Source: an uncultured Oleispira sp. (GTDB lineage Bacteria; Pseudomonadota; Gammaproteobacteria; Pseudomonadales; Oceanobacteraceae). From it: a stretch of DNA of 64,000 nt. The stretch lies in the NCBI GenBank assembly GCA_913019965.1, contig CAJVZR010000010.1, positions 1-64,000 on the forward strand. Direction: 5' to 3'. Shown one piece after another: positions 1-64,000 of this stretch. Under the pieces are notes generated by a model that saw only the letters and a list, made by a program, of their open reading frames with translations, searched no databases and had not been told where the DNA came from. Every line of letters begins with the position of its first letter. Position 1 is the first letter of the stretch. The translations under genes and the position numbers were made by a program.

Positions 1-786
1 ACGCTAGAACTGGGCGGTAAGTCTCCGACCATCGTCGCTCCTGACTACGATATCCGCACAGTCGCCGAGCGCATGACCTTCCCTAAATTCTTAAACGCTG
101 GCCAAACCTGTGTTGCCCCTGACTACATATTTCTACCAGAAGGCAAGGTTGAAGAGTTTGTTAAGCACGCGAAAGAAATCGTGGGTAGCCGTTACGACAG
201 CGTCAACAACTCAGACTTAACTGCAATCATCGACCAAGCTGCATTCACTCGCTTGCAAGCCACCCTAGAAGACGCCAAAGAAAAAGGCGCCGAAGTGGTT
301 AATCTATTGCAAGGCGCTGACGCAAACGCAGAAAGCAAAAAAATCGCACCGCACATCATCGTAAACCCAAGCGATGACATGATCGTAATGCAAGACGAGA
401 TCTTCGGCCCACTGCTACCGATCAAAACCTATAAATCATTGGATGAAGTGGTTGAGTACATCAACGAACGCGATCGTCCGCTGGGCTTGTACATGTTCTC
501 TAACGACAAGAAAACTCAGAACGATTTATTCTACAAAACATTGTCTGGCGGCGTATGCATCAACGATTGTATGTTCCACGTTGCTCAACACGATATGCCA
601 TTTGGCGGAATTGGTAATAGCGGCATGGGCCACTACCATGGTGAAGAAGGCTTTAAAGAGTTTTCCAAGCTGCGCCCAGTATTCAAACAGTCTGGCCTAA
701 CGTCTAAAATCATTTTGATGCTGTCTCCACCTTACGGCGGTCTATTCAAGAATGTTGTTAATTTGATGTTGAAATTTAGATTGTAA
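1..786 (+). CDS. Aldehyde dehydrogenase, coniferyl-aldehyde type, 3' part
   Basis: The frame is open from the left edge, so only about 261 C-terminal residues of a family usually near 470 are present. ELGGKSP at fragment residues 3-9 carries the general-base glutamate and GQTCVAP at 34-40 the catalytic cysteine (Cys37). EIFGPLLPI follows, the normal order for NAD(P)-dependent aldehyde dehydrogenases. The GQTCVAPDY form and the hydrophobic tail after PPYG fit the branch annotated as coniferyl aldehyde dehydrogenase. Members of that branch in hydrocarbon-degrading bacteria may act on long-chain aldehydes, but the substrate cannot be read here. A strong terminator follows, so this is the last gene of its transcript. 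Confidence 0.9.
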   Translation, partial: TLELGGKSPTIVAPDYDIRTVAERMTFPKFLNAGQTCVAPDYIFLPEGKVEEFVKHAKEIVGSRYDSVNNSDLTAIIDQAAFTRLQATLEDAKEKGAEVVNLLQGADANAESKKIAPHIIVNPSDDMIVMQDEIFGPLLPIKTYKSLDEVVEYINERDRPLGLYMFSNDKKTQNDLFYKTLSGGVCINDCMFHVAQHDMPFGGIGNSGMGHYHGEEGFKEFSKLRPVFKQSGLTSKIILMLSPPYGGLFKNVVNLMLKFRL

Positions 787-810
787 TTTTTCACTAATTT
801 TAAAGCATAA

Positions 811-846
811 AAACCGCCTTGCTGGAATCCAGAAGGCGGTTTTTTT
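811..846 (+). terminator. Rho-independent terminator after the aldehyde dehydrogenase
   Basis: An inverted repeat pairs AAACCGCCTT (811-820) with AAGGCGGTTT (833-842). It is GC-rich in the middle and followed by a T run to 846. It sits 25 bases past the stop codon and before the convergent HNH gene. The A-rich left flank could let it work on the minus strand as well. Confidence 0.9.
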
Positions 847-856
847 GTGCCTGATT

Positions 857-2476
857 TCACGTTATTTTCTTTGCTGCCAGCAAGCCATCAATTGCCATTC
901 CCAAATCCATTGATTCACCCGCCCATTTAGTCACTGCCGTTTTTTCATCAATGGTATTATAGATCACCCTAGGAATCGTCTTTCCTAAATCTTCATGATT
1001 ACAGCAAGCACAACTAAACTTCGCTGGGTTGGCCGCTATAACAAAGTCTTTTGATTTATTAAATGGCGCATTCCAATACTGGTCGACTTTAGAGAAACAT
1101 AACCGCTCGGCAAAGCGCTGTGGGTTAGATTTGTGATTAGGAGCTGTAGGTTTAAGCGAAAGGAAGAACGAGCCTTTATGCAGTTCTCTATGATGATAGC
1201 GACACAAGGTTACTAGATTATCTAACTTAGTCTCACCGCCATCGGCCCAATGCTTTATATGATGCCCTTCGACATAACGGATTTCACAACAGCCTGGGAA
1301 CTGACAGCTTCCATCTCGAATCGTTAATGCCCTCGCCATAGCAGGCGGTATAACCCGTGTTTTACGGCCTATATCCAACACATTGCCGACCTCATCCTCT
1401 TGTACCAGCAGCAAGCCCGCATCACATGCCATGCGCCTTGCCACATCGGGTAATAGCCAGCGGCCATCTAAATTAGTATCTACTGGCGTTCCTGCTGTAT
1501 GGCCTGCCCCAGCTCTGACATGCATCACTAATTGGCAACGTTCTGCGCCTTTTAATGATTCAATAGTCGGGTTCGCAAGATAATGCTCAGCGATGGCTAA
1601 TAATGCATCGGCTTGACGTTGAGGAAAGGTCAAGTTTTCTTCTTTTTTATCGAGAGAAAAAGTTTCCGCGGAAACGCTTTTTGCACTGTTTTGAGGCAGT
1701 TCCGAACTCTCTATTTCACTATCTTTTCCATTCACTACTTCCATTTTTCTATCAGCTTCGCTATCACGAGCCTTTTGAGCATCCGCGATTTTATCACCGA
1801 GTTCCTTTAGTGCTTTTGCGATTAAGCCACCCTCTTCCTGCGGAAGCTTAGCTTTGATAATCCATGAACCATCATCGTCTTGATAACAGGTTACACTTCT
1901 ATTTTCTTGTTGCTGTTCATACTTTCTTTTTTCTTGCTCTTCTTGGCTAAGGCCAATATCTGCAGCATTAAAATCTTCTTGCTTATCGGCAATACGGCTC
2001 ACGGTACGATAGGCTTTCACCAGAATTTCCATGTGCTGAGCTGTACCATATTCCGCAATATTTAATAAAAAACCTTCATCTTCTTCAGTGGCTATTCTGG
2101 TCATAGCTCGAACTTTAGAAAAACTGATCTTACCTTTTTGAAAAGCCTCGTTAATTAATGGCAAACCTTCTAATGCTCTAGCAACTCTTACTTTTTCACG
2201 GGCTGCCGTCATGGCGATACCACATTTCCAATTTAACCAATGGGCACAAGACCGAATGCCATAACCCGCCCAAATTTGTCTGCGGTCGAATTCTGCGATG
2301 AGTTTTAAGAAGCGATAATTGGCGGCGTTAATTTGGCCTGCGAGCGTGGTGATTTGATCTTCGAGTTGTTCATTACTTTCTTCCAAAGAAGTGGAATACT
2401 CACTGGGGTTTTCGCTAATACCTTCAAGAAGACCTTCGCTAATATCTTCGTAATCTACAGTTTTTAACGCATACAT
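857..2476 (-). CDS. DUF222 / HNH endonuclease family protein
   Basis: This 539-residue protein has a DUF222 (13E12-repeat) region over roughly residues 50-330 and a C-terminal HNH nuclease motif. Cys391 and Cys396 form a CxxxxC pair, HHIKHW lies at 405-410, and Cys425 with the HH at 428-429 completes the zinc and metal site. No catalytic residue looks lost. A charged, low-complexity insert at about 230-285 splits the DUF222 region. The family is common in actinobacteria and scattered in proteobacteria; its role is not established, and mobile-element or DNA-repair functions have been suggested. No transposon ends or direct repeats flank it. It has its own promoter region of 157 bases. Confidence 0.85.
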   Translation of the reverse strand: MYALKTVDYEDISEGLLEGISENPSEYSTSLEESNEQLEDQITTLAGQINAANYRFLKLIAEFDRRQIWAGYGIRSCAHWLNWKCGIAMTAAREKVRVARALEGLPLINEAFQKGKISFSKVRAMTRIATEEDEGFLLNIAEYGTAQHMEILVKAYRTVSRIADKQEDFNAADIGLSQEEQEKRKYEQQQENRSVTCYQDDDGSWIIKAKLPQEEGGLIAKALKELGDKIADAQKARDSEADRKMEVVNGKDSEIESSELPQNSAKSVSAETFSLDKKEENLTFPQRQADALLAIAEHYLANPTIESLKGAERCQLVMHVRAGAGHTAGTPVDTNLDGRWLLPDVARRMACDAGLLLVQEDEVGNVLDIGRKTRVIPPAMARALTIRDGSCQFPGCCEIRYVEGHHIKHWADGGETKLDNLVTLCRYHHRELHKGSFFLSLKPTAPNHKSNPQRFAERLCFSKVDQYWNAPFNKSKDFVIAANPAKFSCACCNHEDLGKTIPRVIYNTIDEKTAVTKWAGESMDLGMAIDGLLAAKKIT

Positions 2477-2633
2477 AAAGTCACCATAAACTAGAATAAA
2501 TGCAGTTATACAACCTGTATTAATTTTAGCTTATGGCGACACTAAAGAAGCAGAAAACATCTATTTTTATAGACTATTTCTATCTATCAATGGTTATTTA
2601 AATTTAAAATAAACCCTCATAACGATTTAATAA

Positions 2634-3059
2634 TTACAGCAACTTATTTAATACAGAAATCATGATATAACCGAAGCCAATCGTGGCTGGTAGAAAACCG
2701 GCACACACGATTATACGCCCAAGAACTGTATCGCTATTACCCGCTTTAGGATTCATCGCCTTGGCAATAAAACCTGCGGGGTTATAGAGTAAACCAGCAC
2801 AAAAGATCACAATAATTGCATTAGGGATCTGAAGTTCTAAATGCGTGATGACAAAATAGAGAACCGCTGCTAATCCCGTCATTATGGTGTAATCGACATG
2901 GCTGCGAATAAGATTATGAGTGGCTGGAAATATCTTTTTTAGAAAACCGATTTTCCCATAAATAATTAAGGTTGCTAGCCAAGCCTCGACTAAAGAGATC
3001 AGCATCGCGATAGCTGCGGTAATTAATAACCACTGAGGGCCAACTTCGGGGAATGTCAT
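2634..3059 (-). CDS. Small four-helix membrane protein of unknown function
   Basis: The 141 residues contain about four hydrophobic segments (near 10-33, 57-75, 78-98 and 115-138). I do not recognise a family. The start codon overlaps the stop of the upstream nitrilase gene (ATGA, 3056-3059), so the two are translationally coupled and probably act together. The membrane protein could carry the substrate or product of the hydrolase or anchor it. That is inferred only from the overlap. Confidence 0.7.
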   Translation of the reverse strand: MTFPEVGPQWLLITAAIAMLISLVEAWLATLIIYGKIGFLKKIFPATHNLIRSHVDYTIMTGLAAVLYFVITHLELQIPNAIIVIFCAGLLYNPAGFIAKAMNPKAGNSDTVLGRIIVCAGFLPATIGFGYIMISVLNKLL

Positions 3060-4069
3060 GATACTGCCTTTTCATTATTCTGTTTTGATTTTACGTTCTT
3101 GTTATACCAACGCTTGCCAAAGTAACCATCTAAATGCCAAGAGATAATCGGTAAGAGGCCCCGCTTGCGTAACCAAAACTGTTTGGGAATTTTATGCTTA
3201 GTACCCAGCTGCCCAAGAGTCATCTGCCCAAGAGTCAGTTCGGCGATAACGAAGCCTTCACCTTCTTCTTTACTTCTGTGGGCGAGTATCTTGCCATGGC
3301 CATCAATAATAGCCGCATGACCTTCTAATATACCTTGGTAACGTAGGCCAGGAATGCTGGGGAATTTACTTTCAAAGCGCCCACAATGGGATGCATGAAT
3401 AACCGGCGCACCGATTAAACGAGCGGTTTCTTGCACGGTGGCGATAAAGTTTTCAGAATTTTTTTCTTCCATGTTTCGGGTTAAAAATGCTGGCCAATTT
3501 TCAGGAATGCTCCACCAATGAGAGCCGCCGATAATGACATCGACCTTACCTTGTAAACGACGGGCAGTTTGAGTACGCAGGAACTCCCAACACACAGCGG
3601 TTCCAACTCGAATTCCATCGACTAATCCAAGTTCACCCGTATCACTGGGCTCACCGCCTTCATAGAAAGCCGCTTCCCACATGGTAGGAAGATCTTTGTC
3701 ATGGCGTCCTATTAATTTTCCATTACTGAAACACAAGTAGCGGTTACGAACCCCTGCTAAATTGCCATCACTGTTTGTGATTCGACACATGAATGAGCCG
3801 CCAATAACGATCTGATGCAGGGTCGATAAGCGCTGTAATAATTGCGCCGACATTCCTTCTTCTGTTTCTATTTTGCTAACAAGTTGAGGATCAAAATTGA
3901 CTCCAGTATTGAAAAACTCGGGGAGTGCAATCCAGCTTGCCCCTTTCGCAATCGCCTGTTCGACCAAATGCTCGCATCTGGCTAGGTTATAAGTGGTATC
4001 ACCTATGCGAGTATCCAGCTGTATCGCGGCGGCTATTATTTTTTTATCGCCATGAGTTGCTTGCGTCAT
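3056..4069 (-). CDS. Carbon-nitrogen hydrolase (nitrilase superfamily)
   Basis: The nitrilase-fold triad is visible: Glu51 in WIALPEFF, Lys125 in GRHDKDLPT and Cys160 in GTAVCWEF. The family hydrolyses non-peptide C-N bonds in amides, nitriles or carbamoyl compounds. The branch cannot be assigned from motifs alone. At 337 residues it is a single-domain member without glutaminase or synthetase fusions. Translation is coupled to the downstream membrane protein by a four-base overlap. The divergent AraC-type regulator starts 139 bases away and may control both directions. Confidence 0.88.
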   Translation of the reverse strand: MTQATHGDKKIIAAAIQLDTRIGDTTYNLARCEHLVEQAIAKGASWIALPEFFNTGVNFDPQLVSKIETEEGMSAQLLQRLSTLHQIVIGGSFMCRITNSDGNLAGVRNRYLCFSNGKLIGRHDKDLPTMWEAAFYEGGEPSDTGELGLVDGIRVGTAVCWEFLRTQTARRLQGKVDVIIGGSHWWSIPENWPAFLTRNMEEKNSENFIATVQETARLIGAPVIHASHCGRFESKFPSIPGLRYQGILEGHAAIIDGHGKILAHRSKEEGEGFVIAELTLGQMTLGQLGTKHKIPKQFWLRKRGLLPIISWHLDGYFGKRWYNKNVKSKQNNEKAVS

Positions 4070-4208
4070 GCAGTGCCTGCCTTAAAAATCTAGAAAAGAT
4101 CGAGAATTTATAGTGCCAGAGTCAGCTAAAAGTTAAATTGCGCAGTCAGACACGACTATGGTATTTTCAGACATCTGTAATTGCTAAACGAATTACCCAA
4201 GGTCTCTC

Positions 4209-5219
4209 ATGCAGCACATCTCTACAATCTATGCGCGATTCATCTGCCGAGAGCTGCAATTGTCTGCAGTAGAGGCAGATCGACTGCTATGCGATTCGTC
4301 GTTACAATATGGCGACATTAGCGCACAGCCTTTTATGCCTTATCCTGATTTCTTCAGTTTTCTGCGCCGTGTGCAGGCTCAGTATCCAGACGAATCATTG
4401 GGTTTAAAGGTTGGACTTAAACTTGCGCCAGCGGCATTAGGCGAACTGGGTAATGCCATGCTGTGCGCTCCAAGTGTAAAAGATGCGCTTATGCTCGCGG
4501 CGGCGATGGTTCACATTCATGCGGCTTATTTTCGCTTAGATGTTATTAAAACTGCACAGGGGATAAAAGTAATCTTCATTGAACTGGCGGACCTGGGCAG
4601 TACGCAAAGATTTCAAACAGAGGTGATGATGCTGTTATCACAGAATTTAATCGAAGCCGTCGTCGGTGGGAATTTTGAGAACGGAAAATTTTTCTTTCCC
4701 TATGAAAAACCCAAGCAATCTATTAATTATGCCGAGTACCTTCATAGCCCTTGTTATTTTTCGGCCAGCCATGGGGCCATTGAAATTCCTGAGCAGTATT
4801 TATCTCTGCAATCGCCCTTCTTTGACCCTGTTATTTGGGAAGGTCTTCAGCTGAAGTTAGATCAACAATTGAAACAGCTTCGCAAAGATAGCCAAAGCCC
4901 GTTTAGCGATCATGTACGCCGTTTTCTTTCGGCGCAACCACCGCCTTTATTGTCAGTTACTGAGGTTGCGCAGAGTTTAAATATAACCGAGCGCTCCTTA
5001 AGCCGACATTTAAAAACAGAAGGCAGTAGCTTCAGCCTAATACGAACTCGAATATTAAAAGAATACGCCGAGTTTTATCTTACCCAATCAGATTTAACAA
5101 TCGATGCCATTGCCTGCCAACTGGGCTACAAAGATTTCTCCAGCTTTCGCCGAGCATTTAAGCTGTGGTTTGCTTGCTCGCCGTCACAGTTTAGAAATAA
5201 TCATAGCGATAACAGATGA
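4209..5219 (+). CDS. AraC-family transcriptional regulator
   Basis: This is a 336-residue regulator of the OruR/ArgR-like AraC subgroup. An N-terminal ligand-sensing region (PF12625 type) spans about residues 15-200. A C-terminal double helix-turn-helix spans about 235-330, with VTEVAQSLNITERSLSRHLK as first recognition helix and AIACQLGYKDFSSFRRAFK as second. It is divergent from the nitrilase operon and followed, on the opposite strand, by the PF10118 gene. Relatives often control nearby lipid or hydrocarbon oxidation genes, which fits the BVMO downstream but is inference. The Shine-Dalgarno is weak (AAGG at 4199-4202). Confidence 0.88.
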   Translation: MQHISTIYARFICRELQLSAVEADRLLCDSSLQYGDISAQPFMPYPDFFSFLRRVQAQYPDESLGLKVGLKLAPAALGELGNAMLCAPSVKDALMLAAAMVHIHAAYFRLDVIKTAQGIKVIFIELADLGSTQRFQTEVMMLLSQNLIEAVVGGNFENGKFFFPYEKPKQSINYAEYLHSPCYFSASHGAIEIPEQYLSLQSPFFDPVIWEGLQLKLDQQLKQLRKDSQSPFSDHVRRFLSAQPPPLLSVTEVAQSLNITERSLSRHLKTEGSSFSLIRTRILKEYAEFYLTQSDLTIDAIACQLGYKDFSSFRRAFKLWFACSPSQFRNNHSDNR

Positions 5220-5235
5220 CCTACCCAGCCGCTTA

Positions 5236-6111
5236 TTAATAAGCGGCCGCTACCAAGGCATTACACGCTTCGTGAGGATTACCTGTTGCGTCGTAACTCT
5301 TCACCCATTCTCCATAGTTGTGTACCACGGGAATATCTTCTGGGTGAAAACTGAGCTTAAAGTAGCGCAACAGATTGGGTGCAAAGGATGAGAAAAGGCC
5401 TTTGCGTGGGCCGTATAACCATGGAATGTTTTTGATAAACATTTTACAGCGCTGCCATTTAGAAAAACCATCGGCCTCTAACATTTGATCGGCAAAGTGG
5501 AACATAAAATGTGAGATTAACCATGTAGCTCGTACCATCGCTCTTGCACGAGTGAAGTAACCGACTTTCGCGACGTCTTTCATAACATTGAAGGCAACAG
5601 ATCTGTGTTCCATTTCTTCAATGGCATGCCAAGCAAATAACGCTCGCATTTTAGGGTCCATGCCAGCAGTGGTTTCTTTATTGGTAAAATAAGTATCGGC
5701 CAATAATGCAGTAAAGTGCTCTGCAGCTGCAGTGATCGCAAGGTTATATTCTGGCGACCAATTGCGTTCATCTTCTTTGGTTTTGTTTTTATGCTCGGCT
5801 AATAAGCGTTCCATTGGCATACCTTGTTCGGCCAATAGATTATTGTATTTAGTATGCGCTATGCCGTGTTGAGCTTCTTGCACGGTGAATTCTTTAACTT
5901 CGTGTATCAGCTGTGGATCGGTAATCTTGTCGCGAAACGCACGCACACTGGAAATAAAGTAGCGCTCACCTTCTGGGAAGGTCGACTGCAACGCATCGTG
6001 TATACGAGTTTTAAAGGGATCGTTGGAATGCCAATATCTTGGAATATTTCCGTCTAAGCCAAAATCAATATCTTTACGCGCTTCAATTTCTGGTTGAGTT
6101 GTTTTTGTCAT
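5236..6111 (-). CDS. PF10118-type predicted metal-dependent hydrolase
   Basis: The 291-residue helical protein matches the PF10118 family. It starts with the usual IxRYWHSNDPFKT segment, then has an E-x-x-H-rich helix pair: QEAQHGIAH near residue 84 and WHAIEEMEHRSVAF near 165. These carboxylates and histidines resemble a ferritin-like di-metal site. Biochemical function is unproven. The gene sits 12 bases downstream of the BVMO gene on the same strand, so they form an operon. In marine gammaproteobacteria such genes often accompany lipid or hydrocarbon metabolism, suggesting a role on hydrophobic substrates. Confidence 0.8.
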   Translation of the reverse strand: MTKTTQPEIEARKDIDFGLDGNIPRYWHSNDPFKTRIHDALQSTFPEGERYFISSVRAFRDKITDPQLIHEVKEFTVQEAQHGIAHTKYNNLLAEQGMPMERLLAEHKNKTKEDERNWSPEYNLAITAAAEHFTALLADTYFTNKETTAGMDPKMRALFAWHAIEEMEHRSVAFNVMKDVAKVGYFTRARAMVRATWLISHFMFHFADQMLEADGFSKWQRCKMFIKNIPWLYGPRKGLFSSFAPNLLRYFKLSFHPEDIPVVHNYGEWVKSYDATGNPHEACNALVAAAY

Positions 6112-6123
6112 TATTATTCTCCC

Positions 6124-7686
6124 TTATAAAAAATCAGCTTCCGCTTCAGTGAGTTGCGACTTTTTAGAGGTTTGGCTTTTCTTTTCTTCAGCAGGTTTTT
6201 TCGGTGCCTTTTCAGCTTCATAAAACTTCAAGCAATCGTCGGTGACCGAACCAAAACGCAGATTTTTCGCATCGACTTTATAATCCATCGCCACATCCCA
6301 AGGAGCACTCATACCACGGCGTGGTAACGTATCGATTACGCGCTGAACATAACCTGCGCCAAAATCTAATAGTGGTCGGGTTGGCATATTTGGGTCGGGC
6401 AATTCTGGCTGACAAATCTGTTTATCTTGCTCTGTCATATGCTGCATGATGCGACACAAGTGCTCACAGATAAGTCCAATTTTTAATGTCCAAGACGAGT
6501 TTGTATAACCAATGGCATAAGCAAAGTTCGGTACACCGCTAAGCATCAACGCTTTATAAGCGACGGTATCGGGATAATTAATCGGCTCACCATCTACGCT
6601 ATAATTAATGCCACCGAACAGCTGCACGTTTAAGCCCGTTGCGGTAATAACAATGTCCGCATCCAGCTGCTGGCCCGACTTCAGTTTTATACCATTTTCG
6701 GTAAAGGTATCGATATGGTCGGTAACGATGGAAGCATCACCGCTACTAATAGACTCAAATAAATCACCGTCGGTCACCGCGCACAAACGCTGATCCCAAG
6801 GATCATAAGGTGGGTTAAAATGCGTATCGATCGGATAATCTTCAGGTAATAGCTTCTTATTGCCTAAGCGTATGAGTTTACGTGCGGCATTGGGAAAACG
6901 CATACAGAAGCGCCACCACCAACGGGTTAAGTTGATGTTTTTACTGCGCACCATTTTGTACGCTAATTTTTCTGGGAAGATTTTTTTGATCACATTAGCA
7001 ATCGGATCTTCCGTTGGCAAACTCACCACATAGGTTGGGGTACGCTGCAACATGGTGACATGTTTGGCCTTGTCAGCCATTGCTGGAACCAAGGTCACTG
7101 CCGTTGCACCACTGCCGATGACCACAACTTTTTTATCTTGATAATCTAAATCTTCTGGCCAAGTTTGCGGATGAACAATCTGACCTTTAAAGTCTTCACG
7201 ACCATTAAAGTTGGGTGTAAAACCTTCGTCATAACGATAATAACCTGCTGCTGAGAATAACCAGCGCGCCGTCATTACCTCGGTTTTTCCTGTAGCGGTA
7301 TCCGTGAATTCTACTCGCCAATGCGCGTCTTCACTCGACCAGTTTGCGCTGACTACTCGGCTATTAAAACGGATCTTTTTTTCTATCTGGTTTTCATCTA
7401 CGGCTTCGCGCAGATAATCCATAATGGTGCCCGCATCGGCAATCGCTTTAGGACTTTTCCAAGGCTTAAATTCATAACCAAAGGTGTATAAATCGGAATC
7501 AGAACGAATACCCGGATAACGGAACAAGTCCCATGTGCCTCCAATATCGCCCCGAGATTCTAAGATGGTAAAGCGCTTGTTCGGCTGATCGCGTTGTAAA
7601 TAATACGCCAAACCAATACCGGAAACTCCGGCGCCAATAATCAATACATCTGTATCTGGGTTAGATCCTTTGGAGTGAGTGTTCAT
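6124..7686 (-). CDS. Flavin-containing monooxygenase, Baeyer-Villiger type
   Basis: The FAD-binding GAGVSG lies at residues 18-23 and the NADPH-binding GSGATA at 191-196. Between them, FKGQIVHPQTWP at 166-177 fits the Baeyer-Villiger fingerprint FxGxxxHxxxWP. The enzyme should insert oxygen next to a ketone, or oxygenate a soft heteroatom, using NADPH and O2. Subterminal alkane or long-chain ketone oxidation is a reasonable guess from context, not shown. At 520 residues the length is normal. The last ~35 residues are a lysine-rich, low-complexity tail. It is first in an operon with the PF10118 gene and divergent from a TetR regulator. Confidence 0.9.
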   Translation of the reverse strand: MNTHSKGSNPDTDVLIIGAGVSGIGLAYYLQRDQPNKRFTILESRGDIGGTWDLFRYPGIRSDSDLYTFGYEFKPWKSPKAIADAGTIMDYLREAVDENQIEKKIRFNSRVVSANWSSEDAHWRVEFTDTATGKTEVMTARWLFSAAGYYRYDEGFTPNFNGREDFKGQIVHPQTWPEDLDYQDKKVVVIGSGATAVTLVPAMADKAKHVTMLQRTPTYVVSLPTEDPIANVIKKIFPEKLAYKMVRSKNINLTRWWWRFCMRFPNAARKLIRLGNKKLLPEDYPIDTHFNPPYDPWDQRLCAVTDGDLFESISSGDASIVTDHIDTFTENGIKLKSGQQLDADIVITATGLNVQLFGGINYSVDGEPINYPDTVAYKALMLSGVPNFAYAIGYTNSSWTLKIGLICEHLCRIMQHMTEQDKQICQPELPDPNMPTRPLLDFGAGYVQRVIDTLPRRGMSAPWDVAMDYKVDAKNLRFGSVTDDCLKFYEAEKAPKKPAEEKKSQTSKKSQLTEAEADFL

Positions 7687-8058
7687 AACTTGCCTTTATT
7701 TTTAATGTTATTCGACACTGTGCATTTTATGTACCTAACAGCCAGTAAACTATGTTCAATATCGCCATTAATACGCAGTTAAACCAACCTGAAGCGCCTG
7801 AACGTATCATTGAGTTAATGCCTTACGGGAAGCACTTAGGGGGGATTTCTAGGGGAGTAGCAAAGGTGACCTATATAAAGATGCTGTTATAAAGGCAAAC
7901 CAAAGCCAAACTACTGCCAAACTACCGTCAAAGCACAGGAGGCAATTCATGCCATCCCCCCAAAGGATGCAACAACAACAAACCAGTTATGAATCAAAAT
8001 AAATAGAATGAAAATTATTTAAAGGGCAATATAAGTGATTAACCTTTTTTAATAGAAA
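7687..8058. other. Intergenic control region between BVMO and TetR genes
   Basis: This 372-base divergent spacer holds a direct repeat (GCCAAACTAC at 7905-7914 and 7916-7925, 11-base period). It also holds an AT-rich TTATAA at 7887-7892 that could be a minus-10 element, and a very short reading frame with a strong ribosome site at 7949-8002. I see no clear palindromic TetR operator. Confidence 0.5.
7949..8002 (+). CDS. Possible 17-residue leader peptide upstream of TetR
   Basis: A perfect AGGAGG (7937-7942) is placed 6 bases before an ATG. The frame encodes 17 residues including four glutamines in a row, then TAA at 8000-8002. It ends 56 bases before the TetR start, whose own ribosome site is weak. 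It could be a translated leader that tunes expression of the regulator. No attenuator hairpin was recognised, and a chance occurrence is possible. Confidence 0.35.
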   Translation: MPSPQRMQQQQTSYESK

Positions 8059-8703
8059 ATGATGATGAAAGACAATGTAGCCGAGCGTTTATTAGATTGT
8101 GCCTGTGACTTGTTTTTAGAAAAAGACTTTCATAGCGTGAGCATCCGTACCCTTGCCGAACAAGCTGATACTAGCAGCGGCATGATTAAGTATTACTTCA
8201 ATAACAAGCAGGGCTTGTTTGAAGCCATGATCAAGCGGGAATATGGGCGTATTTTGGATATTTTGCATGGAGTGATCATGCAAGAAGCCTTGCTCGACTT
8301 CACTCATATTATTAATCAAGTAATCTCGATCTATGAAGCGAATCCTAATATGCCTAAGTTTATCGCCAAAACTTACTTACTAAGACAAGGGCCAGGTAGT
8401 CACTTTCTGCAAGAGATGTTTGAATACGAGCAGCGTACGATTAAAAACTGGGTCGTTCAGGTGATTAAAGACGGCAAGATCGATCGTGATACCGATGCCG
8501 AGGTTGTGCGAATGGCGTTTATGTCCATCACCCTACTACCCGGCATGATGCAAGATACCTTGAAGCAAAGCTATGGTGATGCTGGTTATCAAGAGTTTCG
8601 CCAAAACTATGCAAAGTTTACCGGTGAGATGATCTTAAACGCACTAATACCTAAGTCAAAATCTGAGCCTCAATCCCTCTCTAAATCAAAAGGGCGTAAT
8701 TGA
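8059..8703 (+). CDS. TetR-family transcriptional regulator
   Basis: The N-terminal helix-turn-helix is clear (about residues 10-55): SIRTLAEQADTSSGMIKYYF followed by NNKQGLFEAMI. It is followed by an all-helical ligand domain, 214 residues in total. The start is ambiguous among three consecutive ATG codons (8059, 8062, 8065), with no good Shine-Dalgarno. It is divergent from the BVMO operon and lies upstream of, and in line with, the MDR oxidoreductase and DUF4442 genes. It is therefore a candidate repressor for either side. Confidence 0.9.
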   Translation: MMMKDNVAERLLDCACDLFLEKDFHSVSIRTLAEQADTSSGMIKYYFNNKQGLFEAMIKREYGRILDILHGVIMQEALLDFTHIINQVISIYEANPNMPKFIAKTYLLRQGPGSHFLQEMFEYEQRTIKNWVVQVIKDGKIDRDTDAEVVRMAFMSITLLPGMMQDTLKQSYGDAGYQEFRQNYAKFTGEMILNALIPKSKSEPQSLSKSKGRN

Positions 8704-8773
8704 TTAACGATCTTGCTTTAACTCGCTAGCTCTATCCGTGAATATGGCTCTATAGACAGTTAGGATCAATTCA

Positions 8774-9760
8774 ATGAAAGCGATATTTCAAACACGTTCG
8801 GGTAAACCAGATGTTTTGCAAGTAGGTGATCTACCCAGCCCAGCCTGCGGCCCAAAAGACGTATTAGTGAGCAATCTAGCGACCAGTGTTAACCCAAGGG
8901 ATTGCCTGATCAGAGCGGGGCGCTATCAATTGCAGTTTTTAGTGCCTAAATTTCCCTTGGTACTGGGCAGTGATTGTTATGGACGTGTTTTATCCACAGG
9001 GGCCGATGTTCATAATTTCAACGTTGGTGATTTAGTATACGGCTTAAAGAATCCTTCTCATGGTTTAGGTACCTATGCTGATTGTGTATCGATTGCCGCG
9101 AAAAATTTAGCACGAGCACCCGACAATCTGTCGATCGACCAAGGAGCTGGGGTTCCTTTGTGTGCCCTGACCGCCTACCAAGCACTCGTGGATCATGGCC
9201 AACTGCAACAAAAGCAGAGAAGAAAGTGCCAGCGAATTTTGGTCATAGGCGCCAGTGGTGGCGTTGGCAGTTTTTCCGTTCAAATAGCAAAAGCCTTTGG
9301 TGCCAAGGTGGATGGTATCTGCAGTGCTTCTAATGCCGAATTGGTTCAGTCTCTTGGCGCTGAACGAGTCTTTGATTATAAAACTCAAGATATCAAAACC
9401 CTTAAAAGCCAATACGATATAATCTTCGATACCATTGGCCAACATTCTCCTGCGACGTGCCGTCATTTGCTCGCTAAAAACGCAGCCTTTGTGACAACCG
9501 TGCCTGCCCCTAGTTTTCTGTTGAAACATTTAGCCAGCAAGTTATTGCCTCTGCTTTCTATTCCTCACATCCGTAAACGCATTGTTATGGTGAAGCCCAA
9601 TCAAGAGCAGCTTACTGCTATTACCGATTTCATTCAGAAGGGTAAAATCGTGCCTATGGTCGACTCTGTTTATGCCATGGAAGACGTTACTGATGCTCAT
9701 CTGCGTAGCCAGAGCAAACGTGCGGTAGGTAAAATAATTATTCGTACACAAGCTTCATAG
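8774..9760 (+). CDS. Zinc-independent MDR alcohol dehydrogenase / quinone oxidoreductase
   Basis: This is a medium-chain reductase with an N-terminal GroES-like domain and a Rossmann domain; the dinucleotide motif GASGGVG is at residues 159-165. The structural and catalytic zinc cysteine clusters of true alcohol dehydrogenases are absent. The NPRDCLIRAGRY segment points to the quinone oxidoreductase/enoyl-reductase branch. It probably uses NADPH to reduce an enone or quinone. It starts 70 bases after the TetR gene and 12 bases before the DUF4442 gene, suggesting one transcript. Confidence 0.85.
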   Translation: MKAIFQTRSGKPDVLQVGDLPSPACGPKDVLVSNLATSVNPRDCLIRAGRYQLQFLVPKFPLVLGSDCYGRVLSTGADVHNFNVGDLVYGLKNPSHGLGTYADCVSIAAKNLARAPDNLSIDQGAGVPLCALTAYQALVDHGQLQQKQRRKCQRILVIGASGGVGSFSVQIAKAFGAKVDGICSASNAELVQSLGAERVFDYKTQDIKTLKSQYDIIFDTIGQHSPATCRHLLAKNAAFVTTVPAPSFLLKHLASKLLPLLSIPHIRKRIVMVKPNQEQLTAITDFIQKGKIVPMVDSVYAMEDVTDAHLRSQSKRAVGKIIIRTQAS

Positions 9761-9772
9761 CCCAAGACCAAC

Positions 9773-10237
9773 ATGAAGAAAGAATCTTTTGAATCCAAAG
9801 TATGGCGCTGGGTCGGAAACTGGTTTCCAGCATATTGGGGCAGCGGTGCTAAGGTCACGTATGTATCGTCCGATTTTCATGACGTGTGTATCAAGTTGCC
9901 GTCTAACTGGAGGACCAAGAATCACATGGGCATTACATGGGGTGGAAGTCTATACGCTGCACTGGACCCTATTTATGGTGTAATGCTTTACAAGCTATTA
10001 GGACAGCAGTTTCGAGTGATCGATAGCGAAGCGAAGATCCGCTTCTTGAAACCGGGTAGAGAAACTCTTTATGCCCACTTCCATATCCCTAAAGAGAATG
10101 TCTACGCCCTTAAACAGCGACTAATCACTTGCGATAAAACGCAATTACACCTTCAGGTAAGCCTTAAAAACAAACAAGGCATTATTCATGCTACGTGTGA
10201 TAAACATATTCATATTAATCGACTTACTATGAAGTGA
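9773..10237 (+). CDS. DUF4442 hotdog-fold protein (thioesterase-like)
   Basis: The 154-residue protein has the DUF4442 signature. NHMGITWGGSLYAALDPIYG resembles the hotdog helix of acyl-CoA thioesterases such as PaaI, but the usual catalytic residues are not obvious. It probably handles an acyl-CoA or acyl-ACP thioester. It lies 12 bases after the oxidoreductase and likely shares its transcript. Confidence 0.8.
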   Translation: MKKESFESKVWRWVGNWFPAYWGSGAKVTYVSSDFHDVCIKLPSNWRTKNHMGITWGGSLYAALDPIYGVMLYKLLGQQFRVIDSEAKIRFLKPGRETLYAHFHIPKENVYALKQRLITCDKTQLHLQVSLKNKQGIIHATCDKHIHINRLTMK

Positions 10238-10289
10238 AGCTGTTGAATTTATTGGCTATAATCAAACGGGCTCATTAAGGTAATGTTAT

Positions 10290-11195
10290 ATGATTACTCG
10301 CTTCACCTTCGTTGCTTTGTATCTGGCTTTAGCATCAGGCTTCTCGATTGCTTCACCCGATGTCACTTCTTTTGATTCTACTCGAGCATTTGAACACGAT
10401 TTTTACGTGCAGAGTAATCTCGAATTCACACTGCTGCATGAACTAGCACATGCCGTCATTGAGTTAAACGACATTCCTGTTTTAGGTGGGCAAGAACAAG
10501 CTGCTGACCAAATCGCACTAATGCTATTGATTATGGCCGACGACTCGCATAACAAAGATATTAACCCTGTCGTATTAAACAAGCTGCTAGCTATCTCAGG
10601 AGAGTGGATGATCGAGTGGAAAAATGAGAAAAAAGATCACCAGCCTGTCTATTGGGATACTCATCCTTTGGCTATCCAACGATTCTACGAAGTTACCTGT
10701 CTGATTTATGGTTCCAATCCTGATAAATTGGAATCACTGAGAAAAGAGTCCATGCTACCTGTCGAAAGAGCGTGGGATTGTGATATTGAGTTTGAACAGA
10801 CTCGTAGAGCACTGGCCTGGTTAGTTACTAAGGTCTCGGATTACAAATTTAATAAATCCTGGAAGTTAATAAAATCGAAAGACAGTAAGCAGCTCTTTTC
10901 TGGGCGAATTAAGGTTGTTTGGATTCAGCCTAATAATCAAGAAGACCAACGAATTTATACCAAGTTAAAAACATTCAACCATTTGGCCAGCGTTCTTACG
11001 AAATTAAACGATTTATTGAATCTAAAAAATTATATTACAATTTATCTAGAGCCATTTTGTAGAACACCCGATGCTTGGTGGGATGGAACTAAAAATAACA
11101 TCACTGTTTGTTATGATTTAATAAAGGATTTCGAGAAGAATTCTTTATTATTACCCGACTTGGTTAAGCAGCTTAAATCGGGTATTAGAAACTAA
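10290..11195 (+). CDS. Secreted DUF4344 metallopeptidase-like protein
   Basis: A signal peptide (about residues 1-22, cleaved near SIA-SP) precedes a zinc-peptidase motif. HELAH at residues 50-54 gives two ligands and the catalytic Glu51, and GGQEQAADQ at 66-74 should supply the third ligand. This pattern matches the DUF4344 putative metallopeptidases. The C-terminal half ends with FCRTPDAWWDG and a short cysteine-containing stretch also typical of that family. Substrate unknown. It is set 52 bases after the DUF4442 gene. Confidence 0.8.
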   Translation: MITRFTFVALYLALASGFSIASPDVTSFDSTRAFEHDFYVQSNLEFTLLHELAHAVIELNDIPVLGGQEQAADQIALMLLIMADDSHNKDINPVVLNKLLAISGEWMIEWKNEKKDHQPVYWDTHPLAIQRFYEVTCLIYGSNPDKLESLRKESMLPVERAWDCDIEFEQTRRALAWLVTKVSDYKFNKSWKLIKSKDSKQLFSGRIKVVWIQPNNQEDQRIYTKLKTFNHLASVLTKLNDLLNLKNYITIYLEPFCRTPDAWWDGTKNNITVCYDLIKDFEKNSLLLPDLVKQLKSGIRN

Positions 11196-11255
11196 TCAAA
11201 TTGAAAGTAATGATAGCGCTGACATTAATTAATTTAATGTGTAGTGGTACAGTGA

Positions 11256-11285
11256 ATAATATCACCTAGTTAGAGGTGATATTAT
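11256..11285. terminator. 12-base-pair hairpin between convergent genes
   Basis: ATAATATCACCT (11256-11267) pairs perfectly with AGGTGATATTAT (11274-11285) around a six-base loop. It lies between the ends of the DUF4344 and lipoprotein genes, where a bidirectional terminator is expected. There is no clean T run on either strand, so termination is uncertain. Confidence 0.5.
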
Positions 11286-11351
11286 CATTAGAGGGGCTTC
11301 ATGGAATAATTATTCAGATTTCATTGTCCAAAAATCTCAATATTATTTAGT

Positions 11352-12809
11352 TTAAAACACGACAGTAAATCCACTGCTTTTGCTAAGTGCTTTCAAACTA
11401 CCTGCCTTGTTTCTATCAATAGAATACAGCAAACCTTTCGCATTATCATTTTTAGAGAGAGTTGAGAGCAATATTGTATTGCTTTTATCGTTAGAGTCCG
11501 AGCGAATTCCACTAACATCCTTTGGCAATATCCCATAAATGAATTCTTTTGATTTCGTATCAACAGACCATTTAGAAAGCGTATTTCCTGTTTCACCATA
11601 AGTTAACAAAATAGGGAAACTTTCAGCATCTAAGCTACTTGAAGTGATATTTATCCATTCTGAATTATCAATTGTACTCACAACGCCAGTATCAGAAATA
11701 AAAGAAGACTTACGAGTGCCATCAACATTTTCAAGACTGTAAGTGAAGCCTCCAACAATACTGCCTATACGACTGGACTGACTGGCATCCATTAAGGTTA
11801 TTTCTGTAGATCTAATGGTATTGAGATCACTTGTAGACAGATGAATAAAATCAGTATCTGATGAGTTTAAATGAACTAACAAACCATTATTATTAATTTT
11901 AATGCCTGAAATATAATTGGAAGGACTATCGCTAGAAGCGATATCATAAATAAGAGCGGACTCTTTATTCGCTAAATCATATTGGTAAATTTTTCTATTG
12001 TCGGTATAAAATAGCTGACTACGAGTTGTATAAACATTGATATTGCTCCCAGTAAAAAAAGCCTCCCCTATATTTCCCGCTTCCAATTGAGCTAAAGTCA
12101 AATCATATAGTTTTTCATTAAGTTTGATGATGATTGAATCATGGCCAGAAAACTCATTAACTAGGACATAACCCGTTACATCGCCTTCAAGATTTACTGT
12201 GTTTGTTAGATCTAGATTGGCAAATAAAACAGTGCCATCTATAGGCTCTCTTTTGATTAAAAAGCCTTTTGCATCATCACTAATAATCACATTTTGGAAC
12301 TCATCGGCAAACAATAATCCACTTGGTAACAATAATGCTGATGAATCTGCGGACATTGATGTGTCTATTCGGTAAGACAAGTTATCGGCTTCTGATGAAC
12401 ATTCAGCATCATCGCCAGGGGTCATATAATATAAATAAGTAATATCTTCGCCTTGTAAAGAGGTAGAGTTACAAACTTCAGAAATGTTTGACGCTTCACC
12501 AATGACTTTTACAGTATTATCTTTAGGCGTTACAAACTGCCAGATACCGGCCTTAAACATAAACATGGTACCAAAACTGGTTACACCATTATCATTTATT
12601 TGCGTACTGAACTCCATCTCTGTTGGGGCTTTGAATATCAGTTTTTTATTCTCAGAATTATGATCGAAAGAATAAACTTCCAGCCCAGCGCCGGTACCAA
12701 AATAATACGAATAGTTAGCGCTAGCATTGCTTGAGTCACTATTACTGCTGGAACCAAAGCAACCACTGAGCATGGCAGTTGTAAATAATAAGCTTGTGAT
12801 ACGGACCAT
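11352..12809 (-). CDS. Lipoprotein of unknown function
   Basis: The N-terminus has a lipobox, LSGC with Cys17, followed by a serine/asparagine-rich linker. It should therefore be a lipid-anchored envelope protein. The rest (about 460 residues) is rich in short hydrophobic strands and repeated S/D/N-containing turns such as YQYDLANKE and YSLENVDG. This suggests a beta-propeller-like fold, but no family is recognised. It is monocistronic, with a hairpin at its 3' side. Confidence 0.75.
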   Translation of the reverse strand: MVRITSLLFTTAMLSGCFGSSSNSDSSNASANYSYYFGTGAGLEVYSFDHNSENKKLIFKAPTEMEFSTQINDNGVTSFGTMFMFKAGIWQFVTPKDNTVKVIGEASNISEVCNSTSLQGEDITYLYYMTPGDDAECSSEADNLSYRIDTSMSADSSALLLPSGLLFADEFQNVIISDDAKGFLIKREPIDGTVLFANLDLTNTVNLEGDVTGYVLVNEFSGHDSIIIKLNEKLYDLTLAQLEAGNIGEAFFTGSNINVYTTRSQLFYTDNRKIYQYDLANKESALIYDIASSDSPSNYISGIKINNNGLLVHLNSSDTDFIHLSTSDLNTIRSTEITLMDASQSSRIGSIVGGFTYSLENVDGTRKSSFISDTGVVSTIDNSEWINITSSSLDAESFPILLTYGETGNTLSKWSVDTKSKEFIYGILPKDVSGIRSDSNDKSNTILLSTLSKNDNAKGLLYSIDRNKAGSLKALSKSSGFTVVF

Positions 12810-12917
12810 ATTTTTCTCTAATTTTTTTGGTGGGGAAATCGGGGGCGGACTTTAACACTTCAGTGCGATGAAAAAGCCCACTTAGATCAATCTTTTATGT
12901 AGCGTTATGTTACGTTA

Positions 12918-13322
12918 CTAACGCTCTCCCTGTATTTCAAAAACATCACTGATCAAGCGTGCTTTACCGTCTGTTTCTACTATCCAATGTTCTTTATGCA
13001 CCACACCAAATGCTTTATTCATCGTCCAGCTAGACGTTAAAATATAACCCGGGCCATCGTCAGCTTGCTGCCATTTCACATCGCTATATTCTACTTCGCG
13101 ATACCCTTGATCCATTATGCCCTGCCAAAAAGCTTGAATTTCAGCACGCCCAGTAAACGTGCCAAACGGTCGAGCCTCCATTACAGAGTCTTCAGTATAT
13201 TGACCTGCGCAACCTGCGGCATCTTGTCGATTAAATGCATCCTGCCAAGTATTAATTCCCTGCTGGCAAACATCTAAGATACCGTTTTCTAAAGCTGTTC
13301 GTTCTACTACTGTTTGAGACAT
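12918..13322 (-). CDS. NTF2-like / SnoaL-like protein
   Basis: The 134 residues show the cone-shaped NTF2-like pattern: a helical start with WQDAFNRQDAAGCAGQYTED, then FTGRAEIQAFWQGIM and beta strands ending in LISDVFEI. Such proteins are small enzymes (isomerases, hydrolases) or binding proteins; nothing here fixes the substrate. It is divergent from a LysR regulator with a 14-base tandem repeat between them, so LysR control is plausible. Confidence 0.75.
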   Translation of the reverse strand: MSQTVVERTALENGILDVCQQGINTWQDAFNRQDAAGCAGQYTEDSVMEARPFGTFTGRAEIQAFWQGIMDQGYREVEYSDVKWQQADDGPGYILTSSWTMNKAFGVVHKEHWIVETDGKARLISDVFEIQGER

Positions 13323-13343
13323 TACATTTCCTCTACCAACGTT

Positions 13344-13385
13344 GATTCATAGGGTCTGATTCATAGGGTCTGATTCATAGTCTCA
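13344..13385. repeat. 14-base tandem repeat, three copies
   Basis: GATTCATAGGGTCT occurs at 13344-13357 and again exactly at 13358-13371. A third, diverged copy (GATTCATAGTCTCA) is at 13372-13385. The array lies 22 bases upstream of the SnoaL-like start and about 105 bases from the LysR start. It could be a regulatory binding array or simple slippage. Confidence 0.85.
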
Positions 13386-13489
13386 GAATAAAGCAACCGT
13401 TACCGCCTAAAAACAGACAAATGAGAATTGATTGTTAAGTTTTTACATACAATAATCTAATCATCACCCAATACTTCGAAGCCATACTC

Positions 13490-14368
13490 ATGAATCAACT
13501 CCGCCACATGTCAGTCTTTGCTCATATCGTTGAAACCGGCTCAATCACCGCGGCGGCTGAATCGTTGGAGCTGTCTAAATCAGTAATCAGTCAGCATTTG
13601 AAAGCATTAGAGCAAGGGCTTGGAGTCACATTGCTTAAACGCACGACTCGCAGGCAAGTTCTGACAACCGCAGGGCAAGATTTCTATGAGCATTGTAAAG
13701 CGCTTAACCAAATAGCCGAACAAGCATGGCAACAAGCCCAAGATGTTCTTGCTGTTCCTAAAGGCCCTATTCGCATCACTGCACCCAATGCTTTAATGGA
13801 GACTTTAGTCGCGCCTGCTATCGCGCCACTGATGAAGGAATATCCCTTATTGCAACCTGAGCTCATCAGCAGCGATAGTCATCTTGATTTAATGACTGAA
13901 AATATCGACCTGGCCATTCGAGTCGGTCAATCACTGGATAGTAATATTAAGCAGCGCCGCATCGGAGAATTTAAAGACGTATTGTGCGCCAATAAATCCG
14001 TGTTAAGCCAAGGTAATATCGAACAAGCCGCCTACATAGCGAATAGCTGGCAAGGTAGAAAAATTAGCCATGAGTTTAAAGCTGAAGGTGGCAAGCAGCA
14101 GAATAGCCTGCATTTTGCGAGGGAGGCCCGTTGTATCACCAACTCATTTAATAGCTGTTATCACTTAATTACTGCGGGAGCTGGTATCGGCCTTGTTCCT
14201 GATTTTATATTGAATTCAACTTCATCAGACTTACAGGCTGTTTTTCCTGGCTACGAACTGCCGGTAAACTCTGTTTATGCCTTGCATACCTTCTCGACTC
14301 GAGTATCTATGAATGTGAGCCTGTGTTTATCGGCTATTGAGCAGCAGCTCACGAAAACAATGCCATGA
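13490..14368 (+). CDS. LysR-family transcriptional regulator
   Basis: A winged helix-turn-helix at residues 1-60 has GSITAAAESLELSKSVISQH followed by LLKRTTRRQVLT. A periplasmic-binding-protein-like effector domain follows, 292 residues in total, normal for LysR. The RTTR wing and the IRITAPNALMETL start of the effector domain match the LysR group often called AaeR/DmlR-like. It is divergent from the SnoaL-like gene, its likely target. Confidence 0.9.
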   Translation: MNQLRHMSVFAHIVETGSITAAAESLELSKSVISQHLKALEQGLGVTLLKRTTRRQVLTTAGQDFYEHCKALNQIAEQAWQQAQDVLAVPKGPIRITAPNALMETLVAPAIAPLMKEYPLLQPELISSDSHLDLMTENIDLAIRVGQSLDSNIKQRRIGEFKDVLCANKSVLSQGNIEQAAYIANSWQGRKISHEFKAEGGKQQNSLHFAREARCITNSFNSCYHLITAGAGIGLVPDFILNSTSSDLQAVFPGYELPVNSVYALHTFSTRVSMNVSLCLSAIEQQLTKTMP

Positions 14369-14447
14369 TGTAAGCCCATGTAAAATGACTCTTGGTTTAT
14401 AATTCGCTATAGTTAATAACTCAACTTAGCTACCCCGGTTATGTGTC

Positions 14448-15554
14448 ATGAAGTTGTTCTCAAGCTCAACCTCTCTTCATGCAGTTGTAATACTATTTGC
14501 TCTAACATGCCTCAGCAGTTCTCTACTACATGCGGAAACCATTTCGCCATATTCTTTTGAAGAGCTTTGGAATTCAGGCAATAAATTTCGCTTAATGCGC
14601 CAACAAGCCGAATCACTGAATCCTGCTAGTGACCAATACAGCTCTGGGGATATTAAAATCAGTTATTTCGAGACCAATAAAACATTTACTCTCAGCCAAG
14701 ACAAAAATGAAGAAAGAAAAATAGGCAGTGCTCATATTGCCGTTAACTCAGATCATTACTTCATAGATCTAGGGGTCATGGATTTACGCTATCAGATGAA
14801 TGATGAGGATATCATTACTAATAAATACAGCCGAATATATGTAGGGGCACGTTATAATGATTTTGAGTATGCGGGAATTTCAGGCGGTTTACTCATTACC
14901 GAGTCTCCTAAAATATTTGATAACAATCACTTTTTAGAACATGAAAATAATACCTTAACGGACCCCTTTATAAATCTATCAGTCTTAGATTTTAATCTTA
15001 TGCTAGCGGAGGTTAAACAAGATAATTTAGTCGTGGAAACACTGTCCTATGATTATAAATACCAAGATTTTTCAGCAAACCTATATCGAAGTAAGATCCA
15101 TGGCAATAAAAAAGGAGATTCTATTACTTATGAGGATGAATACACGTTTCAGCTTTCCCATAAAACATCTTGCCTAGATAATATTGAATTCGACATGATT
15201 GGGTACTGCAAAATAAATTTATCTCGCCGCTTAACCTATAACGATCGCTCTCAAGGCTGGTCAGCATCCGTGGATAGACCTTATTTTACCATTAATATTA
15301 ATAAGTTTGATGAAACGACTAAATTAAGGAAGGACAAGTTTGGCGGCTCGATTAAGGTTGGCTTAAGTTACTTTGATAAAACCACGCCTAAACATGGCTT
15401 AAAATTTAGGCTTGCTGCTAGCTACAATGATGGTATTACCGATATATTCGAAATTCCTGACAGTTTAATGCTCGGGTTCAACTTTGAAATACTGGGCGTA
15501 TTAAACTCGCTGGATTTATTATTCAACAAATCAACCTCTCAGAATTCAAACTAA
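14448..15554 (+). CDS. Secreted protein of unknown function, possibly outer-membrane beta-barrel
   Basis: A signal peptide (residues 1-29, ending near LLHAE) leads a 368-residue chain. The chain has many alternating polar/hydrophobic strands and aromatic residues, for example IYVGARYNDFEYAGISGG and FGGSIKVGLSYFDK. It ends in a hydrophobic strand. The pattern suggests an outer-membrane barrel or a beta-rich surface protein. No family recognised. A TATAAT at 14398-14403 may be its minus-10 element. Confidence 0.65.
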   Translation: MKLFSSSTSLHAVVILFALTCLSSSLLHAETISPYSFEELWNSGNKFRLMRQQAESLNPASDQYSSGDIKISYFETNKTFTLSQDKNEERKIGSAHIAVNSDHYFIDLGVMDLRYQMNDEDIITNKYSRIYVGARYNDFEYAGISGGLLITESPKIFDNNHFLEHENNTLTDPFINLSVLDFNLMLAEVKQDNLVVETLSYDYKYQDFSANLYRSKIHGNKKGDSITYEDEYTFQLSHKTSCLDNIEFDMIGYCKINLSRRLTYNDRSQGWSASVDRPYFTININKFDETTKLRKDKFGGSIKVGLSYFDKTTPKHGLKFRLAASYNDGITDIFEIPDSLMLGFNFEILGVLNSLDLLFNKSTSQNSN

Positions 15555-15575
15555 GAGGAATGGATATTCTTAACG

Positions 15576-15803
15576 TTAAATTACGGACATCATCAAAGCG
15601 ATAGCAAGATTACTCAACATTAACCACACGGCTTTTCGTAACCAGAACTTTGCGATATTCACTAATTTTTTACGGCGCCTTTTATTAAGCTTTCTAACCT
15701 TGCGACTAAGTTTCAAATAGCCAAAGTAGATTAACCAAAAGATTAGGAATACGCTACTCAGGCTCAACCAAATAACTTGCAATAAAGTGAGTAGTAAAAT
15801 CAT
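15576..15803 (-). CDS. Small basic membrane protein, last gene of PepSY operon
   Basis: This 75-residue protein has two hydrophobic helices (about 1-29 and 57-75) around a very basic middle (KLSRKVRKLNKRRRKK). Its start overlaps the stop of the PepSY gene by four bases (ATGA), so it is translationally coupled. Function unknown; it may assist the PepSY protein. Confidence 0.7.
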   Translation of the reverse strand: MILLLTLLQVIWLSLSSVFLIFWLIYFGYLKLSRKVRKLNKRRRKKLVNIAKFWLRKAVWLMLSNLAIALMMSVI

Positions 15804-16936
15804 ACCGCCCCCCTAACCGAGGCTATCGCCCGTCTTTTCAACCATAGATAAACCCCTAACATCATAGTGGAAGCAATGAATAATAAGATTGCGATAGCCC
15901 ACAGCCATTTCCCTGTGGTGCCAAATACAAATCCTGTATGTAGGCCATATTTCACAATGCCATAAGCATGCAAGCTATCTTTGAACTCTGCATCCCAGCT
16001 ATCCACTCGATATTTCTCTTTGAGGGTATAAGCATCTAATTGCACATGCACCAAGGGTGTATATGCCACGCTAATTTTATCAATCAAGCGAAGACTAACG
16101 ATATCACTGCGCCTAAAGGCTGGTGCTAATCCTTGAACATGGTAATGAGAATATTGTTGCTCAATTTTCTGATAGATCTCATCCAAACTGGCCAGTGAAT
16201 CATAGCCCTGACTTGGCTGACTAAAAACCCGAGTGCTCATTTGAGCTTTATTTTGCAGATACATTAAGCCTTGATTAATCTCTTCACGCCAAGTCCAGCT
16301 AATACCCGTAATGATAATTACGACTAAAATCGGGCTAATGTAGAGTGCTGTGACAGCATGTAGCCGACGTAGATTAATCCCTGCTTTGGTGACCAATTTA
16401 AATTGCTGTTTCTTTAATTTTAACTTCTTGCCGCGGATAAACCAAAGGATAAAACCTAGTACAATATTTAATATCAAGATTAAACTGCTTATTCCTACTA
16501 GGATTCGCCCTTCTTTACCGTAGTCGACTCGATTCAATAATAACGTTCTATGCAGATCAGTAATTAAGCGAAAGCCTTCCCTTTCTAATGGGTAGTGTAG
16601 ATTGGTATTAAGATTGATTACAAAGGTTCGACTGCCTCTAGGACAACTCAGATAAACCCAAGGTAAAGACAAGGTTTCAATATCGTGACGAATATAACTT
16701 AATCGACAGGGGCGATATTCACTTTCTAGCTGATGAATATGTTGACGAATCTGGGCTAGCTGCTTCGCTTCTATTATCTGTTCAGAATTGTTTTTGTATT
16801 CCGCTGGAGCTTGCCACTGAGTTATTTCAGCTTCAAATATTAATAACAAACCAGTAAAAGCCACCATGATTAACGGTATTAAAGCGATTAACGTGAAATA
16901 TAAATGCAGCTTGCGGAAATACAAATAAAAATTCAT
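15800..16936 (-). CDS. PepSY-associated TM helix protein
   Basis: This 378-residue inner-membrane protein has the PepSY-TM layout. A first helix (about 12-34) is preceded by RKLHLYFTLIA. A periplasmic region is followed by helices near 145-165, 193-215 and 345-367, with conserved RRLHAV before the third. Members often sit in iron or siderophore uptake clusters and may reduce ferric iron or flavins. No TonB receptor is nearby. It starts 5 bases after the alpha/beta hydrolase gene, and the small basic protein follows by overlap. Confidence 0.85.
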   Translation of the reverse strand: MNFYLYFRKLHLYFTLIALIPLIMVAFTGLLLIFEAEITQWQAPAEYKNNSEQIIEAKQLAQIRQHIHQLESEYRPCRLSYIRHDIETLSLPWVYLSCPRGSRTFVINLNTNLHYPLEREGFRLITDLHRTLLLNRVDYGKEGRILVGISSLILILNIVLGFILWFIRGKKLKLKKQQFKLVTKAGINLRRLHAVTALYISPILVVIIITGISWTWREEINQGLMYLQNKAQMSTRVFSQPSQGYDSLASLDEIYQKIEQQYSHYHVQGLAPAFRRSDIVSLRLIDKISVAYTPLVHVQLDAYTLKEKYRVDSWDAEFKDSLHAYGIVKYGLHTGFVFGTTGKWLWAIAILLFIASTMMLGVYLWLKRRAIASVRGAV

Positions 16937-16941
16937 ACCTA

Positions 16942-17838
16942 TTAGATAACTTGTTGAATTTTATCAGCACAAAGCTCAGGAGCTTGTAACGGTAATAAGT
17001 GTCCATAATCTGGAATGTATTCGATTTGATCCTGCGGGCGTAACTTTTTCCAATAAGCCCACATCGAATCACTGAAAAAGATACCCGCTTCAGAGCGTAT
17101 CACCGTTATCGGGCACTGTACTTTTTTGAGCTTTGCCCAAATAGAAGACGGATGAAAATAATTATGTGCCTCCCACTCTCTAGGAAAAGCCAAACCTACT
17201 TCATCGCCCTGATCGATCACTAAGTGATTTGCAAAACTATCGAGATCATTCTTTGAAATGCCTTCTAATGACTTCCATTTATCCACCTGGCTACGCAGTA
17301 CCGATCTATCTTGCCAACGGTTACGCCGCGTTAATGTCGACTTTCCAGGCTGTATATATTTACGGCGTAGACTTAAGGGAATGCTGTTCATCAACAGGCT
17401 ATTTTTCTGGGTTAAAGCCGCCGGCTCTATCAAAATAAGCTGCGAGAATAAATCAGGTCGCTTAGCCGCGGCAAAGATGGTACTGGTTGCCCCCATGGAG
17501 TGACCAATACCAATTATAGGACTAGGTGCAGACGAATCATTACGCGCATCTAAGAAATGAATCAAGTCATTGGCATAGGTCTGCCAACGTACCGTCTTTT
17601 TAGGAAGACCAATGTCAGGCCATTGTGCACGATTATGCAGAGACTCTAATTGCAGCTGCTGAGACAACAGCTTCATCAGCGTTTCATAGACCTGCACCGG
17701 GTAGCCATTGGCAGCATAGAAATGGGCTTTTTTTAGTACTTCCGGCTGAGCTTGTTGCCCGTCATCAGAGCCATTGAAATCGACATAAGTCGCCTGTTTG
17801 CCCCTGATTTTTAACGAATTTACCTGCATTCCGCACAA
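16942..17838 (-). CDS. Alpha/beta hydrolase
   Basis: The nucleophile elbow GHSMG lies at residues 112-116 (Ser114). A late aspartate is probable, and the catalytic histidine is in YGHLLPLQAP near the C-terminus. Substrate unknown; serine esterases or lipases are likely. It is first of a three-gene operon with the PepSY and small basic genes. If the operon is iron-regulated, the enzyme could act on a siderophore ester, but no direct evidence is visible. Confidence 0.85.
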   Translation of the reverse strand: MCGMQVNSLKIRGKQATYVDFNGSDDGQQAQPEVLKKAHFYAANGYPVQVYETLMKLLSQQLQLESLHNRAQWPDIGLPKKTVRWQTYANDLIHFLDARNDSSAPSPIIGIGHSMGATSTIFAAAKRPDLFSQLILIEPAALTQKNSLLMNSIPLSLRRKYIQPGKSTLTRRNRWQDRSVLRSQVDKWKSLEGISKNDLDSFANHLVIDQGDEVGLAFPREWEAHNYFHPSSIWAKLKKVQCPITVIRSEAGIFFSDSMWAYWKKLRPQDQIEYIPDYGHLLPLQAPELCADKIQQVI

Positions 17839-17965
17839 CCACTATTGAGAGTTTTATAAAGTAATCATAAACAAGGCCGATACTTTATATTGAGACCCCG
17901 TAGAGTGCAAATATTGATGACATAAACTAGCCAGATCACCATGCAGCAGATAACGGTATAAAAAG

Positions 17966-18619
17966 TTAGCCCTTGGCGATTAACTTAAAGCCAAAATCAC
18001 ACTGACTCCCCTGTTCAGCCAAAGTCTCGGTACGTGAAAACTGTATCAACGGTTGCTGCTGATCAAAAAACAATTTATCTGCTTTGCAAAAGATGGGGGC
18101 TAAATGTTCGTAACCCAATTTTTTACAGTACGAAGCAAATAAACACGTATTAACATGAAAGTGAAAGGACTCATTTCCCTCAACATTTAAGGTGCCAAAA
18201 GCATTTGGGAAACGATCGACGATCTCGCTAAAGAAATTCTTCCGCTCAGCACTACTGGTACTCTCAATATCTTTTGAATTAACAATGGGTACCGTAAATT
18301 TTAAGAACTTATTCGCAACTCCTACGACTACGACTTCAACCAATGCAATCGATTCAGCAATTGTATAATCATTTTTTATCAAGGCATCGTACAGTGCAAA
18401 AGCCGGCAGTATTTGTTTCTGAGATAAGCGTTCTTTCCAGCTCAGTAGCTCACTTTCCCTATTTAGAGAATGAAATGGATTATTGAAGAGACTATTCAAC
18501 TGCATCTTTAATAGGATGCGTAATCCTTGAGCCCAACCCAGTTGTTTAGTGATGAGTTTAAAGCCTTCTGGATTTCCTATAAAACTATTAAAGATAAACA
18601 GTTGAATATCACGTTTCAT
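17966..18619 (-). CDS. ATC-hydrolase-like protein (PF14196 type)
   Basis: The C-terminal half carries the pattern of the L-2-amino-thiazoline-4-carboxylic acid hydrolase family. Cys158 lies in HVNTCLFASYCKKLGYEHLA, then an FCKADKLFF segment, then FSRTETLAEQGSQCDF near the end. The N-terminal half is helical and less typical. The Pfam name derives from a cysteine-biosynthesis enzyme, and most members are uncharacterised. Its start is one base beyond the stop of the secreted-protein gene, so the two are coupled. Confidence 0.7.
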   Translation of the reverse strand: MKRDIQLFIFNSFIGNPEGFKLITKQLGWAQGLRILLKMQLNSLFNNPFHSLNRESELLSWKERLSQKQILPAFALYDALIKNDYTIAESIALVEVVVVGVANKFLKFTVPIVNSKDIESTSSAERKNFFSEIVDRFPNAFGTLNVEGNESFHFHVNTCLFASYCKKLGYEHLAPIFCKADKLFFDQQQPLIQFSRTETLAEQGSQCDFGFKLIAKG

Positions 18620-18620
18620 T

Positions 18621-20036
18621 TTATTGTGTCACTCCGATTAAGGTTTGAACTTCAATCACATCTTGCTCACTACCCCCGAATTTTTTAATTGCCGCGGCGG
18701 TTTGTTTATTACAGTTAGTCCATTTAGAAAAGAAAGGCGCTTCATCTTTGCTGTTGATGCAAATCTTTCCTTCAAGGTGCTTTCTATCCACAATGCGATC
18801 CTCATTGCTCAATTCGATAAGTTGTAATTCCATTTCTGCGGTGAAGTCGCTGTTCACCACGGTATTTGGTGCCCATAGATTTAAATCCACATTCACATCT
18901 AATAATCCTGATTCTTTATTGTATTGGCTAGATACAATTTCAAATTGTTGGCGCGCAATATAACGGCCGCGTTGACGTACATCTGAACCTAACATCTTCC
19001 ATCCAGCATTAATGTCATCCGCTGGGGTTAACATAAAACCAAAGCCGGTTATGGCTGCCAAGCCTTCATCATAATTTGCTGTGTTATATTGAGCTGAGAC
19101 TTCCGCTGACAATAAAAGTGATTGCGCTGTGGTATTTGATTCTTGCAAAGCATTTTCATATGTTGCAATGCTCTTTACTCGTGCCGAAATGTGCTCATTT
19201 TCACCACTCAGCCCAGCATAATAAACGGTTAAATCATACTGTAATCGTTTATTCAGCGGCTTCACTTCACCAATTAATTGAAAGCCACCATAATTAGGGG
19301 TCCAGGCTCGCGAGATATTCACAGCCAGAGTACAGCGAGTACCTTTGATGGTAGAAGGCTGACAATCTTCAATAGCAATATGATATAGATATGGCCACAT
19401 GCCGTCTGAATTACAGCCATTACTTTCTACGCTGCGGTCACACTTTGTATTCAAGGCAAATCCCTGTAAGAAAGTGGATGTATGACCTTCTTGCCAAGGC
19501 TGATCTGGCAGTTCAAATGGGAATTCAATTCTATTTTTAGCCGTAGGAACATCCCCCTGGCTCACTTCATCTTCCCAGTTTAATGTGATGCTTCCTTGTA
19601 CGACATTAAGGTCCGTCGTATCAATCGTGATCGCCTTCGTTGATGGATACATATAATTGCCATCCACACCGGTATTTTGCCCCATACGAGAGGTGAGTTG
19701 ATCTGAATCTAAGCCGGGCACGAGGTAGTTTTCATAAGTCGAGATTCGATGAGGAATACGCCCATTCACCGGATCAATTATAAAACGCTTCCACTCATGA
19801 TTCATTCCTTGCCAGATGCTTAAATACTGGCCCATAGGCTCATAAGATTGTTGAGTGGCGGTAAAGTTGTCAGAGCTCATAACCGTAGTCTGATTGGCCT
19901 CTTTTAAGATATCAGATTGGCCAATCTCGACGGTTGGTGGCTCTACCTTAGACATGGCCAGCGCACTACTGGTCGTCATTGATAGGCAGCTAATAGCCGC
20001 TAACGTACTAACAAGTTTTGTGTGGGAGTAAATCAT
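18621..20036 (-). CDS. Secreted protein of unknown function
   Basis: A signal peptide (residues 1-27, ending SALA) precedes about 444 residues predicted to be beta-rich. There are four cysteines in the middle (TKCDRSVESNGC and DCQPSTIKGTRC) and a late pair near KICINSKDEA and WTNC, suggesting periplasmic disulfides. I do not recognise a family. It is followed at once by the ATC-hydrolase-like gene. An AraC regulator lies upstream on the same strand, 102 bases away. Confidence 0.65.
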   Translation of the reverse strand: MIYSHTKLVSTLAAISCLSMTTSSALAMSKVEPPTVEIGQSDILKEANQTTVMSSDNFTATQQSYEPMGQYLSIWQGMNHEWKRFIIDPVNGRIPHRISTYENYLVPGLDSDQLTSRMGQNTGVDGNYMYPSTKAITIDTTDLNVVQGSITLNWEDEVSQGDVPTAKNRIEFPFELPDQPWQEGHTSTFLQGFALNTKCDRSVESNGCNSDGMWPYLYHIAIEDCQPSTIKGTRCTLAVNISRAWTPNYGGFQLIGEVKPLNKRLQYDLTVYYAGLSGENEHISARVKSIATYENALQESNTTAQSLLLSAEVSAQYNTANYDEGLAAITGFGFMLTPADDINAGWKMLGSDVRQRGRYIARQQFEIVSSQYNKESGLLDVNVDLNLWAPNTVVNSDFTAEMELQLIELSNEDRIVDRKHLEGKICINSKDEAPFFSKWTNCNKQTAAAIKKFGGSEQDVIEVQTLIGVTQ

Positions 20037-20138
20037 GTGAGGGACCTTTTATTATTTTTAGGTCTCTATGATTAAGAAAATAAACATCGGTGTCTTAAGA
20101 AAGATACCGCTGAGTTCAAACGATACCGAAGAAAGCAA

Positions 20139-21140
20139 TTATGCAATATGATTGGTCGACTGACGAAATTGCAAAGGAGATAACCCCGTCCGGTTACGGA
20201 ACGAACGGGCAAAAGCACTGCGATTACTAAAATCCAATGCTTCAGAAATTTGCTGTATTGAGTCGCTTGTTTGCTCAAGAAGTTGCTTCGCTTTTAATTC
20301 ACGAACATCATCTAAAACCGCTTGATACGATGTGCCTTCTTCTAATAAACGTCTTTTAAACGTACTTTCACTCACGTTAAGTGCCATTGCACAGTCAGAC
20401 AATATTAACGCTTTAAAAATGGCCTGATTAGCCAATAAACTGCGTAATTTAACTTCGAATTTTGCTAACGAATTTAACGACTGCAATTGTACTTTGGCTT
20501 CTTGTAATAAAGCCTCTTTCGCTCCTGGATCTGCTCTTTCAATTGCAAAATCCATGATTTCACGATCGAAGACAATTTTATTTTCCGCTTGAGAGAAGAA
20601 TATATTATCCGTATCCAGAATTCTCTTGTATTCCGATAGCGGGCCTAATGCTTTATGCATAAAGTGAATTTCTTTGATCTTAATCGGCTTCGACCACTCA
20701 ACTAGATAGTTGGCAATGGCGTACAGGCTGGCTTGGCAGTATTCAACCAGAAAGGCGATACTCTGCGGGTCACAATTTTCGACAGCGATGGTGCTGATGA
20801 CCGACCCTTCTTGATAACTCAAACGGCTATGAAGCCCATTGCGGGTTAAATGCTGAAATTTGTAGCCATAACGACAAGCTTCCCCTAGGGTATTACAGCT
20901 TTGAACTAGCAACCCTAATATGCCATGGCCCGGAGGTAAGCTTTTGGCTGATGTACGTAATACAAATAGTGGGTCTTTTTCTACTTCAGAACACGATGAT
21001 GCCAGATTATTAAAATCAACTAAGCTCAACGACATCAAACTCAAATTCGCAGTAAGTGGTACTTTTACCTTCTTTTTATTTGCTACCGATAAACGTTTTA
21101 ATAAATGTTTAGAATAATAGGAGGAAATTTTAATATTCAT
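20139..21140 (-). CDS. AraC-family transcriptional regulator
   Basis: This 333-residue regulator has an N-terminal PF12625-like sensing region (about 20-215), including LPPGHGILGLLVQSCNTLGE. A C-terminal AraC helix-turn-helix region follows (ALNVSESTFKRRLLEEGTSY, then ISEALDFSNRSAFARSFRNR). The same subgroup occurs at 4209-5219. It probably controls the secreted protein and ATC-hydrolase-like genes just downstream; that is inferred from position. Confidence 0.88.
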   Translation of the reverse strand: MNIKISSYYSKHLLKRLSVANKKKVKVPLTANLSLMSLSLVDFNNLASSCSEVEKDPLFVLRTSAKSLPPGHGILGLLVQSCNTLGEACRYGYKFQHLTRNGLHSRLSYQEGSVISTIAVENCDPQSIAFLVEYCQASLYAIANYLVEWSKPIKIKEIHFMHKALGPLSEYKRILDTDNIFFSQAENKIVFDREIMDFAIERADPGAKEALLQEAKVQLQSLNSLAKFEVKLRSLLANQAIFKALILSDCAMALNVSESTFKRRLLEEGTSYQAVLDDVRELKAKQLLEQTSDSIQQISEALDFSNRSAFARSFRNRTGLSPLQFRQSTNHIA

Positions 21141-21226
21141 AGACTGGCATTTTATTTTTATAAGATCGACAATTCTAATTAGCGAGTATTAAAGTAAATA
21201 CTTTTAAAGCATTAAACAAGCACCTT

Positions 21227-22006
21227 TTATTGATTATGTTTATAATCAAAGAAAAAATCACGATAGCTTATTTTCTTTTGCACTTCTTTTAAGGCCCATT
21301 CGTAGCGTAATCGAAAGCGCTTTTCACTCTCTTTAGAAAATATGCTTTTCACACTCACTTGATAAGGAAGTTTTAACAATTTTAGGTATTTATCTTCCTT
21401 AGTATTTTCTAACCACCATTCTAACGCCATAGAATCCACATGGAAAAAGCCATCAACTCGATCATGTTTAACCAACATAAAACCACGCTTGTATATCTCT
21501 TCACCTGCCAACTTAACTAGGTTAATTGATTCATGCTTAAGAAAGTTAGGCACATATCCGCCACTCCAGAAAGCTAGCTGCTTGCCTGCGAGCTGCTGCA
21601 GCTCAATGGGCTCAACAAGATTATCCGCTTTTTGGACGATGAGCCCTGGTTGAATTGTCATCACATCAACATCCGTTAAGATGAAATCATCTCGGATGGT
21701 ATTAGGAGTTTTTGCCGCAAATAAAACAATATCAGCCTCATCGAGTAAGAGCATTTGGAAAGCCCTTTGCACGGGATAGCCTTTTAATGTGAAATTTTCC
21801 ACCTGCATTTCTTTTAAAATAAGTTTTACATACTCAACCGCAGGGCCCTGCAAATTTTCCTCTGGGCCCTTTTCAATATGAGGTGGCAGTTCAAAGTAGG
21901 CGATGTGGATAGTTTCAGCCTGGTTACCTACTTCATTATTCCCCCAACTTATAAGGGGCAATAATATTAGACATAAGTAGGCTATATATTGCGATAAATG
22001 AGTCAT
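21227..22006 (-). CDS. Periplasmic solute-binding-like protein (SBP_bac_3 type)
   Basis: The signal peptide covers about residues 1-22. Residues 30-255 follow the polar amino-acid-binding fold, with FELPPHIEKGPE at the first strand and an EADIVLFAAKT strand. No ABC permease or ATPase gene is nearby, so it is an orphan. Such stand-alone proteins can act as sensors or scavengers. One of three orphan proteins of this type in the window (also 39531-40346 and 49220-49981). Confidence 0.75.
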   Translation of the reverse strand: MTHLSQYIAYLCLILLPLISWGNNEVGNQAETIHIAYFELPPHIEKGPEENLQGPAVEYVKLILKEMQVENFTLKGYPVQRAFQMLLLDEADIVLFAAKTPNTIRDDFILTDVDVMTIQPGLIVQKADNLVEPIELQQLAGKQLAFWSGGYVPNFLKHESINLVKLAGEEIYKRGFMLVKHDRVDGFFHVDSMALEWWLENTKEDKYLKLLKLPYQVSVKSIFSKESEKRFRLRYEWALKEVQKKISYRDFFFDYKHNQ

Positions 22007-22055
22007 TTCATGAGTATAGCTCTTTTATTTCGCACTCTTAGCCCACGAGTGTAAA

Positions 22056-22778
22056 TTATAGCCCTAGTCGCCTGATATTCTCGACATTGTTATTCATCAG
22101 ATGTCTCAAGCCATATCGAAATAATAACCGTTTAAACCCGGTTAAATTGCTGCCTTTTTGCGCATAAAATTCATCTGGCAGATCATAAATTCCAAAATCA
22201 TCGGCAATACCCTCTTTTTGGATATAGGTACTTTTTCCTAACCATTCATTATCGGGTTTCTTTAAACATTTAGTCGCAATACCATAAGCACTGAAGGCCC
22301 CCCGGCTATTCTTTTCACACTGATCGGCGAAGCGTTCTTGCACCTTATTTAAATACCGTTTATCGATGATATAACCTTCGAGATCTAACCACTCCCCTTC
22401 AAAATACACTTCCACCCAGCTGTGGATAATTCGCTTAGGAGCAAAGAAGAATAGGTAGTTGGGTATTGCGCCTTTTTGCAGCTCGTTATAAATAGTAAAA
22501 CCGTGGAATCGGGCAGGAATACCAATTCCCCGTAAAAGCGCCATCAACAGAGTACCCTTGGTATTACATTGCCCATAACCATCGGCAAGTACTTGGCTAG
22601 CACTGAGGGTATCATCCTTATTATATCCAAATTTAATGTCATCACGGACGAAGTTATACACAGCTTCGATGGCATCATAGGCTGTTAAGTTTTTCCAGTT
22701 CTTAGCGTTAATTAATTGCTGGATACTTTCATCTTCAAAATTTAACATTGGAGAAGTTTGTAAAAGAGAATTTTTCAT
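22056..22778 (-). CDS. Transglutaminase-like cysteine protein
   Basis: The transglutaminase-core triad is present: Cys71 in GYGQCNTKG, His119 in IHSWVEV and Asp132 in WLDLEGY. There is no signal peptide, so it should be cytoplasmic. The 240 residues contain no extra domain. Members of this fold act as peptidases or amidases as well as cross-linkers. It lies between the solute-binding gene and an AraC regulator, all on the minus strand but with gaps of 50-108 bases. Confidence 0.82.
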   Translation of the reverse strand: MKNSLLQTSPMLNFEDESIQQLINAKNWKNLTAYDAIEAVYNFVRDDIKFGYNKDDTLSASQVLADGYGQCNTKGTLLMALLRGIGIPARFHGFTIYNELQKGAIPNYLFFFAPKRIIHSWVEVYFEGEWLDLEGYIIDKRYLNKVQERFADQCEKNSRGAFSAYGIATKCLKKPDNEWLGKSTYIQKEGIADDFGIYDLPDEFYAQKGSNLTGFKRLLFRYGLRHLMNNNVENIRRLGL

Positions 22779-22886
22779 CGAGTTTCCTATTCAGTATTAA
22801 TGAATTTATTGAATAGGTTTAAGATATATCAGGGCAAAAGGAATGAATTGAATAAACTGGCTATCCTTATTTATTTGTCTTTTTCA

Positions 22887-23630
22887 TTAATTATTGTCAG
22901 GCCAATCTTTCTTAGTTACTTGGCGAATTGTCATGCCGAAGTTATTTCGAAATGTCCGGCTAAGATGAGCGCTGTCTGAAAAGCCTGCAACGTGCGCGGC
23001 CTCAGTGGCTGACAGCCCCCTTTGCAATGAGTTAATTGCACACAACAAGCGTCGCCATAATAAATAGGGACGCCAAGCAATATTCATTTCTGCTTTAAAT
23101 AAATGTAAAAAACGGCTTTCCGATAGGTTAAGTTCATCTGCAATGGTTGAGGCTCTCCAATGATCAGGTTTAATACACTCTCCTGCTAAGCAGGTATTGA
23201 GTTTTTGCTGTAATGAGAGGATACGAGGATCAAGCCGAGGGTTGCCATTTAATAACTCACAATCAATATTGAGCGCTTGCCATAAGCCCGCTAATTGATC
23301 GATATCGAGATCTGAATTTTGCTGCTGAAATGCCTCTAAGTTTACAATTTCATGATGAGGCTTTTGCTGGATTATTTTTAACAGCGCTTCCCCTATAGAC
23401 GATTGCGGCTCAATTAAAAGAATCCAACCCTTTACCATGGCCAGCTTATGCTTAACCGCACTATTTATAACCACTGCTTGCTGATCAATTGCGATAGCGC
23501 CGCTTATTTCAACGCAGCATTCTAAGTCAGGCCAAATGATCTGTAAGGCATTATGCTGATGCCAGTCATTATCCAACACCGAGCCATAATACGCTAATAA
23601 CCCTGCTTGTAGTTGTATATAAGAGTTCAT
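22887..23630 (-). CDS. AraC-family transcriptional regulator
   Basis: The 247-residue protein has a short cupin-like sensing part (about 1-110) and a C-terminal AraC domain. The first helix-turn-helix is STIADELNLSESRFLHLFK and the second is EAAHVAGFSDSAHLSRTFRN. It is upstream of the transglutaminase gene on the same strand and may regulate it. Confidence 0.85.
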   Translation of the reverse strand: MNSYIQLQAGLLAYYGSVLDNDWHQHNALQIIWPDLECCVEISGAIAIDQQAVVINSAVKHKLAMVKGWILLIEPQSSIGEALLKIIQQKPHHEIVNLEAFQQQNSDLDIDQLAGLWQALNIDCELLNGNPRLDPRILSLQQKLNTCLAGECIKPDHWRASTIADELNLSESRFLHLFKAEMNIAWRPYLLWRRLLCAINSLQRGLSATEAAHVAGFSDSAHLSRTFRNNFGMTIRQVTKKDWPDNN

Positions 23631-23666
23631 GCTTTGAGTATATCAATGCTTTCAAAGCATAAATAC

Positions 23667-23900
23667 TTAAGAAGTAACGCTAGGCTCTCTTTTTAATCGC
23701 TCACTGATTTTATGCACCGCGGGGGCAACAAAGATCACAGCAAAAAAAGCGATGGGGAATGCCAGACTGAAGGCTTTTCCCCAATCGAAAAGGAACTCGG
23801 GATGAAAACCCTGATGAATTGCCGTCAGGGTAAAAGACATAATGCAGGTCATAAACACTGCCATAAAAAAAGGAAAGTAGAATTGCTCTAGTTTTCTCAT
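23667..23900 (-). CDS. DUF2798 membrane protein
   Basis: The 77-residue protein has two transmembrane helices (about 8-30 and 43-63) and the pattern of DUF2798, including AVFMTCIMSFTLT and the F-x-W-x-x-AF-x-x-AFPIAF segment. Function unknown. It is divergent from the MarR gene, and a MarR operator candidate lies in the 5' region, so it is probably part of that regulon. Confidence 0.8.
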   Translation of the reverse strand: MRKLEQFYFPFFMAVFMTCIMSFTLTAIHQGFHPEFLFDWGKAFSLAFPIAFFAVIFVAPAVHKISERLKREPSVTS

Positions 23901-23955
23901 GTTCTGCTCAACTATTATCCCTGACTTACGGCGTTTTGAAACATCTCAATCAGCG

Positions 23956-23975
23956 TTGTCAACTAAGGATGACAA
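23956..23975. promoter_or_regulatory. Palindromic operator, site 1, of the MarR gene
   Basis: TTGTCA-N8-TGACAA at 23956-23975. It repeats the half sites and spacing of site 2 exactly and lies 44 bases from it, in the spacer shared with the divergent DUF2798 gene. Confidence 0.75.
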
Positions 23976-23984
23976 GAATAGTAG

Positions 23985-24013
23985 TTGCTTGAGAGCAGCT
24001 TGTCAACTAAAAT
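23985..24013 (+). promoter_or_regulatory. Promoter of the MarR gene
   Basis: TTGCTT (23985-23990) and TAAAAT (24008-24013) are 17 bases apart, a good sigma-70 pair. Transcription should start at about 24020, essentially at the ATG (24021), which would make the message leaderless. The minus-10 lies inside operator site 2, so a bound repressor would block polymerase. Confidence 0.6.
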
Positions 24014-24019
24014 TGACAA
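24000..24019. promoter_or_regulatory. Palindromic operator, site 2, of the MarR gene
   Basis: TTGTCA-N8-TGACAA at 24000-24019, the same arrangement as site 1. It ends one base before the ATG chosen for the MarR gene and covers the minus-10 element. This is the layout expected for autorepression. Confidence 0.8.
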
Positions 24020-24020
24020 C

Positions 24021-24473
24021 ATGATTATTCCAGACTTATCTCAAAATTTAAAATCTCTACTGTTTAAGCGCTACGAATGGTATGAGAAAGAACTCTTACT
24101 GTCTTTAGAACAGCAAGGGGATGTTAGCCTCACAACGGCTCAAGCCCGCGCGTTGGCGGTTTTGAACGGTGAAAGCAGCAGCATCTCTGCCCTCGCCCGC
24201 AGCCTAAACATCAGCCGCCAAGCCGCCCATAAAACCGTTGTACGCCTGATCGAGCTGGATTGGATCAAGCTGGAAGACAGCGATAAGGGCAATGAAAAGA
24301 TCATCAACTTCACCGAGCATGGCCAGCAAATGCGCGGTAAGATGAAAGAGCACATGCTGCGCATTGAAAACGATATTGCTCAGTCCATCGGCCCAGAGCG
24401 CTACGCTATATTAGTCGAAGTGCTGAATACTGATTGGCAAGGTCTAATGGTAGATAGCTTAGAGACGGAATAA
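24021..24473 (+). CDS. MarR-family transcriptional regulator
   Basis: The protein is a 150-residue MarR-type winged helix-turn-helix with SISALARSLNISRQAAHKTV and a beta-wing LIELDWIKLEDSDKGNEK. An in-frame TTG at 23985 would add 12 residues, but those bases form the promoter and operator, so the ATG at 24021 is preferred. It probably represses itself and the divergent DUF2798 gene. Its last 15 bases overlap the end of the convergent MATE transporter gene. Confidence 0.85.
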   Translation: MIIPDLSQNLKSLLFKRYEWYEKELLLSLEQQGDVSLTTAQARALAVLNGESSSISALARSLNISRQAAHKTVVRLIELDWIKLEDSDKGNEKIINFTEHGQQMRGKMKEHMLRIENDIAQSIGPERYAILVEVLNTDWQGLMVDSLETE

Positions 24474-25901
24474 CCGTCTCAGCTCTTTAAAGTCGCCAAC
24501 ATAATCCCGCCATACTGGATAATTGGCAATATCAGAGTCGTACTCTCGCAGCCAGACATTGAGTAACCTTCCCGCATACAGCGCTCCTAGAATATTGGCG
24601 ATGGCAATACCCCACCAAATACCCATAGCATCCAACAGATAAAAGCCAGCTATAGCACAAGGTATGGTCAAAAGCAGAGATTTCACTAAGGTCAGTTGCA
24701 GTGATAGCTTACCTTGTTGCACGCCATTGAAAAATGAGGTGGTGATCAGTAATAAACCAAAGCCTGGTAACGTCAGGCCGACGATATAAAAATAATCTTT
24801 ACTGTGTTCAATCACGGCGCTACTGTCACTGAACAGGGCGACAAGTGGCTCAATAAAAACAAGCACCAAGCCATAAAAGACCAGCCCCCAATAAACCGTC
24901 ATTCGACCCGACAGGGCCACCGCTTGATCTAACCGCCTCAGCGAGAGCTGATCAGAAGCAAGTGCACCATAATTTTGCGCAATAAAGGGTGTCATAATTA
25001 CCGCCAGTGCCAAAATGCCCACTAGCCCCAACGACTCAATGCGAATCACCAAACCATAAGCGGCAACCGCCGAAATTGGATCTTCGCTCATGGCGACAAA
25101 GCGTGTAATCACAGCAATAGCAATCGGAGCTAAAACTTGGGCAGCAATAGCAGGTATTGCCAAACGATATACATCTTTAAACCAGCCTCTCGCTTGCGAC
25201 CAAGCTTGTTGAGTCGTCAGTTTAAAAGCCGATCCTTTAAAGAGTTCTTGCTGAATTAATAAAGCCAACATCAATACCAACATTACCGCCCATGAAAATA
25301 CCGTTGCCCAAGCAGCTCCCGCAAGTCCCAGCTCGAATTCAAAGATCAGCAAATAATCTAATACCAAATTAATCACGCCACCAATCGCCATCACGATAGT
25401 GCTTTTTACCATCACCCCTTTTGCCATTAAACTAGCGTTGGCGACGAGAGTACCGACTAATAAACATAAACCTAAATACAAGGGCAACATGTATTCGCTT
25501 ATTAATTTCAGCATCGCATCTTCTGCCCCTAGAAGGGCAAAAATCCTATCGATGCTTATTGTGTCAAAATAGAAGGCTAATCCGCCAAATAACATAAATA
25601 ACAGCATAATAAATACTAATGTTAAACTGGCAATACCTTGGGCTTTTTCTATATTTTGGCTACCCAATGCTTGGCCAACATTGGCCGATACCGCAATGGC
25701 ACTGCCCATAAAAAAACTAATCAGAAAGAAATAAACCGGATAAGAAAAACTGATCGCGGCTAATTCTTTCTCGCCTAGTTGGCCGATAAAATAACTATCC
25801 ACCAGCTGGAAAAGGAATGTCATCAACATGCCTATTGCGGCAGGAGCTGTCATGGTAATGAGCGCTTTTTTAACTGGCATTTCTAGCAGTTGATTAGCCA
25901 T
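24459..25901 (-). CDS. MATE-family efflux transporter
   Basis: The 480-residue protein has about twelve transmembrane helices and a typical MATE start (KKALITMTAPAAIGMLMTFL, then LVDSYFIGQLG). It would export cationic drugs or metabolites in exchange for sodium or protons. It sits 13 bases downstream of the FMN reductase gene, suggesting one transcript. It overlaps the MarR gene tail to tail. Confidence 0.9.
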   Translation of the reverse strand: MANQLLEMPVKKALITMTAPAAIGMLMTFLFQLVDSYFIGQLGEKELAAISFSYPVYFFLISFFMGSAIAVSANVGQALGSQNIEKAQGIASLTLVFIMLLFMLFGGLAFYFDTISIDRIFALLGAEDAMLKLISEYMLPLYLGLCLLVGTLVANASLMAKGVMVKSTIVMAIGGVINLVLDYLLIFEFELGLAGAAWATVFSWAVMLVLMLALLIQQELFKGSAFKLTTQQAWSQARGWFKDVYRLAIPAIAAQVLAPIAIAVITRFVAMSEDPISAVAAYGLVIRIESLGLVGILALAVIMTPFIAQNYGALASDQLSLRRLDQAVALSGRMTVYWGLVFYGLVLVFIEPLVALFSDSSAVIEHSKDYFYIVGLTLPGFGLLLITTSFFNGVQQGKLSLQLTLVKSLLLTIPCAIAGFYLLDAMGIWWGIAIANILGALYAGRLLNVWLREYDSDIANYPVWRDYVGDFKELRRLFRL

Positions 25902-25914
25902 TATTGCTATCTGC

Positions 25915-26439
25915 TTATTTCAACAAAGAGACAGCTGTCATTAGCTTGTCTTTAATTTCGATATTATTGATTTCAGATTTTTCCATATCAAATTGATCAT
26001 AGAACTTGCCCACCGACAAATCCGCCTTAACGTCTAAGCCAAAATAAGGCGCTGACCCCTTTGCCGCCGCTAATACCGTCGCTGCACCACCAGGGCCTGG
26101 TGAGGTCGCTAATAAAACGGCAGGCTTATCTTGATAGACCTTCATATCGATACGAGAAGTCCAATCGAACAAATTTTTATAGGCGGCGGTATAAGAACCA
26201 TTATGCTCGGCAAAAGAAATCATCACCGCATCGGCTTGTTTGATCTTATTTAAAAAATCATGCGCCAGCTGTGGAATACCGGATTCGTTTTCACGGTCGC
26301 TGCTGTAAATCGGCATTTCATAATCGTTAATATCGATTAAATCCACCTGAGCATCTTCTATCAAATTGGCGGTATAAGTCACCAAAGACTTATTGATTGA
26401 AGAACGGCTGCTGCTGGCGGCAAAGGCTAATACTTTCAT
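25915..26439 (-). CDS. NADPH-dependent FMN reductase family protein
   Basis: The 174-residue flavodoxin-like fold begins with LAFAASSSRSSINKSL (phosphate-binding loop for FMN). It continues with SFAEHNGSYTAAYKNLFDW and TSPGPGGAATVL, both typical of NAD(P)H-dependent flavin or quinone reductases. It is the first gene of a short operon with the MATE transporter. Confidence 0.87.
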   Translation of the reverse strand: MKVLAFAASSSRSSINKSLVTYTANLIEDAQVDLIDINDYEMPIYSSDRENESGIPQLAHDFLNKIKQADAVMISFAEHNGSYTAAYKNLFDWTSRIDMKVYQDKPAVLLATSPGPGGAATVLAAAKGSAPYFGLDVKADLSVGKFYDQFDMEKSEINNIEIKDKLMTAVSLLK

Positions 26440-26507
26440 AATCTATCTCTACTTTAAGGTCTCTATTAATTTGGTGTTAAGTTAAATCGTGTATTTTTTA
26501 GGTTTTA

Positions 26508-26918
26508 TTAACGCAAGTGGTCGATGCCATCGTAGGCAATAAATTCGATCACGTTATCGTCGGGATCACGGATAAAAAATGACGTCCCAGTCGGATGCTG
26601 CATGGGTTCGCCACTCAATGGAATGTTCAACTCAGCAAGTTGTTTTATCACCGCCTGGGCATCGCTAACTTCTAACGCTACATGGGTATAACCCGTAAGC
26701 TTAATATCTGGCTGCATCAAGACATTCTTCTTCTCTGCTTGATTCGCATTCAAAATGAAGTTGATGTTAATGCCGCTCGGATGCTCAACGATGGCCACAG
26801 GCTCTGGACCCGTAGGGCCAGTAATGTACTCAAAGCCTAGTTGCGCATAAAAATCACGGGAAGTAGTGAAATCACTGACGCGGATACCAATGTGATTAAC
26901 TCGTGTAAGTTGCTTCAT
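26508..26918 (-). CDS. VOC/glyoxalase-fold protein
   Basis: A 136-residue single-copy VOC protein. NHIGIRVSDF at residues 8-17, then GYTHVALEVSDA and FIRDPDDNVIEFI near the end, carry the usual metal-ligand positions (His, Glu). The ATG at 26918 is preferred over an upstream in-frame one (26984) because GGAAGGAAG lies just before it. It could be a glyoxalase, dioxygenase or resistance protein. It is divergent from a LysR regulator. Confidence 0.85.
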   Translation of the reverse strand: MKQLTRVNHIGIRVSDFTTSRDFYAQLGFEYITGPTGPEPVAIVEHPSGININFILNANQAEKKNVLMQPDIKLTGYTHVALEVSDAQAVIKQLAELNIPLSGEPMQHPTGTSFFIRDPDDNVIEFIAYDGIDHLR

Positions 26919-27088
26919 TATTCTTCCTTCCCATCTAGTTATGCTGAATGATTCGTTGATGTAGTTATCATAGATTAGCCACAAAAGAAGATTAATAGGT
27001 TATCCGTGCAATCATTATTTCCATATGACACCTAATCTGACTAAAATGGGAGCCTACTCCCCCCTTTATTCCCGTGAGTGTTAAGACA

Positions 27089-27988
27089 ATGGCCTTTGAT
27101 TCCCAACTATTAGATGGCATGGTAATTTTTGTTGAAGTGGTCAATAGCGGCAGCTTCACTCAAGCCGCACTGACCAGCGGCCACTCAACGTCTTACATCA
27201 GCAAGGAAATCAATAAGCTTGAGTCACGCTTAGGCGTCCGCTTATTACAGCGTACGACTCGTTCACTGAGTTTGACCCCAGAAGGTGAGGTTTACTTTCA
27301 GCAGTGCCAGCAGATCATTGATGACGCCGAGCAAGCCCAAAATATACTCAGTGGCGGTCAAGCCCAGCCTAAAGGTACCTTGCGTATCAGCTGCCCCACT
27401 AGCTTCGGTATGACGAGGATGCAGGCGATATTCTCAGAGTTTATTAACCGTTATCCGGAAGTGAATTTAGAAATTGATTTGAATGATCGTAAGGTTGATA
27501 TGATTAGCGAAGGCTTTGATGTGTTAATCCGAGCTTCACAGCAGCTGGATGATTCCAGTTTAATTAGCCGTAAAATTCACAGCTCGCAAGGTATTATCGT
27601 CGCCGCTCCGAGCTATTTAGCCAAACATGGTAACCCGACCTGTGCGCAAGACCTAGTGGGTCAACCTGCCATTACCTACAGTAATTTAAAAAATAACGAC
27701 CAATGGCATTTAACCAACCCAGCAGGCAAGATTGAAACGATTAAGTTGAATAGCCGAGTGCAAACCAATAGTTCGGAATTGGAAGTTTCATTGTGCGTAG
27801 CCGGCCATGGCGTGATGTTGATGCCACGTTTTAACTTAAATGGAGAACTTGAGCGGGGAGAGCTGGTCGAGTTATTGAGCGATTATCAGCGAGCGGAAAT
27901 CAACGTCTACGTGGTCTACCCTAGCCGTAAACACATGTCGGCTAAGGTACGCAGTTTTATTGATTTTGTCTGCTCTGAACTGGCTTAA
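27089..27988 (+). CDS. LysR-family transcriptional regulator
   Basis: The winged helix-turn-helix GSFTQAALTSGHSTSYISKE with LLQRTTRSLSLTPEG is followed by a LysR effector domain, about 299 residues in all. A GTG at 27074 would add five residues; neither start has a clear ribosome site, and the ATG is chosen by family convention. It is divergent from the VOC gene, its likely target. Confidence 0.88.
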   Translation: MAFDSQLLDGMVIFVEVVNSGSFTQAALTSGHSTSYISKEINKLESRLGVRLLQRTTRSLSLTPEGEVYFQQCQQIIDDAEQAQNILSGGQAQPKGTLRISCPTSFGMTRMQAIFSEFINRYPEVNLEIDLNDRKVDMISEGFDVLIRASQQLDDSSLISRKIHSSQGIIVAAPSYLAKHGNPTCAQDLVGQPAITYSNLKNNDQWHLTNPAGKIETIKLNSRVQTNSSELEVSLCVAGHGVMLMPRFNLNGELERGELVELLSDYQRAEINVYVVYPSRKHMSAKVRSFIDFVCSELA

Positions 27989-27999
27989 GATAGCTAGGG

Positions 28000-28155
28000 C
28001 TAGCTCATCAATCGGCCTAATTTACGCACCTGACGTAGGCCATAATAAGCCGCTAGCAACCCTAAAGCATATTCGCTGGTCGTGGCGCATAAAGCCGTGA
28101 TCGCCAGCCCTGAAGAGTATTTCACTGTCTGTTGCATGGTTTGAACATTCGTCAT
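28000..28155 (-). CDS. 51-residue membrane ORF divergent from TetR
   Basis: A short frame begins at ATG 28153-28155 after a good ribosome site (GAGGTGAT) and ends with TAG. It encodes 51 residues with one hydrophobic helix (about 16-37) and a basic tail (RQVRKLGRLM). Its promoter region holds two palindromes that also serve the divergent TetR gene, so it is probably under that repressor. I know of no family. Length, ribosome site and shared operators support a real gene. Confidence 0.7.
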   Translation of the reverse strand: MTNVQTMQQTVKYSSGLAITALCATTSEYALGLLAAYYGLRQVRKLGRLMS

Positions 28156-28180
28156 ACATCACCTCAATATCATTTTTAAC

Positions 28181-28195
28181 TTGAACACTGTTCAA
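28181..28195. promoter_or_regulatory. Palindromic TetR operator, site 1
   Basis: TTGAAC-ACT-GTTCAA is a perfect 15-base palindrome. It lies 26 bases from the start of the small membrane ORF. Confidence 0.7.
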
Positions 28196-28204
28196 AATAA
28201 ATCT

Positions 28205-28231
28205 ATTATTCTGAACAGTGTTTAGAATAAT
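28205..28231. promoter_or_regulatory. Palindromic TetR operator, site 2
   Basis: ATTATTCTGAACA-G-TGTTTAGAATAAT is a 27-base palindrome with one mismatched pair. The core CTGAACAGTGTTTAG shares GAACA/TGTT half sites with site 1. It lies 54 bases upstream of the TetR start. Confidence 0.75.
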
Positions 28232-28284
28232 AGAGTGAAACCCGCTCAAGTCAACTAATTTGATAGAACAATCGGTGAAGCACC

Positions 28285-28908
28285 ATGGCTCGACGTAAAG
28301 ATCACAGCCCGGAAGAACTGCAAGAGCTAGTCATCAGCTCGGTCTTGCAGTTCTTACAACAACAGTCCGCACATGCCTTAAGCTTGCGTCAGATTGCCAA
28401 AATGGTGGGCTACTCCCCAGGAACGTTGATTAACCTATTCGGTAGCTATGCTCACCTGCTGCTAGCTGTCAATGCCTGTACCCTAGATCAAATTAGTGAA
28501 CGCTTAGCGCAAAAGCTCACTAGCGCAGCAGATCTTGATACTCAACAGCAACTAAGGTTATTCGCAGAAGAATATTTATTATTTGCCCAGCAACATACTT
28601 ACCAATGGCGCTTGGTGTTTGAACATAGATTGGATGAAGAAGTCCCTGACTGGCAACAAAACCGCATCAATCAACTGTTTGCCCTAATAGAATTGCGCTT
28701 AGCAAAGCTTGCACCGCACGCCAACCCCCTCGAACTGCAACAAGCCTCCCGTACCATCTGGGCATCAGTTCACGGTATCTGTATGCTAGAGGTCGATAAT
28801 AAAATATTCGCCAGCGCAGACATCAGTGGCTTGAGCATGATTCAATCACTCATTAACCATTACCTGGCAGCGTGGAAAGACCAGCCCACTGCCCAACAAA
28901 AACAATAA
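28285..28908 (+). CDS. TetR-family transcriptional regulator
   Basis: The N-terminal helix-turn-helix (about residues 10-55; LSLRQIAKMVGYSPGTLINL) is followed by a helical effector domain with a TetR_C-like WASVHGICML segment, 207 residues. It is 11 bases upstream of the MFS-acyltransferase gene in the same direction. Two palindromes in the divergent spacer are likely autoregulatory sites. Confidence 0.9.
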   Translation: MARRKDHSPEELQELVISSVLQFLQQQSAHALSLRQIAKMVGYSPGTLINLFGSYAHLLLAVNACTLDQISERLAQKLTSAADLDTQQQLRLFAEEYLLFAQQHTYQWRLVFEHRLDEEVPDWQQNRINQLFALIELRLAKLAPHANPLELQQASRTIWASVHGICMLEVDNKIFASADISGLSMIQSLINHYLAAWKDQPTAQQKQ

Positions 28909-28919
28909 GGAAGTTACTC

Positions 28920-30794
28920 ATGAGCCAGCAAGGACAGTTTTCTCTACTGAATAAACGCCGTTTCCTGCCCTATTTTTTAACCCAAGCACTCGGGGCTTTT
29001 AACGATAACCTGTATAAAAATGCGCTGCTGTTATTAATCGCTTTTGGCGGAATTAGCGCTCAAAGTGATTCCGCACTATTGACCAACCTTGCCGCCGGTT
29101 TATTTATTCTGCCTTTCTTTTTATTTTCTCCTATTGCCGGCCAAATCGCCGACAAGCTAGAAAAATCGAAACTCATTCGTTGGGTTAAAGGTCTAGAAGT
29201 TATCATCATGGTCTTAGCGGCCACCGCCATCGTTATGGGAAATGTTGCCATGATGATGGTCTTACTATTTCTCATGGGGCTGCAATCCGCAATTTTTGGC
29301 CCAGTAAAATTCGCACTCTTACCACAACAGCTTAACGATGAAGAATTGGTCGGCGGAAACGCACTGGTAGAAATGGGGACTTTTCTCGCCATATTAATCG
29401 GCACCATTACCGCAGGGCTCTTTTTTGACCTAGAACAAGGACTGTATTGGATCGCTGGCGCGGTAGTCTTCTTTGCCTTATTAGGTTTTGCATCCAGTCA
29501 GTTTATTCCACTAGCAGCAGCCAATGATCCAAATTTAAAAATTAATTGGAATCCCTTCACTGAGCTGGTGAATACCATTAAACAGGCGCGAGAAAATCGT
29601 TCGGTTTATTTATCCATTATGGCCATCAGCTGGTTTTGGTTTATTGGGGCTAGTTATCTAACCCAATTCCCAAACTTTGCTCGTGATTATTTAGGTGGCT
29701 CGACTCAAGTCGTCACCCTATTACTGACGCTATTTTCTTTAGGGGTCGCCATCGGATCGTTATTATGTGAAAAATTATCGGGTCATAAAATTGAACTCGG
29801 CATCGTGCCCATTGGTTCTATTGGCATGAGTGTGTTTGGTATTGATTTATATTTTTCAGTCACAGGCATTCAAGTGGTTGATGGTATGTCTGCCATGACC
29901 TTTATTCAGCAGGCTGAAAACTGGCGTTTAATGTTTGATATCGCCATGGTCAGTGCCTTTGGTGGATTGTATGTGGTGCCTTTGCAAGCCTTGATTCAAC
30001 ACCGCAGTGAGGAGAAAAATCGCGCCCAGATCATCGCCGCCAATAACGTGCTGAATGCCATTTTTATGGTCGCCAGCGCCGCTATCGGAATTTTAGCCTT
30101 AGTCGTTATGGAACTCACCATACCTGAATATTTCTTCGTATTGGCCATTATGAACATCGTGGTGGCTGCCTACGTCTATTCCCGTGTACCAGAATTCGTA
30201 TTGCGTTTCTTCATTTGGATATTAGGCCATACGCTTTATCGCGTACAAGATAAAGGCTTGGAAAACATTCCTGAAACAGGCCCTGCGGTCTTAGTCTGCA
30301 ATCACGTCAGTTATGTTGATGCACTGCTAATTGGTGGTACGTATCACCGACCCATACGCTTTGTAATGGATCGTAGTATTGCAGAAATGAAAGGCTTAAA
30401 AACCTTCTTCAAAATCGCTAAAACCATTCCAATCTGTTCTCCTAAAGCTGATGCTGAAGTCTATGAAAATGCATTTAAGCGCATTAAAGAAGAGCTGGAT
30501 AAAGGTGAATTAATTTGTATTTTTCCTGAAGGAAAGCTTACTACGAATGGCGAAGTCGATACTTTCAAAGCCGGCATTGAACGTATTCTGAAAGAATCTC
30601 CTGTACATGTCGTCCCTATGGCGCTTGATGGTTTATGGGGCAGCTTCTTTAGCCATAAGGGTGGCCATGCATTAACCACCCGACCTAAACGGTTTTGGTC
30701 AAAAGTTACCTTAAGCGCAGGAAGTATGATCGATGCTGAAAATGCCAGCGCAGCTGGCCTTGAGACTGAGGTAAACAAACTGTTGAGCCAATAG
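28920..30794 (+). CDS. Lysophospholipid transporter (MFS) fused to acyltransferase
   Basis: The first 430 residues are an MFS transporter of the LplT type (LGAFNDNLYKNALLLLI near the start). The last 180 are a PlsC acyltransferase with NHVSYVD (HX4D at 462-467) and FPEGKLTTNG (535-544). The pair should import lysophospholipid and re-acylate it for membrane repair. In many proteobacteria a third AMP-binding acyl-ACP synthetase domain is attached; here the protein stops after PlsC. The ATG at 28920 follows AAGGAAG; an upstream in-frame start inside the TetR gene is rejected. Confidence 0.88.
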   Translation: MSQQGQFSLLNKRRFLPYFLTQALGAFNDNLYKNALLLLIAFGGISAQSDSALLTNLAAGLFILPFFLFSPIAGQIADKLEKSKLIRWVKGLEVIIMVLAATAIVMGNVAMMMVLLFLMGLQSAIFGPVKFALLPQQLNDEELVGGNALVEMGTFLAILIGTITAGLFFDLEQGLYWIAGAVVFFALLGFASSQFIPLAAANDPNLKINWNPFTELVNTIKQARENRSVYLSIMAISWFWFIGASYLTQFPNFARDYLGGSTQVVTLLLTLFSLGVAIGSLLCEKLSGHKIELGIVPIGSIGMSVFGIDLYFSVTGIQVVDGMSAMTFIQQAENWRLMFDIAMVSAFGGLYVVPLQALIQHRSEEKNRAQIIAANNVLNAIFMVASAAIGILALVVMELTIPEYFFVLAIMNIVVAAYVYSRVPEFVLRFFIWILGHTLYRVQDKGLENIPETGPAVLVCNHVSYVDALLIGGTYHRPIRFVMDRSIAEMKGLKTFFKIAKTIPICSPKADAEVYENAFKRIKEELDKGELICIFPEGKLTTNGEVDTFKAGIERILKESPVHVVPMALDGLWGSFFSHKGGHALTTRPKRFWSKVTLSAGSMIDAENASAAGLETEVNKLLSQ

Positions 30795-30823
30795 AAATCG
30801 ATTCTCTTGTATAATTATTTCGT

Positions 30824-30856
30824 GCCCTAGTTAACTCAATATTTAATAACTAGGGC
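30824..30856. terminator. 10-base-pair inverted repeat after the acyltransferase gene
   Basis: GCCCTAGTTA (30824-30833) pairs with TAACTAGGGC (30847-30856). It lies 30 bases past the stop codon, in the place of a terminator, but no T run follows, so it may instead stabilise the mRNA end. Confidence 0.45.
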
Positions 30857-30920
30857 TCGGTTATAAATTATTACCCGTCAATCCATTCAGCCAGAAAATT
30901 CAGTCGGTGAAGATACGTTA

Positions 30921-31796
30921 ATGAAGTCTAATTCCCTGCTATCCATCATTTTACTTATTCTATTAACGGCCATAGCACCCGCATTATGGGGGACTACTTA
31001 CATAGTGACGACAGAACTGTTACCCGCAGATCGCCCCTTTATTGCTGCTTTTATTCGCCTGCTACCCGCGGGGATTATTCTAGTTTTAATCAGCCAACAT
31101 CTGCCAAAACGCCATGAATGGTTGCATATTATTATTCTAGCGATATTAAATTTCGCAATTTTTCATGTCCTTTTATTCGTTGCCGCTTATCGTTTGCCAG
31201 GGGGGCTGGCCGCCGTCGTGGGGGCGATTCAACCACTGATGATGATGTTTTTAATCTGGCTTGTTGATGGCCGCAAACCAGCTCACCTCGCCTTAGTCGC
31301 TAGTATCATCGGTGTTATTGGCATGGCAGTACTCTTATTATCCCCAAACTCCAGTTGGAATCTTATTGGTATTCTTGCAGCAACAACGGGAGCAATGCTT
31401 ATGACCTGCGGAATCTTTCTCGCCCGTCGCTGGCGTACCGAGATGCCGCTATTAGCCTTTACAGGTTGGCAATTGTTAATCGCAGGAATAATGCTTGCTC
31501 CGCTAGCTTGGTTAATCGATCCTCCTTTAGTAACTCTGACAACGAAGAATCTAGTGGGTTATGGCTACTTGTCGTTATTGGGTACGACACTCGCTTATGT
31601 TTTGTGGTTTAACGGTATTGCAAAACTTTCACCTGTGGCCGTATCATCCCTCGGACTATTAAGCCCGATCAGTGCGGTAATTATTGGCTGGGTAATGCTC
31701 GGAGAGACAATTACAGGAATTGCTTTATTGGGTTTGATTGCCGTATTGGGTAGTGTTCTTACAGTACAGTGGGCTCTGGTACCTAAAAAGATCTAA
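30921..31796 (+). CDS. EamA/DMT-family transporter
   Basis: The 291-residue protein has ten predicted helices in two EamA repeats. WGTTYIVTTELLPADRPFIA near the start is characteristic of the family, and a second repeat starts near residue 150. Substrate unknown; relatives export amino acids or metabolites. Its last four bases overlap the convergent serine hydrolase gene. Confidence 0.9.
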   Translation: MKSNSLLSIILLILLTAIAPALWGTTYIVTTELLPADRPFIAAFIRLLPAGIILVLISQHLPKRHEWLHIIILAILNFAIFHVLLFVAAYRLPGGLAAVVGAIQPLMMMFLIWLVDGRKPAHLALVASIIGVIGMAVLLLSPNSSWNLIGILAATTGAMLMTCGIFLARRWRTEMPLLAFTGWQLLIAGIMLAPLAWLIDPPLVTLTTKNLVGYGYLSLLGTTLAYVLWFNGIAKLSPVAVSSLGLLSPISAVIIGWVMLGETITGIALLGLIAVLGSVLTVQWALVPKKI

Positions 31797-33226
31797 TTAG
31801 GGAGCTGCTTCAAAACTTTAATCATATCCAACATAAAATATCGTGCATATGCTGAAGGCTCTACTTTAGGCCCGTAAGCCCCAAGGCGAGTCATTACGAG
31901 TTTTTTAGAAGGCACAATACCGACAAACTGCCCTGCATGGCCGCGTAAAAATAATGCATCCCGCGGAATCTCAGGGAATTCGGCTTCCATATCATTCAAC
32001 CATATTTGTCCGCCATAATAGTCAGAAGCCGGTGAAGGCGTCGACATGAAATCGATCCATTTTTCCGAAACGATTCTTCGTTCTTCACCGTGTTCACTGA
32101 GTTTCCATAAGCCTTTATTCGCTATCAGCTGCCCTATTTTAAGCCAATCTCTAGGTGTTAAAAAGACTCTCGCACCACCGAGAAAAGTACCACTTTCATC
32201 ATGTTCAATAACTCCGTTATAGATACCTAACTTATAAAACAACTGGGTTTGATAAAAGTCATATACCCCTTGTAAAGTCGGTGATATTTTTTCACTGATA
32301 ACTTGAGCTAAAAGTTGCGTATCTCCAGTTGAGTATTGATAAGTACGGCCTGCAGGGGATATTTGCTTACGTTGAGCAACATATTCAGCACTGTTCCCTT
32401 CGGTATATAGCATGTTAGAAACGTCAGAGGTACCTTTATAACCTTCTTGCCAATTAAGCCCTGAACTCATATTCATCACTTGCGCGATTGAGGCGGTTTT
32501 TCCTTGCTGACTTAAAGCCGGTATGGGCTCATCGAGTTTAAGCCTTCCTTGATCATATAAAATTCCAGCAATCAAACTGGTGATGGTTTTCGCCATTGAC
32601 CAGCTCAACATCCGCATATCCCCATGATGATTTTCTTCATAACGCTCCGCAATAATTTGCCCATCATAAGAAATTAAACTGGCAAAAGTATTAACTTGGT
32701 GAAATCCATCTTGGTCAAGGTTTTCTAAAAACATACTGTCGATGATAGCTTCAAGATTTCCTACCACGGTATCGGTAAGCCATTCATTTTTATCGGTTCT
32801 TTCTAGGTCTGTCGCAAGAGGCGCTATTTCATTTATTTGTCGGTTATCAAATGGGATGAAAGCTTGGGAGCGAATCTGCTCAGTCGTTTGCGTTATTGCT
32901 AACGTACAACCTAGGCCGGGCCGATATACTGCGGTACGGGTATTGAGCCCTGGGAAGAAAGGGGCGGAAACCGCCACTGTTTGTTCATTGCTGTTTATAT
33001 CGAGGTGCCATACATAAGAAAGCGGGAAAACTTTTGCAGAGATTACTTTATCAATAATCAGCTGTTCATCTTCGCCACTAACAAAAATTCGAGAACACAG
33101 ATCTAAGGCACTAAATCCAGCGCCAATAGGAAGGTCAGATATTTTTTCTATCGTAGTACAAGCAGATAAAAATAGAGTAGCGATCAATAGTAAGACGCAT
33201 TGAATACGGGCCTGAATATGAGCCAT
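31793..33226 (-). CDS. Serine hydrolase lipoprotein (beta-lactamase/class C fold)
   Basis: A lipobox (LSAC, Cys23) shows envelope anchoring. The class C hydrolase motif S-x-x-K is SMAK at residues 210-213 and the YxS element is in YQYSTGDTQLL. GHAGQFVG sits where the KTG-type motif is expected. It may be an esterase, a peptidase or a penicillin-binding-like enzyme rather than a resistance beta-lactamase. The first ~140 residues are an unassigned N-terminal region. Confidence 0.87.
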   Translation of the reverse strand: MAHIQARIQCVLLLIATLFLSACTTIEKISDLPIGAGFSALDLCSRIFVSGEDEQLIIDKVISAKVFPLSYVWHLDINSNEQTVAVSAPFFPGLNTRTAVYRPGLGCTLAITQTTEQIRSQAFIPFDNRQINEIAPLATDLERTDKNEWLTDTVVGNLEAIIDSMFLENLDQDGFHQVNTFASLISYDGQIIAERYEENHHGDMRMLSWSMAKTITSLIAGILYDQGRLKLDEPIPALSQQGKTASIAQVMNMSSGLNWQEGYKGTSDVSNMLYTEGNSAEYVAQRKQISPAGRTYQYSTGDTQLLAQVISEKISPTLQGVYDFYQTQLFYKLGIYNGVIEHDESGTFLGGARVFLTPRDWLKIGQLIANKGLWKLSEHGEERRIVSEKWIDFMSTPSPASDYYGGQIWLNDMEAEFPEIPRDALFLRGHAGQFVGIVPSKKLVMTRLGAYGPKVEPSAYARYFMLDMIKVLKQLPN

Positions 33227-33303
33227 GAAGATCTCAATAAGTTTTTTATTATTGTTATCAATCTAACATGGTTTAATAACTAGCTCTATAGTTGGCTATA
33301 GAG

Positions 33304-33768
33304 CTATTCTCCACGATAGTCAGAGTGGCAACTGCGACAACCTTTATTGGCAAAAACAACCATCTGCTTTTTGATTTTTCTGTAATTTCCCTGCTTAGCA
33401 ATATCAACAAATAGTGACGCTTCTACCTGCATTGCTTGCGCTTTTTTCTTAAAGTCTTGGCTAAGGTTACCTTGCTCATCCCATATATCGCCCATCGCAC
33501 GAGATTTCCCCCCCATACTCCCAGTAGGAAATACGACTAACATATCCTCCGCCATTGCCGCTAAAGCTTCTCCATGACTGACGATATGGTCAAGGGATAA
33601 CTTATGTTTTATCAGTAACTTGATCGCTTTCGCATGTTTCCCCTTAGTCTCCATAAATAGCTGACGATACTTCATCATCGCGCTGCGGTCTTTATCTGCC
33701 GTCTTTGAATCTGCCATTCCTTGTAGCGGAAGGATCAAAATTAGACATGCCATCATTAACTTAATCAT
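33304..33768 (-). CDS. Cytochrome c'-like protein (class II c)
   Basis: A signal peptide (about residues 1-19) precedes a helical domain with one haem site, CRSCH at residues 144-148 near the C-terminus. This is the position expected of class II cytochromes c. These proteins bind NO and CO or pass electrons in the periplasm. Its start overlaps the stop of the upstream gene by one base (TGATG), so the two are coupled. It is divergent from the pentahaem operon. Confidence 0.88.
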   Translation of the reverse strand: MIKLMMACLILILPLQGMADSKTADKDRSAMMKYRQLFMETKGKHAKAIKLLIKHKLSLDHIVSHGEALAAMAEDMLVVFPTGSMGGKSRAMGDIWDEQGNLSQDFKKKAQAMQVEASLFVDIAKQGNYRKIKKQMVVFANKGCRSCHSDYRGE

Positions 33769-34127
33769 TATCGATCTCCACCGCGGCGGCGATTATGCAG
33801 GCACTTTAAAACATAATTGATAAGACCACTGAATTGCTTATCTTCAAAGGATTTAGCATTTGTTAGCCAGACACTGTTTAATCGAATCGAGGTTACCGTA
33901 AATTGAGGGACATTATCCTCAGGGCACTCAACAAAGGCTTCCGCTAATGCCTCTTCATTCTTTCCTGATTCGATGGCTTTACTGATTGCTTGCGAAGTTT
34001 TAAATACTTGCAATTCGCTAGGCATCATTTGGGTTGAGATACTCAGTTCAACTTCAAGCGCCCCAACCAAACTAGGAAAAGTGATCAAGAAAACGAATCC
34101 TAGCCAATACTTCTTAGCGTTTTTCAT
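33768..34127 (-). CDS. Secreted protein of unknown function, coupled to cytochrome c'
   Basis: The ATG at 34127 (GGAGC upstream) gives 119 residues with a signal peptide (about 1-22, ending VGALE). The mature part has two cysteines and a basic CLHNRRRGGD end, with no CxxCH. No family recognised. The partner cytochrome c' starts at its stop codon, so it may be a cytochrome partner or accessory protein. Confidence 0.7.
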   Translation of the reverse strand: MKNAKKYWLGFVFLITFPSLVGALEVELSISTQMMPSELQVFKTSQAISKAIESGKNEEALAEAFVECPEDNVPQFTVTSIRLNSVWLTNAKSFEDKQFSGLINYVLKCLHNRRRGGDR

Positions 34128-34294
34128 ACAATTTAGCTCCAATGAATAGTCAGCTATGACAAACACCCACCCATTATTATATTAGTCAGTCTTCGTCAGA
34201 GCGTCTTAGCTTTACCTTAGGTTATTAGCTTTTAATATATTAATCTGAATCAATATGAAATTATAACGAGTTATATAACGTCTATAATTCACCT

Positions 34295-34849
34295 ATGTCG
34301 TTACTTAATTACTTCGTTCTTACCTTCGCATTATTTCTAACTGCCTGCAGTGATACTAAATTGCATGAGCCACCACATGAGCATTTTTTTCAGGTCGGGT
34401 TATTTGGGCATGGCAGAGGAGCTATCGGCGACTTGCAGCTCAATTCTTTTTATTTTGAACGTCAGTGCGATAGCTGCCACGCGAATTCAACCGATAAACA
34501 TGGAAATATTGGACGCTGTAACCAGTGTCACCAGCCCCATATTTCTGGCTGGAATGACTCGATACTTGTCCGAGACCATAGCGCGCTTAAACTAACCAGC
34601 CAACCTCATCACGAGGAACTAAAGTGTACGGCTTGCCACCAATCACTCCTGCAGCGCAGTGATTTTAATAATACCCGCTGTCAGCACTGCCATAATCATC
34701 AAGCTAGGGATATCGAATATAGCCACGACCTGATGGATAATTACGATTATGAGGTATTTTCTCAAGCAGGCGCTTGTATCGCTTGTCATAGCCGGACCGG
34801 TAAACAGTACAGCCAGTATTTCGATATCAAGACGGGAGACAGCTTATGA
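34295..34849 (+). CDS. Pentahaem c-type cytochrome lipoprotein
   Basis: A lipobox (LTAC, Cys18) precedes five CxxCH sites at residues 58-62, 75-79, 111-115, 129-133 and 161-165. The total is only 184 residues, so the haems are tightly spaced. It should be an electron carrier anchored at the outer leaflet of the inner membrane or at the outer membrane. Its stop overlaps the next start (ATGA, 34846-34849), so it is coupled to the cytochrome b-PilZ protein. A TATAAT at 34283-34288 lies very close to the ATG, so the message may be leaderless. Confidence 0.9.
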   Translation: MSLLNYFVLTFALFLTACSDTKLHEPPHEHFFQVGLFGHGRGAIGDLQLNSFYFERQCDSCHANSTDKHGNIGRCNQCHQPHISGWNDSILVRDHSALKLTSQPHHEELKCTACHQSLLQRSDFNNTRCQHCHNHQARDIEYSHDLMDNYDYEVFSQAGACIACHSRTGKQYSQYFDIKTGDSL

Positions 34850-36117
34850 CTGACTCTCATCAACCCTCAGCAGATCACCCCCTCCACCAGCACGTGGGTT
34901 TTGAAGTACTGCCTGAACAAGACCGAATTAGAATCTCTCGCTTTAGTCGGCGCATACGCCTCTTACATTGGTTTAATGCGATCGCCATTATCAGTTTATA
35001 CGCGCTAGCAATTCAGTCCTTACTCTCTTCAATAAAAAGCCCAAGCTTCATCATTCCTGATTTAAGAGGTTGGCACATATTGATAGGTATTGTTTGGATT
35101 ATCGGAGTCCCTATTTTATGGGCAATTAGTCAATTTCAATTGCATAAAAAAAGGTCTGCCATTATCAGCGACCAACTCATTATTAAGCAAAGGCTGTTTT
35201 TATATACCTCGATCATTTTAATGTTCTTAATGGCAATTAGCGGTAGCCTACTCACGTTCTTAAGGCCTTATAACATTCCTGAACTGCGCAGTATTATATT
35301 ATTGCTGCACGGTTTCATTGCTTTCAGTTATTTACCGGTATTAGCCACTCATATTTACTTAGCCATTCTACAGCGAGAAAGTAGACAGTCTTTACGTACA
35401 ATGTTTACTGATGTCTATATCAAATATTTAATCCATAACCACATTCCTAACCTTCAATGCGGATTGAGTAACCAAGAAAAAATATTATTTATTAAAGGAC
35501 AAGTTTCTGACATTAACCTCAGAGGAGTTCATATTATCATTGAGCAAGGTAGCTGGCAGAAAAACATAACCTTAGACCAGTTGGTTAATATTGAATTTCA
35601 GCACCCAGAATTAACAGATTCCTTATCCCTGCCTATTGTTATTCAATCGCACTATATTAAAGATGCCAGCTTACATGTGCAATTCAACTTTAATTCATCG
35701 CTGCAAGACAATGCTTATCAGCTATTAGGCCGTGGATTATTCTTTCGTGCCCTTTTCTTAGCGCGTAGACATCACCCAAGAATCAGCTGCCACTACCCCG
35801 TCACCATTCAGCACAAGGCTAATAAGACAGTGGCTCATATCATTGATATCGGTACCGGGGGTATGGGTATTATTGCCCCAATTAAGATGTCTAAAGGAGA
35901 AAAAGTCACGATTGCATTACAAATTAAATGTCCACTGATTGATTGGCAGGTTGAAGCGGCCGTAGTTGTCATGTCTCATATCAAAAATAATGATTACAGT
36001 TATGGTTTATGCTTTAAAAATCTTAAAAGAAAACAATTTCAGCAATTATCTAAGATACTCACCCATACTCAAAGCCAACAACAAAACAAAAACATTCACT
36101 ACTGGCCGCAAAAATAG
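34846..36117 (+). CDS. Dihaem cytochrome b fused to a PilZ domain
   Basis: Residues 35-175 hold about four transmembrane helices with histidines at 41, 77, 155 and 169, placed like the haem ligands of cytochrome b561/formate dehydrogenase gamma-type subunits. The C-terminal part (about 300-405) is a PilZ domain. It has R308-x-x-x-R312 and D334-I-G-T-G-G-M-G341, the RxxxR and DxSxxG motifs with Ser replaced by Gly. Residues 205-295 contain a second, PilZ-like stretch (SDINLRGVHI) without an RxxxR. It probably reduces or is reduced by the coupled pentahaem lipoprotein, and c-di-GMP binding could gate this. I know of no described protein with this fusion. Confidence 0.88.
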   Translation: MTDSHQPSADHPLHQHVGFEVLPEQDRIRISRFSRRIRLLHWFNAIAIISLYALAIQSLLSSIKSPSFIIPDLRGWHILIGIVWIIGVPILWAISQFQLHKKRSAIISDQLIIKQRLFLYTSIILMFLMAISGSLLTFLRPYNIPELRSIILLLHGFIAFSYLPVLATHIYLAILQRESRQSLRTMFTDVYIKYLIHNHIPNLQCGLSNQEKILFIKGQVSDINLRGVHIIIEQGSWQKNITLDQLVNIEFQHPELTDSLSLPIVIQSHYIKDASLHVQFNFNSSLQDNAYQLLGRGLFFRALFLARRHHPRISCHYPVTIQHKANKTVAHIIDIGTGGMGIIAPIKMSKGEKVTIALQIKCPLIDWQVEAAVVVMSHIKNNDYSYGLCFKNLKRKQFQQLSKILTHTQSQQQNKNIHYWPQK

Positions 36118-36201
36118 ATTTTAACTACTTTTTCTCTTTTTTACTTCTACACTATAAAAAGCATTGAACACTTGTTTCTCTTTCCGTTTACGGAGACCCT
36201 A

Positions 36202-37218
36202 ATGAATCAAAGCTTCTTCCTCTCTCGATTAAGTTGTCCATTTATATTGCTTGCTGCAGTGCTAACAAGTGATATTTCCTATGCTATGCAGGCCGCCGAC
36301 ACCCATTTTTATGGACGTATTCATGTTCGTTTAGCGACCATTAAAAACCAAGATACATCACTCAATAATGCAGGCCATCGATTAGGAATTAAAGGAGAAG
36401 GAGTACTCAATAATGGCTGGGATTTTTTCTATAAACTTGAAAGTGAACTTCATAATGATGATGGCCTAGGAAAAAAAGATGGCGCTGACGGCCATAACTT
36501 GGCTGAACCCAGTTCAACATCGAGCACAGATCTCGCCGACATTGTCATTCGCCATGCCCATCTTGGACTCTCTAATTCTTATGGTATTTTAACCTTAGGG
36601 CGCCAAAATAATCCGTTAGCTAACAGTTATACCGCCGATGTCTTTGAAGCTAATTCGGGCTCTTTTGAACAGACTTCGTTTCGCCTGGGTCATGCGGCAA
36701 TTTTTCAAACGCCCAATACAGGAAAAGCACGAGCTTACCTAGGCGCCATTTTAGAAGGTGGTGGAGATGACAAAGAAAACGAGCAATTGGATGGTTATGT
36801 TATTGGTGGCCAATATAAGTTAGCAAATTTTGTTATCCACTTAGGGGCTTTTCATGCAGATTTTAAAAGCTTAGATAGCGACCAATCTGAATTCAGCGAT
36901 GTTTCAGCAGCAATTGCATATCGATCAGGCAATCTTTATCTAGCAGCCAATGGTGAACAATCAATACTGCAAGCACCCGATGGCAGCAAAATAACAACGG
37001 ATAAACTAGACCTTGCAATGACATATTCTCTAAATACAGTTACTTACGGCATTGGCTATGCTGTACAAGATAGTGAGGATATTCAAAGTGATCGTATTTT
37101 ATTCGGCGCCTACCTAGATTTAAGCAGTAATAATGATTTATATATTGAGTTAGGTTTATTAAATAAAGCTGCTGGGGATAGCGATAATCTAGTAGCTGGT
37201 TATCGAATTACTTTTTAG
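36202..37218 (+). CDS. Gram-negative porin
   Basis: A signal peptide (about residues 1-30) precedes a general porin (porin_4 type). FYGRIHVRLATI, then LGIKGEGVLNNGWDFFYKLE and LGRQNNPLANSY, are typical, and it ends in YRITF with C-terminal Phe. The ATG at 36202 is preferred because CGGAG lies upstream; an in-frame start at 36172 has none. It follows the cytochrome b-PilZ gene with an 84-base gap. Confidence 0.87.
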   Translation: MNQSFFLSRLSCPFILLAAVLTSDISYAMQAADTHFYGRIHVRLATIKNQDTSLNNAGHRLGIKGEGVLNNGWDFFYKLESELHNDDGLGKKDGADGHNLAEPSSTSSTDLADIVIRHAHLGLSNSYGILTLGRQNNPLANSYTADVFEANSGSFEQTSFRLGHAAIFQTPNTGKARAYLGAILEGGGDDKENEQLDGYVIGGQYKLANFVIHLGAFHADFKSLDSDQSEFSDVSAAIAYRSGNLYLAANGEQSILQAPDGSKITTDKLDLAMTYSLNTVTYGIGYAVQDSEDIQSDRILFGAYLDLSSNNDLYIELGLLNKAAGDSDNLVAGYRITF

Positions 37219-37328
37219 TAGCCAACGATGAAGTCAGTGCTAAAAAATGAAATAGAAAAAATCATCATAATGACAAATTAGTAACACTAATATTAGTAGC
37301 AGCTATATTAGTAAGGATAGTCACAATA

Positions 37329-37943
37329 TCATGCTTCTCCTGATTGATTAAAGATATGACAAACCAGCTGGACTAATTCATCAATAAAAATAGCTTCAGA
37401 TAACATGCTTGCATCTTCAACTAAGGCCGTTTGTACAAGTGAATCGACCGTATTTGTAACGATGAAAGCCTTAGTTTGTATCAACCTTGATTTCTCATTC
37501 AAATTCAAACTCTTGGCGAGAATTGATGCTGTAATTTGTTGAAATAACAATGATGCTTTCCTCAATACATCTCTACACTCTAAAGAATTAACTTGCAGAT
37601 GAAGAAGCTGAGTCAGTTCAATTTCATCTAGGTGAACTTGAATGAAAACTTGAATAAACTTACGAAAAAAATCTTCATTGATTGCACCTTGCCACTCTTC
37701 AATAACAGCTGTCATGCTGTTTATTTCTTTCTGCACATGCTGCTCAATTAGCTCTGCAACCAAAGATTCTTTATTGGGAAAGTACTGATACAAAGACCCA
37801 ATACTCACACCTGCTCTGTCAGCGACATGATTGGTCGTTAAGGCTTGAATGCCTTCTTTTAATAAAATGTGAGTAGTCGCTTGTAAAATAGCTTCAACCG
37901 TAACCTTCGATCGTGATTGCTTTGGCGTTTTTCTTGATTTCAT
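37329..37943 (-). CDS. TetR-family transcriptional regulator
   Basis: The N-terminal helix-turn-helix region (about 10-55; ALTTNHVADRAGVSIGSLYQ, then YFPNKESLVAELI) is typical of TetR. The effector part is all helical. The ATG at 37943 is chosen over 37970 because GGAG lies upstream and the longer start cuts into the palindrome at 37967-37982. It is divergent from the alpha/beta hydrolase gene, its likely target. Confidence 0.88.
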   Translation of the reverse strand: MKSRKTPKQSRSKVTVEAILQATTHILLKEGIQALTTNHVADRAGVSIGSLYQYFPNKESLVAELIEQHVQKEINSMTAVIEEWQGAINEDFFRKFIQVFIQVHLDEIELTQLLHLQVNSLECRDVLRKASLLFQQITASILAKSLNLNEKSRLIQTKAFIVTNTVDSLVQTALVEDASMLSEAIFIDELVQLVCHIFNQSGEA

Positions 37944-37966
37944 GGACTGTCTCACTCCGTTAATTA

Positions 37967-37982
37967 GCATTCAATAGAATGC
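37967..37982. promoter_or_regulatory. Palindrome near the TetR start
   Basis: GCATTC-AATA-GAATGC is a perfect 16-base palindrome, 24 bases upstream of the TetR start. It could be an autoregulatory operator, or a site for another factor. Confidence 0.6.
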
Positions 37983-38010
37983 GAGTAGTTAATCTACGGC
38001 ATTCTTTATA

Positions 38011-38047
38011 GCATTATTAATGTGAGTTTTACTCATATTAATAATGC
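38011..38047. promoter_or_regulatory. Large palindromic operator upstream of the alpha/beta hydrolase
   Basis: Two 17-base arms, 38011-38027 and 38031-38047, are complementary with a single mismatch around a three-base TTT loop. The core is TGAGT-TTT-ACTCA. It ends 15 bases before the hydrolase ATG, which suits a repressor site. Confidence 0.75.
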
Positions 38048-38062
38048 ATTCGAGGTTAATTT

Positions 38063-38965
38063 ATGACAATACGAGATTTAAGAATTTGTTTTGAGGGTCA
38101 CGAAATAGCGGTTTTATCTGCAAATGAGCATATTGACGAGCCTGCTATCATTTTTATTCCAGGAGTATTAGCCCCCGTCAATTTCTGGCTTGCCTGCTTA
38201 CCTGAAGCGATCTTACAAAATAGACGTTGGTATGCAATAAGTTTACCGGGTCACCACCCTTCTAAAGTACCTAATAACTATAAGCCTGAAGACGTCAACG
38301 AAGCATGGCTAAATCGTCTTTACCAATCGGTGATATTTCAATTAGAAGGAGATAATAAAGTCGTATTAGTTGGCCATTCTACGGGAGGGTTTTCAGCGTT
38401 GAATTTAGCATCCGATAATGTCATGGACATTTTAGGCGTTATCAGTATCGCCGGATTTTTTGAAGGCAGATGGGGCGGAGTTGAAGGTCAATTGGTTAAA
38501 CTCGCGGGGTTAGGAAAATGGGCTAAGCCATTGTTTCAACTAGCCTTATCCATTAGTCGCAGAACACCTTTGCTGCAAGCATATTTGTCATCGCTATTAG
38601 CTCACGACCAGACAGCCTATAACGAATCGCCCGTCACGCCAAAAATGCTTGCTGAAATTCAACATAATATGCAAACACAGGATCTATCAGCATTATTTCC
38701 ACTATTTAATCGTATCTCCGATTTAAATATATTCCCTAAGCTAAGCGCAATAAATATACCCGTTACCATTATGGCGGGCAGCCACGATCCCGTCATCTCA
38801 CCAACTCAGTCACTTAGACTGGCAGGCGCAATTGAACAAGCAAGTTTAGTCATTTTTGATCGTACCGGACATATGCCTTTCATGGAAAGGACCCAGCAAT
38901 TTAATTACGAACTGTGTCAGTCCATCGAACAATACATCAAACCTGCTATTACCCGAGGACTATAA
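38063..38965 (+). CDS. Alpha/beta hydrolase
   Basis: The nucleophile motif GHSTG lies at residues 104-108 (Ser106). A likely acid follows in AGSHDPVISP, and the catalytic histidine is in TGHMPFM near the C-terminus. There is no signal peptide. It probably hydrolyses an ester or thioester. It is under the divergent TetR with a large palindrome in between, and the ferritin-like gene starts one base after its stop codon. Confidence 0.87.
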   Translation: MTIRDLRICFEGHEIAVLSANEHIDEPAIIFIPGVLAPVNFWLACLPEAILQNRRWYAISLPGHHPSKVPNNYKPEDVNEAWLNRLYQSVIFQLEGDNKVVLVGHSTGGFSALNLASDNVMDILGVISIAGFFEGRWGGVEGQLVKLAGLGKWAKPLFQLALSISRRTPLLQAYLSSLLAHDQTAYNESPVTPKMLAEIQHNMQTQDLSALFPLFNRISDLNIFPKLSAINIPVTIMAGSHDPVISPTQSLRLAGAIEQASLVIFDRTGHMPFMERTQQFNYELCQSIEQYIKPAITRGL

Positions 38966-38966
38966 A

Positions 38967-39440
38967 ATGAATTACCCACAATATAAATCTGATCTGAATC
39001 ATATTTATCAATCGGAAGTTTATGGCGCAAACGTTTTCCGTATGGCAATGCGATTTACCAGCAAGCTCGAGCGTAAGGACAAATGGCGCTATTTATACCA
39101 GTTGGAAATACAAACACTGAATCATTTTCGTCAGCATTTGACCACAACAGCTCTAACCTACCCCTACCCTTGGGTTTGGGCTATAAGAGGCCATATTGAA
39201 GGGATAATCATAGGTTTACTGCCATGGAAGCTCGCAATGAAGATACTAGCGAAAGAGACTCAAAGCTTTATTCTCATCTGGCAACGCCTTAAAGATCATG
39301 CACCACATAAGGATCGCTCTTTTTTTGATTACGTATATGCTCACGAAAAAGCCATTGAGGCTTTTGCTAATTTAGAAATAAAAAAAAGTGATCGTAGTAC
39401 TCAGGCGTTAAAATCTCTGCTCAATGAGTTAGATTATTAG
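38967..39440 (+). CDS. Helical protein, possibly ferritin-like
   Basis: A 157-residue, all-helical protein with SEVYGANVFRM near residue 17, LEIQTLNHF at about 46-54, an ETQS at about 97 and AHEKAIEAF near 125-133. These glutamate/histidine positions resemble a ferritin-like di-iron bundle, but an ExxH motif is imperfect. The ATG at 38967 is preferred (CGAGGAC upstream) over longer in-frame starts inside the hydrolase gene. Its function is unknown; it is co-transcribed with the hydrolase. Confidence 0.72.
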   Translation: MNYPQYKSDLNHIYQSEVYGANVFRMAMRFTSKLERKDKWRYLYQLEIQTLNHFRQHLTTTALTYPYPWVWAIRGHIEGIIIGLLPWKLAMKILAKETQSFILIWQRLKDHAPHKDRSFFDYVYAHEKAIEAFANLEIKKSDRSTQALKSLLNELDY

Positions 39441-39530
39441 GATACAGGTACTGATAGATATAAAAACTATTGCGAAATTAACTTAAATCGATAAGCTGTA
39501 AAGAATGTATATTCTTAGAGTTTGAATTAT

Positions 39531-40346
39531 ATGAATAAATTATTTTCAACAATAATTGTATTCCTAATAAACTTAACCGCTTTTTTCTGCTTGCTTCCTT
39601 CAATAGCATTGTCTCTTGATGAAGACACCGCGTCCAAATTAATCAATATCGCGACCATTGACTACCCTCCTCTCATGGGGGAGCAAGAAGGATTAATGAC
39701 CGATATTGTAAAGGAAGCTTTTTCAATTCAAGAATATCAAGTGAATTATACCCTAATACCGATGGCAAGAATTGCTTGGTCTATTACTGAGGGAGATAGT
39801 GATGCGGCAATCGGCAGTATTCATTGGCTAAGAGGAAAACAGCTTCTAGAGCAGGTGAGACATAAAACCATTTATTATACCGGCATGCACTTATTTTACC
39901 GGAAACAGCAATTTCCCGAGGGCATTAACTATCAAGACTTATCAGAAATCAATCAGTACAAGATTGGTTATATTCGATCTGGTTCTATGCTACAGGTTTT
40001 GAAAAAGGCTGGAATCAAGCCCCAGTTAGTTAAAGACTTAGCAACCAATAGCCGAAAGTTGAAAACTCAACGCATAGACATGTTTGTTGCAACTGAACTC
40101 GGAGGCTGGGGAGCCATTAAAAAGAAGTACCCTGATGCAGTAAATGAGTTTGCTATGATGCCCAGACCCATACTCGATATTCTGGGTAGTGGGGACGTGA
40201 TATTTCCGCTTAAAAATAAACATATACAAGGCATATTCGAGCGCGGATTATTAAAGCTAATAAATAACGGAGGTTACAGACAGATATTGGAAAAATATTA
40301 TGGCAAGGGGAAAATCCCTACCAATCTATTGCCATTGATTCTTTGA
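39531..40346 (+). CDS. Periplasmic solute-binding-like protein (SBP_bac_3 type)
   Basis: A signal peptide (about residues 1-27) and a polar-amino-acid-binding fold are seen: IATIDYPPLMGEQEGL near the start, SDAAIGSIHWLRG and the late YRQILEKYYGKG. No transport partners are nearby. The ATG at 39531 is used; an upstream TTG at 39522 lacks space for its ribosome site. Confidence 0.78.
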   Translation: MNKLFSTIIVFLINLTAFFCLLPSIALSLDEDTASKLINIATIDYPPLMGEQEGLMTDIVKEAFSIQEYQVNYTLIPMARIAWSITEGDSDAAIGSIHWLRGKQLLEQVRHKTIYYTGMHLFYRKQQFPEGINYQDLSEINQYKIGYIRSGSMLQVLKKAGIKPQLVKDLATNSRKLKTQRIDMFVATELGGWGAIKKKYPDAVNEFAMMPRPILDILGSGDVIFPLKNKHIQGIFERGLLKLINNGGYRQILEKYYGKGKIPTNLLPLIL

Positions 40347-40363
40347 TCTAAAATAAGCCCAAT

Positions 40364-40410
40364 AAAAAAGGCGGCTATACACTGATTCATAGAATCAATA
40401 CATAACCGCC
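40364..40410 (-). terminator. Rho-independent terminator of the M19-like hydrolase gene
   Basis: Read on the minus strand, GGCGGTTAT pairs with ATAGCCGCC (one mismatch) around an inner GATTC/GAATC stem, followed by TTTTTT. It starts about 55 bases after the stop codon. Confidence 0.85.
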
Positions 40411-40466
40411 AAACAAGGCCAGTCTAAAGCCTAAGAAGTGCAATTATTACAATCTGTATGTGTTCC

Positions 40467-42695
40467 TTAGTTATTAGGATTCACATACTGAACATCGTTA
40501 TTACTTTCCGCACGCTCCCACATTTGCAAATACGCTTCTGCTGAATTCATTACAGCATCGTAAATACGCTCAGGGGTTTGCTCACGAATATCTTGGATAT
40601 GATCAGCCACTAAACCATAGTGCGACATACCTTCGTTATTGATATCAAAAGTACGGTTGCCCGAAACTTGTCGATCAATTTCAATGCCTTCTTCGGTCGT
40701 GAACGGGTATACCAAAGGATTCGTTGCACTATCACCACGAGGCCCAGGTTGATTACCAATGCCACCCATATCCGTAGAGAAAGGCACGCCGTTTAGGAAT
40801 GGTGTTTCTTCTATCAGATTCAGATAACGATTAATACCGTGCTGAATCGAAGTAGAAGGACCATTATAAGGCGCTAGCATTCCGCCTTGATTAGCGATGT
40901 CATGCTGCACTGCGTGTGGCGAGCCATCTGCAGCTGAGTTCAACCAGCTATGACCAGAAATTACACCTGAGTAGTTACGTGCTTTGACGATATCCATTAC
41001 TGCATTCGCCGTTTTGGTCGACATGTGATCCATCTCGATGATCATACCCATATCAATCATGCGATTGATTAGGTAAACACCCAGATCACTCAAGCCATGC
41101 TGGTTACACAGCGGCTGAGATTCGTCATAAACTGGATTTAAGCCAATCACATTTAGAATGTCTTTAATTACTGGCACATCCCCAATTAATGGGAAGCCCG
41201 ATTTAAAGTGACGGCCACGAGTTTCTGTATCACAAGCTTCCGTTTCGAAGAAACGACCCGTTGCTAACCACTGACCAACATTAATGAAACCGTCTTCTTG
41301 GCGGGCACCACCAAATTGGTTATCAAAACGGTGTGTTGGGTACATAGTACGTACGCCAGCGTTATACACTTTCTGCAACTGAGCTTCGATGGTTTCTTTC
41401 GTACAGTGATCGCGAACACCACAATCAAATAACTCAGACGCCTCAATGCCCATTAAGATTGCCATCTTGCCATCGGCAATCACCGCACGGGCTTCAGCAG
41501 GTGTGCTAACGATGCGGAAGAAACCTTTACCAGGGCCACCTTGTTGGGCGTCGATATACGCTTCCATTTCATTTAAGCGTTGAATCTGTAGATCAATACT
41601 CTTAGAGGTTTTGCAGTTATTCGGGTTAATCCAGCTTGCTGGGTTCACCGTTTTTTGCACATTACATAAGACTTCATTCTCTACTAAGAGAGAAACCATC
41701 ATCTTCAAACCACCTTTATGCGCACGCTCTACCCACTTGTAGTAATACTGCATATGAGAGAGTGACTTATGTGCAGGCCAAGCCGGAAAATCAGGATAAC
41801 CGCGAGTATCGTAACGATGACCCACATTGTCATAACCCATTAGGTTACCAATGATATCTAGCGCACCACTCGGGCCATGGATATCTTTACTATCCTTCAA
41901 TGCCGTCTCTATACCCCAAGGGCTGAAAGGCTCGCCATGTAAGAATTTACCGCCCATAAACTCATAAGAGGTAATGTGGGTATGTGGATCGATCGCACCA
42001 CGAACTGGCGCACTCACATTAGCCGCTTGTGATACCGACTCATCAGCATTCAACTCAGCTTCAGGGAAAGGCTTACAGTCATTTTGCGCGACTAGGTTAA
42101 AACCGGTTTCGCTATTGGCGTTGGTCGGATTCAAAATATCCAATACATAGGCCCCGCCGTTTGCATACCAGCCGATACCACCGTGGTTATGACGTAGGAT
42201 TTTATTTAAACCTATGCCATGGAAACTATAGCGATAACTACCATCGGTTTGATAGTGCCCTCCAACACGCCATTGAGCAAACTTACCCGCATAACGTCCG
42301 GCAGAAACTTCATTTGGCAAATGGCTCGCAAGATAACGACCATCTTGATCGGTTAGCATATAGTGAAAATAAGAAGTCGGTTTAAAGTAGAATCGCGCTG
42401 CCCCAGCTGCTGAGGTGGCTTTAAATTGATAACTCAAACCATTATCGACTAAACCACCCTGATGAAAGCGATTCATGTATTTACCATTCGCTGGCGATTG
42501 AATGGCATAACACCCTTGCGCTAATTCATGCACTGAATTTTGTGCCGCTGCAATTTGTGCCGCGGTAGGGGGTGGAGGTGGTGCAGGCTTTTTAGACATA
42601 GCCTGAACTTCAATGGCCGTAATGGATAATAGCGCCATGGATATCAAAGGCGTCATCAAGCCATGACGATACTGCATTTTTAATCTGCTGATCAT
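40467..42695 (-). CDS. Secreted amidohydrolase-like protein (peptidase M19-like)
   Basis: The 742-residue protein has a signal peptide (about 1-32). Next is an N-terminal region (about 50-170) rich in Gly/Tyr repeats such as YAIQSPANGKYMNRF, which looks beta-trefoil-like. A metal-dependent hydrolase domain follows, with DPHTHITS near residue 236, EMDHMSTKTANAV and ISGHSWLN, and SFSTD-like SFSTDMGG replaced here by PFSTDMGG. The pattern resembles membrane dipeptidase/M19 and related amidohydrolases. The ATG at 42695 follows AAAGGGA. It ends at a terminator and appears monocistronic. Confidence 0.75.
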   Translation of the reverse strand: MISRLKMQYRHGLMTPLISMALLSITAIEVQAMSKKPAPPPPPTAAQIAAAQNSVHELAQGCYAIQSPANGKYMNRFHQGGLVDNGLSYQFKATSAAGAARFYFKPTSYFHYMLTDQDGRYLASHLPNEVSAGRYAGKFAQWRVGGHYQTDGSYRYSFHGIGLNKILRHNHGGIGWYANGGAYVLDILNPTNANSETGFNLVAQNDCKPFPEAELNADESVSQAANVSAPVRGAIDPHTHITSYEFMGGKFLHGEPFSPWGIETALKDSKDIHGPSGALDIIGNLMGYDNVGHRYDTRGYPDFPAWPAHKSLSHMQYYYKWVERAHKGGLKMMVSLLVENEVLCNVQKTVNPASWINPNNCKTSKSIDLQIQRLNEMEAYIDAQQGGPGKGFFRIVSTPAEARAVIADGKMAILMGIEASELFDCGVRDHCTKETIEAQLQKVYNAGVRTMYPTHRFDNQFGGARQEDGFINVGQWLATGRFFETEACDTETRGRHFKSGFPLIGDVPVIKDILNVIGLNPVYDESQPLCNQHGLSDLGVYLINRMIDMGMIIEMDHMSTKTANAVMDIVKARNYSGVISGHSWLNSAADGSPHAVQHDIANQGGMLAPYNGPSTSIQHGINRYLNLIEETPFLNGVPFSTDMGGIGNQPGPRGDSATNPLVYPFTTEEGIEIDRQVSGNRTFDINNEGMSHYGLVADHIQDIREQTPERIYDAVMNSAEAYLQMWERAESNNDVQYVNPNN

Positions 42696-43194
42696 ATTGG
42701 ATCCCTTTATTCCTATATTCTGCGATGCATACAATTGCGGTGAGAAAATTCACCAAAGCTCTTGTGCTATTTGTTATCTTTTTAATTGCTCTGAGCTAGG
42801 TTAATTTTTAGATGATTAACGGTGTAACTGATAGGTAAAAACGCGCAATTTAACGTGCAAAACGTTAAAGAAATTATGAAATGAAAGTTTTGCACACGAC
42901 CAGAAACATTACTTCACTAAGCAATACTTAAAATAATCCGGCTATTAATTCCAATTTTTCATCGAGCTATGACTGTAAACCACTTAATCCTGTGCAAATC
43001 GTCATAAACCAAGCAGCCGAAGGTATTATTAAGACAGTTGCCCGAAATAAGTAGCCATGGATAGCGATATGCATAGATTTTCATATAAATAATATTGGCC
43101 CAGATTGCGCTAGACCGATGCCGCCAAACAAGTCGTTTTAATAGGTTTTTTTAGTCCAAATGAGGAAATAAGAAACGTTCAGAGTTTTGCAGAG
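42696..43194. other. Long intergenic region with a separated inverted repeat
   Basis: About 500 bases lie between two minus-strand genes. They contain an inverted repeat of GTGCAAAAC (42855-42863) and GTTTTGCAC (42887-42895). I see no open frame with a ribosome site and no RNA gene I recognise. Confidence 0.6.
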
Positions 43195-43515
43195 TTAGTC
43201 CCCTTGGCGGGTACGTTTTCTAAATTCTACCTGACATTCTTGATTGACTAGGGTGAAAATACTGTAGTGTTTATCACCCTCTTTGATATAGCTGGCGACT
43301 TCTTTTTTTCTAGAGGGATGATGAATTTTTTGGATGACACCGGCATGAAATACTTTGCCATTCTTAAAGAACGACATCGCTTTTTTATTAGCGGCTTCTA
43401 TGGCGTCAAAATCACGACACTCTGCAAAAGAGCTCGTAGTAAACACAGTTATGACAATAGTACTTAGTAAGTACACCAATATTTTTTTAAATCTGTTAAT
43501 AAGCAAGGGAGGCAC
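43195..43515 (-). CDS. Small secreted protein of unknown function
   Basis: The frame starts with GTG at 43515 and encodes 106 residues with a signal peptide (about 1-31, ending SSFAE). The mature part has two cysteines (ECRDFDA and QECQVEF), suggesting one disulfide. It has a single domain-like stretch with AGVIQKIHHP and HYSIFTLVNQ strands. No ribosome site is evident, so the exact start is uncertain. It is divergent from the peroxidase gene. Confidence 0.6.
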   Translation of the reverse strand: MPPLLINRFKKILVYLLSTIVITVFTTSSFAECRDFDAIEAANKKAMSFFKNGKVFHAGVIQKIHHPSRKKEVASYIKEGDKHYSIFTLVNQECQVEFRKRTRQGD

Positions 43516-43618
43516 TCATATTACTATAGTAGGAACTGCTATCTCGTAAGTTAAGTCTATACTTGCACCGATGACCATACAGGATAAACTTAACAATAGT
43601 ACATTAGGAAAGTTATTC

Positions 43619-44659
43619 ATGCAGGTTCCTTATTATTACCATGCGCTTATTAATAAAACGACTATGAACAAGATTGTAATTATTCCCCTCATAGGTTTAT
43701 TGTTCGTATTTAGCACGTATTCAGCCTTTGCTCACTCTTACGGTGCCATATCACCAGCCAGTATTCCTGCTATTTATTTGAATACCAAACAAAGACCCAT
43801 GACAATTGCTCAACCCCCTAATACTCTAAGTCAGAAAGCGAAAATTCATCTAGGGAAACAACTATTCGAAGATACCAATTTATCAAAATCAGGAGAAATG
43901 GCCTGCTCTACCTGCCACCAAGCAAGCATGGGCTTCAGTGATGGAAGAGATTTCTCCCTAGACAATCAAGGCACCCCTTTGCCTTACAATACTCCCAGCA
44001 TTCAATATGTCGCATTTAACTATTACTTTGGATGGACTGCTCGCTTTCCTCACTTACAGGAACACTTAGATGCACTAATGACCAACCCTAAGTTAATGGA
44101 CCGAAATTGGCCTGAATTAAGTCAAAAAATTAAACAAAATGATATCTATGTTCAGCTTTTTAATAATGCAGGTTATGACGAAATATCAAGAACAACGATT
44201 AGCGATGCTATTATTCAATACGAATACAGCTTAGCTAAACCCTCTCGTTACGATCTTTATATACTGGGAGATAAACAGCAATTCTCAGAAAAAGAAAACC
44301 TAGGTTATTCATTATTCAAAGAATTTGGCTGCAGCAGTTGCCATCAAGGAAAAAACCTAGGGGGAAATTTACGGCAGAAATTTGGTGTAATGAAATCATA
44401 CTTTAACGAACATAATAAAATTGAGGAACGAGATCTTGGTTACTATACGACAACATTGAAAGATGAAGATCGTTTCTACTTCAGAGTTCCGAGCTTAAGA
44501 AATGTAACTAATACTGCTCCCTATTTTCATGATGGTTCTGCTAAAACACTAGCAATGGCTATTGAAATCATGTTCGTATACCAATTGGGAATTAAACCCA
44601 GCGATACTGACATTAATCTTATTGAATCTTTTCTTCATACTCTGGAACCAGTCGAATGA
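43619..44659 (+). CDS. Dihaem cytochrome c peroxidase family protein
   Basis: The protein has a signal peptide and two CxxCH haem sites, CSTCHQASMGF (N-terminal half) and CSSCHQGKNLGG (C-terminal half), as in bacterial cytochrome c peroxidase/MauG. It also has FHDGSAKTLAMAIEIM, as in the family. It should reduce hydrogen peroxide, or carry out a MauG-like oxidation, in the periplasm. The ATG at 43619 follows AGGAAA; another at 43664 would give a shorter signal peptide without a good ribosome site. The stop overlaps the GGDEF start (ATGA, 44656-44659). Confidence 0.87.
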   Translation: MQVPYYYHALINKTTMNKIVIIPLIGLLFVFSTYSAFAHSYGAISPASIPAIYLNTKQRPMTIAQPPNTLSQKAKIHLGKQLFEDTNLSKSGEMACSTCHQASMGFSDGRDFSLDNQGTPLPYNTPSIQYVAFNYYFGWTARFPHLQEHLDALMTNPKLMDRNWPELSQKIKQNDIYVQLFNNAGYDEISRTTISDAIIQYEYSLAKPSRYDLYILGDKQQFSEKENLGYSLFKEFGCSSCHQGKNLGGNLRQKFGVMKSYFNEHNKIEERDLGYYTTTLKDEDRFYFRVPSLRNVTNTAPYFHDGSAKTLAMAIEIMFVYQLGIKPSDTDINLIESFLHTLEPVE

Positions 44660-46053
44660 TGACTCAGGCTCGTCAAGTACGCTCTTTAATCATTGCGAGT
44701 ATTCTAGCGTTACCATTACTGTTCATTTATTTAAAGTCTGAAATGAACAATATACTGATATCAAAAGAATTCGATAATTTATTACTAGACGTTAGACAAA
44801 TCAACTCTGAACTGTCAGAGCATATGTTACGCAGCCGCAGCAAACTTGATCAGCACTATGATTATTTAGCCAATGCTCAACTCAGATTCACAGATACAAT
44901 GATACTTTTTAAAAATTCATTATTATCCAGTGATAGTAAAATAAATGTTCACGCTGAGGCTGTTTATCATCTCTATGAAATTCGAATGCAACAGCTAGAG
45001 CAATTTAAATCATTGAATGCTCTAACTCGTAATTCATTACGTTACTTACCAAAATTAGAAGAACAACTACGTCTTTTACTCCTTAATAACAATGTTGTCC
45101 TATTAAAAGCTGTCGAACAAATAGTTATCAATTCATTAAAGCTTCGATTATTTGATGACTCTGACCTAATGATCACCACCAATAAATCGATTAATTTAAT
45201 TGAGAAACATATTGCTTCTCTTTCTGACCTTGAACAATCCATTCTCAATGCTTTCGTAAATCATGCTCGACACTTTCAGAAAATCAGTAATAAAGAACGA
45301 AAATTGGTGAATGCAATACTGAGTAATCAATTGAGTATAGAGCTATCATCACTTGAAAAAAGTTTAAATGAGCAACATCATAAAGAGATAATTAAGACCA
45401 ACCAAATCAAGCAGTATTTGATTATTTATACGGTCTTTTTGCTCTTGTTAATTATTTTATTCACTGTTAATCGTTTTCACTTAATTAATAGAGCATTATT
45501 TCATAAAATGTTGAGTGAAAAGGATCAATTAACCAATCTTAATAATCGCCGAAGCTTTATATCTCATTTAAAAAATGCGATGAAAAATGCTAATCAAAGC
45601 GATCAATTTGGTGCTCTTATTTTTATTGATTTAGACGGTTTTAAAACCATTAATGACAAACTAGGTCATAATGCAGGTGATGAAGTATTAAAAATAATCT
45701 CACAGCGATTACAAGATCATGCTGATTCAACTCAAACACCAGAATCCCCTATATGCGTTGCCCGCTTAGGAGGAGATGAGTTTGTTCTGCTATTCGAACG
45801 ATTAGAACGAGAAGAGGTTTCCAGTCGGCTAGTTTCATCTGCTGAGAAAGTCGTTATATCTTGCGCACGTGAATTACCTGAACCTTACGGCTCTTTTCCA
45901 TTATCCGCTAGTGTCGGAATTTCAATATTTCCAGATCACGGAACTGATATAGAGACTGTTTTGAATTGTGCGGATAAAGCTATGTACCAGTCGAAACGAC
46001 AAGGAAAAAATCGCTTCACTCTATACCAGCCAACGCTACATAATGAACCATAA
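44656..46053 (+). CDS. Membrane DAHL-GGDEF diguanylate cyclase
   Basis: The 465 residues have an N-terminal helix (about 8-26) and a large all-helical periplasmic sensor (about 30-250, DAHL-like; SELSEHMLRSRSKLDQHYDY). A second transmembrane helix (about 252-276) is followed by a complete GGDEF domain with the active motif GGDEF in ARLGGDEFVLLF. The inhibitory I-site RxxD is absent (ESPI at that place), so product inhibition is not expected. It is translationally coupled to the peroxidase, so its sensor may track the peroxidase product, the redox state, or direct contact. Confidence 0.9.
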   Translation: MMTQARQVRSLIIASILALPLLFIYLKSEMNNILISKEFDNLLLDVRQINSELSEHMLRSRSKLDQHYDYLANAQLRFTDTMILFKNSLLSSDSKINVHAEAVYHLYEIRMQQLEQFKSLNALTRNSLRYLPKLEEQLRLLLLNNNVVLLKAVEQIVINSLKLRLFDDSDLMITTNKSINLIEKHIASLSDLEQSILNAFVNHARHFQKISNKERKLVNAILSNQLSIELSSLEKSLNEQHHKEIIKTNQIKQYLIIYTVFLLLLIILFTVNRFHLINRALFHKMLSEKDQLTNLNNRRSFISHLKNAMKNANQSDQFGALIFIDLDGFKTINDKLGHNAGDEVLKIISQRLQDHADSTQTPESPICVARLGGDEFVLLFERLEREEVSSRLVSSAEKVVISCARELPEPYGSFPLSASVGISIFPDHGTDIETVLNCADKAMYQSKRQGKNRFTLYQPTLHNEP

Positions 46054-46055
46054 CT

Positions 46056-46721
46056 TTAACGACTGCTCATAGTTTGCAAATTGGCAATTACTTGCATCGG
46101 ATCATTGCCTTGGTCAGAAGATGGCGAGGTTACTTTGCCATTTTGATAGGTCATACCCGTATTTTGCGCAACCATGGTTTGTGCCGCTTGCACCAACCAT
46201 AAATTTGCGGCTTCTTCGCTCGTCCCCTGATTAATTTTTTGCTGCCATTGCTGATGAAGAGCATGAAGTTTTTGCAAAGTTTGATAAGTATCAGCACGCA
46301 CAAAGCCCTGTTGTAATTCAGAGTCATTCGCAAACATCGCTTCAATTTTATCTTTATCGGGATGGTCGTTTAAAACTTCAATTTTTCCCTCATCATTAGC
46401 CCTCAACTTGATTTCAATACTTGTATCGACCCCTGCTTTATCTAATGCTCGGGTAAAATTCTTTTCAAATAAAGTCACATCGGCTTTAGTCGGTAATGAA
46501 AGTGGCGCTAAATCAAAGAGTTCAATGGCAGTTCCTTCAAATTTATCACTCACCTTACTCGCCATTCCATTTGGGTCCGTACTATCAGCACTCAAATTAG
46601 TGCTAGGCTTAGCAGGAAAAGCCTCAGTAACGGCAAGCGGTTGCCGCTGAGCTTGATTTAATAGCCTCTCGCTGGCATGGGTCTTATCAACAAGCAATCC
46701 ACCTTGGCCGTGTATATTCAT
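46056..46721 (-). CDS. Hypothetical protein, cytoplasmic
   Basis: The 221-residue protein (ATG at 46721, AAGGTAAG upstream) has no signal peptide or transmembrane helix. It has a disordered, Ala/Pro/Ser-rich N-terminal 80 residues and a helical middle with glutamine-rich LHALHQQWQQKINQ. I recognise no family. It is convergent with the GGDEF gene, two bases apart. Confidence 0.6.
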   Translation of the reverse strand: MNIHGQGGLLVDKTHASERLLNQAQRQPLAVTEAFPAKPSTNLSADSTDPNGMASKVSDKFEGTAIELFDLAPLSLPTKADVTLFEKNFTRALDKAGVDTSIEIKLRANDEGKIEVLNDHPDKDKIEAMFANDSELQQGFVRADTYQTLQKLHALHQQWQQKINQGTSEEAANLWLVQAAQTMVAQNTGMTYQNGKVTSPSSDQGNDPMQVIANLQTMSSR

Positions 46722-46816
46722 GTACTTACCTTTACTCATTGCCACCAGTAAGAAAACTAGCAAGGCATCCTTGTATTAACGTTAACAGGACATAGCAAAA
46801 GGCAAGCCAATACTTT

Positions 46817-47995
46817 CTAATACCCTGGCCAATGCCAACTAGGTGTCGAAAACAGTTCTTGATCTTCAATTTTTGTTTGGCCTAATTCCTTGTACAAAGC
46901 CACACTATTACATTGAATATGAGGGTTCTGATTAGACTCATGCAATTCATTGATTAATAACCGCGCGTGAGAAACAACCCAAACTTGAGTCGTAGTAGAA
47001 GTCCGTTTAATCAAGCGCCCTAAAGCTGGTAATAAATCGGGATGTAAGCTGGTTTCTGGCTCGTTTAAAACCATCAGCTTGGGTGGCCGCGGAGTTAACA
47101 GTGCAGCGATCCACAATAAATAACGCAAGGTGCCATCAGACAGTTCCGCTGCAGTGAGTGGTCTTAATAATCCGTGCTGGAAAAAACGTAAAATAAATCG
47201 ACCATCATCTTGTACATCAATTTTAATTTTTGCTCCGGGAAAAGCATCTTCTATCGACTCTGCCAAAGCCACTTCATCACCAATTTCAATAATGGTTTGT
47301 AAGGCCGCGGCAAGATCATGACCATCTTGACTGAGCACCGTCGTGCGAGTACCCAACTGAGGCTGACGTGCTGGGGCTTGAGCATCGGTTCTAAAATGAT
47401 CATAAAAACGCCAACTGCGAATCAATTCACGAATATGAAAAATTTCGGGGGCTAGATTAAAATCTCCGACTTCACTCAGCATGCTATCAAAACTATTCAG
47501 GTTCTGAGCAATGACTTGCCAGCTTCGCCCTTCTTTTACTTTAACCACAGGGCCTTTTCGTTCAACCAAGACACTGGCTGGACGATACGTTGCTCCCGCC
47601 CAAATGCATTCGCGTTTAATTTCTGGGTCCAAGGTAAATGCAGAAGATGAAGGTGTAGGTAAACCAAGATCAATACTGTAGCCAAAATCATCACTGCTAA
47701 AGCCTAACCGTAAGCGCACGACATTTTTTCTTGGCCCTCCCTGCACCTCGACTTCGCCACTGAGCATTCTATCGCTGATCTTTTCTGGCCCAGCCCAGAA
47801 AGCCGATTCTAACCCGCCTTCATGAGCTAGAGCATTGACGACGCCACCTTGCGCGGTTTCTGCTAACAAACGTAAGGCACGATAGAGGTTTGACTTACCA
47901 CTGCCATTCAAACCGGTAATCAGATTCAGTGATCCCATGGGCATCACCAGCTCAATAATAGAGCGATAATTGGCTACAGAGATGGTAGAAATCAT
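46817..47995 (-). CDS. AAA ATPase, RecF/SMC-like
   Basis: The Walker A motif GLNGSGKS is in NLITGLNGSGKSNLYRAL. A signature-like LSDGTLRYL and Walker B LNEPETSLHPDLLPALGRL follow, with a SHARLL switch. This pattern matches ABC/SMC-type single ATPases of the RecF/DUF2813 kind. The start at 47995 (AGGA upstream) is preferred over a TTG at 48016. There is no TOPRIM domain and no neighbouring nuclease. Its role is unknown; DNA repair or a defence system are both possible. Confidence 0.8.
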   Translation of the reverse strand: MISTISVANYRSIIELVMPMGSLNLITGLNGSGKSNLYRALRLLAETAQGGVVNALAHEGGLESAFWAGPEKISDRMLSGEVEVQGGPRKNVVRLRLGFSSDDFGYSIDLGLPTPSSSAFTLDPEIKRECIWAGATYRPASVLVERKGPVVKVKEGRSWQVIAQNLNSFDSMLSEVGDFNLAPEIFHIRELIRSWRFYDHFRTDAQAPARQPQLGTRTTVLSQDGHDLAAALQTIIEIGDEVALAESIEDAFPGAKIKIDVQDDGRFILRFFQHGLLRPLTAAELSDGTLRYLLWIAALLTPRPPKLMVLNEPETSLHPDLLPALGRLIKRTSTTTQVWVVSHARLLINELHESNQNPHIQCNSVALYKELGQTKIEDQELFSTPSWHWPGY

Positions 47996-48054
47996 CAAGT
48001 CAGTCCTGTCTAACAAGTATGTTGATAAAGTTATGCACAGTGTACCCTCATTTT

Positions 48055-48084
48055 TTGGATAATTGTCTGAGCTTTGGGTATAAT
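48055..48084 (+). promoter_or_regulatory. Promoter of trhO
   Basis: TTGGAT (48055-48060) and TATAAT (48079-48084) are 18 bases apart, giving a leader of about 70 bases before the trhO start. Confidence 0.55.
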
Positions 48085-48159
48085 CCGCGACGGCTCAAAT
48101 GAGCGACCATCAATAATGCTCTGGTTTTACGTTCCAGACCGCAATAAAAGGATAGACCC

Positions 48160-49152
48160 ATGTCTGAGCAAGCAGCTCCTGTCGTCGTATGCGCGATGTA
48201 TAAGTTCGTTACCCTAGAAAACTACCAAGATATCCGCCAACCATTACTCGATGTCATGGAAGCTAATGAAGTGCGCGGCACGCTACTATTAGCCCAAGAA
48301 GGCATTAACGGTACCGTTGCGGGCTCTCGAGCAGGTATCGATGCACTATTAACCTGGTTAGGCACTGATGAGCGCTTAGCGAACATCGTTTATAAAGAAT
48401 CATTCGACGAAAACATGCCTTTCTATCGAACTAAAGTGAAGTTAAAGAAAGAAATCGTCACTATGGGTGTCGAAGGCATCGACCCTAAGCAGGTAGTAGG
48501 CACTTACGTTAAGCCTCAAGATTGGAATGCATTAATTTCAGACCCTGATGTGGTTTTGGTTGATACCCGTAATGACTACGAAGTTCAAATTGGTACTTTC
48601 CAAGGCGCGGTTAACCCAGATACTGAGACTTTCCGTGAATTCCCTCAGTACGTAAAAGACAACATGGATCCGACGAAGCAAAAGAAGGTCGCTATGTTCT
48701 GTACCGGTGGTATTCGCTGCGAGAAGTCGACGGCTTACATGAAAGAGCAAGGTTTCGACGAGGTGTATCACCTTGAAGGTGGCATTCTTAAGTATTTAGA
48801 AGAAGTGCCAAAAGAAGAGACTATGTGGGAAGGCGAGTGTTTTGTTTTCGATAACCGTGTAGCTGTAAACCATGACCTTGAAAAGGGTCAATACGACCAG
48901 TGTCACGCGTGTCGCTACCCGATTACTGAAGAAGAAAAGCTGAGCGCAGATTATTTACAAGGTGTTAGCTGCCCTCACTGCATTGATAGTTATACCGAAG
49001 AACAGCGTGAGCGCTTCAAGCAACGAGAGTTACAAATGCAACTGGCTAAGCACCGTGGCGAAGATCACCTGGGTGGTGATGTTAAAGAAGCCGTGGAAAA
49101 GAATCGCCAAGATAAGAAGCGATTCCGCGAAGAGCAAAGAGCTAAAAACTAG
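48160..49152 (+). CDS. trhO: tRNA uridine(34) hydroxylase TrhO (rhodanese-related)
   Basis: The 330-residue protein follows the TrhO (YceA) pattern. An N-terminal domain has [15 protein letters not shown] at residues 43-57. A rhodanese domain has the active loop [10 protein letters not shown] at 181-190 (Cys181 and Cys187), and the C-terminus has a cysteine pair cluster (CHACRYPI and CPHC). It hydroxylates uridine 34 of certain tRNAs to 5-hydroxyuridine using oxygen. A terminator follows. Confidence 0.95.
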
Positions 49153-49187
49153 ACAGTCGATACGCCTGTCTTTATAGCTCGACAGAG

Positions 49188-49221
49188 AGCCCGCACACTT
49201 AAACAATGTGTGGGCTTTTTT
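49188..49221 (+). terminator. Rho-independent terminator after trhO
   Basis: AGCCCGCACA and TGTGTGGGCT form a stem with one mismatch around a short AT-rich loop, followed by TTTTTT. It overlaps the end of the convergent solute-binding gene and may serve both sides. Confidence 0.88.
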
Positions 49222-49981
49222 ATTCCGTATATTTCTTAGTAATCCGATCAATTAATCCATCTGCTTTCATTTCAGCAATCGCTTTATTTACTCTTGGCAA
49301 AATACTCGCTTTCTCACGGCGGATTTTAATCCTCAGCTCCGCATTACTTAATTGCATTCCCCTTTTGAACATGTGCATTTCATAACCTAAACGCGCAGCA
49401 TTATATTCGAAGGCTATAGAGTCCATAAAGATCGCCGCACAGCGTTTCTCGGCCAACATTTTGATAATACTTAATTCACTACTGAGCTCATCCTTTTCAA
49501 CAATACCCTTATTAAAGGCTTCTTCAAAACTCGGGTAGCTATATCCTAGGAAAATATTCACAACCTTGCCCCGAAGGTCTTCCGGTGTTTTCACTTCAAT
49601 ATAGTCATCTTTTAAAAAATAAATGTATTCTTGAACAGACATAAGCTCATCTGAAAAAAGGACATCCTTTAATTTTTCCTGATCATTCCAAAGAGGCGAA
49701 TCGATAACAATCATATCAATTTCCTTATTATCAAACATCGATAATGCACGCACATTAGGCAGGTGCTGGAGGTCAACTTCATCCCCCGTACGACGAGAAA
49801 CTTCTGTTAAAACATCAACACCAATACCCGAAAATTGATTATTAGAAACCATAAAGAAGGGAGCCCAAGTATCAGAACCAGCTCTAAACATTTCACCATA
49901 TCCAGAGGCCGGAGACAGTAGTAGTAGCAATGAAATAACCCGTATTATGCTTTTGAAAAATCGACTATTTCTTTCGCTCAC
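49220..49981 (-). CDS. Periplasmic solute-binding-like protein (SBP_bac_3 type)
   Basis: A signal peptide (about residues 1-29) and a polar amino acid-binding fold (FMVSNNQFSGIGVDVLTEVS near the start) are visible. No transport partner is nearby. It is convergent with trhO, and its stop lies inside the trhO terminator. Confidence 0.75.
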   Translation of the reverse strand: MSERNSRFFKSIIRVISLLLLLSPASGYGEMFRAGSDTWAPFFMVSNNQFSGIGVDVLTEVSRRTGDEVDLQHLPNVRALSMFDNKEIDMIVIDSPLWNDQEKLKDVLFSDELMSVQEYIYFLKDDYIEVKTPEDLRGKVVNIFLGYSYPSFEEAFNKGIVEKDELSSELSIIKMLAEKRCAAIFMDSIAFEYNAARLGYEMHMFKRGMQLSNAELRIKIRREKASILPRVNKAIAEMKADGLIDRITKKYTE

Positions 49982-50375
49982 AAGAGCCCTCCTATTAGAT
50001 TTTTAAATCTAATGGGTATTTATTCATATTCAACTAAAGTACTGCATTAATACACTCTAGTCCTTGCCTTGTGATTTGTCTTATCTAAAAATGTCTAAAA
50101 GTTTCAGAACGTCCAGAGCAAACTCAGTATGAAATCCACCCCACTTATTAATGAAAATGACTCCTATTTAATAACCATTTATTAATCAATAACATAGCGT
50201 TATAAGAACGAACACTTCCTCAGCCATGCATGGCAAACCTCTAATACTAAGTAACTACATCCCTCCAATATCATAAACCTTTTTTTTGCCTCAAAAACAA
50301 GCCCCTTTGCACCTGTAAACCATCAATATTGAGCTATCCTTTAGTAATAACTAGTTACTGGAAAGGAAGCCATTC
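49982..50375. other. Intergenic region upstream of the H-NOX operon
   Basis: Nearly 400 AT-rich bases lie between divergent genes. Near the H-NOX start there is an interrupted palindrome AGTAA-N7-TTACT (50343-50359) with TAACTAGTTA inside it, then AAAGGAAG as ribosome site. I see no other gene. Confidence 0.5.
50343..50359. promoter_or_regulatory. Small palindrome upstream of H-NOX
   Basis: AGTAA-TAACTAG-TTACT, with an inner perfect palindrome TAACTAGTTA (50348-50357). It sits 17 bases before the H-NOX ATG. A repressor site is possible, but the motif is short. Confidence 0.4.
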
Positions 50376-50915
50376 ATGAAAGGGGTCGTATTTGATATTT
50401 TACGCGATATGGTCGAAGACAATTATGGTCTTGAAGGTTGGCAGAGCATCTTAGACAAAGCCGGCTCTGATGGTATCTACGTATCGACACAAACCTATGA
50501 TGACGCTGAACTCATGAGCTTGGTTGCCGCAGCGAGTGATATCACTCGTATTGCGGTGAATGAACTGGTCTTTAGCTTTGGCGAATACATGATCCCGAAG
50601 TTTTACCAGCGATTTCCTAACTTCTTCGAAGATGCGCCTAATTTCATAAAATTTCTAGTCTCTGTTGATCAAATCATTCATGTTGAGGTCCGCAAATTGT
50701 TTCCCGATGCTGGGCTGCCTACCTTTGATTATTGTGACGAAAACGAAAATGCCTTAACTATGATTTACAAATCACCACGTAAACTGTGCCAGCTAGCAGA
50801 GGGCTTAATTTCTGGTAGCGCTAAACACTATAAGCAAGGTTACAAGATTATTCACGACCCTTGCATTCATGCTGGCAGTGATCATTGCGTACTAAAGGTT
50901 GAATTGGTCAAATAA
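50376..50915 (+). CDS. hnoX: H-NOX (haem-nitric oxide binding) sensor protein
   Basis: The 179-residue protein carries the H-NOX pattern. The haem-ligand His102 is in VDQIIHVEVRKLF, a conserved proline is in GLPTF, and the haem-propionate motif Y-x-S-x-R is Y131-K-S-P-R135. The distal residues are hydrophobic, as in NO-selective bacterial members, though the distal pocket cannot be fully checked here. A C-terminal DPCIHAGSDHC adds a cysteine pair, as in H-NOX proteins with a zinc/cysteine site. It should bind NO and control the kinase encoded one base downstream. Confidence 0.95.
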   Translation: MKGVVFDILRDMVEDNYGLEGWQSILDKAGSDGIYVSTQTYDDAELMSLVAAASDITRIAVNELVFSFGEYMIPKFYQRFPNFFEDAPNFIKFLVSVDQIIHVEVRKLFPDAGLPTFDYCDENENALTMIYKSPRKLCQLAEGLISGSAKHYKQGYKIIHDPCIHAGSDHCVLKVELVK

Positions 50916-50916
50916 T

Positions 50917-51861
50917 ATGGCAGTAGACTATCAAGCCGCATATGAGCGAGAGCGCACTATGCGCCAACAGGCGGAACAACTGCTGGAAGATAAATCGAGA
51001 GAGCTTTATACCTCTATGCAAACACTAGAGCAAACCTTAGACGATCTAAAGGCGAGTCAAAACCAATTGGTACAAACAGAAAAAATGGCTTCTCTGGGTG
51101 TACTCGCTGCGGGCGTCGCACATGAAATTAACAACCCCATTGGTTATATCACCAGTAACTTTAACTCACTGCAAGAAGGATTAAAATATATACAATCTTT
51201 CATAGCTGATATGCAGCCGAGTATTGAAGAAGAAGTCGATGCCGAAAAAATAAAGAACCTGTGGCAGCAACTACTGAAAAAATATGACCTTGTCTATCTA
51301 CTAGAAGATTTTATCGACTTAAGCAAAGAGACTTCGGAAGGGTTGGCTCGGGTAAAACAAATAGTCGCGGATTTACGCGCATTCACCCGCGAAGATAAAG
51401 CAGAAAAATCAAGAGTCGATATTAATGATATCTTACGCGGTTCAATTAATATTTTAGAAAATCAGACTAAATATCACGCGAATATAGTGACAAAATTGAC
51501 CGAGATTCCAACAGTAATGGGATTTGCTGGGAAATTGAGTCAGGTATTCACCAATTTAATTTCCAATGCAAATCAAGCCGTTGATGATAATGGCACTATT
51601 CACATATTCACTGAAAAAGCAGATGATGGAATTCGTATATCCGTTCAAGATAATGGCCATGGTATTAGTGAAGATAATATGAAAAATCTATTTACTCCAT
51701 TTTTCACGACTAAACCCATTGGTGAAGGCACTGGCCTAGGGTTATCGATCTCGCATGGCATCATCGAAGAGCATGGTGGCGAAATATTAGTATCGAGTAA
51801 AATTGATGTTGGCACCATGTTTACAGTTCTTATTCCCCTCAGTCAGATCGTGGAGGGCTGA
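50917..51861 (+). CDS. hnoK: Soluble histidine kinase, partner of H-NOX (HnoK-like)
   Basis: The 314 residues start with a coiled-coil (about 5-55). Next is a HisKA domain with His69 in GVAHEINNPIGYI, and a HATPase with NLISNANQAV, DNGHGIS and GTGLGLSISHGI. There is no transmembrane helix, so it is cytoplasmic as expected for a kinase inhibited by NO-bound H-NOX. The ATG at 50917, one base after the H-NOX stop, is chosen over an upstream TTG at 50899. Confidence 0.92.
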   Translation: MAVDYQAAYERERTMRQQAEQLLEDKSRELYTSMQTLEQTLDDLKASQNQLVQTEKMASLGVLAAGVAHEINNPIGYITSNFNSLQEGLKYIQSFIADMQPSIEEEVDAEKIKNLWQQLLKKYDLVYLLEDFIDLSKETSEGLARVKQIVADLRAFTREDKAEKSRVDINDILRGSINILENQTKYHANIVTKLTEIPTVMGFAGKLSQVFTNLISNANQAVDDNGTIHIFTEKADDGIRISVQDNGHGISEDNMKNLFTPFFTTKPIGEGTGLGLSISHGIIEEHGGEILVSSKIDVGTMFTVLIPLSQIVEG

Positions 51862-53184
51862 ATGATGGAAGATCTATTCGAAATTAATAATGAAGAATTC
51901 AAGCCGACCCTGTTATTAGTCGACGATGAAGAAAATATACTAAAAGCAATACGACGAGCTCTGCGCTCGATCAATGTTAATGTATTAATGGCTACATCAG
52001 GTAAGCAAGGTTTAGAGTTTCTAAGCCAGCAGCCTGTTAATTTAATCATCTCCGATATGCGTATGCCTGAAATGACAGGGGCTGAGTTTCTAAGCCAGGC
52101 CGCTCAAAAATACCCTGAAATCCCTAGAATATTGATGACGGGTTATTCCGACATGGAATCAACCATCCAAGCAATTAATGACGGCCAGATCTCTAATTAT
52201 TTGCCTAAGCCTTGGAATGATGATGTATTGAAGTCAATTGTCGCTGATGGTTTACAAAGTACACAACTAAAACTCCATAATGCCTACCTCACAGAACAAT
52301 TAATTGAAAAACAAACAGCACTCGAAGCACTTAATAAAAATTTAGAAAAAACCGTTGAAGATAGAACTCAAGAAGTCATCAACAAGTCCAAAAAACTTGA
52401 AGTTGCCAATGCTCAACTTAACAATACCCACAACAGCATGGTATCACTAATTTCTAACATACTGGCATTACGAGATGAACAAGGTAGTCGCGTTTCAGAG
52501 CTTAAAGCCAGTATAGCAAAAGACATTGCCGTTAAGATGGCTCTTAATGAAGAGGATGTACAGTCAGTATACAATGCGACACTACTTTCAAACATTGGAA
52601 AAATGACCTTTGCAGATAACATTCTGGACAAGCCTTATAATACTTTGAACAAGGGAGAGCTAGCGTTCTTCAAAAAGTTTCCTGTTCTAGGAGAAGCCGT
52701 ATTAATTGGCATTCCAGGACTAGCTACGGAATCTAAAATTATACGCTGTCAGTTCGAGCGCTATAATGGATTAGGTTTTCCAGATGCATTAGATGACGAA
52801 AAAATACCCTTAGGGGCAAAAATATTAGCGGTTGCCCGAGACTATGTTGAACTCGTTCAGGGACTATATACAGGCAAAGCGTTTGGAGAAATAAAAGCTC
52901 GAGCCGAAATTAAAAAATATTCCGGCGACCGTTATCACCCAGACGTTGTTAAAGCATTTATTGATATTATCGAAAAATATTCAATGGATGAGGTCGCTGA
53001 AGATGAGAAGCGAATATCCGCACGCAACCTACAAGAAGGTATGATATTAGCTAGAAATATTTACAGCAGTTCCGGAATTATTTTATTAAAAAAAGATCAC
53101 ATAATCGATACCCAAGTCCTCAATAAAATAATTAACTTTGAACATCTAGCTGACGAGCACCTCGACATTTACATTTATAATTAG
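51862..53184 (+). CDS. hnoD: Response regulator with degenerate HD-GYP domain (HnoD-like)
   Basis: An N-terminal receiver (about 1-130) has Asp65 in ISDMRMPE and a lysine near 116. A linker and an HD-GYP-like region follow (about 180-360). There the metal ligands are lost: HDIGK has become SNIGK and the HHE-x-x-x-G-x-GYP segment is QFERYNGLGFP. It should not hydrolyse c-di-GMP. It resembles HnoD of Shewanella, which inhibits the active phosphodiesterase HnoB. HnoB and HnoC are not in this window. A hairpin terminator follows at once. Confidence 0.88.
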   Translation: MMEDLFEINNEEFKPTLLLVDDEENILKAIRRALRSINVNVLMATSGKQGLEFLSQQPVNLIISDMRMPEMTGAEFLSQAAQKYPEIPRILMTGYSDMESTIQAINDGQISNYLPKPWNDDVLKSIVADGLQSTQLKLHNAYLTEQLIEKQTALEALNKNLEKTVEDRTQEVINKSKKLEVANAQLNNTHNSMVSLISNILALRDEQGSRVSELKASIAKDIAVKMALNEEDVQSVYNATLLSNIGKMTFADNILDKPYNTLNKGELAFFKKFPVLGEAVLIGIPGLATESKIIRCQFERYNGLGFPDALDDEKIPLGAKILAVARDYVELVQGLYTGKAFGEIKARAEIKKYSGDRYHPDVVKAFIDIIEKYSMDEVAEDEKRISARNLQEGMILARNIYSSSGIILLKKDHIIDTQVLNKIINFEHLADEHLDIYIYN

Positions 53185-53219
53185 CGATATAATAGATTAA
53201 AGCACTATATCGCTTTTTG
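53183..53219 (+). terminator. Terminator of the H-NOX operon
   Basis: AGCGATATA (53183-53191) pairs with TATATCGCT (53206-53214), with TTTTT after it. It overlaps the stop codon of the HnoD-like gene and the end of the convergent epimerase gene. Confidence 0.85.
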
Positions 53220-54134
53220 CAGCGTGATCGCGCCCGCATCTTTTAGTACCATGCGCAAGCCATTACTAATATTAATACGAGGAATAAAACTATAGTCTTT
53301 ATGTATTTTCGAATTACTCCCTACGGCACAATAAACATCCCCTAAGCGCTTACTTTCATAACGTACCGTTAACCTATAGCCTAATAAAGAAGATATCATA
53401 TCAATCAAGTTATTTAAGGAAGTTGCTTGTCCTGTGCAAACATTATAAGTAAAAAAACCCGATTTCATATTTTTACTCACCGAAATAAAAGCTCTCGCCA
53501 CATCACTGACATGAATAAAATCACGCACCTGATCACCATCGCCGTGCACAATTATATCTTCTCCAGCTAGAGCATTGCGGCAGAATCGGCTAATCACATC
53601 AGTATTCCACTCACTTCTCCACATGCCATAGACATTGAATAGTCGCATTGAAGTTGAGATCAAGCCATGAGTTAAGCTTAATACTCGAGCATGATGCTCC
53701 AGAGACAGTTTATGCACCCCCATAATATTAATAGGCATCATTTGCGCATTTTCACATAATTGATTGGAAATATTGGGTCCATAAACCGCATCGGTCGATG
53801 AAAATATTACAGGAGTTCGATTGCTTTCTATAGCCGCATAAAAGACATGTAGCCCCTCTAATGTAGCCGCTACTTTAATGTCATAATTTAATGACTCACT
53901 CGTCGGTGATGCTAAATGAATACAAACATCAACTCCCTCAAAGGCTTTTAATAAAAGTTCTTTATTAGAGAGTGAGAAACATTTTTTATCCAGCAAGTGT
54001 TTGTATTTAAGAGCAATTTCTAGCTGATCAAATTTCACATCAATCGCCCTGACCTGATGCCCACTCTGCACCAGTCGATTAATAACCTGCTGAGCCAGAT
54101 AACCATCACCACCTGTGATTAAGTACTTTGCCAT
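53205..54134 (-). CDS. NAD-dependent epimerase/dehydratase family protein lacking the catalytic tyrosine
   Basis: The NAD-binding GGDGYLA at residues 8-14 and FSSTDAVYG are typical of extended SDR sugar epimerases. Where the active YxxxK is expected the sequence is M138-G-V-H-K142, so Lys is kept and Tyr is Met. The enzyme may be inactive or act by another mechanism. It probably modifies, or binds, a nucleotide sugar for the surface polysaccharide. The preceding 87-residue gene ends two bases before its ATG, and AAAGGACA lies within that gene's end. Confidence 0.85.
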   Translation of the reverse strand: MAKYLITGGDGYLAQQVINRLVQSGHQVRAIDVKFDQLEIALKYKHLLDKKCFSLSNKELLLKAFEGVDVCIHLASPTSESLNYDIKVAATLEGLHVFYAAIESNRTPVIFSSTDAVYGPNISNQLCENAQMMPINIMGVHKLSLEHHARVLSLTHGLISTSMRLFNVYGMWRSEWNTDVISRFCRNALAGEDIIVHGDGDQVRDFIHVSDVARAFISVSKNMKSGFFTYNVCTGQATSLNNLIDMISSLLGYRLTVRYESKRLGDVYCAVGSNSKIHKDYSFIPRINISNGLRMVLKDAGAITLQKAI

Positions 54135-54136
54135 AT

Positions 54137-54400
54137 CTAATGTCCTTTCAACTTAGAAACAAACCTAGTTGGATATTGCAAATTTCTAGCCAACCTCACT
54201 TTCGCCGAACCAGCCCATATTAACGCTAAAATATCAATAATCGGCGTTGATTCCAGTGCAATTCGCAACAGAAAAAGCGGCCATTTGCATTTTGCAACTA
54301 ATATTCGACACAACAATAGGCCTCCAGTAATTTCTAAGGCCTCAAACCAATCAGTCTCTCCTTTATTAAATGGGCACACGCCTTGCAGAATGATATTCAT
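54137..54400 (-). CDS. Small hydrophobic protein upstream of the epimerase
   Basis: The 87-residue frame has two hydrophobic stretches (about 24-40 and 43-65) and a basic C-terminus. It is not similar to anything I recognise. It ends two bases before the epimerase start, and the epimerase ribosome site lies in its last codons, so translation is coupled. Its own start has only a weak ribosome site. Confidence 0.55.
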   Translation of the reverse strand: MNIILQGVCPFNKGETDWFEALEITGGLLLCRILVAKCKWPLFLLRIALESTPIIDILALIWAGSAKVRLARNLQYPTRFVSKLKGH

Positions 54401-54446
54401 AACTTCAGAACTAAAGCTTTAATAGGAATACTTCAGGGAGTATAAG

Positions 54447-55496
54447 ATGAAAATCTGTATCTATATTGATAGCCAAAGCATGGGAGGTATTGAAACCCAT
54501 ATACAACAACTTATTCTAGGATTATTAGACAGTACTTCTTATGACATTGACCTACTACTCTGGAAAAACTACCCGAGCAACTCGAATCTACAGCATCCAT
54601 TAATTCATAAAATAACATCAGCAAATCCAAATGCCGCTAAACGCTGCCAATTTATTAATGCCAAAGGAAATATTATTACGTTATTAAAATACTTCCGATC
54701 AGGCTATACCCTGATTCACAGCCATGGCTACAAAGCGGGTATTACTGCTAGATTTTTGGGTCTAATGATTCAAGTGCCTGTAGTCTCCACTTACCATAAT
54801 GGAGACCCAGGCAGTGGCAAACTTAAGTTTTATAACTATATCGATCGAATCACGTCATTTCTTAGCTTTAATATTGCCGTTAACTCAATCATTTCAAATA
54901 CAGTACAACGTTGCCGTGTCATATCAAACTTTGTAAATAGCGTTGATAAGTCCTGTTTAATAGAACAGCTCGAAAGCCGAAAAGAAATTGCCTTTGTTGG
55001 ACGACTCAGTCACGAAAAAGGGCCTGACCTATTCTCTAAAATCACCCGGAATATGAATTACCCCATTTCGATATATGGAGATGGCCCCATGCTAGAGCAA
55101 TTGAAACATCAATATTCTCACATAGATTTTAAAGGCATGTGTGATATGGAAAAGCACTGGAAAAATATTCGTATGATTATTATTCCATCTAGGCATGAAG
55201 GGCTGCCACTTGCAGCACTAGAAGCAATGGCCAGAGGAATTCCTGTCGTTGCGAGTACCGCAGGTGCCCTGCCTGAACTGATAGCCGACTGTAAAATAGG
55301 TAAGGTCATTGAACTAGAAGAAATAGACAGGTTCGAATCAGAAGCACAAATACTGATGCAAAAAAACAACAATGAATACCTTCAACAAGGAGAGGAATTA
55401 ATTGAATATATTAATCAAAATTTCAGCCGTGAAAAAGCGATCCCTAAAATCATTAATCACTATAAATTAGCGCTTGAATTACAAGAAATGCGCTAA
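54447..55496 (+). CDS. Glycosyltransferase family 4 protein
   Basis: The 349 residues have a GT-B fold: an N-terminal part with GGIETHIQQLILGLL and HSHGYKAG, and a C-terminal donor part with IAFVGRLSHEKGPDLF and SRHEGLPLAALEAMARGIPV (the EX7E motif). It would transfer a sugar to a growing polysaccharide. It is divergent from the epimerase pair and convergent with the LuxO-type gene, overlapping it by four bases. Confidence 0.9.
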   Translation: MKICIYIDSQSMGGIETHIQQLILGLLDSTSYDIDLLLWKNYPSNSNLQHPLIHKITSANPNAAKRCQFINAKGNIITLLKYFRSGYTLIHSHGYKAGITARFLGLMIQVPVVSTYHNGDPGSGKLKFYNYIDRITSFLSFNIAVNSIISNTVQRCRVISNFVNSVDKSCLIEQLESRKEIAFVGRLSHEKGPDLFSKITRNMNYPISIYGDGPMLEQLKHQYSHIDFKGMCDMEKHWKNIRMIIIPSRHEGLPLAALEAMARGIPVVASTAGALPELIADCKIGKVIELEEIDRFESEAQILMQKNNNEYLQQGEELIEYINQNFSREKAIPKIINHYKLALELQEMR

Positions 55497-56896
55497 CTTT
55501 TATTATCTTGCCAGCGCTCGCGTTTCCTATAAATTGTCGAAGCGCTAACTTCAAGCAATGCCGCTGCTCTAGGAATATTATCATCACAAAAAGCGATAGC
55601 AGATTCAATCGCTTGCTTCTCAACTTGCCATAAGGGAATTACGTCATGACTAGCCTGATACCCAGCATTAACCAGTGGCGCATTTCCTCTGATTAAAGGC
55701 ATGGTTAATGAAAGTTCGTTCAAGGGAGGTGGCAGCATGTCTTGATTGACTTGATCACCGCTATTTAATACCACAACGTTTCTAATCACATTCTGCAGCT
55801 GTCGAACATTACCCGGCCAGTCATAAGACTGCATCACCATTTCAGCCTCTACTGAAAAACCTGAAAACTCTTTATTTTCCTCTTCCGTATAGTCTTGTAA
55901 TAAGGCATTCATAATTAGGCTAATATCCTGTGCCCTATCCCGAAGAGGTGGTAAGTGAATAGGAATCACATGCAGACGGTAATAAAGGTCCTCTCTGAAG
56001 TTACCATTTTTTACTTCATCCAACGGATTCTTATTAGTGGCACAAATAAAGCGAACATCCACCGTCTCAACCGTATTACTGCCGACCTTTTGAAAAGTAC
56101 CGGTTTGGATAAAGCGCAATAACTTGGTTTGTAAATCAAGATCCATCTCGCAGAGTTCGTCTAAAAATAAGGTTCCACCGTCCGCTCGGGAAGCGGCCCC
56201 TTCTCGGGCTGATACCGCCCCAGTAAAAGCCCCCTTGGTATGACCAAAGATCTCACTTTCCATTAGGTCATGAGGGATCGCGCCACAATTCAAAGCAATA
56301 AAAGGTTGCTTAGATCGCTGGCTGCGCTTATGGATTGACGTTGCACAAACCTCCTTGCCAGTACCACTTTCCCCTGTAATGAATACCGTCGCATTACTTG
56401 GCGCTGCACTTTCTATAATGCGATAGACCCCCTGCATTGGGAGAGAACTACCGATGAAGTCTTCAAAGCCATTACGTTCGAACTCATCTTTAAAAGTATC
56501 TAAGGTTTCGCTCAGCTCTTGATGTTCCAAGGCATTAGCTAAGGTTAATTTTAAACGCTTAGCCGAAAAAGGTTTCTCAATAAAATCATAGGCACCGAGG
56601 TTCATCGATTCAACGGCCAGGTCAATGGAAGCATGCCCTGTGATCACTAAAGAAACGATCGGTAATTGCTGTTCATGGATGGCCTTTAATACCTCCATAC
56701 CGCTCATATCCGGTAGGTTCACATCCAGGATAATAGCCGCTGGTAAAGGTTGTACAAGCTTAGCTAAAGCATCTTGCCCAGTTGACACCAGTTCAACATC
56801 ATAAGAATCCCCCTGAAGGTATTCTTTATACATTTCAGCCATGGAGGGGCTATCTTCAACGACCAGTATCCGTACTTTTTTCACTAATGACTCCAA
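55493..56896 (-). CDS. Sigma-54-dependent response regulator, LuxO type
   Basis: A receiver (about 1-125, Asp58 in AAIILDVNLPDMSGM) is followed by an AAA+ domain with GESGTGKE (175-182) and GAFTGA (222-227, sigma-54 contact). A short Fis-like helix-turn-helix (AAALLEVSASTIYRKRERW) ends the protein. The stretch FLDELCEMDLDLQTKLLRFI and the ending MLPPPLNE are close to Vibrio LuxO. LuxO switches quorum small RNAs and biofilm genes. It is the third gene of the kinase/PP2C/LuxO set, 6 bases after the PP2C stop. No sigma-54 promoter or Qrr gene was recognised. Confidence 0.9.
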   Translation of the reverse strand: MESLVKKVRILVVEDSPSMAEMYKEYLQGDSYDVELVSTGQDALAKLVQPLPAAIILDVNLPDMSGMEVLKAIHEQQLPIVSLVITGHASIDLAVESMNLGAYDFIEKPFSAKRLKLTLANALEHQELSETLDTFKDEFERNGFEDFIGSSLPMQGVYRIIESAAPSNATVFITGESGTGKEVCATSIHKRSQRSKQPFIALNCGAIPHDLMESEIFGHTKGAFTGAVSAREGAASRADGGTLFLDELCEMDLDLQTKLLRFIQTGTFQKVGSNTVETVDVRFICATNKNPLDEVKNGNFREDLYYRLHVIPIHLPPLRDRAQDISLIMNALLQDYTEEENKEFSGFSVEAEMVMQSYDWPGNVRQLQNVIRNVVVLNSGDQVNQDMLPPPLNELSLTMPLIRGNAPLVNAGYQASHDVIPLWQVEKQAIESAIAFCDDNIPRAAALLEVSASTIYRKRERWQDNKS

Positions 56897-56902
56897 GCCA
56901 CA

Positions 56903-58369
56903 CTATAAAGGAAGAATAACCATCAAGGTCATATCATCATCCGCAGGAATCCCCGCTTTATTATCATAATAGTCCATAGCTCGAGATAAGCTGGGCTTTG
57001 CTTGAGAAATCCCCTCGGAAAGCAAAATAAAGAAGGTCTCTTGCTCACTGGCTGAAATATTTTCAATAAGACCATCGGTAAAGCTCACCAAAGGAGCGCC
57101 TTCAGGGCTATGAAAAGCCTCATAATCAGGATTATCGGTAAACCCTAATAATGGCCCAGATACTTGACTATCGCTCCACCGACCTTCAATAAGAACCTTA
57201 GGGGCTGGGTGCCCAGCTGCTGCGATACTAATTTGGCCATTTTGAGCACAATAGATGGAAACTGCGGTTAATAATGAACTGGCTAATAAATCATCAGTGC
57301 GCAGACCTTCTGATAACGCATACAAAAGCGCCTGAGGTTCAGAGCAATCCTTTAATCCATGGCAAACCCCTTGTAAAAACCCTTGATAGGCATGCACAAA
57401 AAATTTAGCTTGCTGGTCATGCCCCATAACATCAGCTAATAGAATCAAACTGCCCGCAGCCTGATCCTTTTGGAAAACGAAATCCCCGCCACCAGATTTG
57501 GCGGCTCTCGAAGCAAGAAGGATTTGATAACCTTTAGGTTGATGCTTAATCCGTGGGATTAGCTGATTCACAATTGACGGGGATAACTGTTTGCCGATAC
57601 TTTCCTGTAAAGAAGCATGACGAATCAATACTCTCTCGATAGACTGAATCAAGTCTTGTTTTTTTATCGGTTTATGCAAAACATCATCAATCGCTAAACG
57701 ATGTAAATTATCGCTATTTTCACCCGTTAGAAATATGAAAGGAATATTACCCAGATCACCTTGTAAAGCCTTGCGTAATTGCAGGCCATCAAGTTCAGGC
57801 ATATTTAAGTCAGAAATTACTAAATCGACTTGCTTACCGAGTAATCCCGCTATCGCCTCTCGCCCACTTTCAAATGTTAATATTCGATACTCATCTTCAA
57901 GATAGGCTTCCAATAAAACTAAGATCGAAACATCATCATCAATCACAGCAATGGTTATTTTTTTATTCGAAACAAACCAAAAATGATAGCAGTTTTCTTC
58001 AATACTCCCTTCAGCAGCAGGGAAATAAGAAAAATCATCAACCAAAGCATTAACTAACCCCAATCCCATTCCAGAAACTAGGGGTTCAGAAAATTCCTTA
58101 CTCGCAACTTGCCTTAACTCTTCGAACTTTTCAAAAGCGCCGCCATTATCAAATACTTTTAAGTGAGCACCATCGGCTTCAACCGACATTTCAATACGGC
58201 AGTAGGTTGCTTTAGGAGAGGCGTGTTTTAATAAGTTAGTAATTATTTCACTGGTAATCAATACAAAAGCCGATAAGCGTTTATCATTATAACGGCCCAC
58301 CCAGTCTTCTACTCGGTTACGTATTTGGCTCAGATTTTCATACCCTAACTCAAACTTAGCGCTATGCAT
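56903..58369 (-). CDS. HATPase-REC-PP2C (SpoIIE-type) protein
   Basis: Three domains appear. An N-terminal RsbW-like HATPase (about 1-130) has N45 in EIITNLLKHA and DNGGAFEKF. A receiver (about 137-255) has Asp187 in VISDLNMPELDG. A C-terminal PP2C/SpoIIE phosphatase (about 285-488) has GGGDFVFQK, LLADVMGHDQQA, SFTDGLIEN and DDDMTLMVI. This order joins an anti-sigma-like kinase and the counter-acting phosphatase in one chain with a receiver between them. No STAS anti-anti-sigma partner is seen nearby. Its start overlaps the end of the hybrid kinase gene by 8 bases. Confidence 0.9.
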   Translation of the reverse strand: MHSAKFELGYENLSQIRNRVEDWVGRYNDKRLSAFVLITSEIITNLLKHASPKATYCRIEMSVEADGAHLKVFDNGGAFEKFEELRQVASKEFSEPLVSGMGLGLVNALVDDFSYFPAAEGSIEENCYHFWFVSNKKITIAVIDDDVSILVLLEAYLEDEYRILTFESGREAIAGLLGKQVDLVISDLNMPELDGLQLRKALQGDLGNIPFIFLTGENSDNLHRLAIDDVLHKPIKKQDLIQSIERVLIRHASLQESIGKQLSPSIVNQLIPRIKHQPKGYQILLASRAAKSGGGDFVFQKDQAAGSLILLADVMGHDQQAKFFVHAYQGFLQGVCHGLKDCSEPQALLYALSEGLRTDDLLASSLLTAVSIYCAQNGQISIAAAGHPAPKVLIEGRWSDSQVSGPLLGFTDNPDYEAFHSPEGAPLVSFTDGLIENISASEQETFFILLSEGISQAKPSLSRAMDYYDNKAGIPADDDMTLMVILPL

Positions 58370-61283
58370 TCTGTACCTCTAACAAGAGGGCTATCTGCTC
58401 TAAGCTCTCTTGCCCTAGTTGAGATAACGCCGAATAACTTTCCAACTGCTTTTCAATCTCATCAATAGTCAACTCAGTCATATCATACTCAATTTGTTCG
58501 GCTAATGAAGATAATGCCAGCGCACCATAACTTGCGGCACTACTTTTTAGACTATGAGCCTCTCTACCCAGTTCTTTCCAATCTTTATTAGAAATCAACT
58601 CAACCATCGATTGAATACGTTTATTGGTCTCTGAAGTGAAGACTGTCATCATACGATTGACCGCCGATAATGATGTATCTTCGATCAGTTGATAAAGTAC
58701 TTTCTCACTGACGTACTCATTTTCCTGTGCACTGGTTGGGTCCCTATCTTTTTCACTTTGGCTCTCTTTTTCACTCCCCAACTCACTCTCCACTACATCC
58801 CCAAGCTCACTATAAGCATCAGTCAAAGGTAATTGATCTGCTAGTAGTGCCTCTTTCTTTTTCTGATAAAAGTCTGAAAGTCGTTCAAATAATTCATGCT
58901 TATTAATTGGCTTCGAAATAAAGCCATTCATGCCAACAGACTTACATTGAATTTTAACATCCCCTAATACATTAGCCGTCATCGCTAAAATAGGAATTTC
59001 ACCGATACTACTAGGCAATTTTCGAATATGCTCTGTGGCTTCCAAACCGCCCATTTCAGGCATTTGCAAGTCCATCAAAATAACATCATAAGGCAAACTT
59101 TGAACCGCCTTAATTGCCTCAATACCATTAGCCACAGCATCAACTTTATAACCCGCATTTTCCAATACATTCATCGCAACCAGCTGGTTGGCTTGGCTAT
59201 CTTCTGCTAACAAGACTCTAAAAGGAATACTGCCATCGATGTGATAACTGGCCGTAACCTCTTGCGAATTCTTTTCTGAATTAATATCTCTGCCAAGACT
59301 GCTCTCAATCACATCAGCTAGCACATTACGCCGGATACCCGTTGAAATACAGCTATGAAAGCCGACATGTTTGAAATGCTCTGAAATTTTTTGATTTTCT
59401 TTATCGAGTAATAATAAGCAAGGGATATTAGGAAAGTAGAAGCTAAACTCATCAATAAAGCGATCCGCTTCATAAGGTAACTCCCGATAATCAGCAATCA
59501 TAATATCAACGGTTGAATCTTCGAATAAATCAAAAATCGACTCTACATTAACGACTTTCGATATTTTAGCGCCCATCGATTGCATCTGATCTTTCATCAC
59601 TAATGCATCTGCTCGCACTCCACTCAACATAGCAATATGAATATCTTGTAAGCGCATTGGAAAAAAGCTAGCGGCTTGACCACGACCCTGTTCTAAACTC
59701 AAATAAACGGAGAACCGACTTCCACGACCTTCAACACTGTCGATTTCAATACGCCCTCCCATCATATCGACCAGTTTTTTACTAATCGACAAACCTAACC
59801 CCGTGCCGCCATAGCGCCGTGTATCAGCCCCATCGGCCTGAACAAAATCATCAAAGAGTTGATCTTGATCGCTTTCTTTAATTCCGATTCCCGTATCTTC
59901 CACCGATAAGCACAGCTCATATCGGTTCTTATGCAACTCAAGCGCATCAAGGCGAACAATAACGCAACCTTCATCGGTAAACTTTACCGCATTACTAATC
60001 AAGTTTAATAAAATCTGTCGAATGCGCCCCTGATCGCCACTTAAGTAATCACTAATATTCGGATCAATAAATGAAGCTAAACTGATATTTTTGTTCTGCG
60101 CACGCACCTGCATTAACTCAATCAAACCATACAGGGTTTGGCTAACATTAAAATCATGATACTCAAGGGATAACTTACCCGCTTCTATTTTTGAAAAATC
60201 CAAAATATCATTAATCAAAGAAAGCAATCCTTGCCCTGACTCTAAAGCGGTATTGATATAATGTCGCTGCTCAGAGTTTAGCGATGTTTCTTGTACTAAT
60301 CCTAACAATCCTAATACCGCATTCATCGGCGTACGAATTTCGTGACTCATCGCCGCCAAAAATTGTGATTTAAATTGACTGGATTTTTCTGCATTATCTT
60401 TAGAAGCCAAATTTTCACTTTCCGACTTTTTACGCTCGGTAATGTCTTGAATCGCCGCAGCAAATACCGTTCGCCCCATAGAATGAATCGGAAAAACCGT
60501 TAATTCAATGGGAAAAAGCTCCCTGTTTTTGCGCATGGCCAATACTTCAATCCGTTGATTTAAAATATTGCCTTGGCCCGTTTTCAAATAATGTTTCATT
60601 GCATTACGGTGGTGATGACGCTGATCTTCGGGAATAATCAGGTCGGCCATTTCTCGCCCTATTACCTCATCTTTAAGGTAACCGAAGGTTTTACAGGCAG
60701 ATTTATTGAAATCATTGACCATGCCATCTTCATCAATAACAACAATGGCATTTAAACTGTGTTCGATAACCCCCGACTTTAATGCTTGCTCAGCTTTTAA
60801 TTCATCTTCAATTTTTTTGCGATCACTGACATCTCGAATCACGGCGATTAAAATAGGAGATCGTCCTTCACTATGACTAAGACTAATATCAACCGGAAAC
60901 AGGCTGTTATCAGCTCTCCTAGCCATACTGCGAAAACCAGACCCCAATACTTCTGGCTTTTGGTTATTTTTAACCTTGGCCATGTAATCTAAAATTTTAT
61001 TCTGTAAATCAAAGCCCTTAAGATAACTTCCAATTGATTGATTTCTCGATTGATTACTCGCTTCAATCAAGAGCATGTCTTTTGCCGCTTTATTGATACT
61101 CAGTATCTCGCCATCAACAGAAAAGGTAATAATGGCATCATGGACATTATCCATAATCATTTCCAAATGCTGCTGATAATGGTCTAGAGCAGCATGGTTA
61201 ACCCTTATCTCCCGCTTGAGCTTATATTCGTTACGCTTAAAGAAATGCGCAGCACGCTTCATAAATGGCTTAAAAATAATCAA
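58362..61283 (-). CDS. Large hybrid histidine kinase with Hpt (PAS-PAS-HK-REC-REC-Hpt)
   Basis: The 973 residues carry two PAS domains (about 37-160 and 165-290), HisKA with His314 in MSHEIRTPMN, and a HATPase (about 415-535; YGGTGLGLSISKKL). A first receiver-like region (about 545-660) has ADYRELP but no lysine. An intact receiver follows with Asp738 in ILMDLQMPEM and Lys791. A C-terminal Hpt domain has His910 in REAHSLKSSAAS. No transmembrane helix is evident, so it is cytoplasmic. The Hpt may pass phosphate to the receivers of the next two genes. It starts an operon with the PP2C and LuxO-type genes. Confidence 0.9.
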   Translation of the reverse strand: MIIFKPFMKRAAHFFKRNEYKLKREIRVNHAALDHYQQHLEMIMDNVHDAIITFSVDGEILSINKAAKDMLLIEASNQSRNQSIGSYLKGFDLQNKILDYMAKVKNNQKPEVLGSGFRSMARRADNSLFPVDISLSHSEGRSPILIAVIRDVSDRKKIEDELKAEQALKSGVIEHSLNAIVVIDEDGMVNDFNKSACKTFGYLKDEVIGREMADLIIPEDQRHHHRNAMKHYLKTGQGNILNQRIEVLAMRKNRELFPIELTVFPIHSMGRTVFAAAIQDITERKKSESENLASKDNAEKSSQFKSQFLAAMSHEIRTPMNAVLGLLGLVQETSLNSEQRHYINTALESGQGLLSLINDILDFSKIEAGKLSLEYHDFNVSQTLYGLIELMQVRAQNKNISLASFIDPNISDYLSGDQGRIRQILLNLISNAVKFTDEGCVIVRLDALELHKNRYELCLSVEDTGIGIKESDQDQLFDDFVQADGADTRRYGGTGLGLSISKKLVDMMGGRIEIDSVEGRGSRFSVYLSLEQGRGQAASFFPMRLQDIHIAMLSGVRADALVMKDQMQSMGAKISKVVNVESIFDLFEDSTVDIMIADYRELPYEADRFIDEFSFYFPNIPCLLLLDKENQKISEHFKHVGFHSCISTGIRRNVLADVIESSLGRDINSEKNSQEVTASYHIDGSIPFRVLLAEDSQANQLVAMNVLENAGYKVDAVANGIEAIKAVQSLPYDVILMDLQMPEMGGLEATEHIRKLPSSIGEIPILAMTANVLGDVKIQCKSVGMNGFISKPINKHELFERLSDFYQKKKEALLADQLPLTDAYSELGDVVESELGSEKESQSEKDRDPTSAQENEYVSEKVLYQLIEDTSLSAVNRMMTVFTSETNKRIQSMVELISNKDWKELGREAHSLKSSAASYGALALSSLAEQIEYDMTELTIDEIEKQLESYSALSQLGQESLEQIALLLEVQNA

Positions 61284-61313
61284 TGGATCTCCTTATGCAT
61301 CACTGTTTTGGGC

Positions 61314-61385
61314 TATAATCGCCACAACCAAAGGGTTTAAAGGAAGGTTATGGTAAGTTTAGACCCACTGCTAAACTCTGCTTAG
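61314..61385 (+). promoter_or_regulatory. Orphan plus-strand promoter with an 11-residue mini-ORF
   Basis: TTTTGGGCTATAATCG with TATAAT at 61314-61319 lies in the short spacer between two minus-strand genes, pointing the other way. AAAGGAAGG and then ATG (61350) follow, coding for 11 residues and TAG (61383-61385). The minus-35 is poor. It may be a remnant of a lost gene or a leader, or be a coincidence. Confidence 0.35.
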
Positions 61386-61396
61386 TCAGACTCGAT

Positions 61397-62146
61397 TTAA
61401 GTGGATAAATTTAACAAGGCTGATTGACGAATCTTGCCTCGTAGCCAGCTCATTAATGATGGAAACCAACGCTGAAGACGATACGTTTCACGTAATAGCT
61501 CTTCTGCCAGTGTTGGACTGTAGCGGTCATTAAAGACGCAACCAGATAATTCAATACCATGACCCTTTAACCGCTCCATTGCGCTCTGCAACTGAGCCTG
61601 ACGGGTAACCCCAGCCAATACCGTTAAAACGGTACCTTCACATTGAGAGCAAATCCTTTCGGCGGGTAAGTTATGACGATTTATCGCATTCAAAGGAGAG
61701 GTATCCACAATCACAACCTCATATTCCAATAACCAAGCTTCCATGCAACGGGCCAAGTATTCCTTTTCTCTCAAAAGCAGGTTTCCCGTAGGGGTTGAAG
61801 GCGCTGGCAATACCCCGAGTGCTGACAAGGGCTTTGGTAAATAAGCCGCACCATCGTCCTCATTACTAACCATTGAAATCTGATCTTCCAATAAATTGTC
61901 GAGGTTATTCCAAGAACAAGGGTTCAGCCCTAATTCAGGGCCAATAGAGGGGTGACAAAAGTTCATATCAACCAATAAAGTCTTCCGCCCTCCCGCCTGC
62001 GAACGCTTGGCCAGTGCACAGGCTAAGGTTGTTGTTCCTTCTCCACTACTACAAGCGGTAATCGCCAAACTGCGCACACCACAATCGATAGTCTGTGAAT
62101 AAATACTCTCTAACTCAGCATAATGGATCGGTAGTTCATTCATCAT
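61397..62146 (-). CDS. CpsD/CapB-like tyrosine-kinase family protein with altered Walker A
   Basis: The 249 residues follow the bacterial tyrosine kinase/ParA-like fold. The Walker A motif near residues 32-40 reads CSSGEGTTT, with Thr38 where lysine is expected. A Walker A-prime has Asp60 in TLLVDMNFCHP and a Walker B is in EVVIVDTSPLN. The C-terminus lacks a tyrosine cluster. It probably acts in chain-length control or export of polysaccharide rather than as a kinase. It lies 9 bases after the SLBB gene, in one transcript. Confidence 0.82.
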   Translation of the reverse strand: MMNELPIHYAELESIYSQTIDCGVRSLAITACSSGEGTTTLACALAKRSQAGGRKTLLVDMNFCHPSIGPELGLNPCSWNNLDNLLEDQISMVSNEDDGAAYLPKPLSALGVLPAPSTPTGNLLLREKEYLARCMEAWLLEYEVVIVDTSPLNAINRHNLPAERICSQCEGTVLTVLAGVTRQAQLQSAMERLKGHGIELSGCVFNDRYSPTLAEELLRETYRLQRWFPSLMSWLRGKIRQSALLNLST

Positions 62147-62155
62147 TCACCCCTT

Positions 62156-64000
62156 CTAGATCGCAGCCGCCGCTAAGGCATATAAGGTAATTATGGATAA
62201 CGTATCTTTCACACTATCCATAAAAATACTCCAATTACTGCGCGACATATTGGGAACGTAAACCGTATCACCTTCCCTCAATACAGGCAGCTCAGCAAAG
62301 TTCGGATTTTTAACAAACTCAACCAAATCAAAACTGGTTGATTGCTCTTCACAGCAAGAAGCATTAACCACCACAATTTTTTCTACGTATGCGTCGCCAT
62401 TAGGACCACCTGCTTGCGCAAGCAGATCTAGTAAGGTCATATTGTCGTTAAAGCGATAGCGACCCGGTTTTGCAACGGAGCCTAATACCCGAATCGTGGT
62501 TTCTTTTTCTTCATCGAGCCAGTTACGATCTTTTTCGGGAATATAAATTGTATCCCCAGGCACAACCTTGGGTAATAAACTTTCATCACCGGTTTCAAAG
62601 TACATGGCCAAATTCAACTTGCTAATACGAGCCCCCGCTTCATTACGATGCATCACACGAATATTATGAATATCAGCGCCATCTGAAGGGCCATCCGCAG
62701 CCGACAAAATGTCTAAGAACTGCATGCTGGTATCAAAAGCATAACGACCAGGGGAGTTCACCTGACCCAGAATATAAATTGATCGCTCGGCAGATTGACG
62801 CAACCACTTTGCTTTATTATCAGTAGGGTCTTGAGGGAGTTCTGGTACCATCACGGTATAACCCGCTCTTAATACAGGCACGTCTTTAATATGGCCGCCC
62901 TCTTCATGAAAGCGTGACAAATCAAAAACTTGGCTTTCCATTCTGCCATCAGGGTGGCGAATAATAATTTGTGTTGCTGAAATATCAGCGCGCCCTTCCG
63001 GGCCGCCCGCATGAGCTAATAAATCAAAAATATTCATGTCATCCGACCACTCAAAACGGCCAGGGTTACGTACCGCTCCCATAATATAAATGGCGCGCTC
63101 CGAAGGCACTTTTAACCAAGAGTTCTGATCCGTCGCTGTTTTTTCTGGAACAAATATCGCATCTCCGGCCATAATCTCAGGAACAGGAGCTTGCACACTG
63201 CCCTTCTCCGTATAATCCTGTAAATCAAAAGGAATCACATCACCATTGGCACGTAGCAAACGGATTTGACGAGTTTCTGCGAAACGGGTTGGGCCACCTG
63301 AGTTAGCTAAGATATCCAAAAAGGTAGCACCCTCTTGATTTTCAAAGGCTCCCGGCTTTTGTACTTCTCCCATCACATAGACCATGCGCGCTCCGACTTT
63401 TACTTCTTTCGCAGCAATAGGAACAAAAATAGTGGCACCTTCATTAAGAGTAATGGCTAACGAAGTATCCCCACTATCTAAATAGGCTTTTAAATTAAAA
63501 ATGGTTGGCTGATTATTATTAATCACTCGAATCTGTTCTACCCCTGCAAAACGAGTCACCCCTCCCGCGCGCATCAAAACATCCACGACAGTACTGCCTT
63601 CTTTATACGAAAATAAACCCGCATTTGAAACTTCACCAAAGACTTTAATCGCTGTTTTATCTTCACTCGCATCCCCGCCAGCTAATAAAGTAGCAGTATC
63701 AAATTCCGCTTCCACATTACCAATTAAAGGCGATGCCGGTATAAAAAGACTGTCCATGGTTTGTAGCTTAGGGATTAAAGATTCGTCCCCTGAATCTAGG
63801 TACGCCTTATAATTAAAGGTATGAACCTCACCATTACGTTTTAATTGAATTTTATCCAGCTGAGCACCCGACTTTAAACCTCCCGCTAAACTTAAGGCCA
63901 TTTGTACATTAGAGTTTTCGGGTAAATTTATCTGGCCCGGTTGCGCGACAAAACCTAATACCGTGATTAACAATCTGTGCTGCTTAATTGAAATTTCTAG
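62156..64000 (-). CDS. SLBB-repeat polysaccharide export protein, 5' end beyond the window
   Basis: The frame remains open to the right edge, so the N-terminus is missing. Six SLBB-like repeats are seen, each with a beta strand of the form x-V-x-G-x-V-x-x-P-G and an L-x-x-A-G-G turn (for example VMGEVQKPGAFENQEGATFL). They are followed by a hydrophobic C-terminal helix (SIITLYALAAAAI). The family sits in outer-membrane polysaccharide export machines such as Wza. The CpsD-like gene follows at 9 bases. Confidence 0.88.
   Translation of the reverse strand, partial: LEISIKQHRLLITVLGFVAQPGQINLPENSNVQMALSLAGGLKSGAQLDKIQLKRNGEVHTFNYKAYLDSGDESLIPKLQTMDSLFIPASPLIGNVEAEFDTATLLAGGDASEDKTAIKVFGEVSNAGLFSYKEGSTVVDVLMRAGGVTRFAGVEQIRVINNNQPTIFNLKAYLDSGDTSLAITLNEGATIFVPIAAKEVKVGARMVYVMGEVQKPGAFENQEGATFLDILANSGGPTRFAETRQIRLLRANGDVIPFDLQDYTEKGSVQAPVPEIMAGDAIFVPEKTATDQNSWLKVPSERAIYIMGAVRNPGRFEWSDDMNIFDLLAHAGGPEGRADISATQIIIRHPDGRMESQVFDLSRFHEEGGHIKDVPVLRAGYTVMVPELPQDPTDNKAKWLRQSAERSIYILGQVNSPGRYAFDTSMQFLDILSAADGPSDGADIHNIRVMHRNEAGARISKLNLAMYFETGDESLLPKVVPGDTIYIPEKDRNWLDEEKETTIRVLGSVAKPGRYRFNDNMTLLDLLAQAGGPNGDAYVEKIVVVNASCCEEQSTSFDLVEFVKNPNFAELPVLREGDTVYVPNMSRSNWSIFMDSVKDTLSIITLYALAAAAI

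Follow-up and report, generated by a model that had tools for sequence, protein, structure and literature searches.

A predicted dihaem cytochrome b fused to a two-barrel PilZ unit: a possible c-di-GMP-responsive electron-transfer subunit in an uncultured Oleispira

We have analysed a 64,000-nucleotide stretch of DNA from an uncultured Oleispira sp. (contig CAJVZR010000010.1; the whole stretch is referred to here as the window) and found a gene that joins a cytochrome b561-type membrane domain to a degenerate PilZ-like barrel and a PilZ domain, in this order, and that is linked to a gene for a pentahaem lipoprotein. The arrangement of these two known domain families is one that we have not found described, and the module in which they are encoded is rare, being carried by a few marine bacteria, and conserved within one order, as far as sampled. 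The domain architecture, the conservation of ligand residues and the linkage of the genes were observed directly. The reading that we favour, tentatively and with a little less than even confidence, is that the fusion is a c-di-GMP-responsive membrane electron-transfer subunit that connects the quinone pool with the lipoprotein. The arrangement suggests, without proving, that c-di-GMP directly controls a respiration-like step of electron flow.

Architecture and partners of the fusion

The module and the parts of the fusion lie in the window as follows.
33304..33768, minus strand: class II cytochrome c (PF01322), possibly c556-like
33768..34127, minus strand: small exported protein, no family matched, with relatives in five other genomes
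34295..34849, plus strand: pentahaem lipoprotein of 184 aa, with five CXXCH motifs and a lipobox-like LTAC
34846..36117, plus strand: fusion gene, 423 residues, characterised by Pfam, fold comparison, a six-orthologue alignment and its histidines
34939..35409, plus strand: PF01292 domain of the fusion, residues 32-188, with His41, His77, His155 and His169
35434..35760, plus strand: first, degenerate PilZ-like barrel of the fusion, residues ~197-305, without RxxxR
35764..36060, plus strand: second PilZ domain of the fusion, residues 307-405, with RHHPR and DIGTGG
36205..37218, plus strand: porin (Porin_4), start codon uncertain, with relatives linked to the module in five other genomes

The membrane domain matched prokaryotic cytochrome b561 (PF01292) over positions 1-178 of the 179 in the profile (E 1.1e-13, 51.8 bits against a cut-off of 30.1), and the C-terminal domain matched PilZ (PF07238) with E 1.7e-18 and 67.3 bits against a cut-off of 22.5. 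Both families were matched in 5/5 orthologues scanned with Pfam at E up to 1, a scan that covered five of the six carriers and left out L074, which was found by profile search at 507.7 bits. The four histidines are invariant in the alignment of six orthologues and are column-matched in all 16 sequences when ten unfused superfamily relatives, three of them from the window's own genome, are aligned with the six fusions (eight of the ten unfused loci were taken initially, two having been dropped by a threshold of E < 0.01 and added later). Thus, the proposal of a preliminary description that this half is a dihaem cytochrome b holds up, with a near-complete profile match and the conserved histidines as two predicted pairs of haem ligands. 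The residue numbers given there were exact (His41, His77, His155 and His169; R308 and R312; D334-G339 as DIGTGG), the PilZ profile was found at the expected place, and neither a missing PilZ match nor unconserved histidines were encountered; of the two families that had been named for the membrane half, cytochrome b561 was matched whereas formate dehydrogenase gamma fell far under its NCBIfam cut-off. No PDB sequence match was obtained for the profile of the whole fusion up to E 0.1 or for that of the membrane part up to E 10.

The lipoprotein carries CXXCH at 58, 75, 111, 129 and 161, and five such motifs are present in 6/6 orthologues. Seven further histidines (39, 69, 95, 106, 131, 135 and 144) are invariant in the lipoprotein alignment and would suffice for each of the five haems to have two histidine ligands. 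A Cytochrome_C7 profile matches the protein above the Pfam cut-off, and the structure model was unusable (mean pLDDT 37.8). The residue at +2 of the lipobox is Ser in four of the six lipoproteins, L006 having Glu and L074 Asp; Ser at this position directs sorting to the outer membrane and Asp is an inner-membrane signal, and by this rule mixed sorting is predicted. As described previously, the lipoprotein gene ends at 34849 and the fusion gene starts at 34846 in an ATGA overlap; the overlap is, however, peculiar to the window genome, the other five having gaps of 3, 22, 39, 53 and 69 bases. The partnership itself is kept, both genes being adjacent and in the same direction in 6/6 genomes, which we count for the electron-transfer reading. 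Three further genes of the module had been missed. In 5/6 genomes, at 34282-34297 in the window and at the equivalent position in L003-L006, the lipoprotein ATG is preceded at a distance of 6-7 bases by the hexamer TATAAT or TATAGT; it is absent from L074, and fits the pattern of a leaderless messenger. Control of the divergent promoter by FNR/Anr was considered from a one-mismatch FNR-like site at 34240-34253 (equalled in 1.9% of shuffles of that region) and rejected, as such sites occur at chance in the window (6 against 5.49 expected) and the five relatives hold no site above 7/10 positions.

The whole module, comprising the class II cytochrome c, the small exported protein, the lipoprotein, the fusion and the porin, was found in 6/6 carrier genomes, the contig of L005 ending within the porin gene and that of L004 truncating the cytochrome c gene. 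The genes for cytochrome c and the small exported protein are divergent from those for the lipoprotein and fusion, and the porin gene comes after the fusion in four genomes, whereas in L006 and L074 it is found on the far side of the cytochrome c gene. Outer neighbours, where readable, differ between loci, and the linkage therefore amounts to more than general synteny. Near the window's module, a family 3 solute-binding protein is encoded at 39522-40346 (plus strand), and a protein adjoining the module in L074 (5620-6423, minus strand) is similar to it by eye. The cytochrome c matches PF01322 (cytochrome c') with 63.7 bits against a cut-off of 26.5; its Met39, invariant in 5/5 aligned carriers (L004, cut by the contig, was left out), faces a Phe in chain 6a3k, a cytochrome c', at what we take to be the distal haem position. 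Its haem may thus be six-coordinate, and the protein a c556-like carrier instead of a gas-binding cytochrome c'. Searches of Pfam (with E up to 0.1 and up to 1), NCBIfam and PHROGs matched no family to the small exported protein of the window; invariant Cys68 and Cys109 and an ECPxDN motif are found in 6/6 orthologues. The porin matches Porin_4, and Porin_1 only under its cut-off. No oxidoreductase or terminal reductase was found within the module, which we count against the electron-transfer reading.

Distribution of the fusion and the module

The pair of fusion and lipoprotein, for which a survey of other genomes had been proposed, is present in five others, and the full-length fusion orthologues in these genomes rule out an assembly chimera. 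L003, L004 and L005 are Bermanella records (47, 46 and 45% identity to the window fusion, respectively), L006 is an uncultured Saccharospirillaceae (34%) and L074, or G554, belongs to another family of the order (41%); genomes G019, G423 and G422 of the family scan were taken as L003, L004 and L005 from matching coordinates. The full-length fusion was detected in 4/44 genomes of the window's family and 2/390 of the order, and only in the window's own genome in the class and phylum samples (369 each), these samples being overlapping. A named genome collection scanned with two peptide patterns, which can miss diverged copies, yielded four fusion loci, and the plasmids searched gave no match. High-scoring lipoproteins in the order samples (381 genomes) are confined to the same two genomes that hold the fusion among 390, which again counts for the electron-transfer reading. 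Across the 369 class and 381 order genomes, lipoprotein matches beyond G000 and G554 had E values of 2.2e-6 or worse; they are partial, lie in frames of 234-726 residues and are read as putative generic multihaem hits.

Among the matches listed in the class, order and phylum scans, which scored about four candidates per genome and could miss a diverged fusion, non-carriers covered only one of the two regions, the cytochrome-side matches lying in frames of 179-282 residues. The PilZ-side loci whose long frames were inspected encode chemoreceptor-PilZ, cellulose synthase, a hydrolase-like protein with PilZ and other PilZ proteins, and by inspection no cytochrome fusion; they represent part of the matches, namely nine loci, in addition two chemoreceptors in wider stretches and one repeat, and another six loci, of which three were repeats or from the family scan. 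The matching PilZ-side frame of L009, at 147 residues, is shorter than the frames inspected. No description of a PilZ-cytochrome b fusion or of the module was found in open-access titles and the beginnings of abstracts, a source outside which most subscription papers and preprints lie.

Two barrels and a possible c-di-GMP switch

The soluble half appears to contain two barrels. Assignment of residues 307-405 to PilZ stands, with RxxxR (R308 and R312) invariant in 6/6 orthologues, an observation that we count for c-di-GMP-responsive electron transfer, but a second PilZ-like barrel ahead of it had been overlooked. D/N334 and G339 are likewise retained in 6/6. The [DN]xSxxG motif is incomplete in the window protein, which has Gly in place of Ser; this position is Ser in 2/6 orthologues and G, C, C and A in the others, which counts against that reading. 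Because of this variation c-di-GMP binding by the fusion cannot be assumed. When scanned alone, the first barrel of the window protein matched PilZ slightly under the cut-off (E 3.6e-4); the match was above the cut-off in L004 and L005, weak in L003 (E 0.018) and absent in L006, in a scan without L074. E. coli YcgR has a PilZ domain on which residues 186-311 of the fusion model superpose (Z 9.6, rmsd 5.0 Å, 119 residues). Profiles of the two barrels aligned weakly in hhalign (E 0.028 with a probability of 1.8, compared with E 0.79 in a control that used the membrane part), pairing N-x-x-P-N-x-x-C of the first barrel with R-x-x-P-R-x-x-C of the second domain. We therefore read residues ~197-305 not as a plain linker but as a degenerate PilZ barrel that lacks the arginine pair, ahead of a PilZ domain in which the pair is retained. 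In two-barrel receptors RxxxR is situated at the barrel junction, and by analogy the RxxxR of the fusion would fall at the junction of its own two barrels. In VIA-align, residues 110-304 of the model matched BcsA (Z 8.7); the membrane part also gave helical proteins to which it is unrelated (TRPV3, with Z up to 8.6), and no FdnI-type structure was among the matches listed. With a mean pLDDT of 52.9 the model of the fusion is weak, which counts against the electron-transfer reading, and the fold matches are thus support and not proof.

We infer the topology, partners, c-di-GMP binding, gating and electron direction of the complex as follows. The window fusion has four helices by a simple hydropathy count, the five orthologues giving 3 to 7 peaks, which is counted against the reading; five K/R and a single D/E lie in the loop between helices 2 and 3, and each of the two opposite loops contains two K/R. 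Hydropathy and loop charge point to a four-helix domain with both ends, and the PilZ half, in the cytoplasm, where c-di-GMP is located. In FdnI one haem is ligated on the cytoplasmic and one on the periplasmic side; by analogy, His41 and His169 would ligate the cytoplasm-side haem and His77 and His155 the periplasm-side haem. A quinone site near the cytoplasm-side haem would exchange electrons with the quinone pool, and the two b haems would relay electrons to the pentahaem lipoprotein, from which the class II cytochrome c or a different partner in the periplasm would receive them; quinol oxidation is the net direction that we would prefer. c-di-GMP would bind the second PilZ domain through Arg308 and Arg312 at the junction of the barrels and shift the soluble half with respect to the membrane interface, switching the step on or off. 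In cellulose synthase BcsA, a PilZ domain next to the membrane helices acts as the gate, and switching in the fusion may be much the same.

The window genome contains 56 GGDEF and 11 PilZ matches, one of the latter being the fusion; c-di-GMP signalling is therefore extensive, which counts for c-di-GMP-responsive electron transfer. Also counted for it are the matches to both domain families in the orthologues scanned, the invariant and aligned histidines of the membrane domain, the CXXCH motifs and further invariant histidines of the lipoproteins, the differing outer neighbours and the positively charged loop between helices 2 and 3. About 7.5 kb downstream of the fusion, a dihaem peroxidase/MauG-type gene (CCP_MauG, E 4.6e-40) has an ATGA overlap with a DAHL-GGDEF diguanylate cyclase gene, a second ATGA-coupled pair of haem protein and c-di-GMP protein (43571-46053, plus strand). 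To our knowledge, PilZ outputs comprise polysaccharide synthesis, motility, pili and transcription. It is possible, if doubtful, that the module is a novel type of c-di-GMP effector, in which a two-barrel PilZ unit reads the messenger on the cytoplasmic side and directly switches transmembrane electron transfer between quinone pool and a dedicated lipoprotein, so that the decision between sessile and motile life would govern one branch of respiration by acting on protein, with no transcriptional step. Were this so, c-di-GMP would act directly on energy metabolism through a PilZ unit on a dihaem cytochrome, an action that becomes testable with a compact two- or five-gene module in a laboratory host.

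Other readings distribute the same evidence differently. The signal may run in reverse, the haems sensing the redox state of the quinone pool or periplasm and altering binding of c-di-GMP or a partner by the PilZ half, so that the fusion is a redox sensor and no respiratory subunit. Its partner could be, for instance, a motility or envelope target, as with YcgR. The best Foldseek matches, namely the two-barrel receptors MotI/DgrA, MrkH and YcgR plus cellulose synthase, and a module without a dedicated terminal enzyme speak for such a sensor; however, the five c haems together with another cytochrome c and a porin seem a great deal of apparatus for one, the module holds no PilZ target gene, and we regard this reading as somewhat unlikely. 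Alternatively, and in our judgement quite unlikely, the PilZ half no longer binds c-di-GMP, and its only role is in the assembly or docking of an ordinary complex that transfers electrons between quinone and lipoprotein. A first barrel without RxxxR and substitution of the motif serine in 4/6 orthologues would fit such a loss, whereas retention of R308, R312, D/N334 and G339 in all six and the strong PilZ match of the second domain argue against it.

Electrons might also flow inwards: periplasmic or outer-membrane donors would pass them to the pentahaem lipoprotein, and the b haems would deliver them to the quinone pool, whether or not c-di-GMP controls the step. Membership of the porin in the module and the Ser at +2 in 4/6 lipoproteins, which would sort them to the outer membrane, are in keeping with quinone reduction. 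The porin is, however, a general Porin_4 protein, the Glu of L006 and the inner-membrane Asp of L074 do not follow the Ser pattern, no dehydrogenase is linked, and we consider this direction very unlikely.

Comparison with known systems

With the cytochrome b561 superfamily (PF01292; FdnI, PhsC, hydrogenase cytochrome b and CybB) the fusion shares the near-complete profile and the same four histidines in 16/16 sequences; in contrast to its members, it adds a PilZ half and has no catalytic subunit adjoining, and it lies far under the NCBIfam cut-offs of both formate dehydrogenase gamma and hydrogenase cytochrome b. The lipoprotein resembles small multihaem cytochromes (c3, c7 and NrfB, itself a small multihaem cytochrome) in being compact, with five CXXCH motifs and the Cytochrome_C7 match above cut-off, but is a lipoprotein; its PDB matches to c3 are weak (best E 0.012), and NrfB is absent from the seven PDB matches listed. 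Unlike an MtrCAB-type porin-cytochrome conduit, the module has no MtrB-type barrel, its porin matching Porin_4, and Porin_1 under the cut-off. BcsA is similar in that PilZ directly follows membrane helices, and the fusion has a weak match to TIGR03030 at 118-262 (32.7 bits against a cut-off of 699.1), but it lacks the glycosyltransferase domain. Two-barrel receptors (YcgR, MrkH and MotI/DgrA), which are among the best Foldseek matches, share the two consecutive barrels with RxxxR at the junction. The YcgR N-domain family was not among Pfam matches of the fusion up to E 1, its first barrel weakly matching PilZ itself, and its barrels, unlike those of the receptors, are attached to a predicted dihaem membrane domain.
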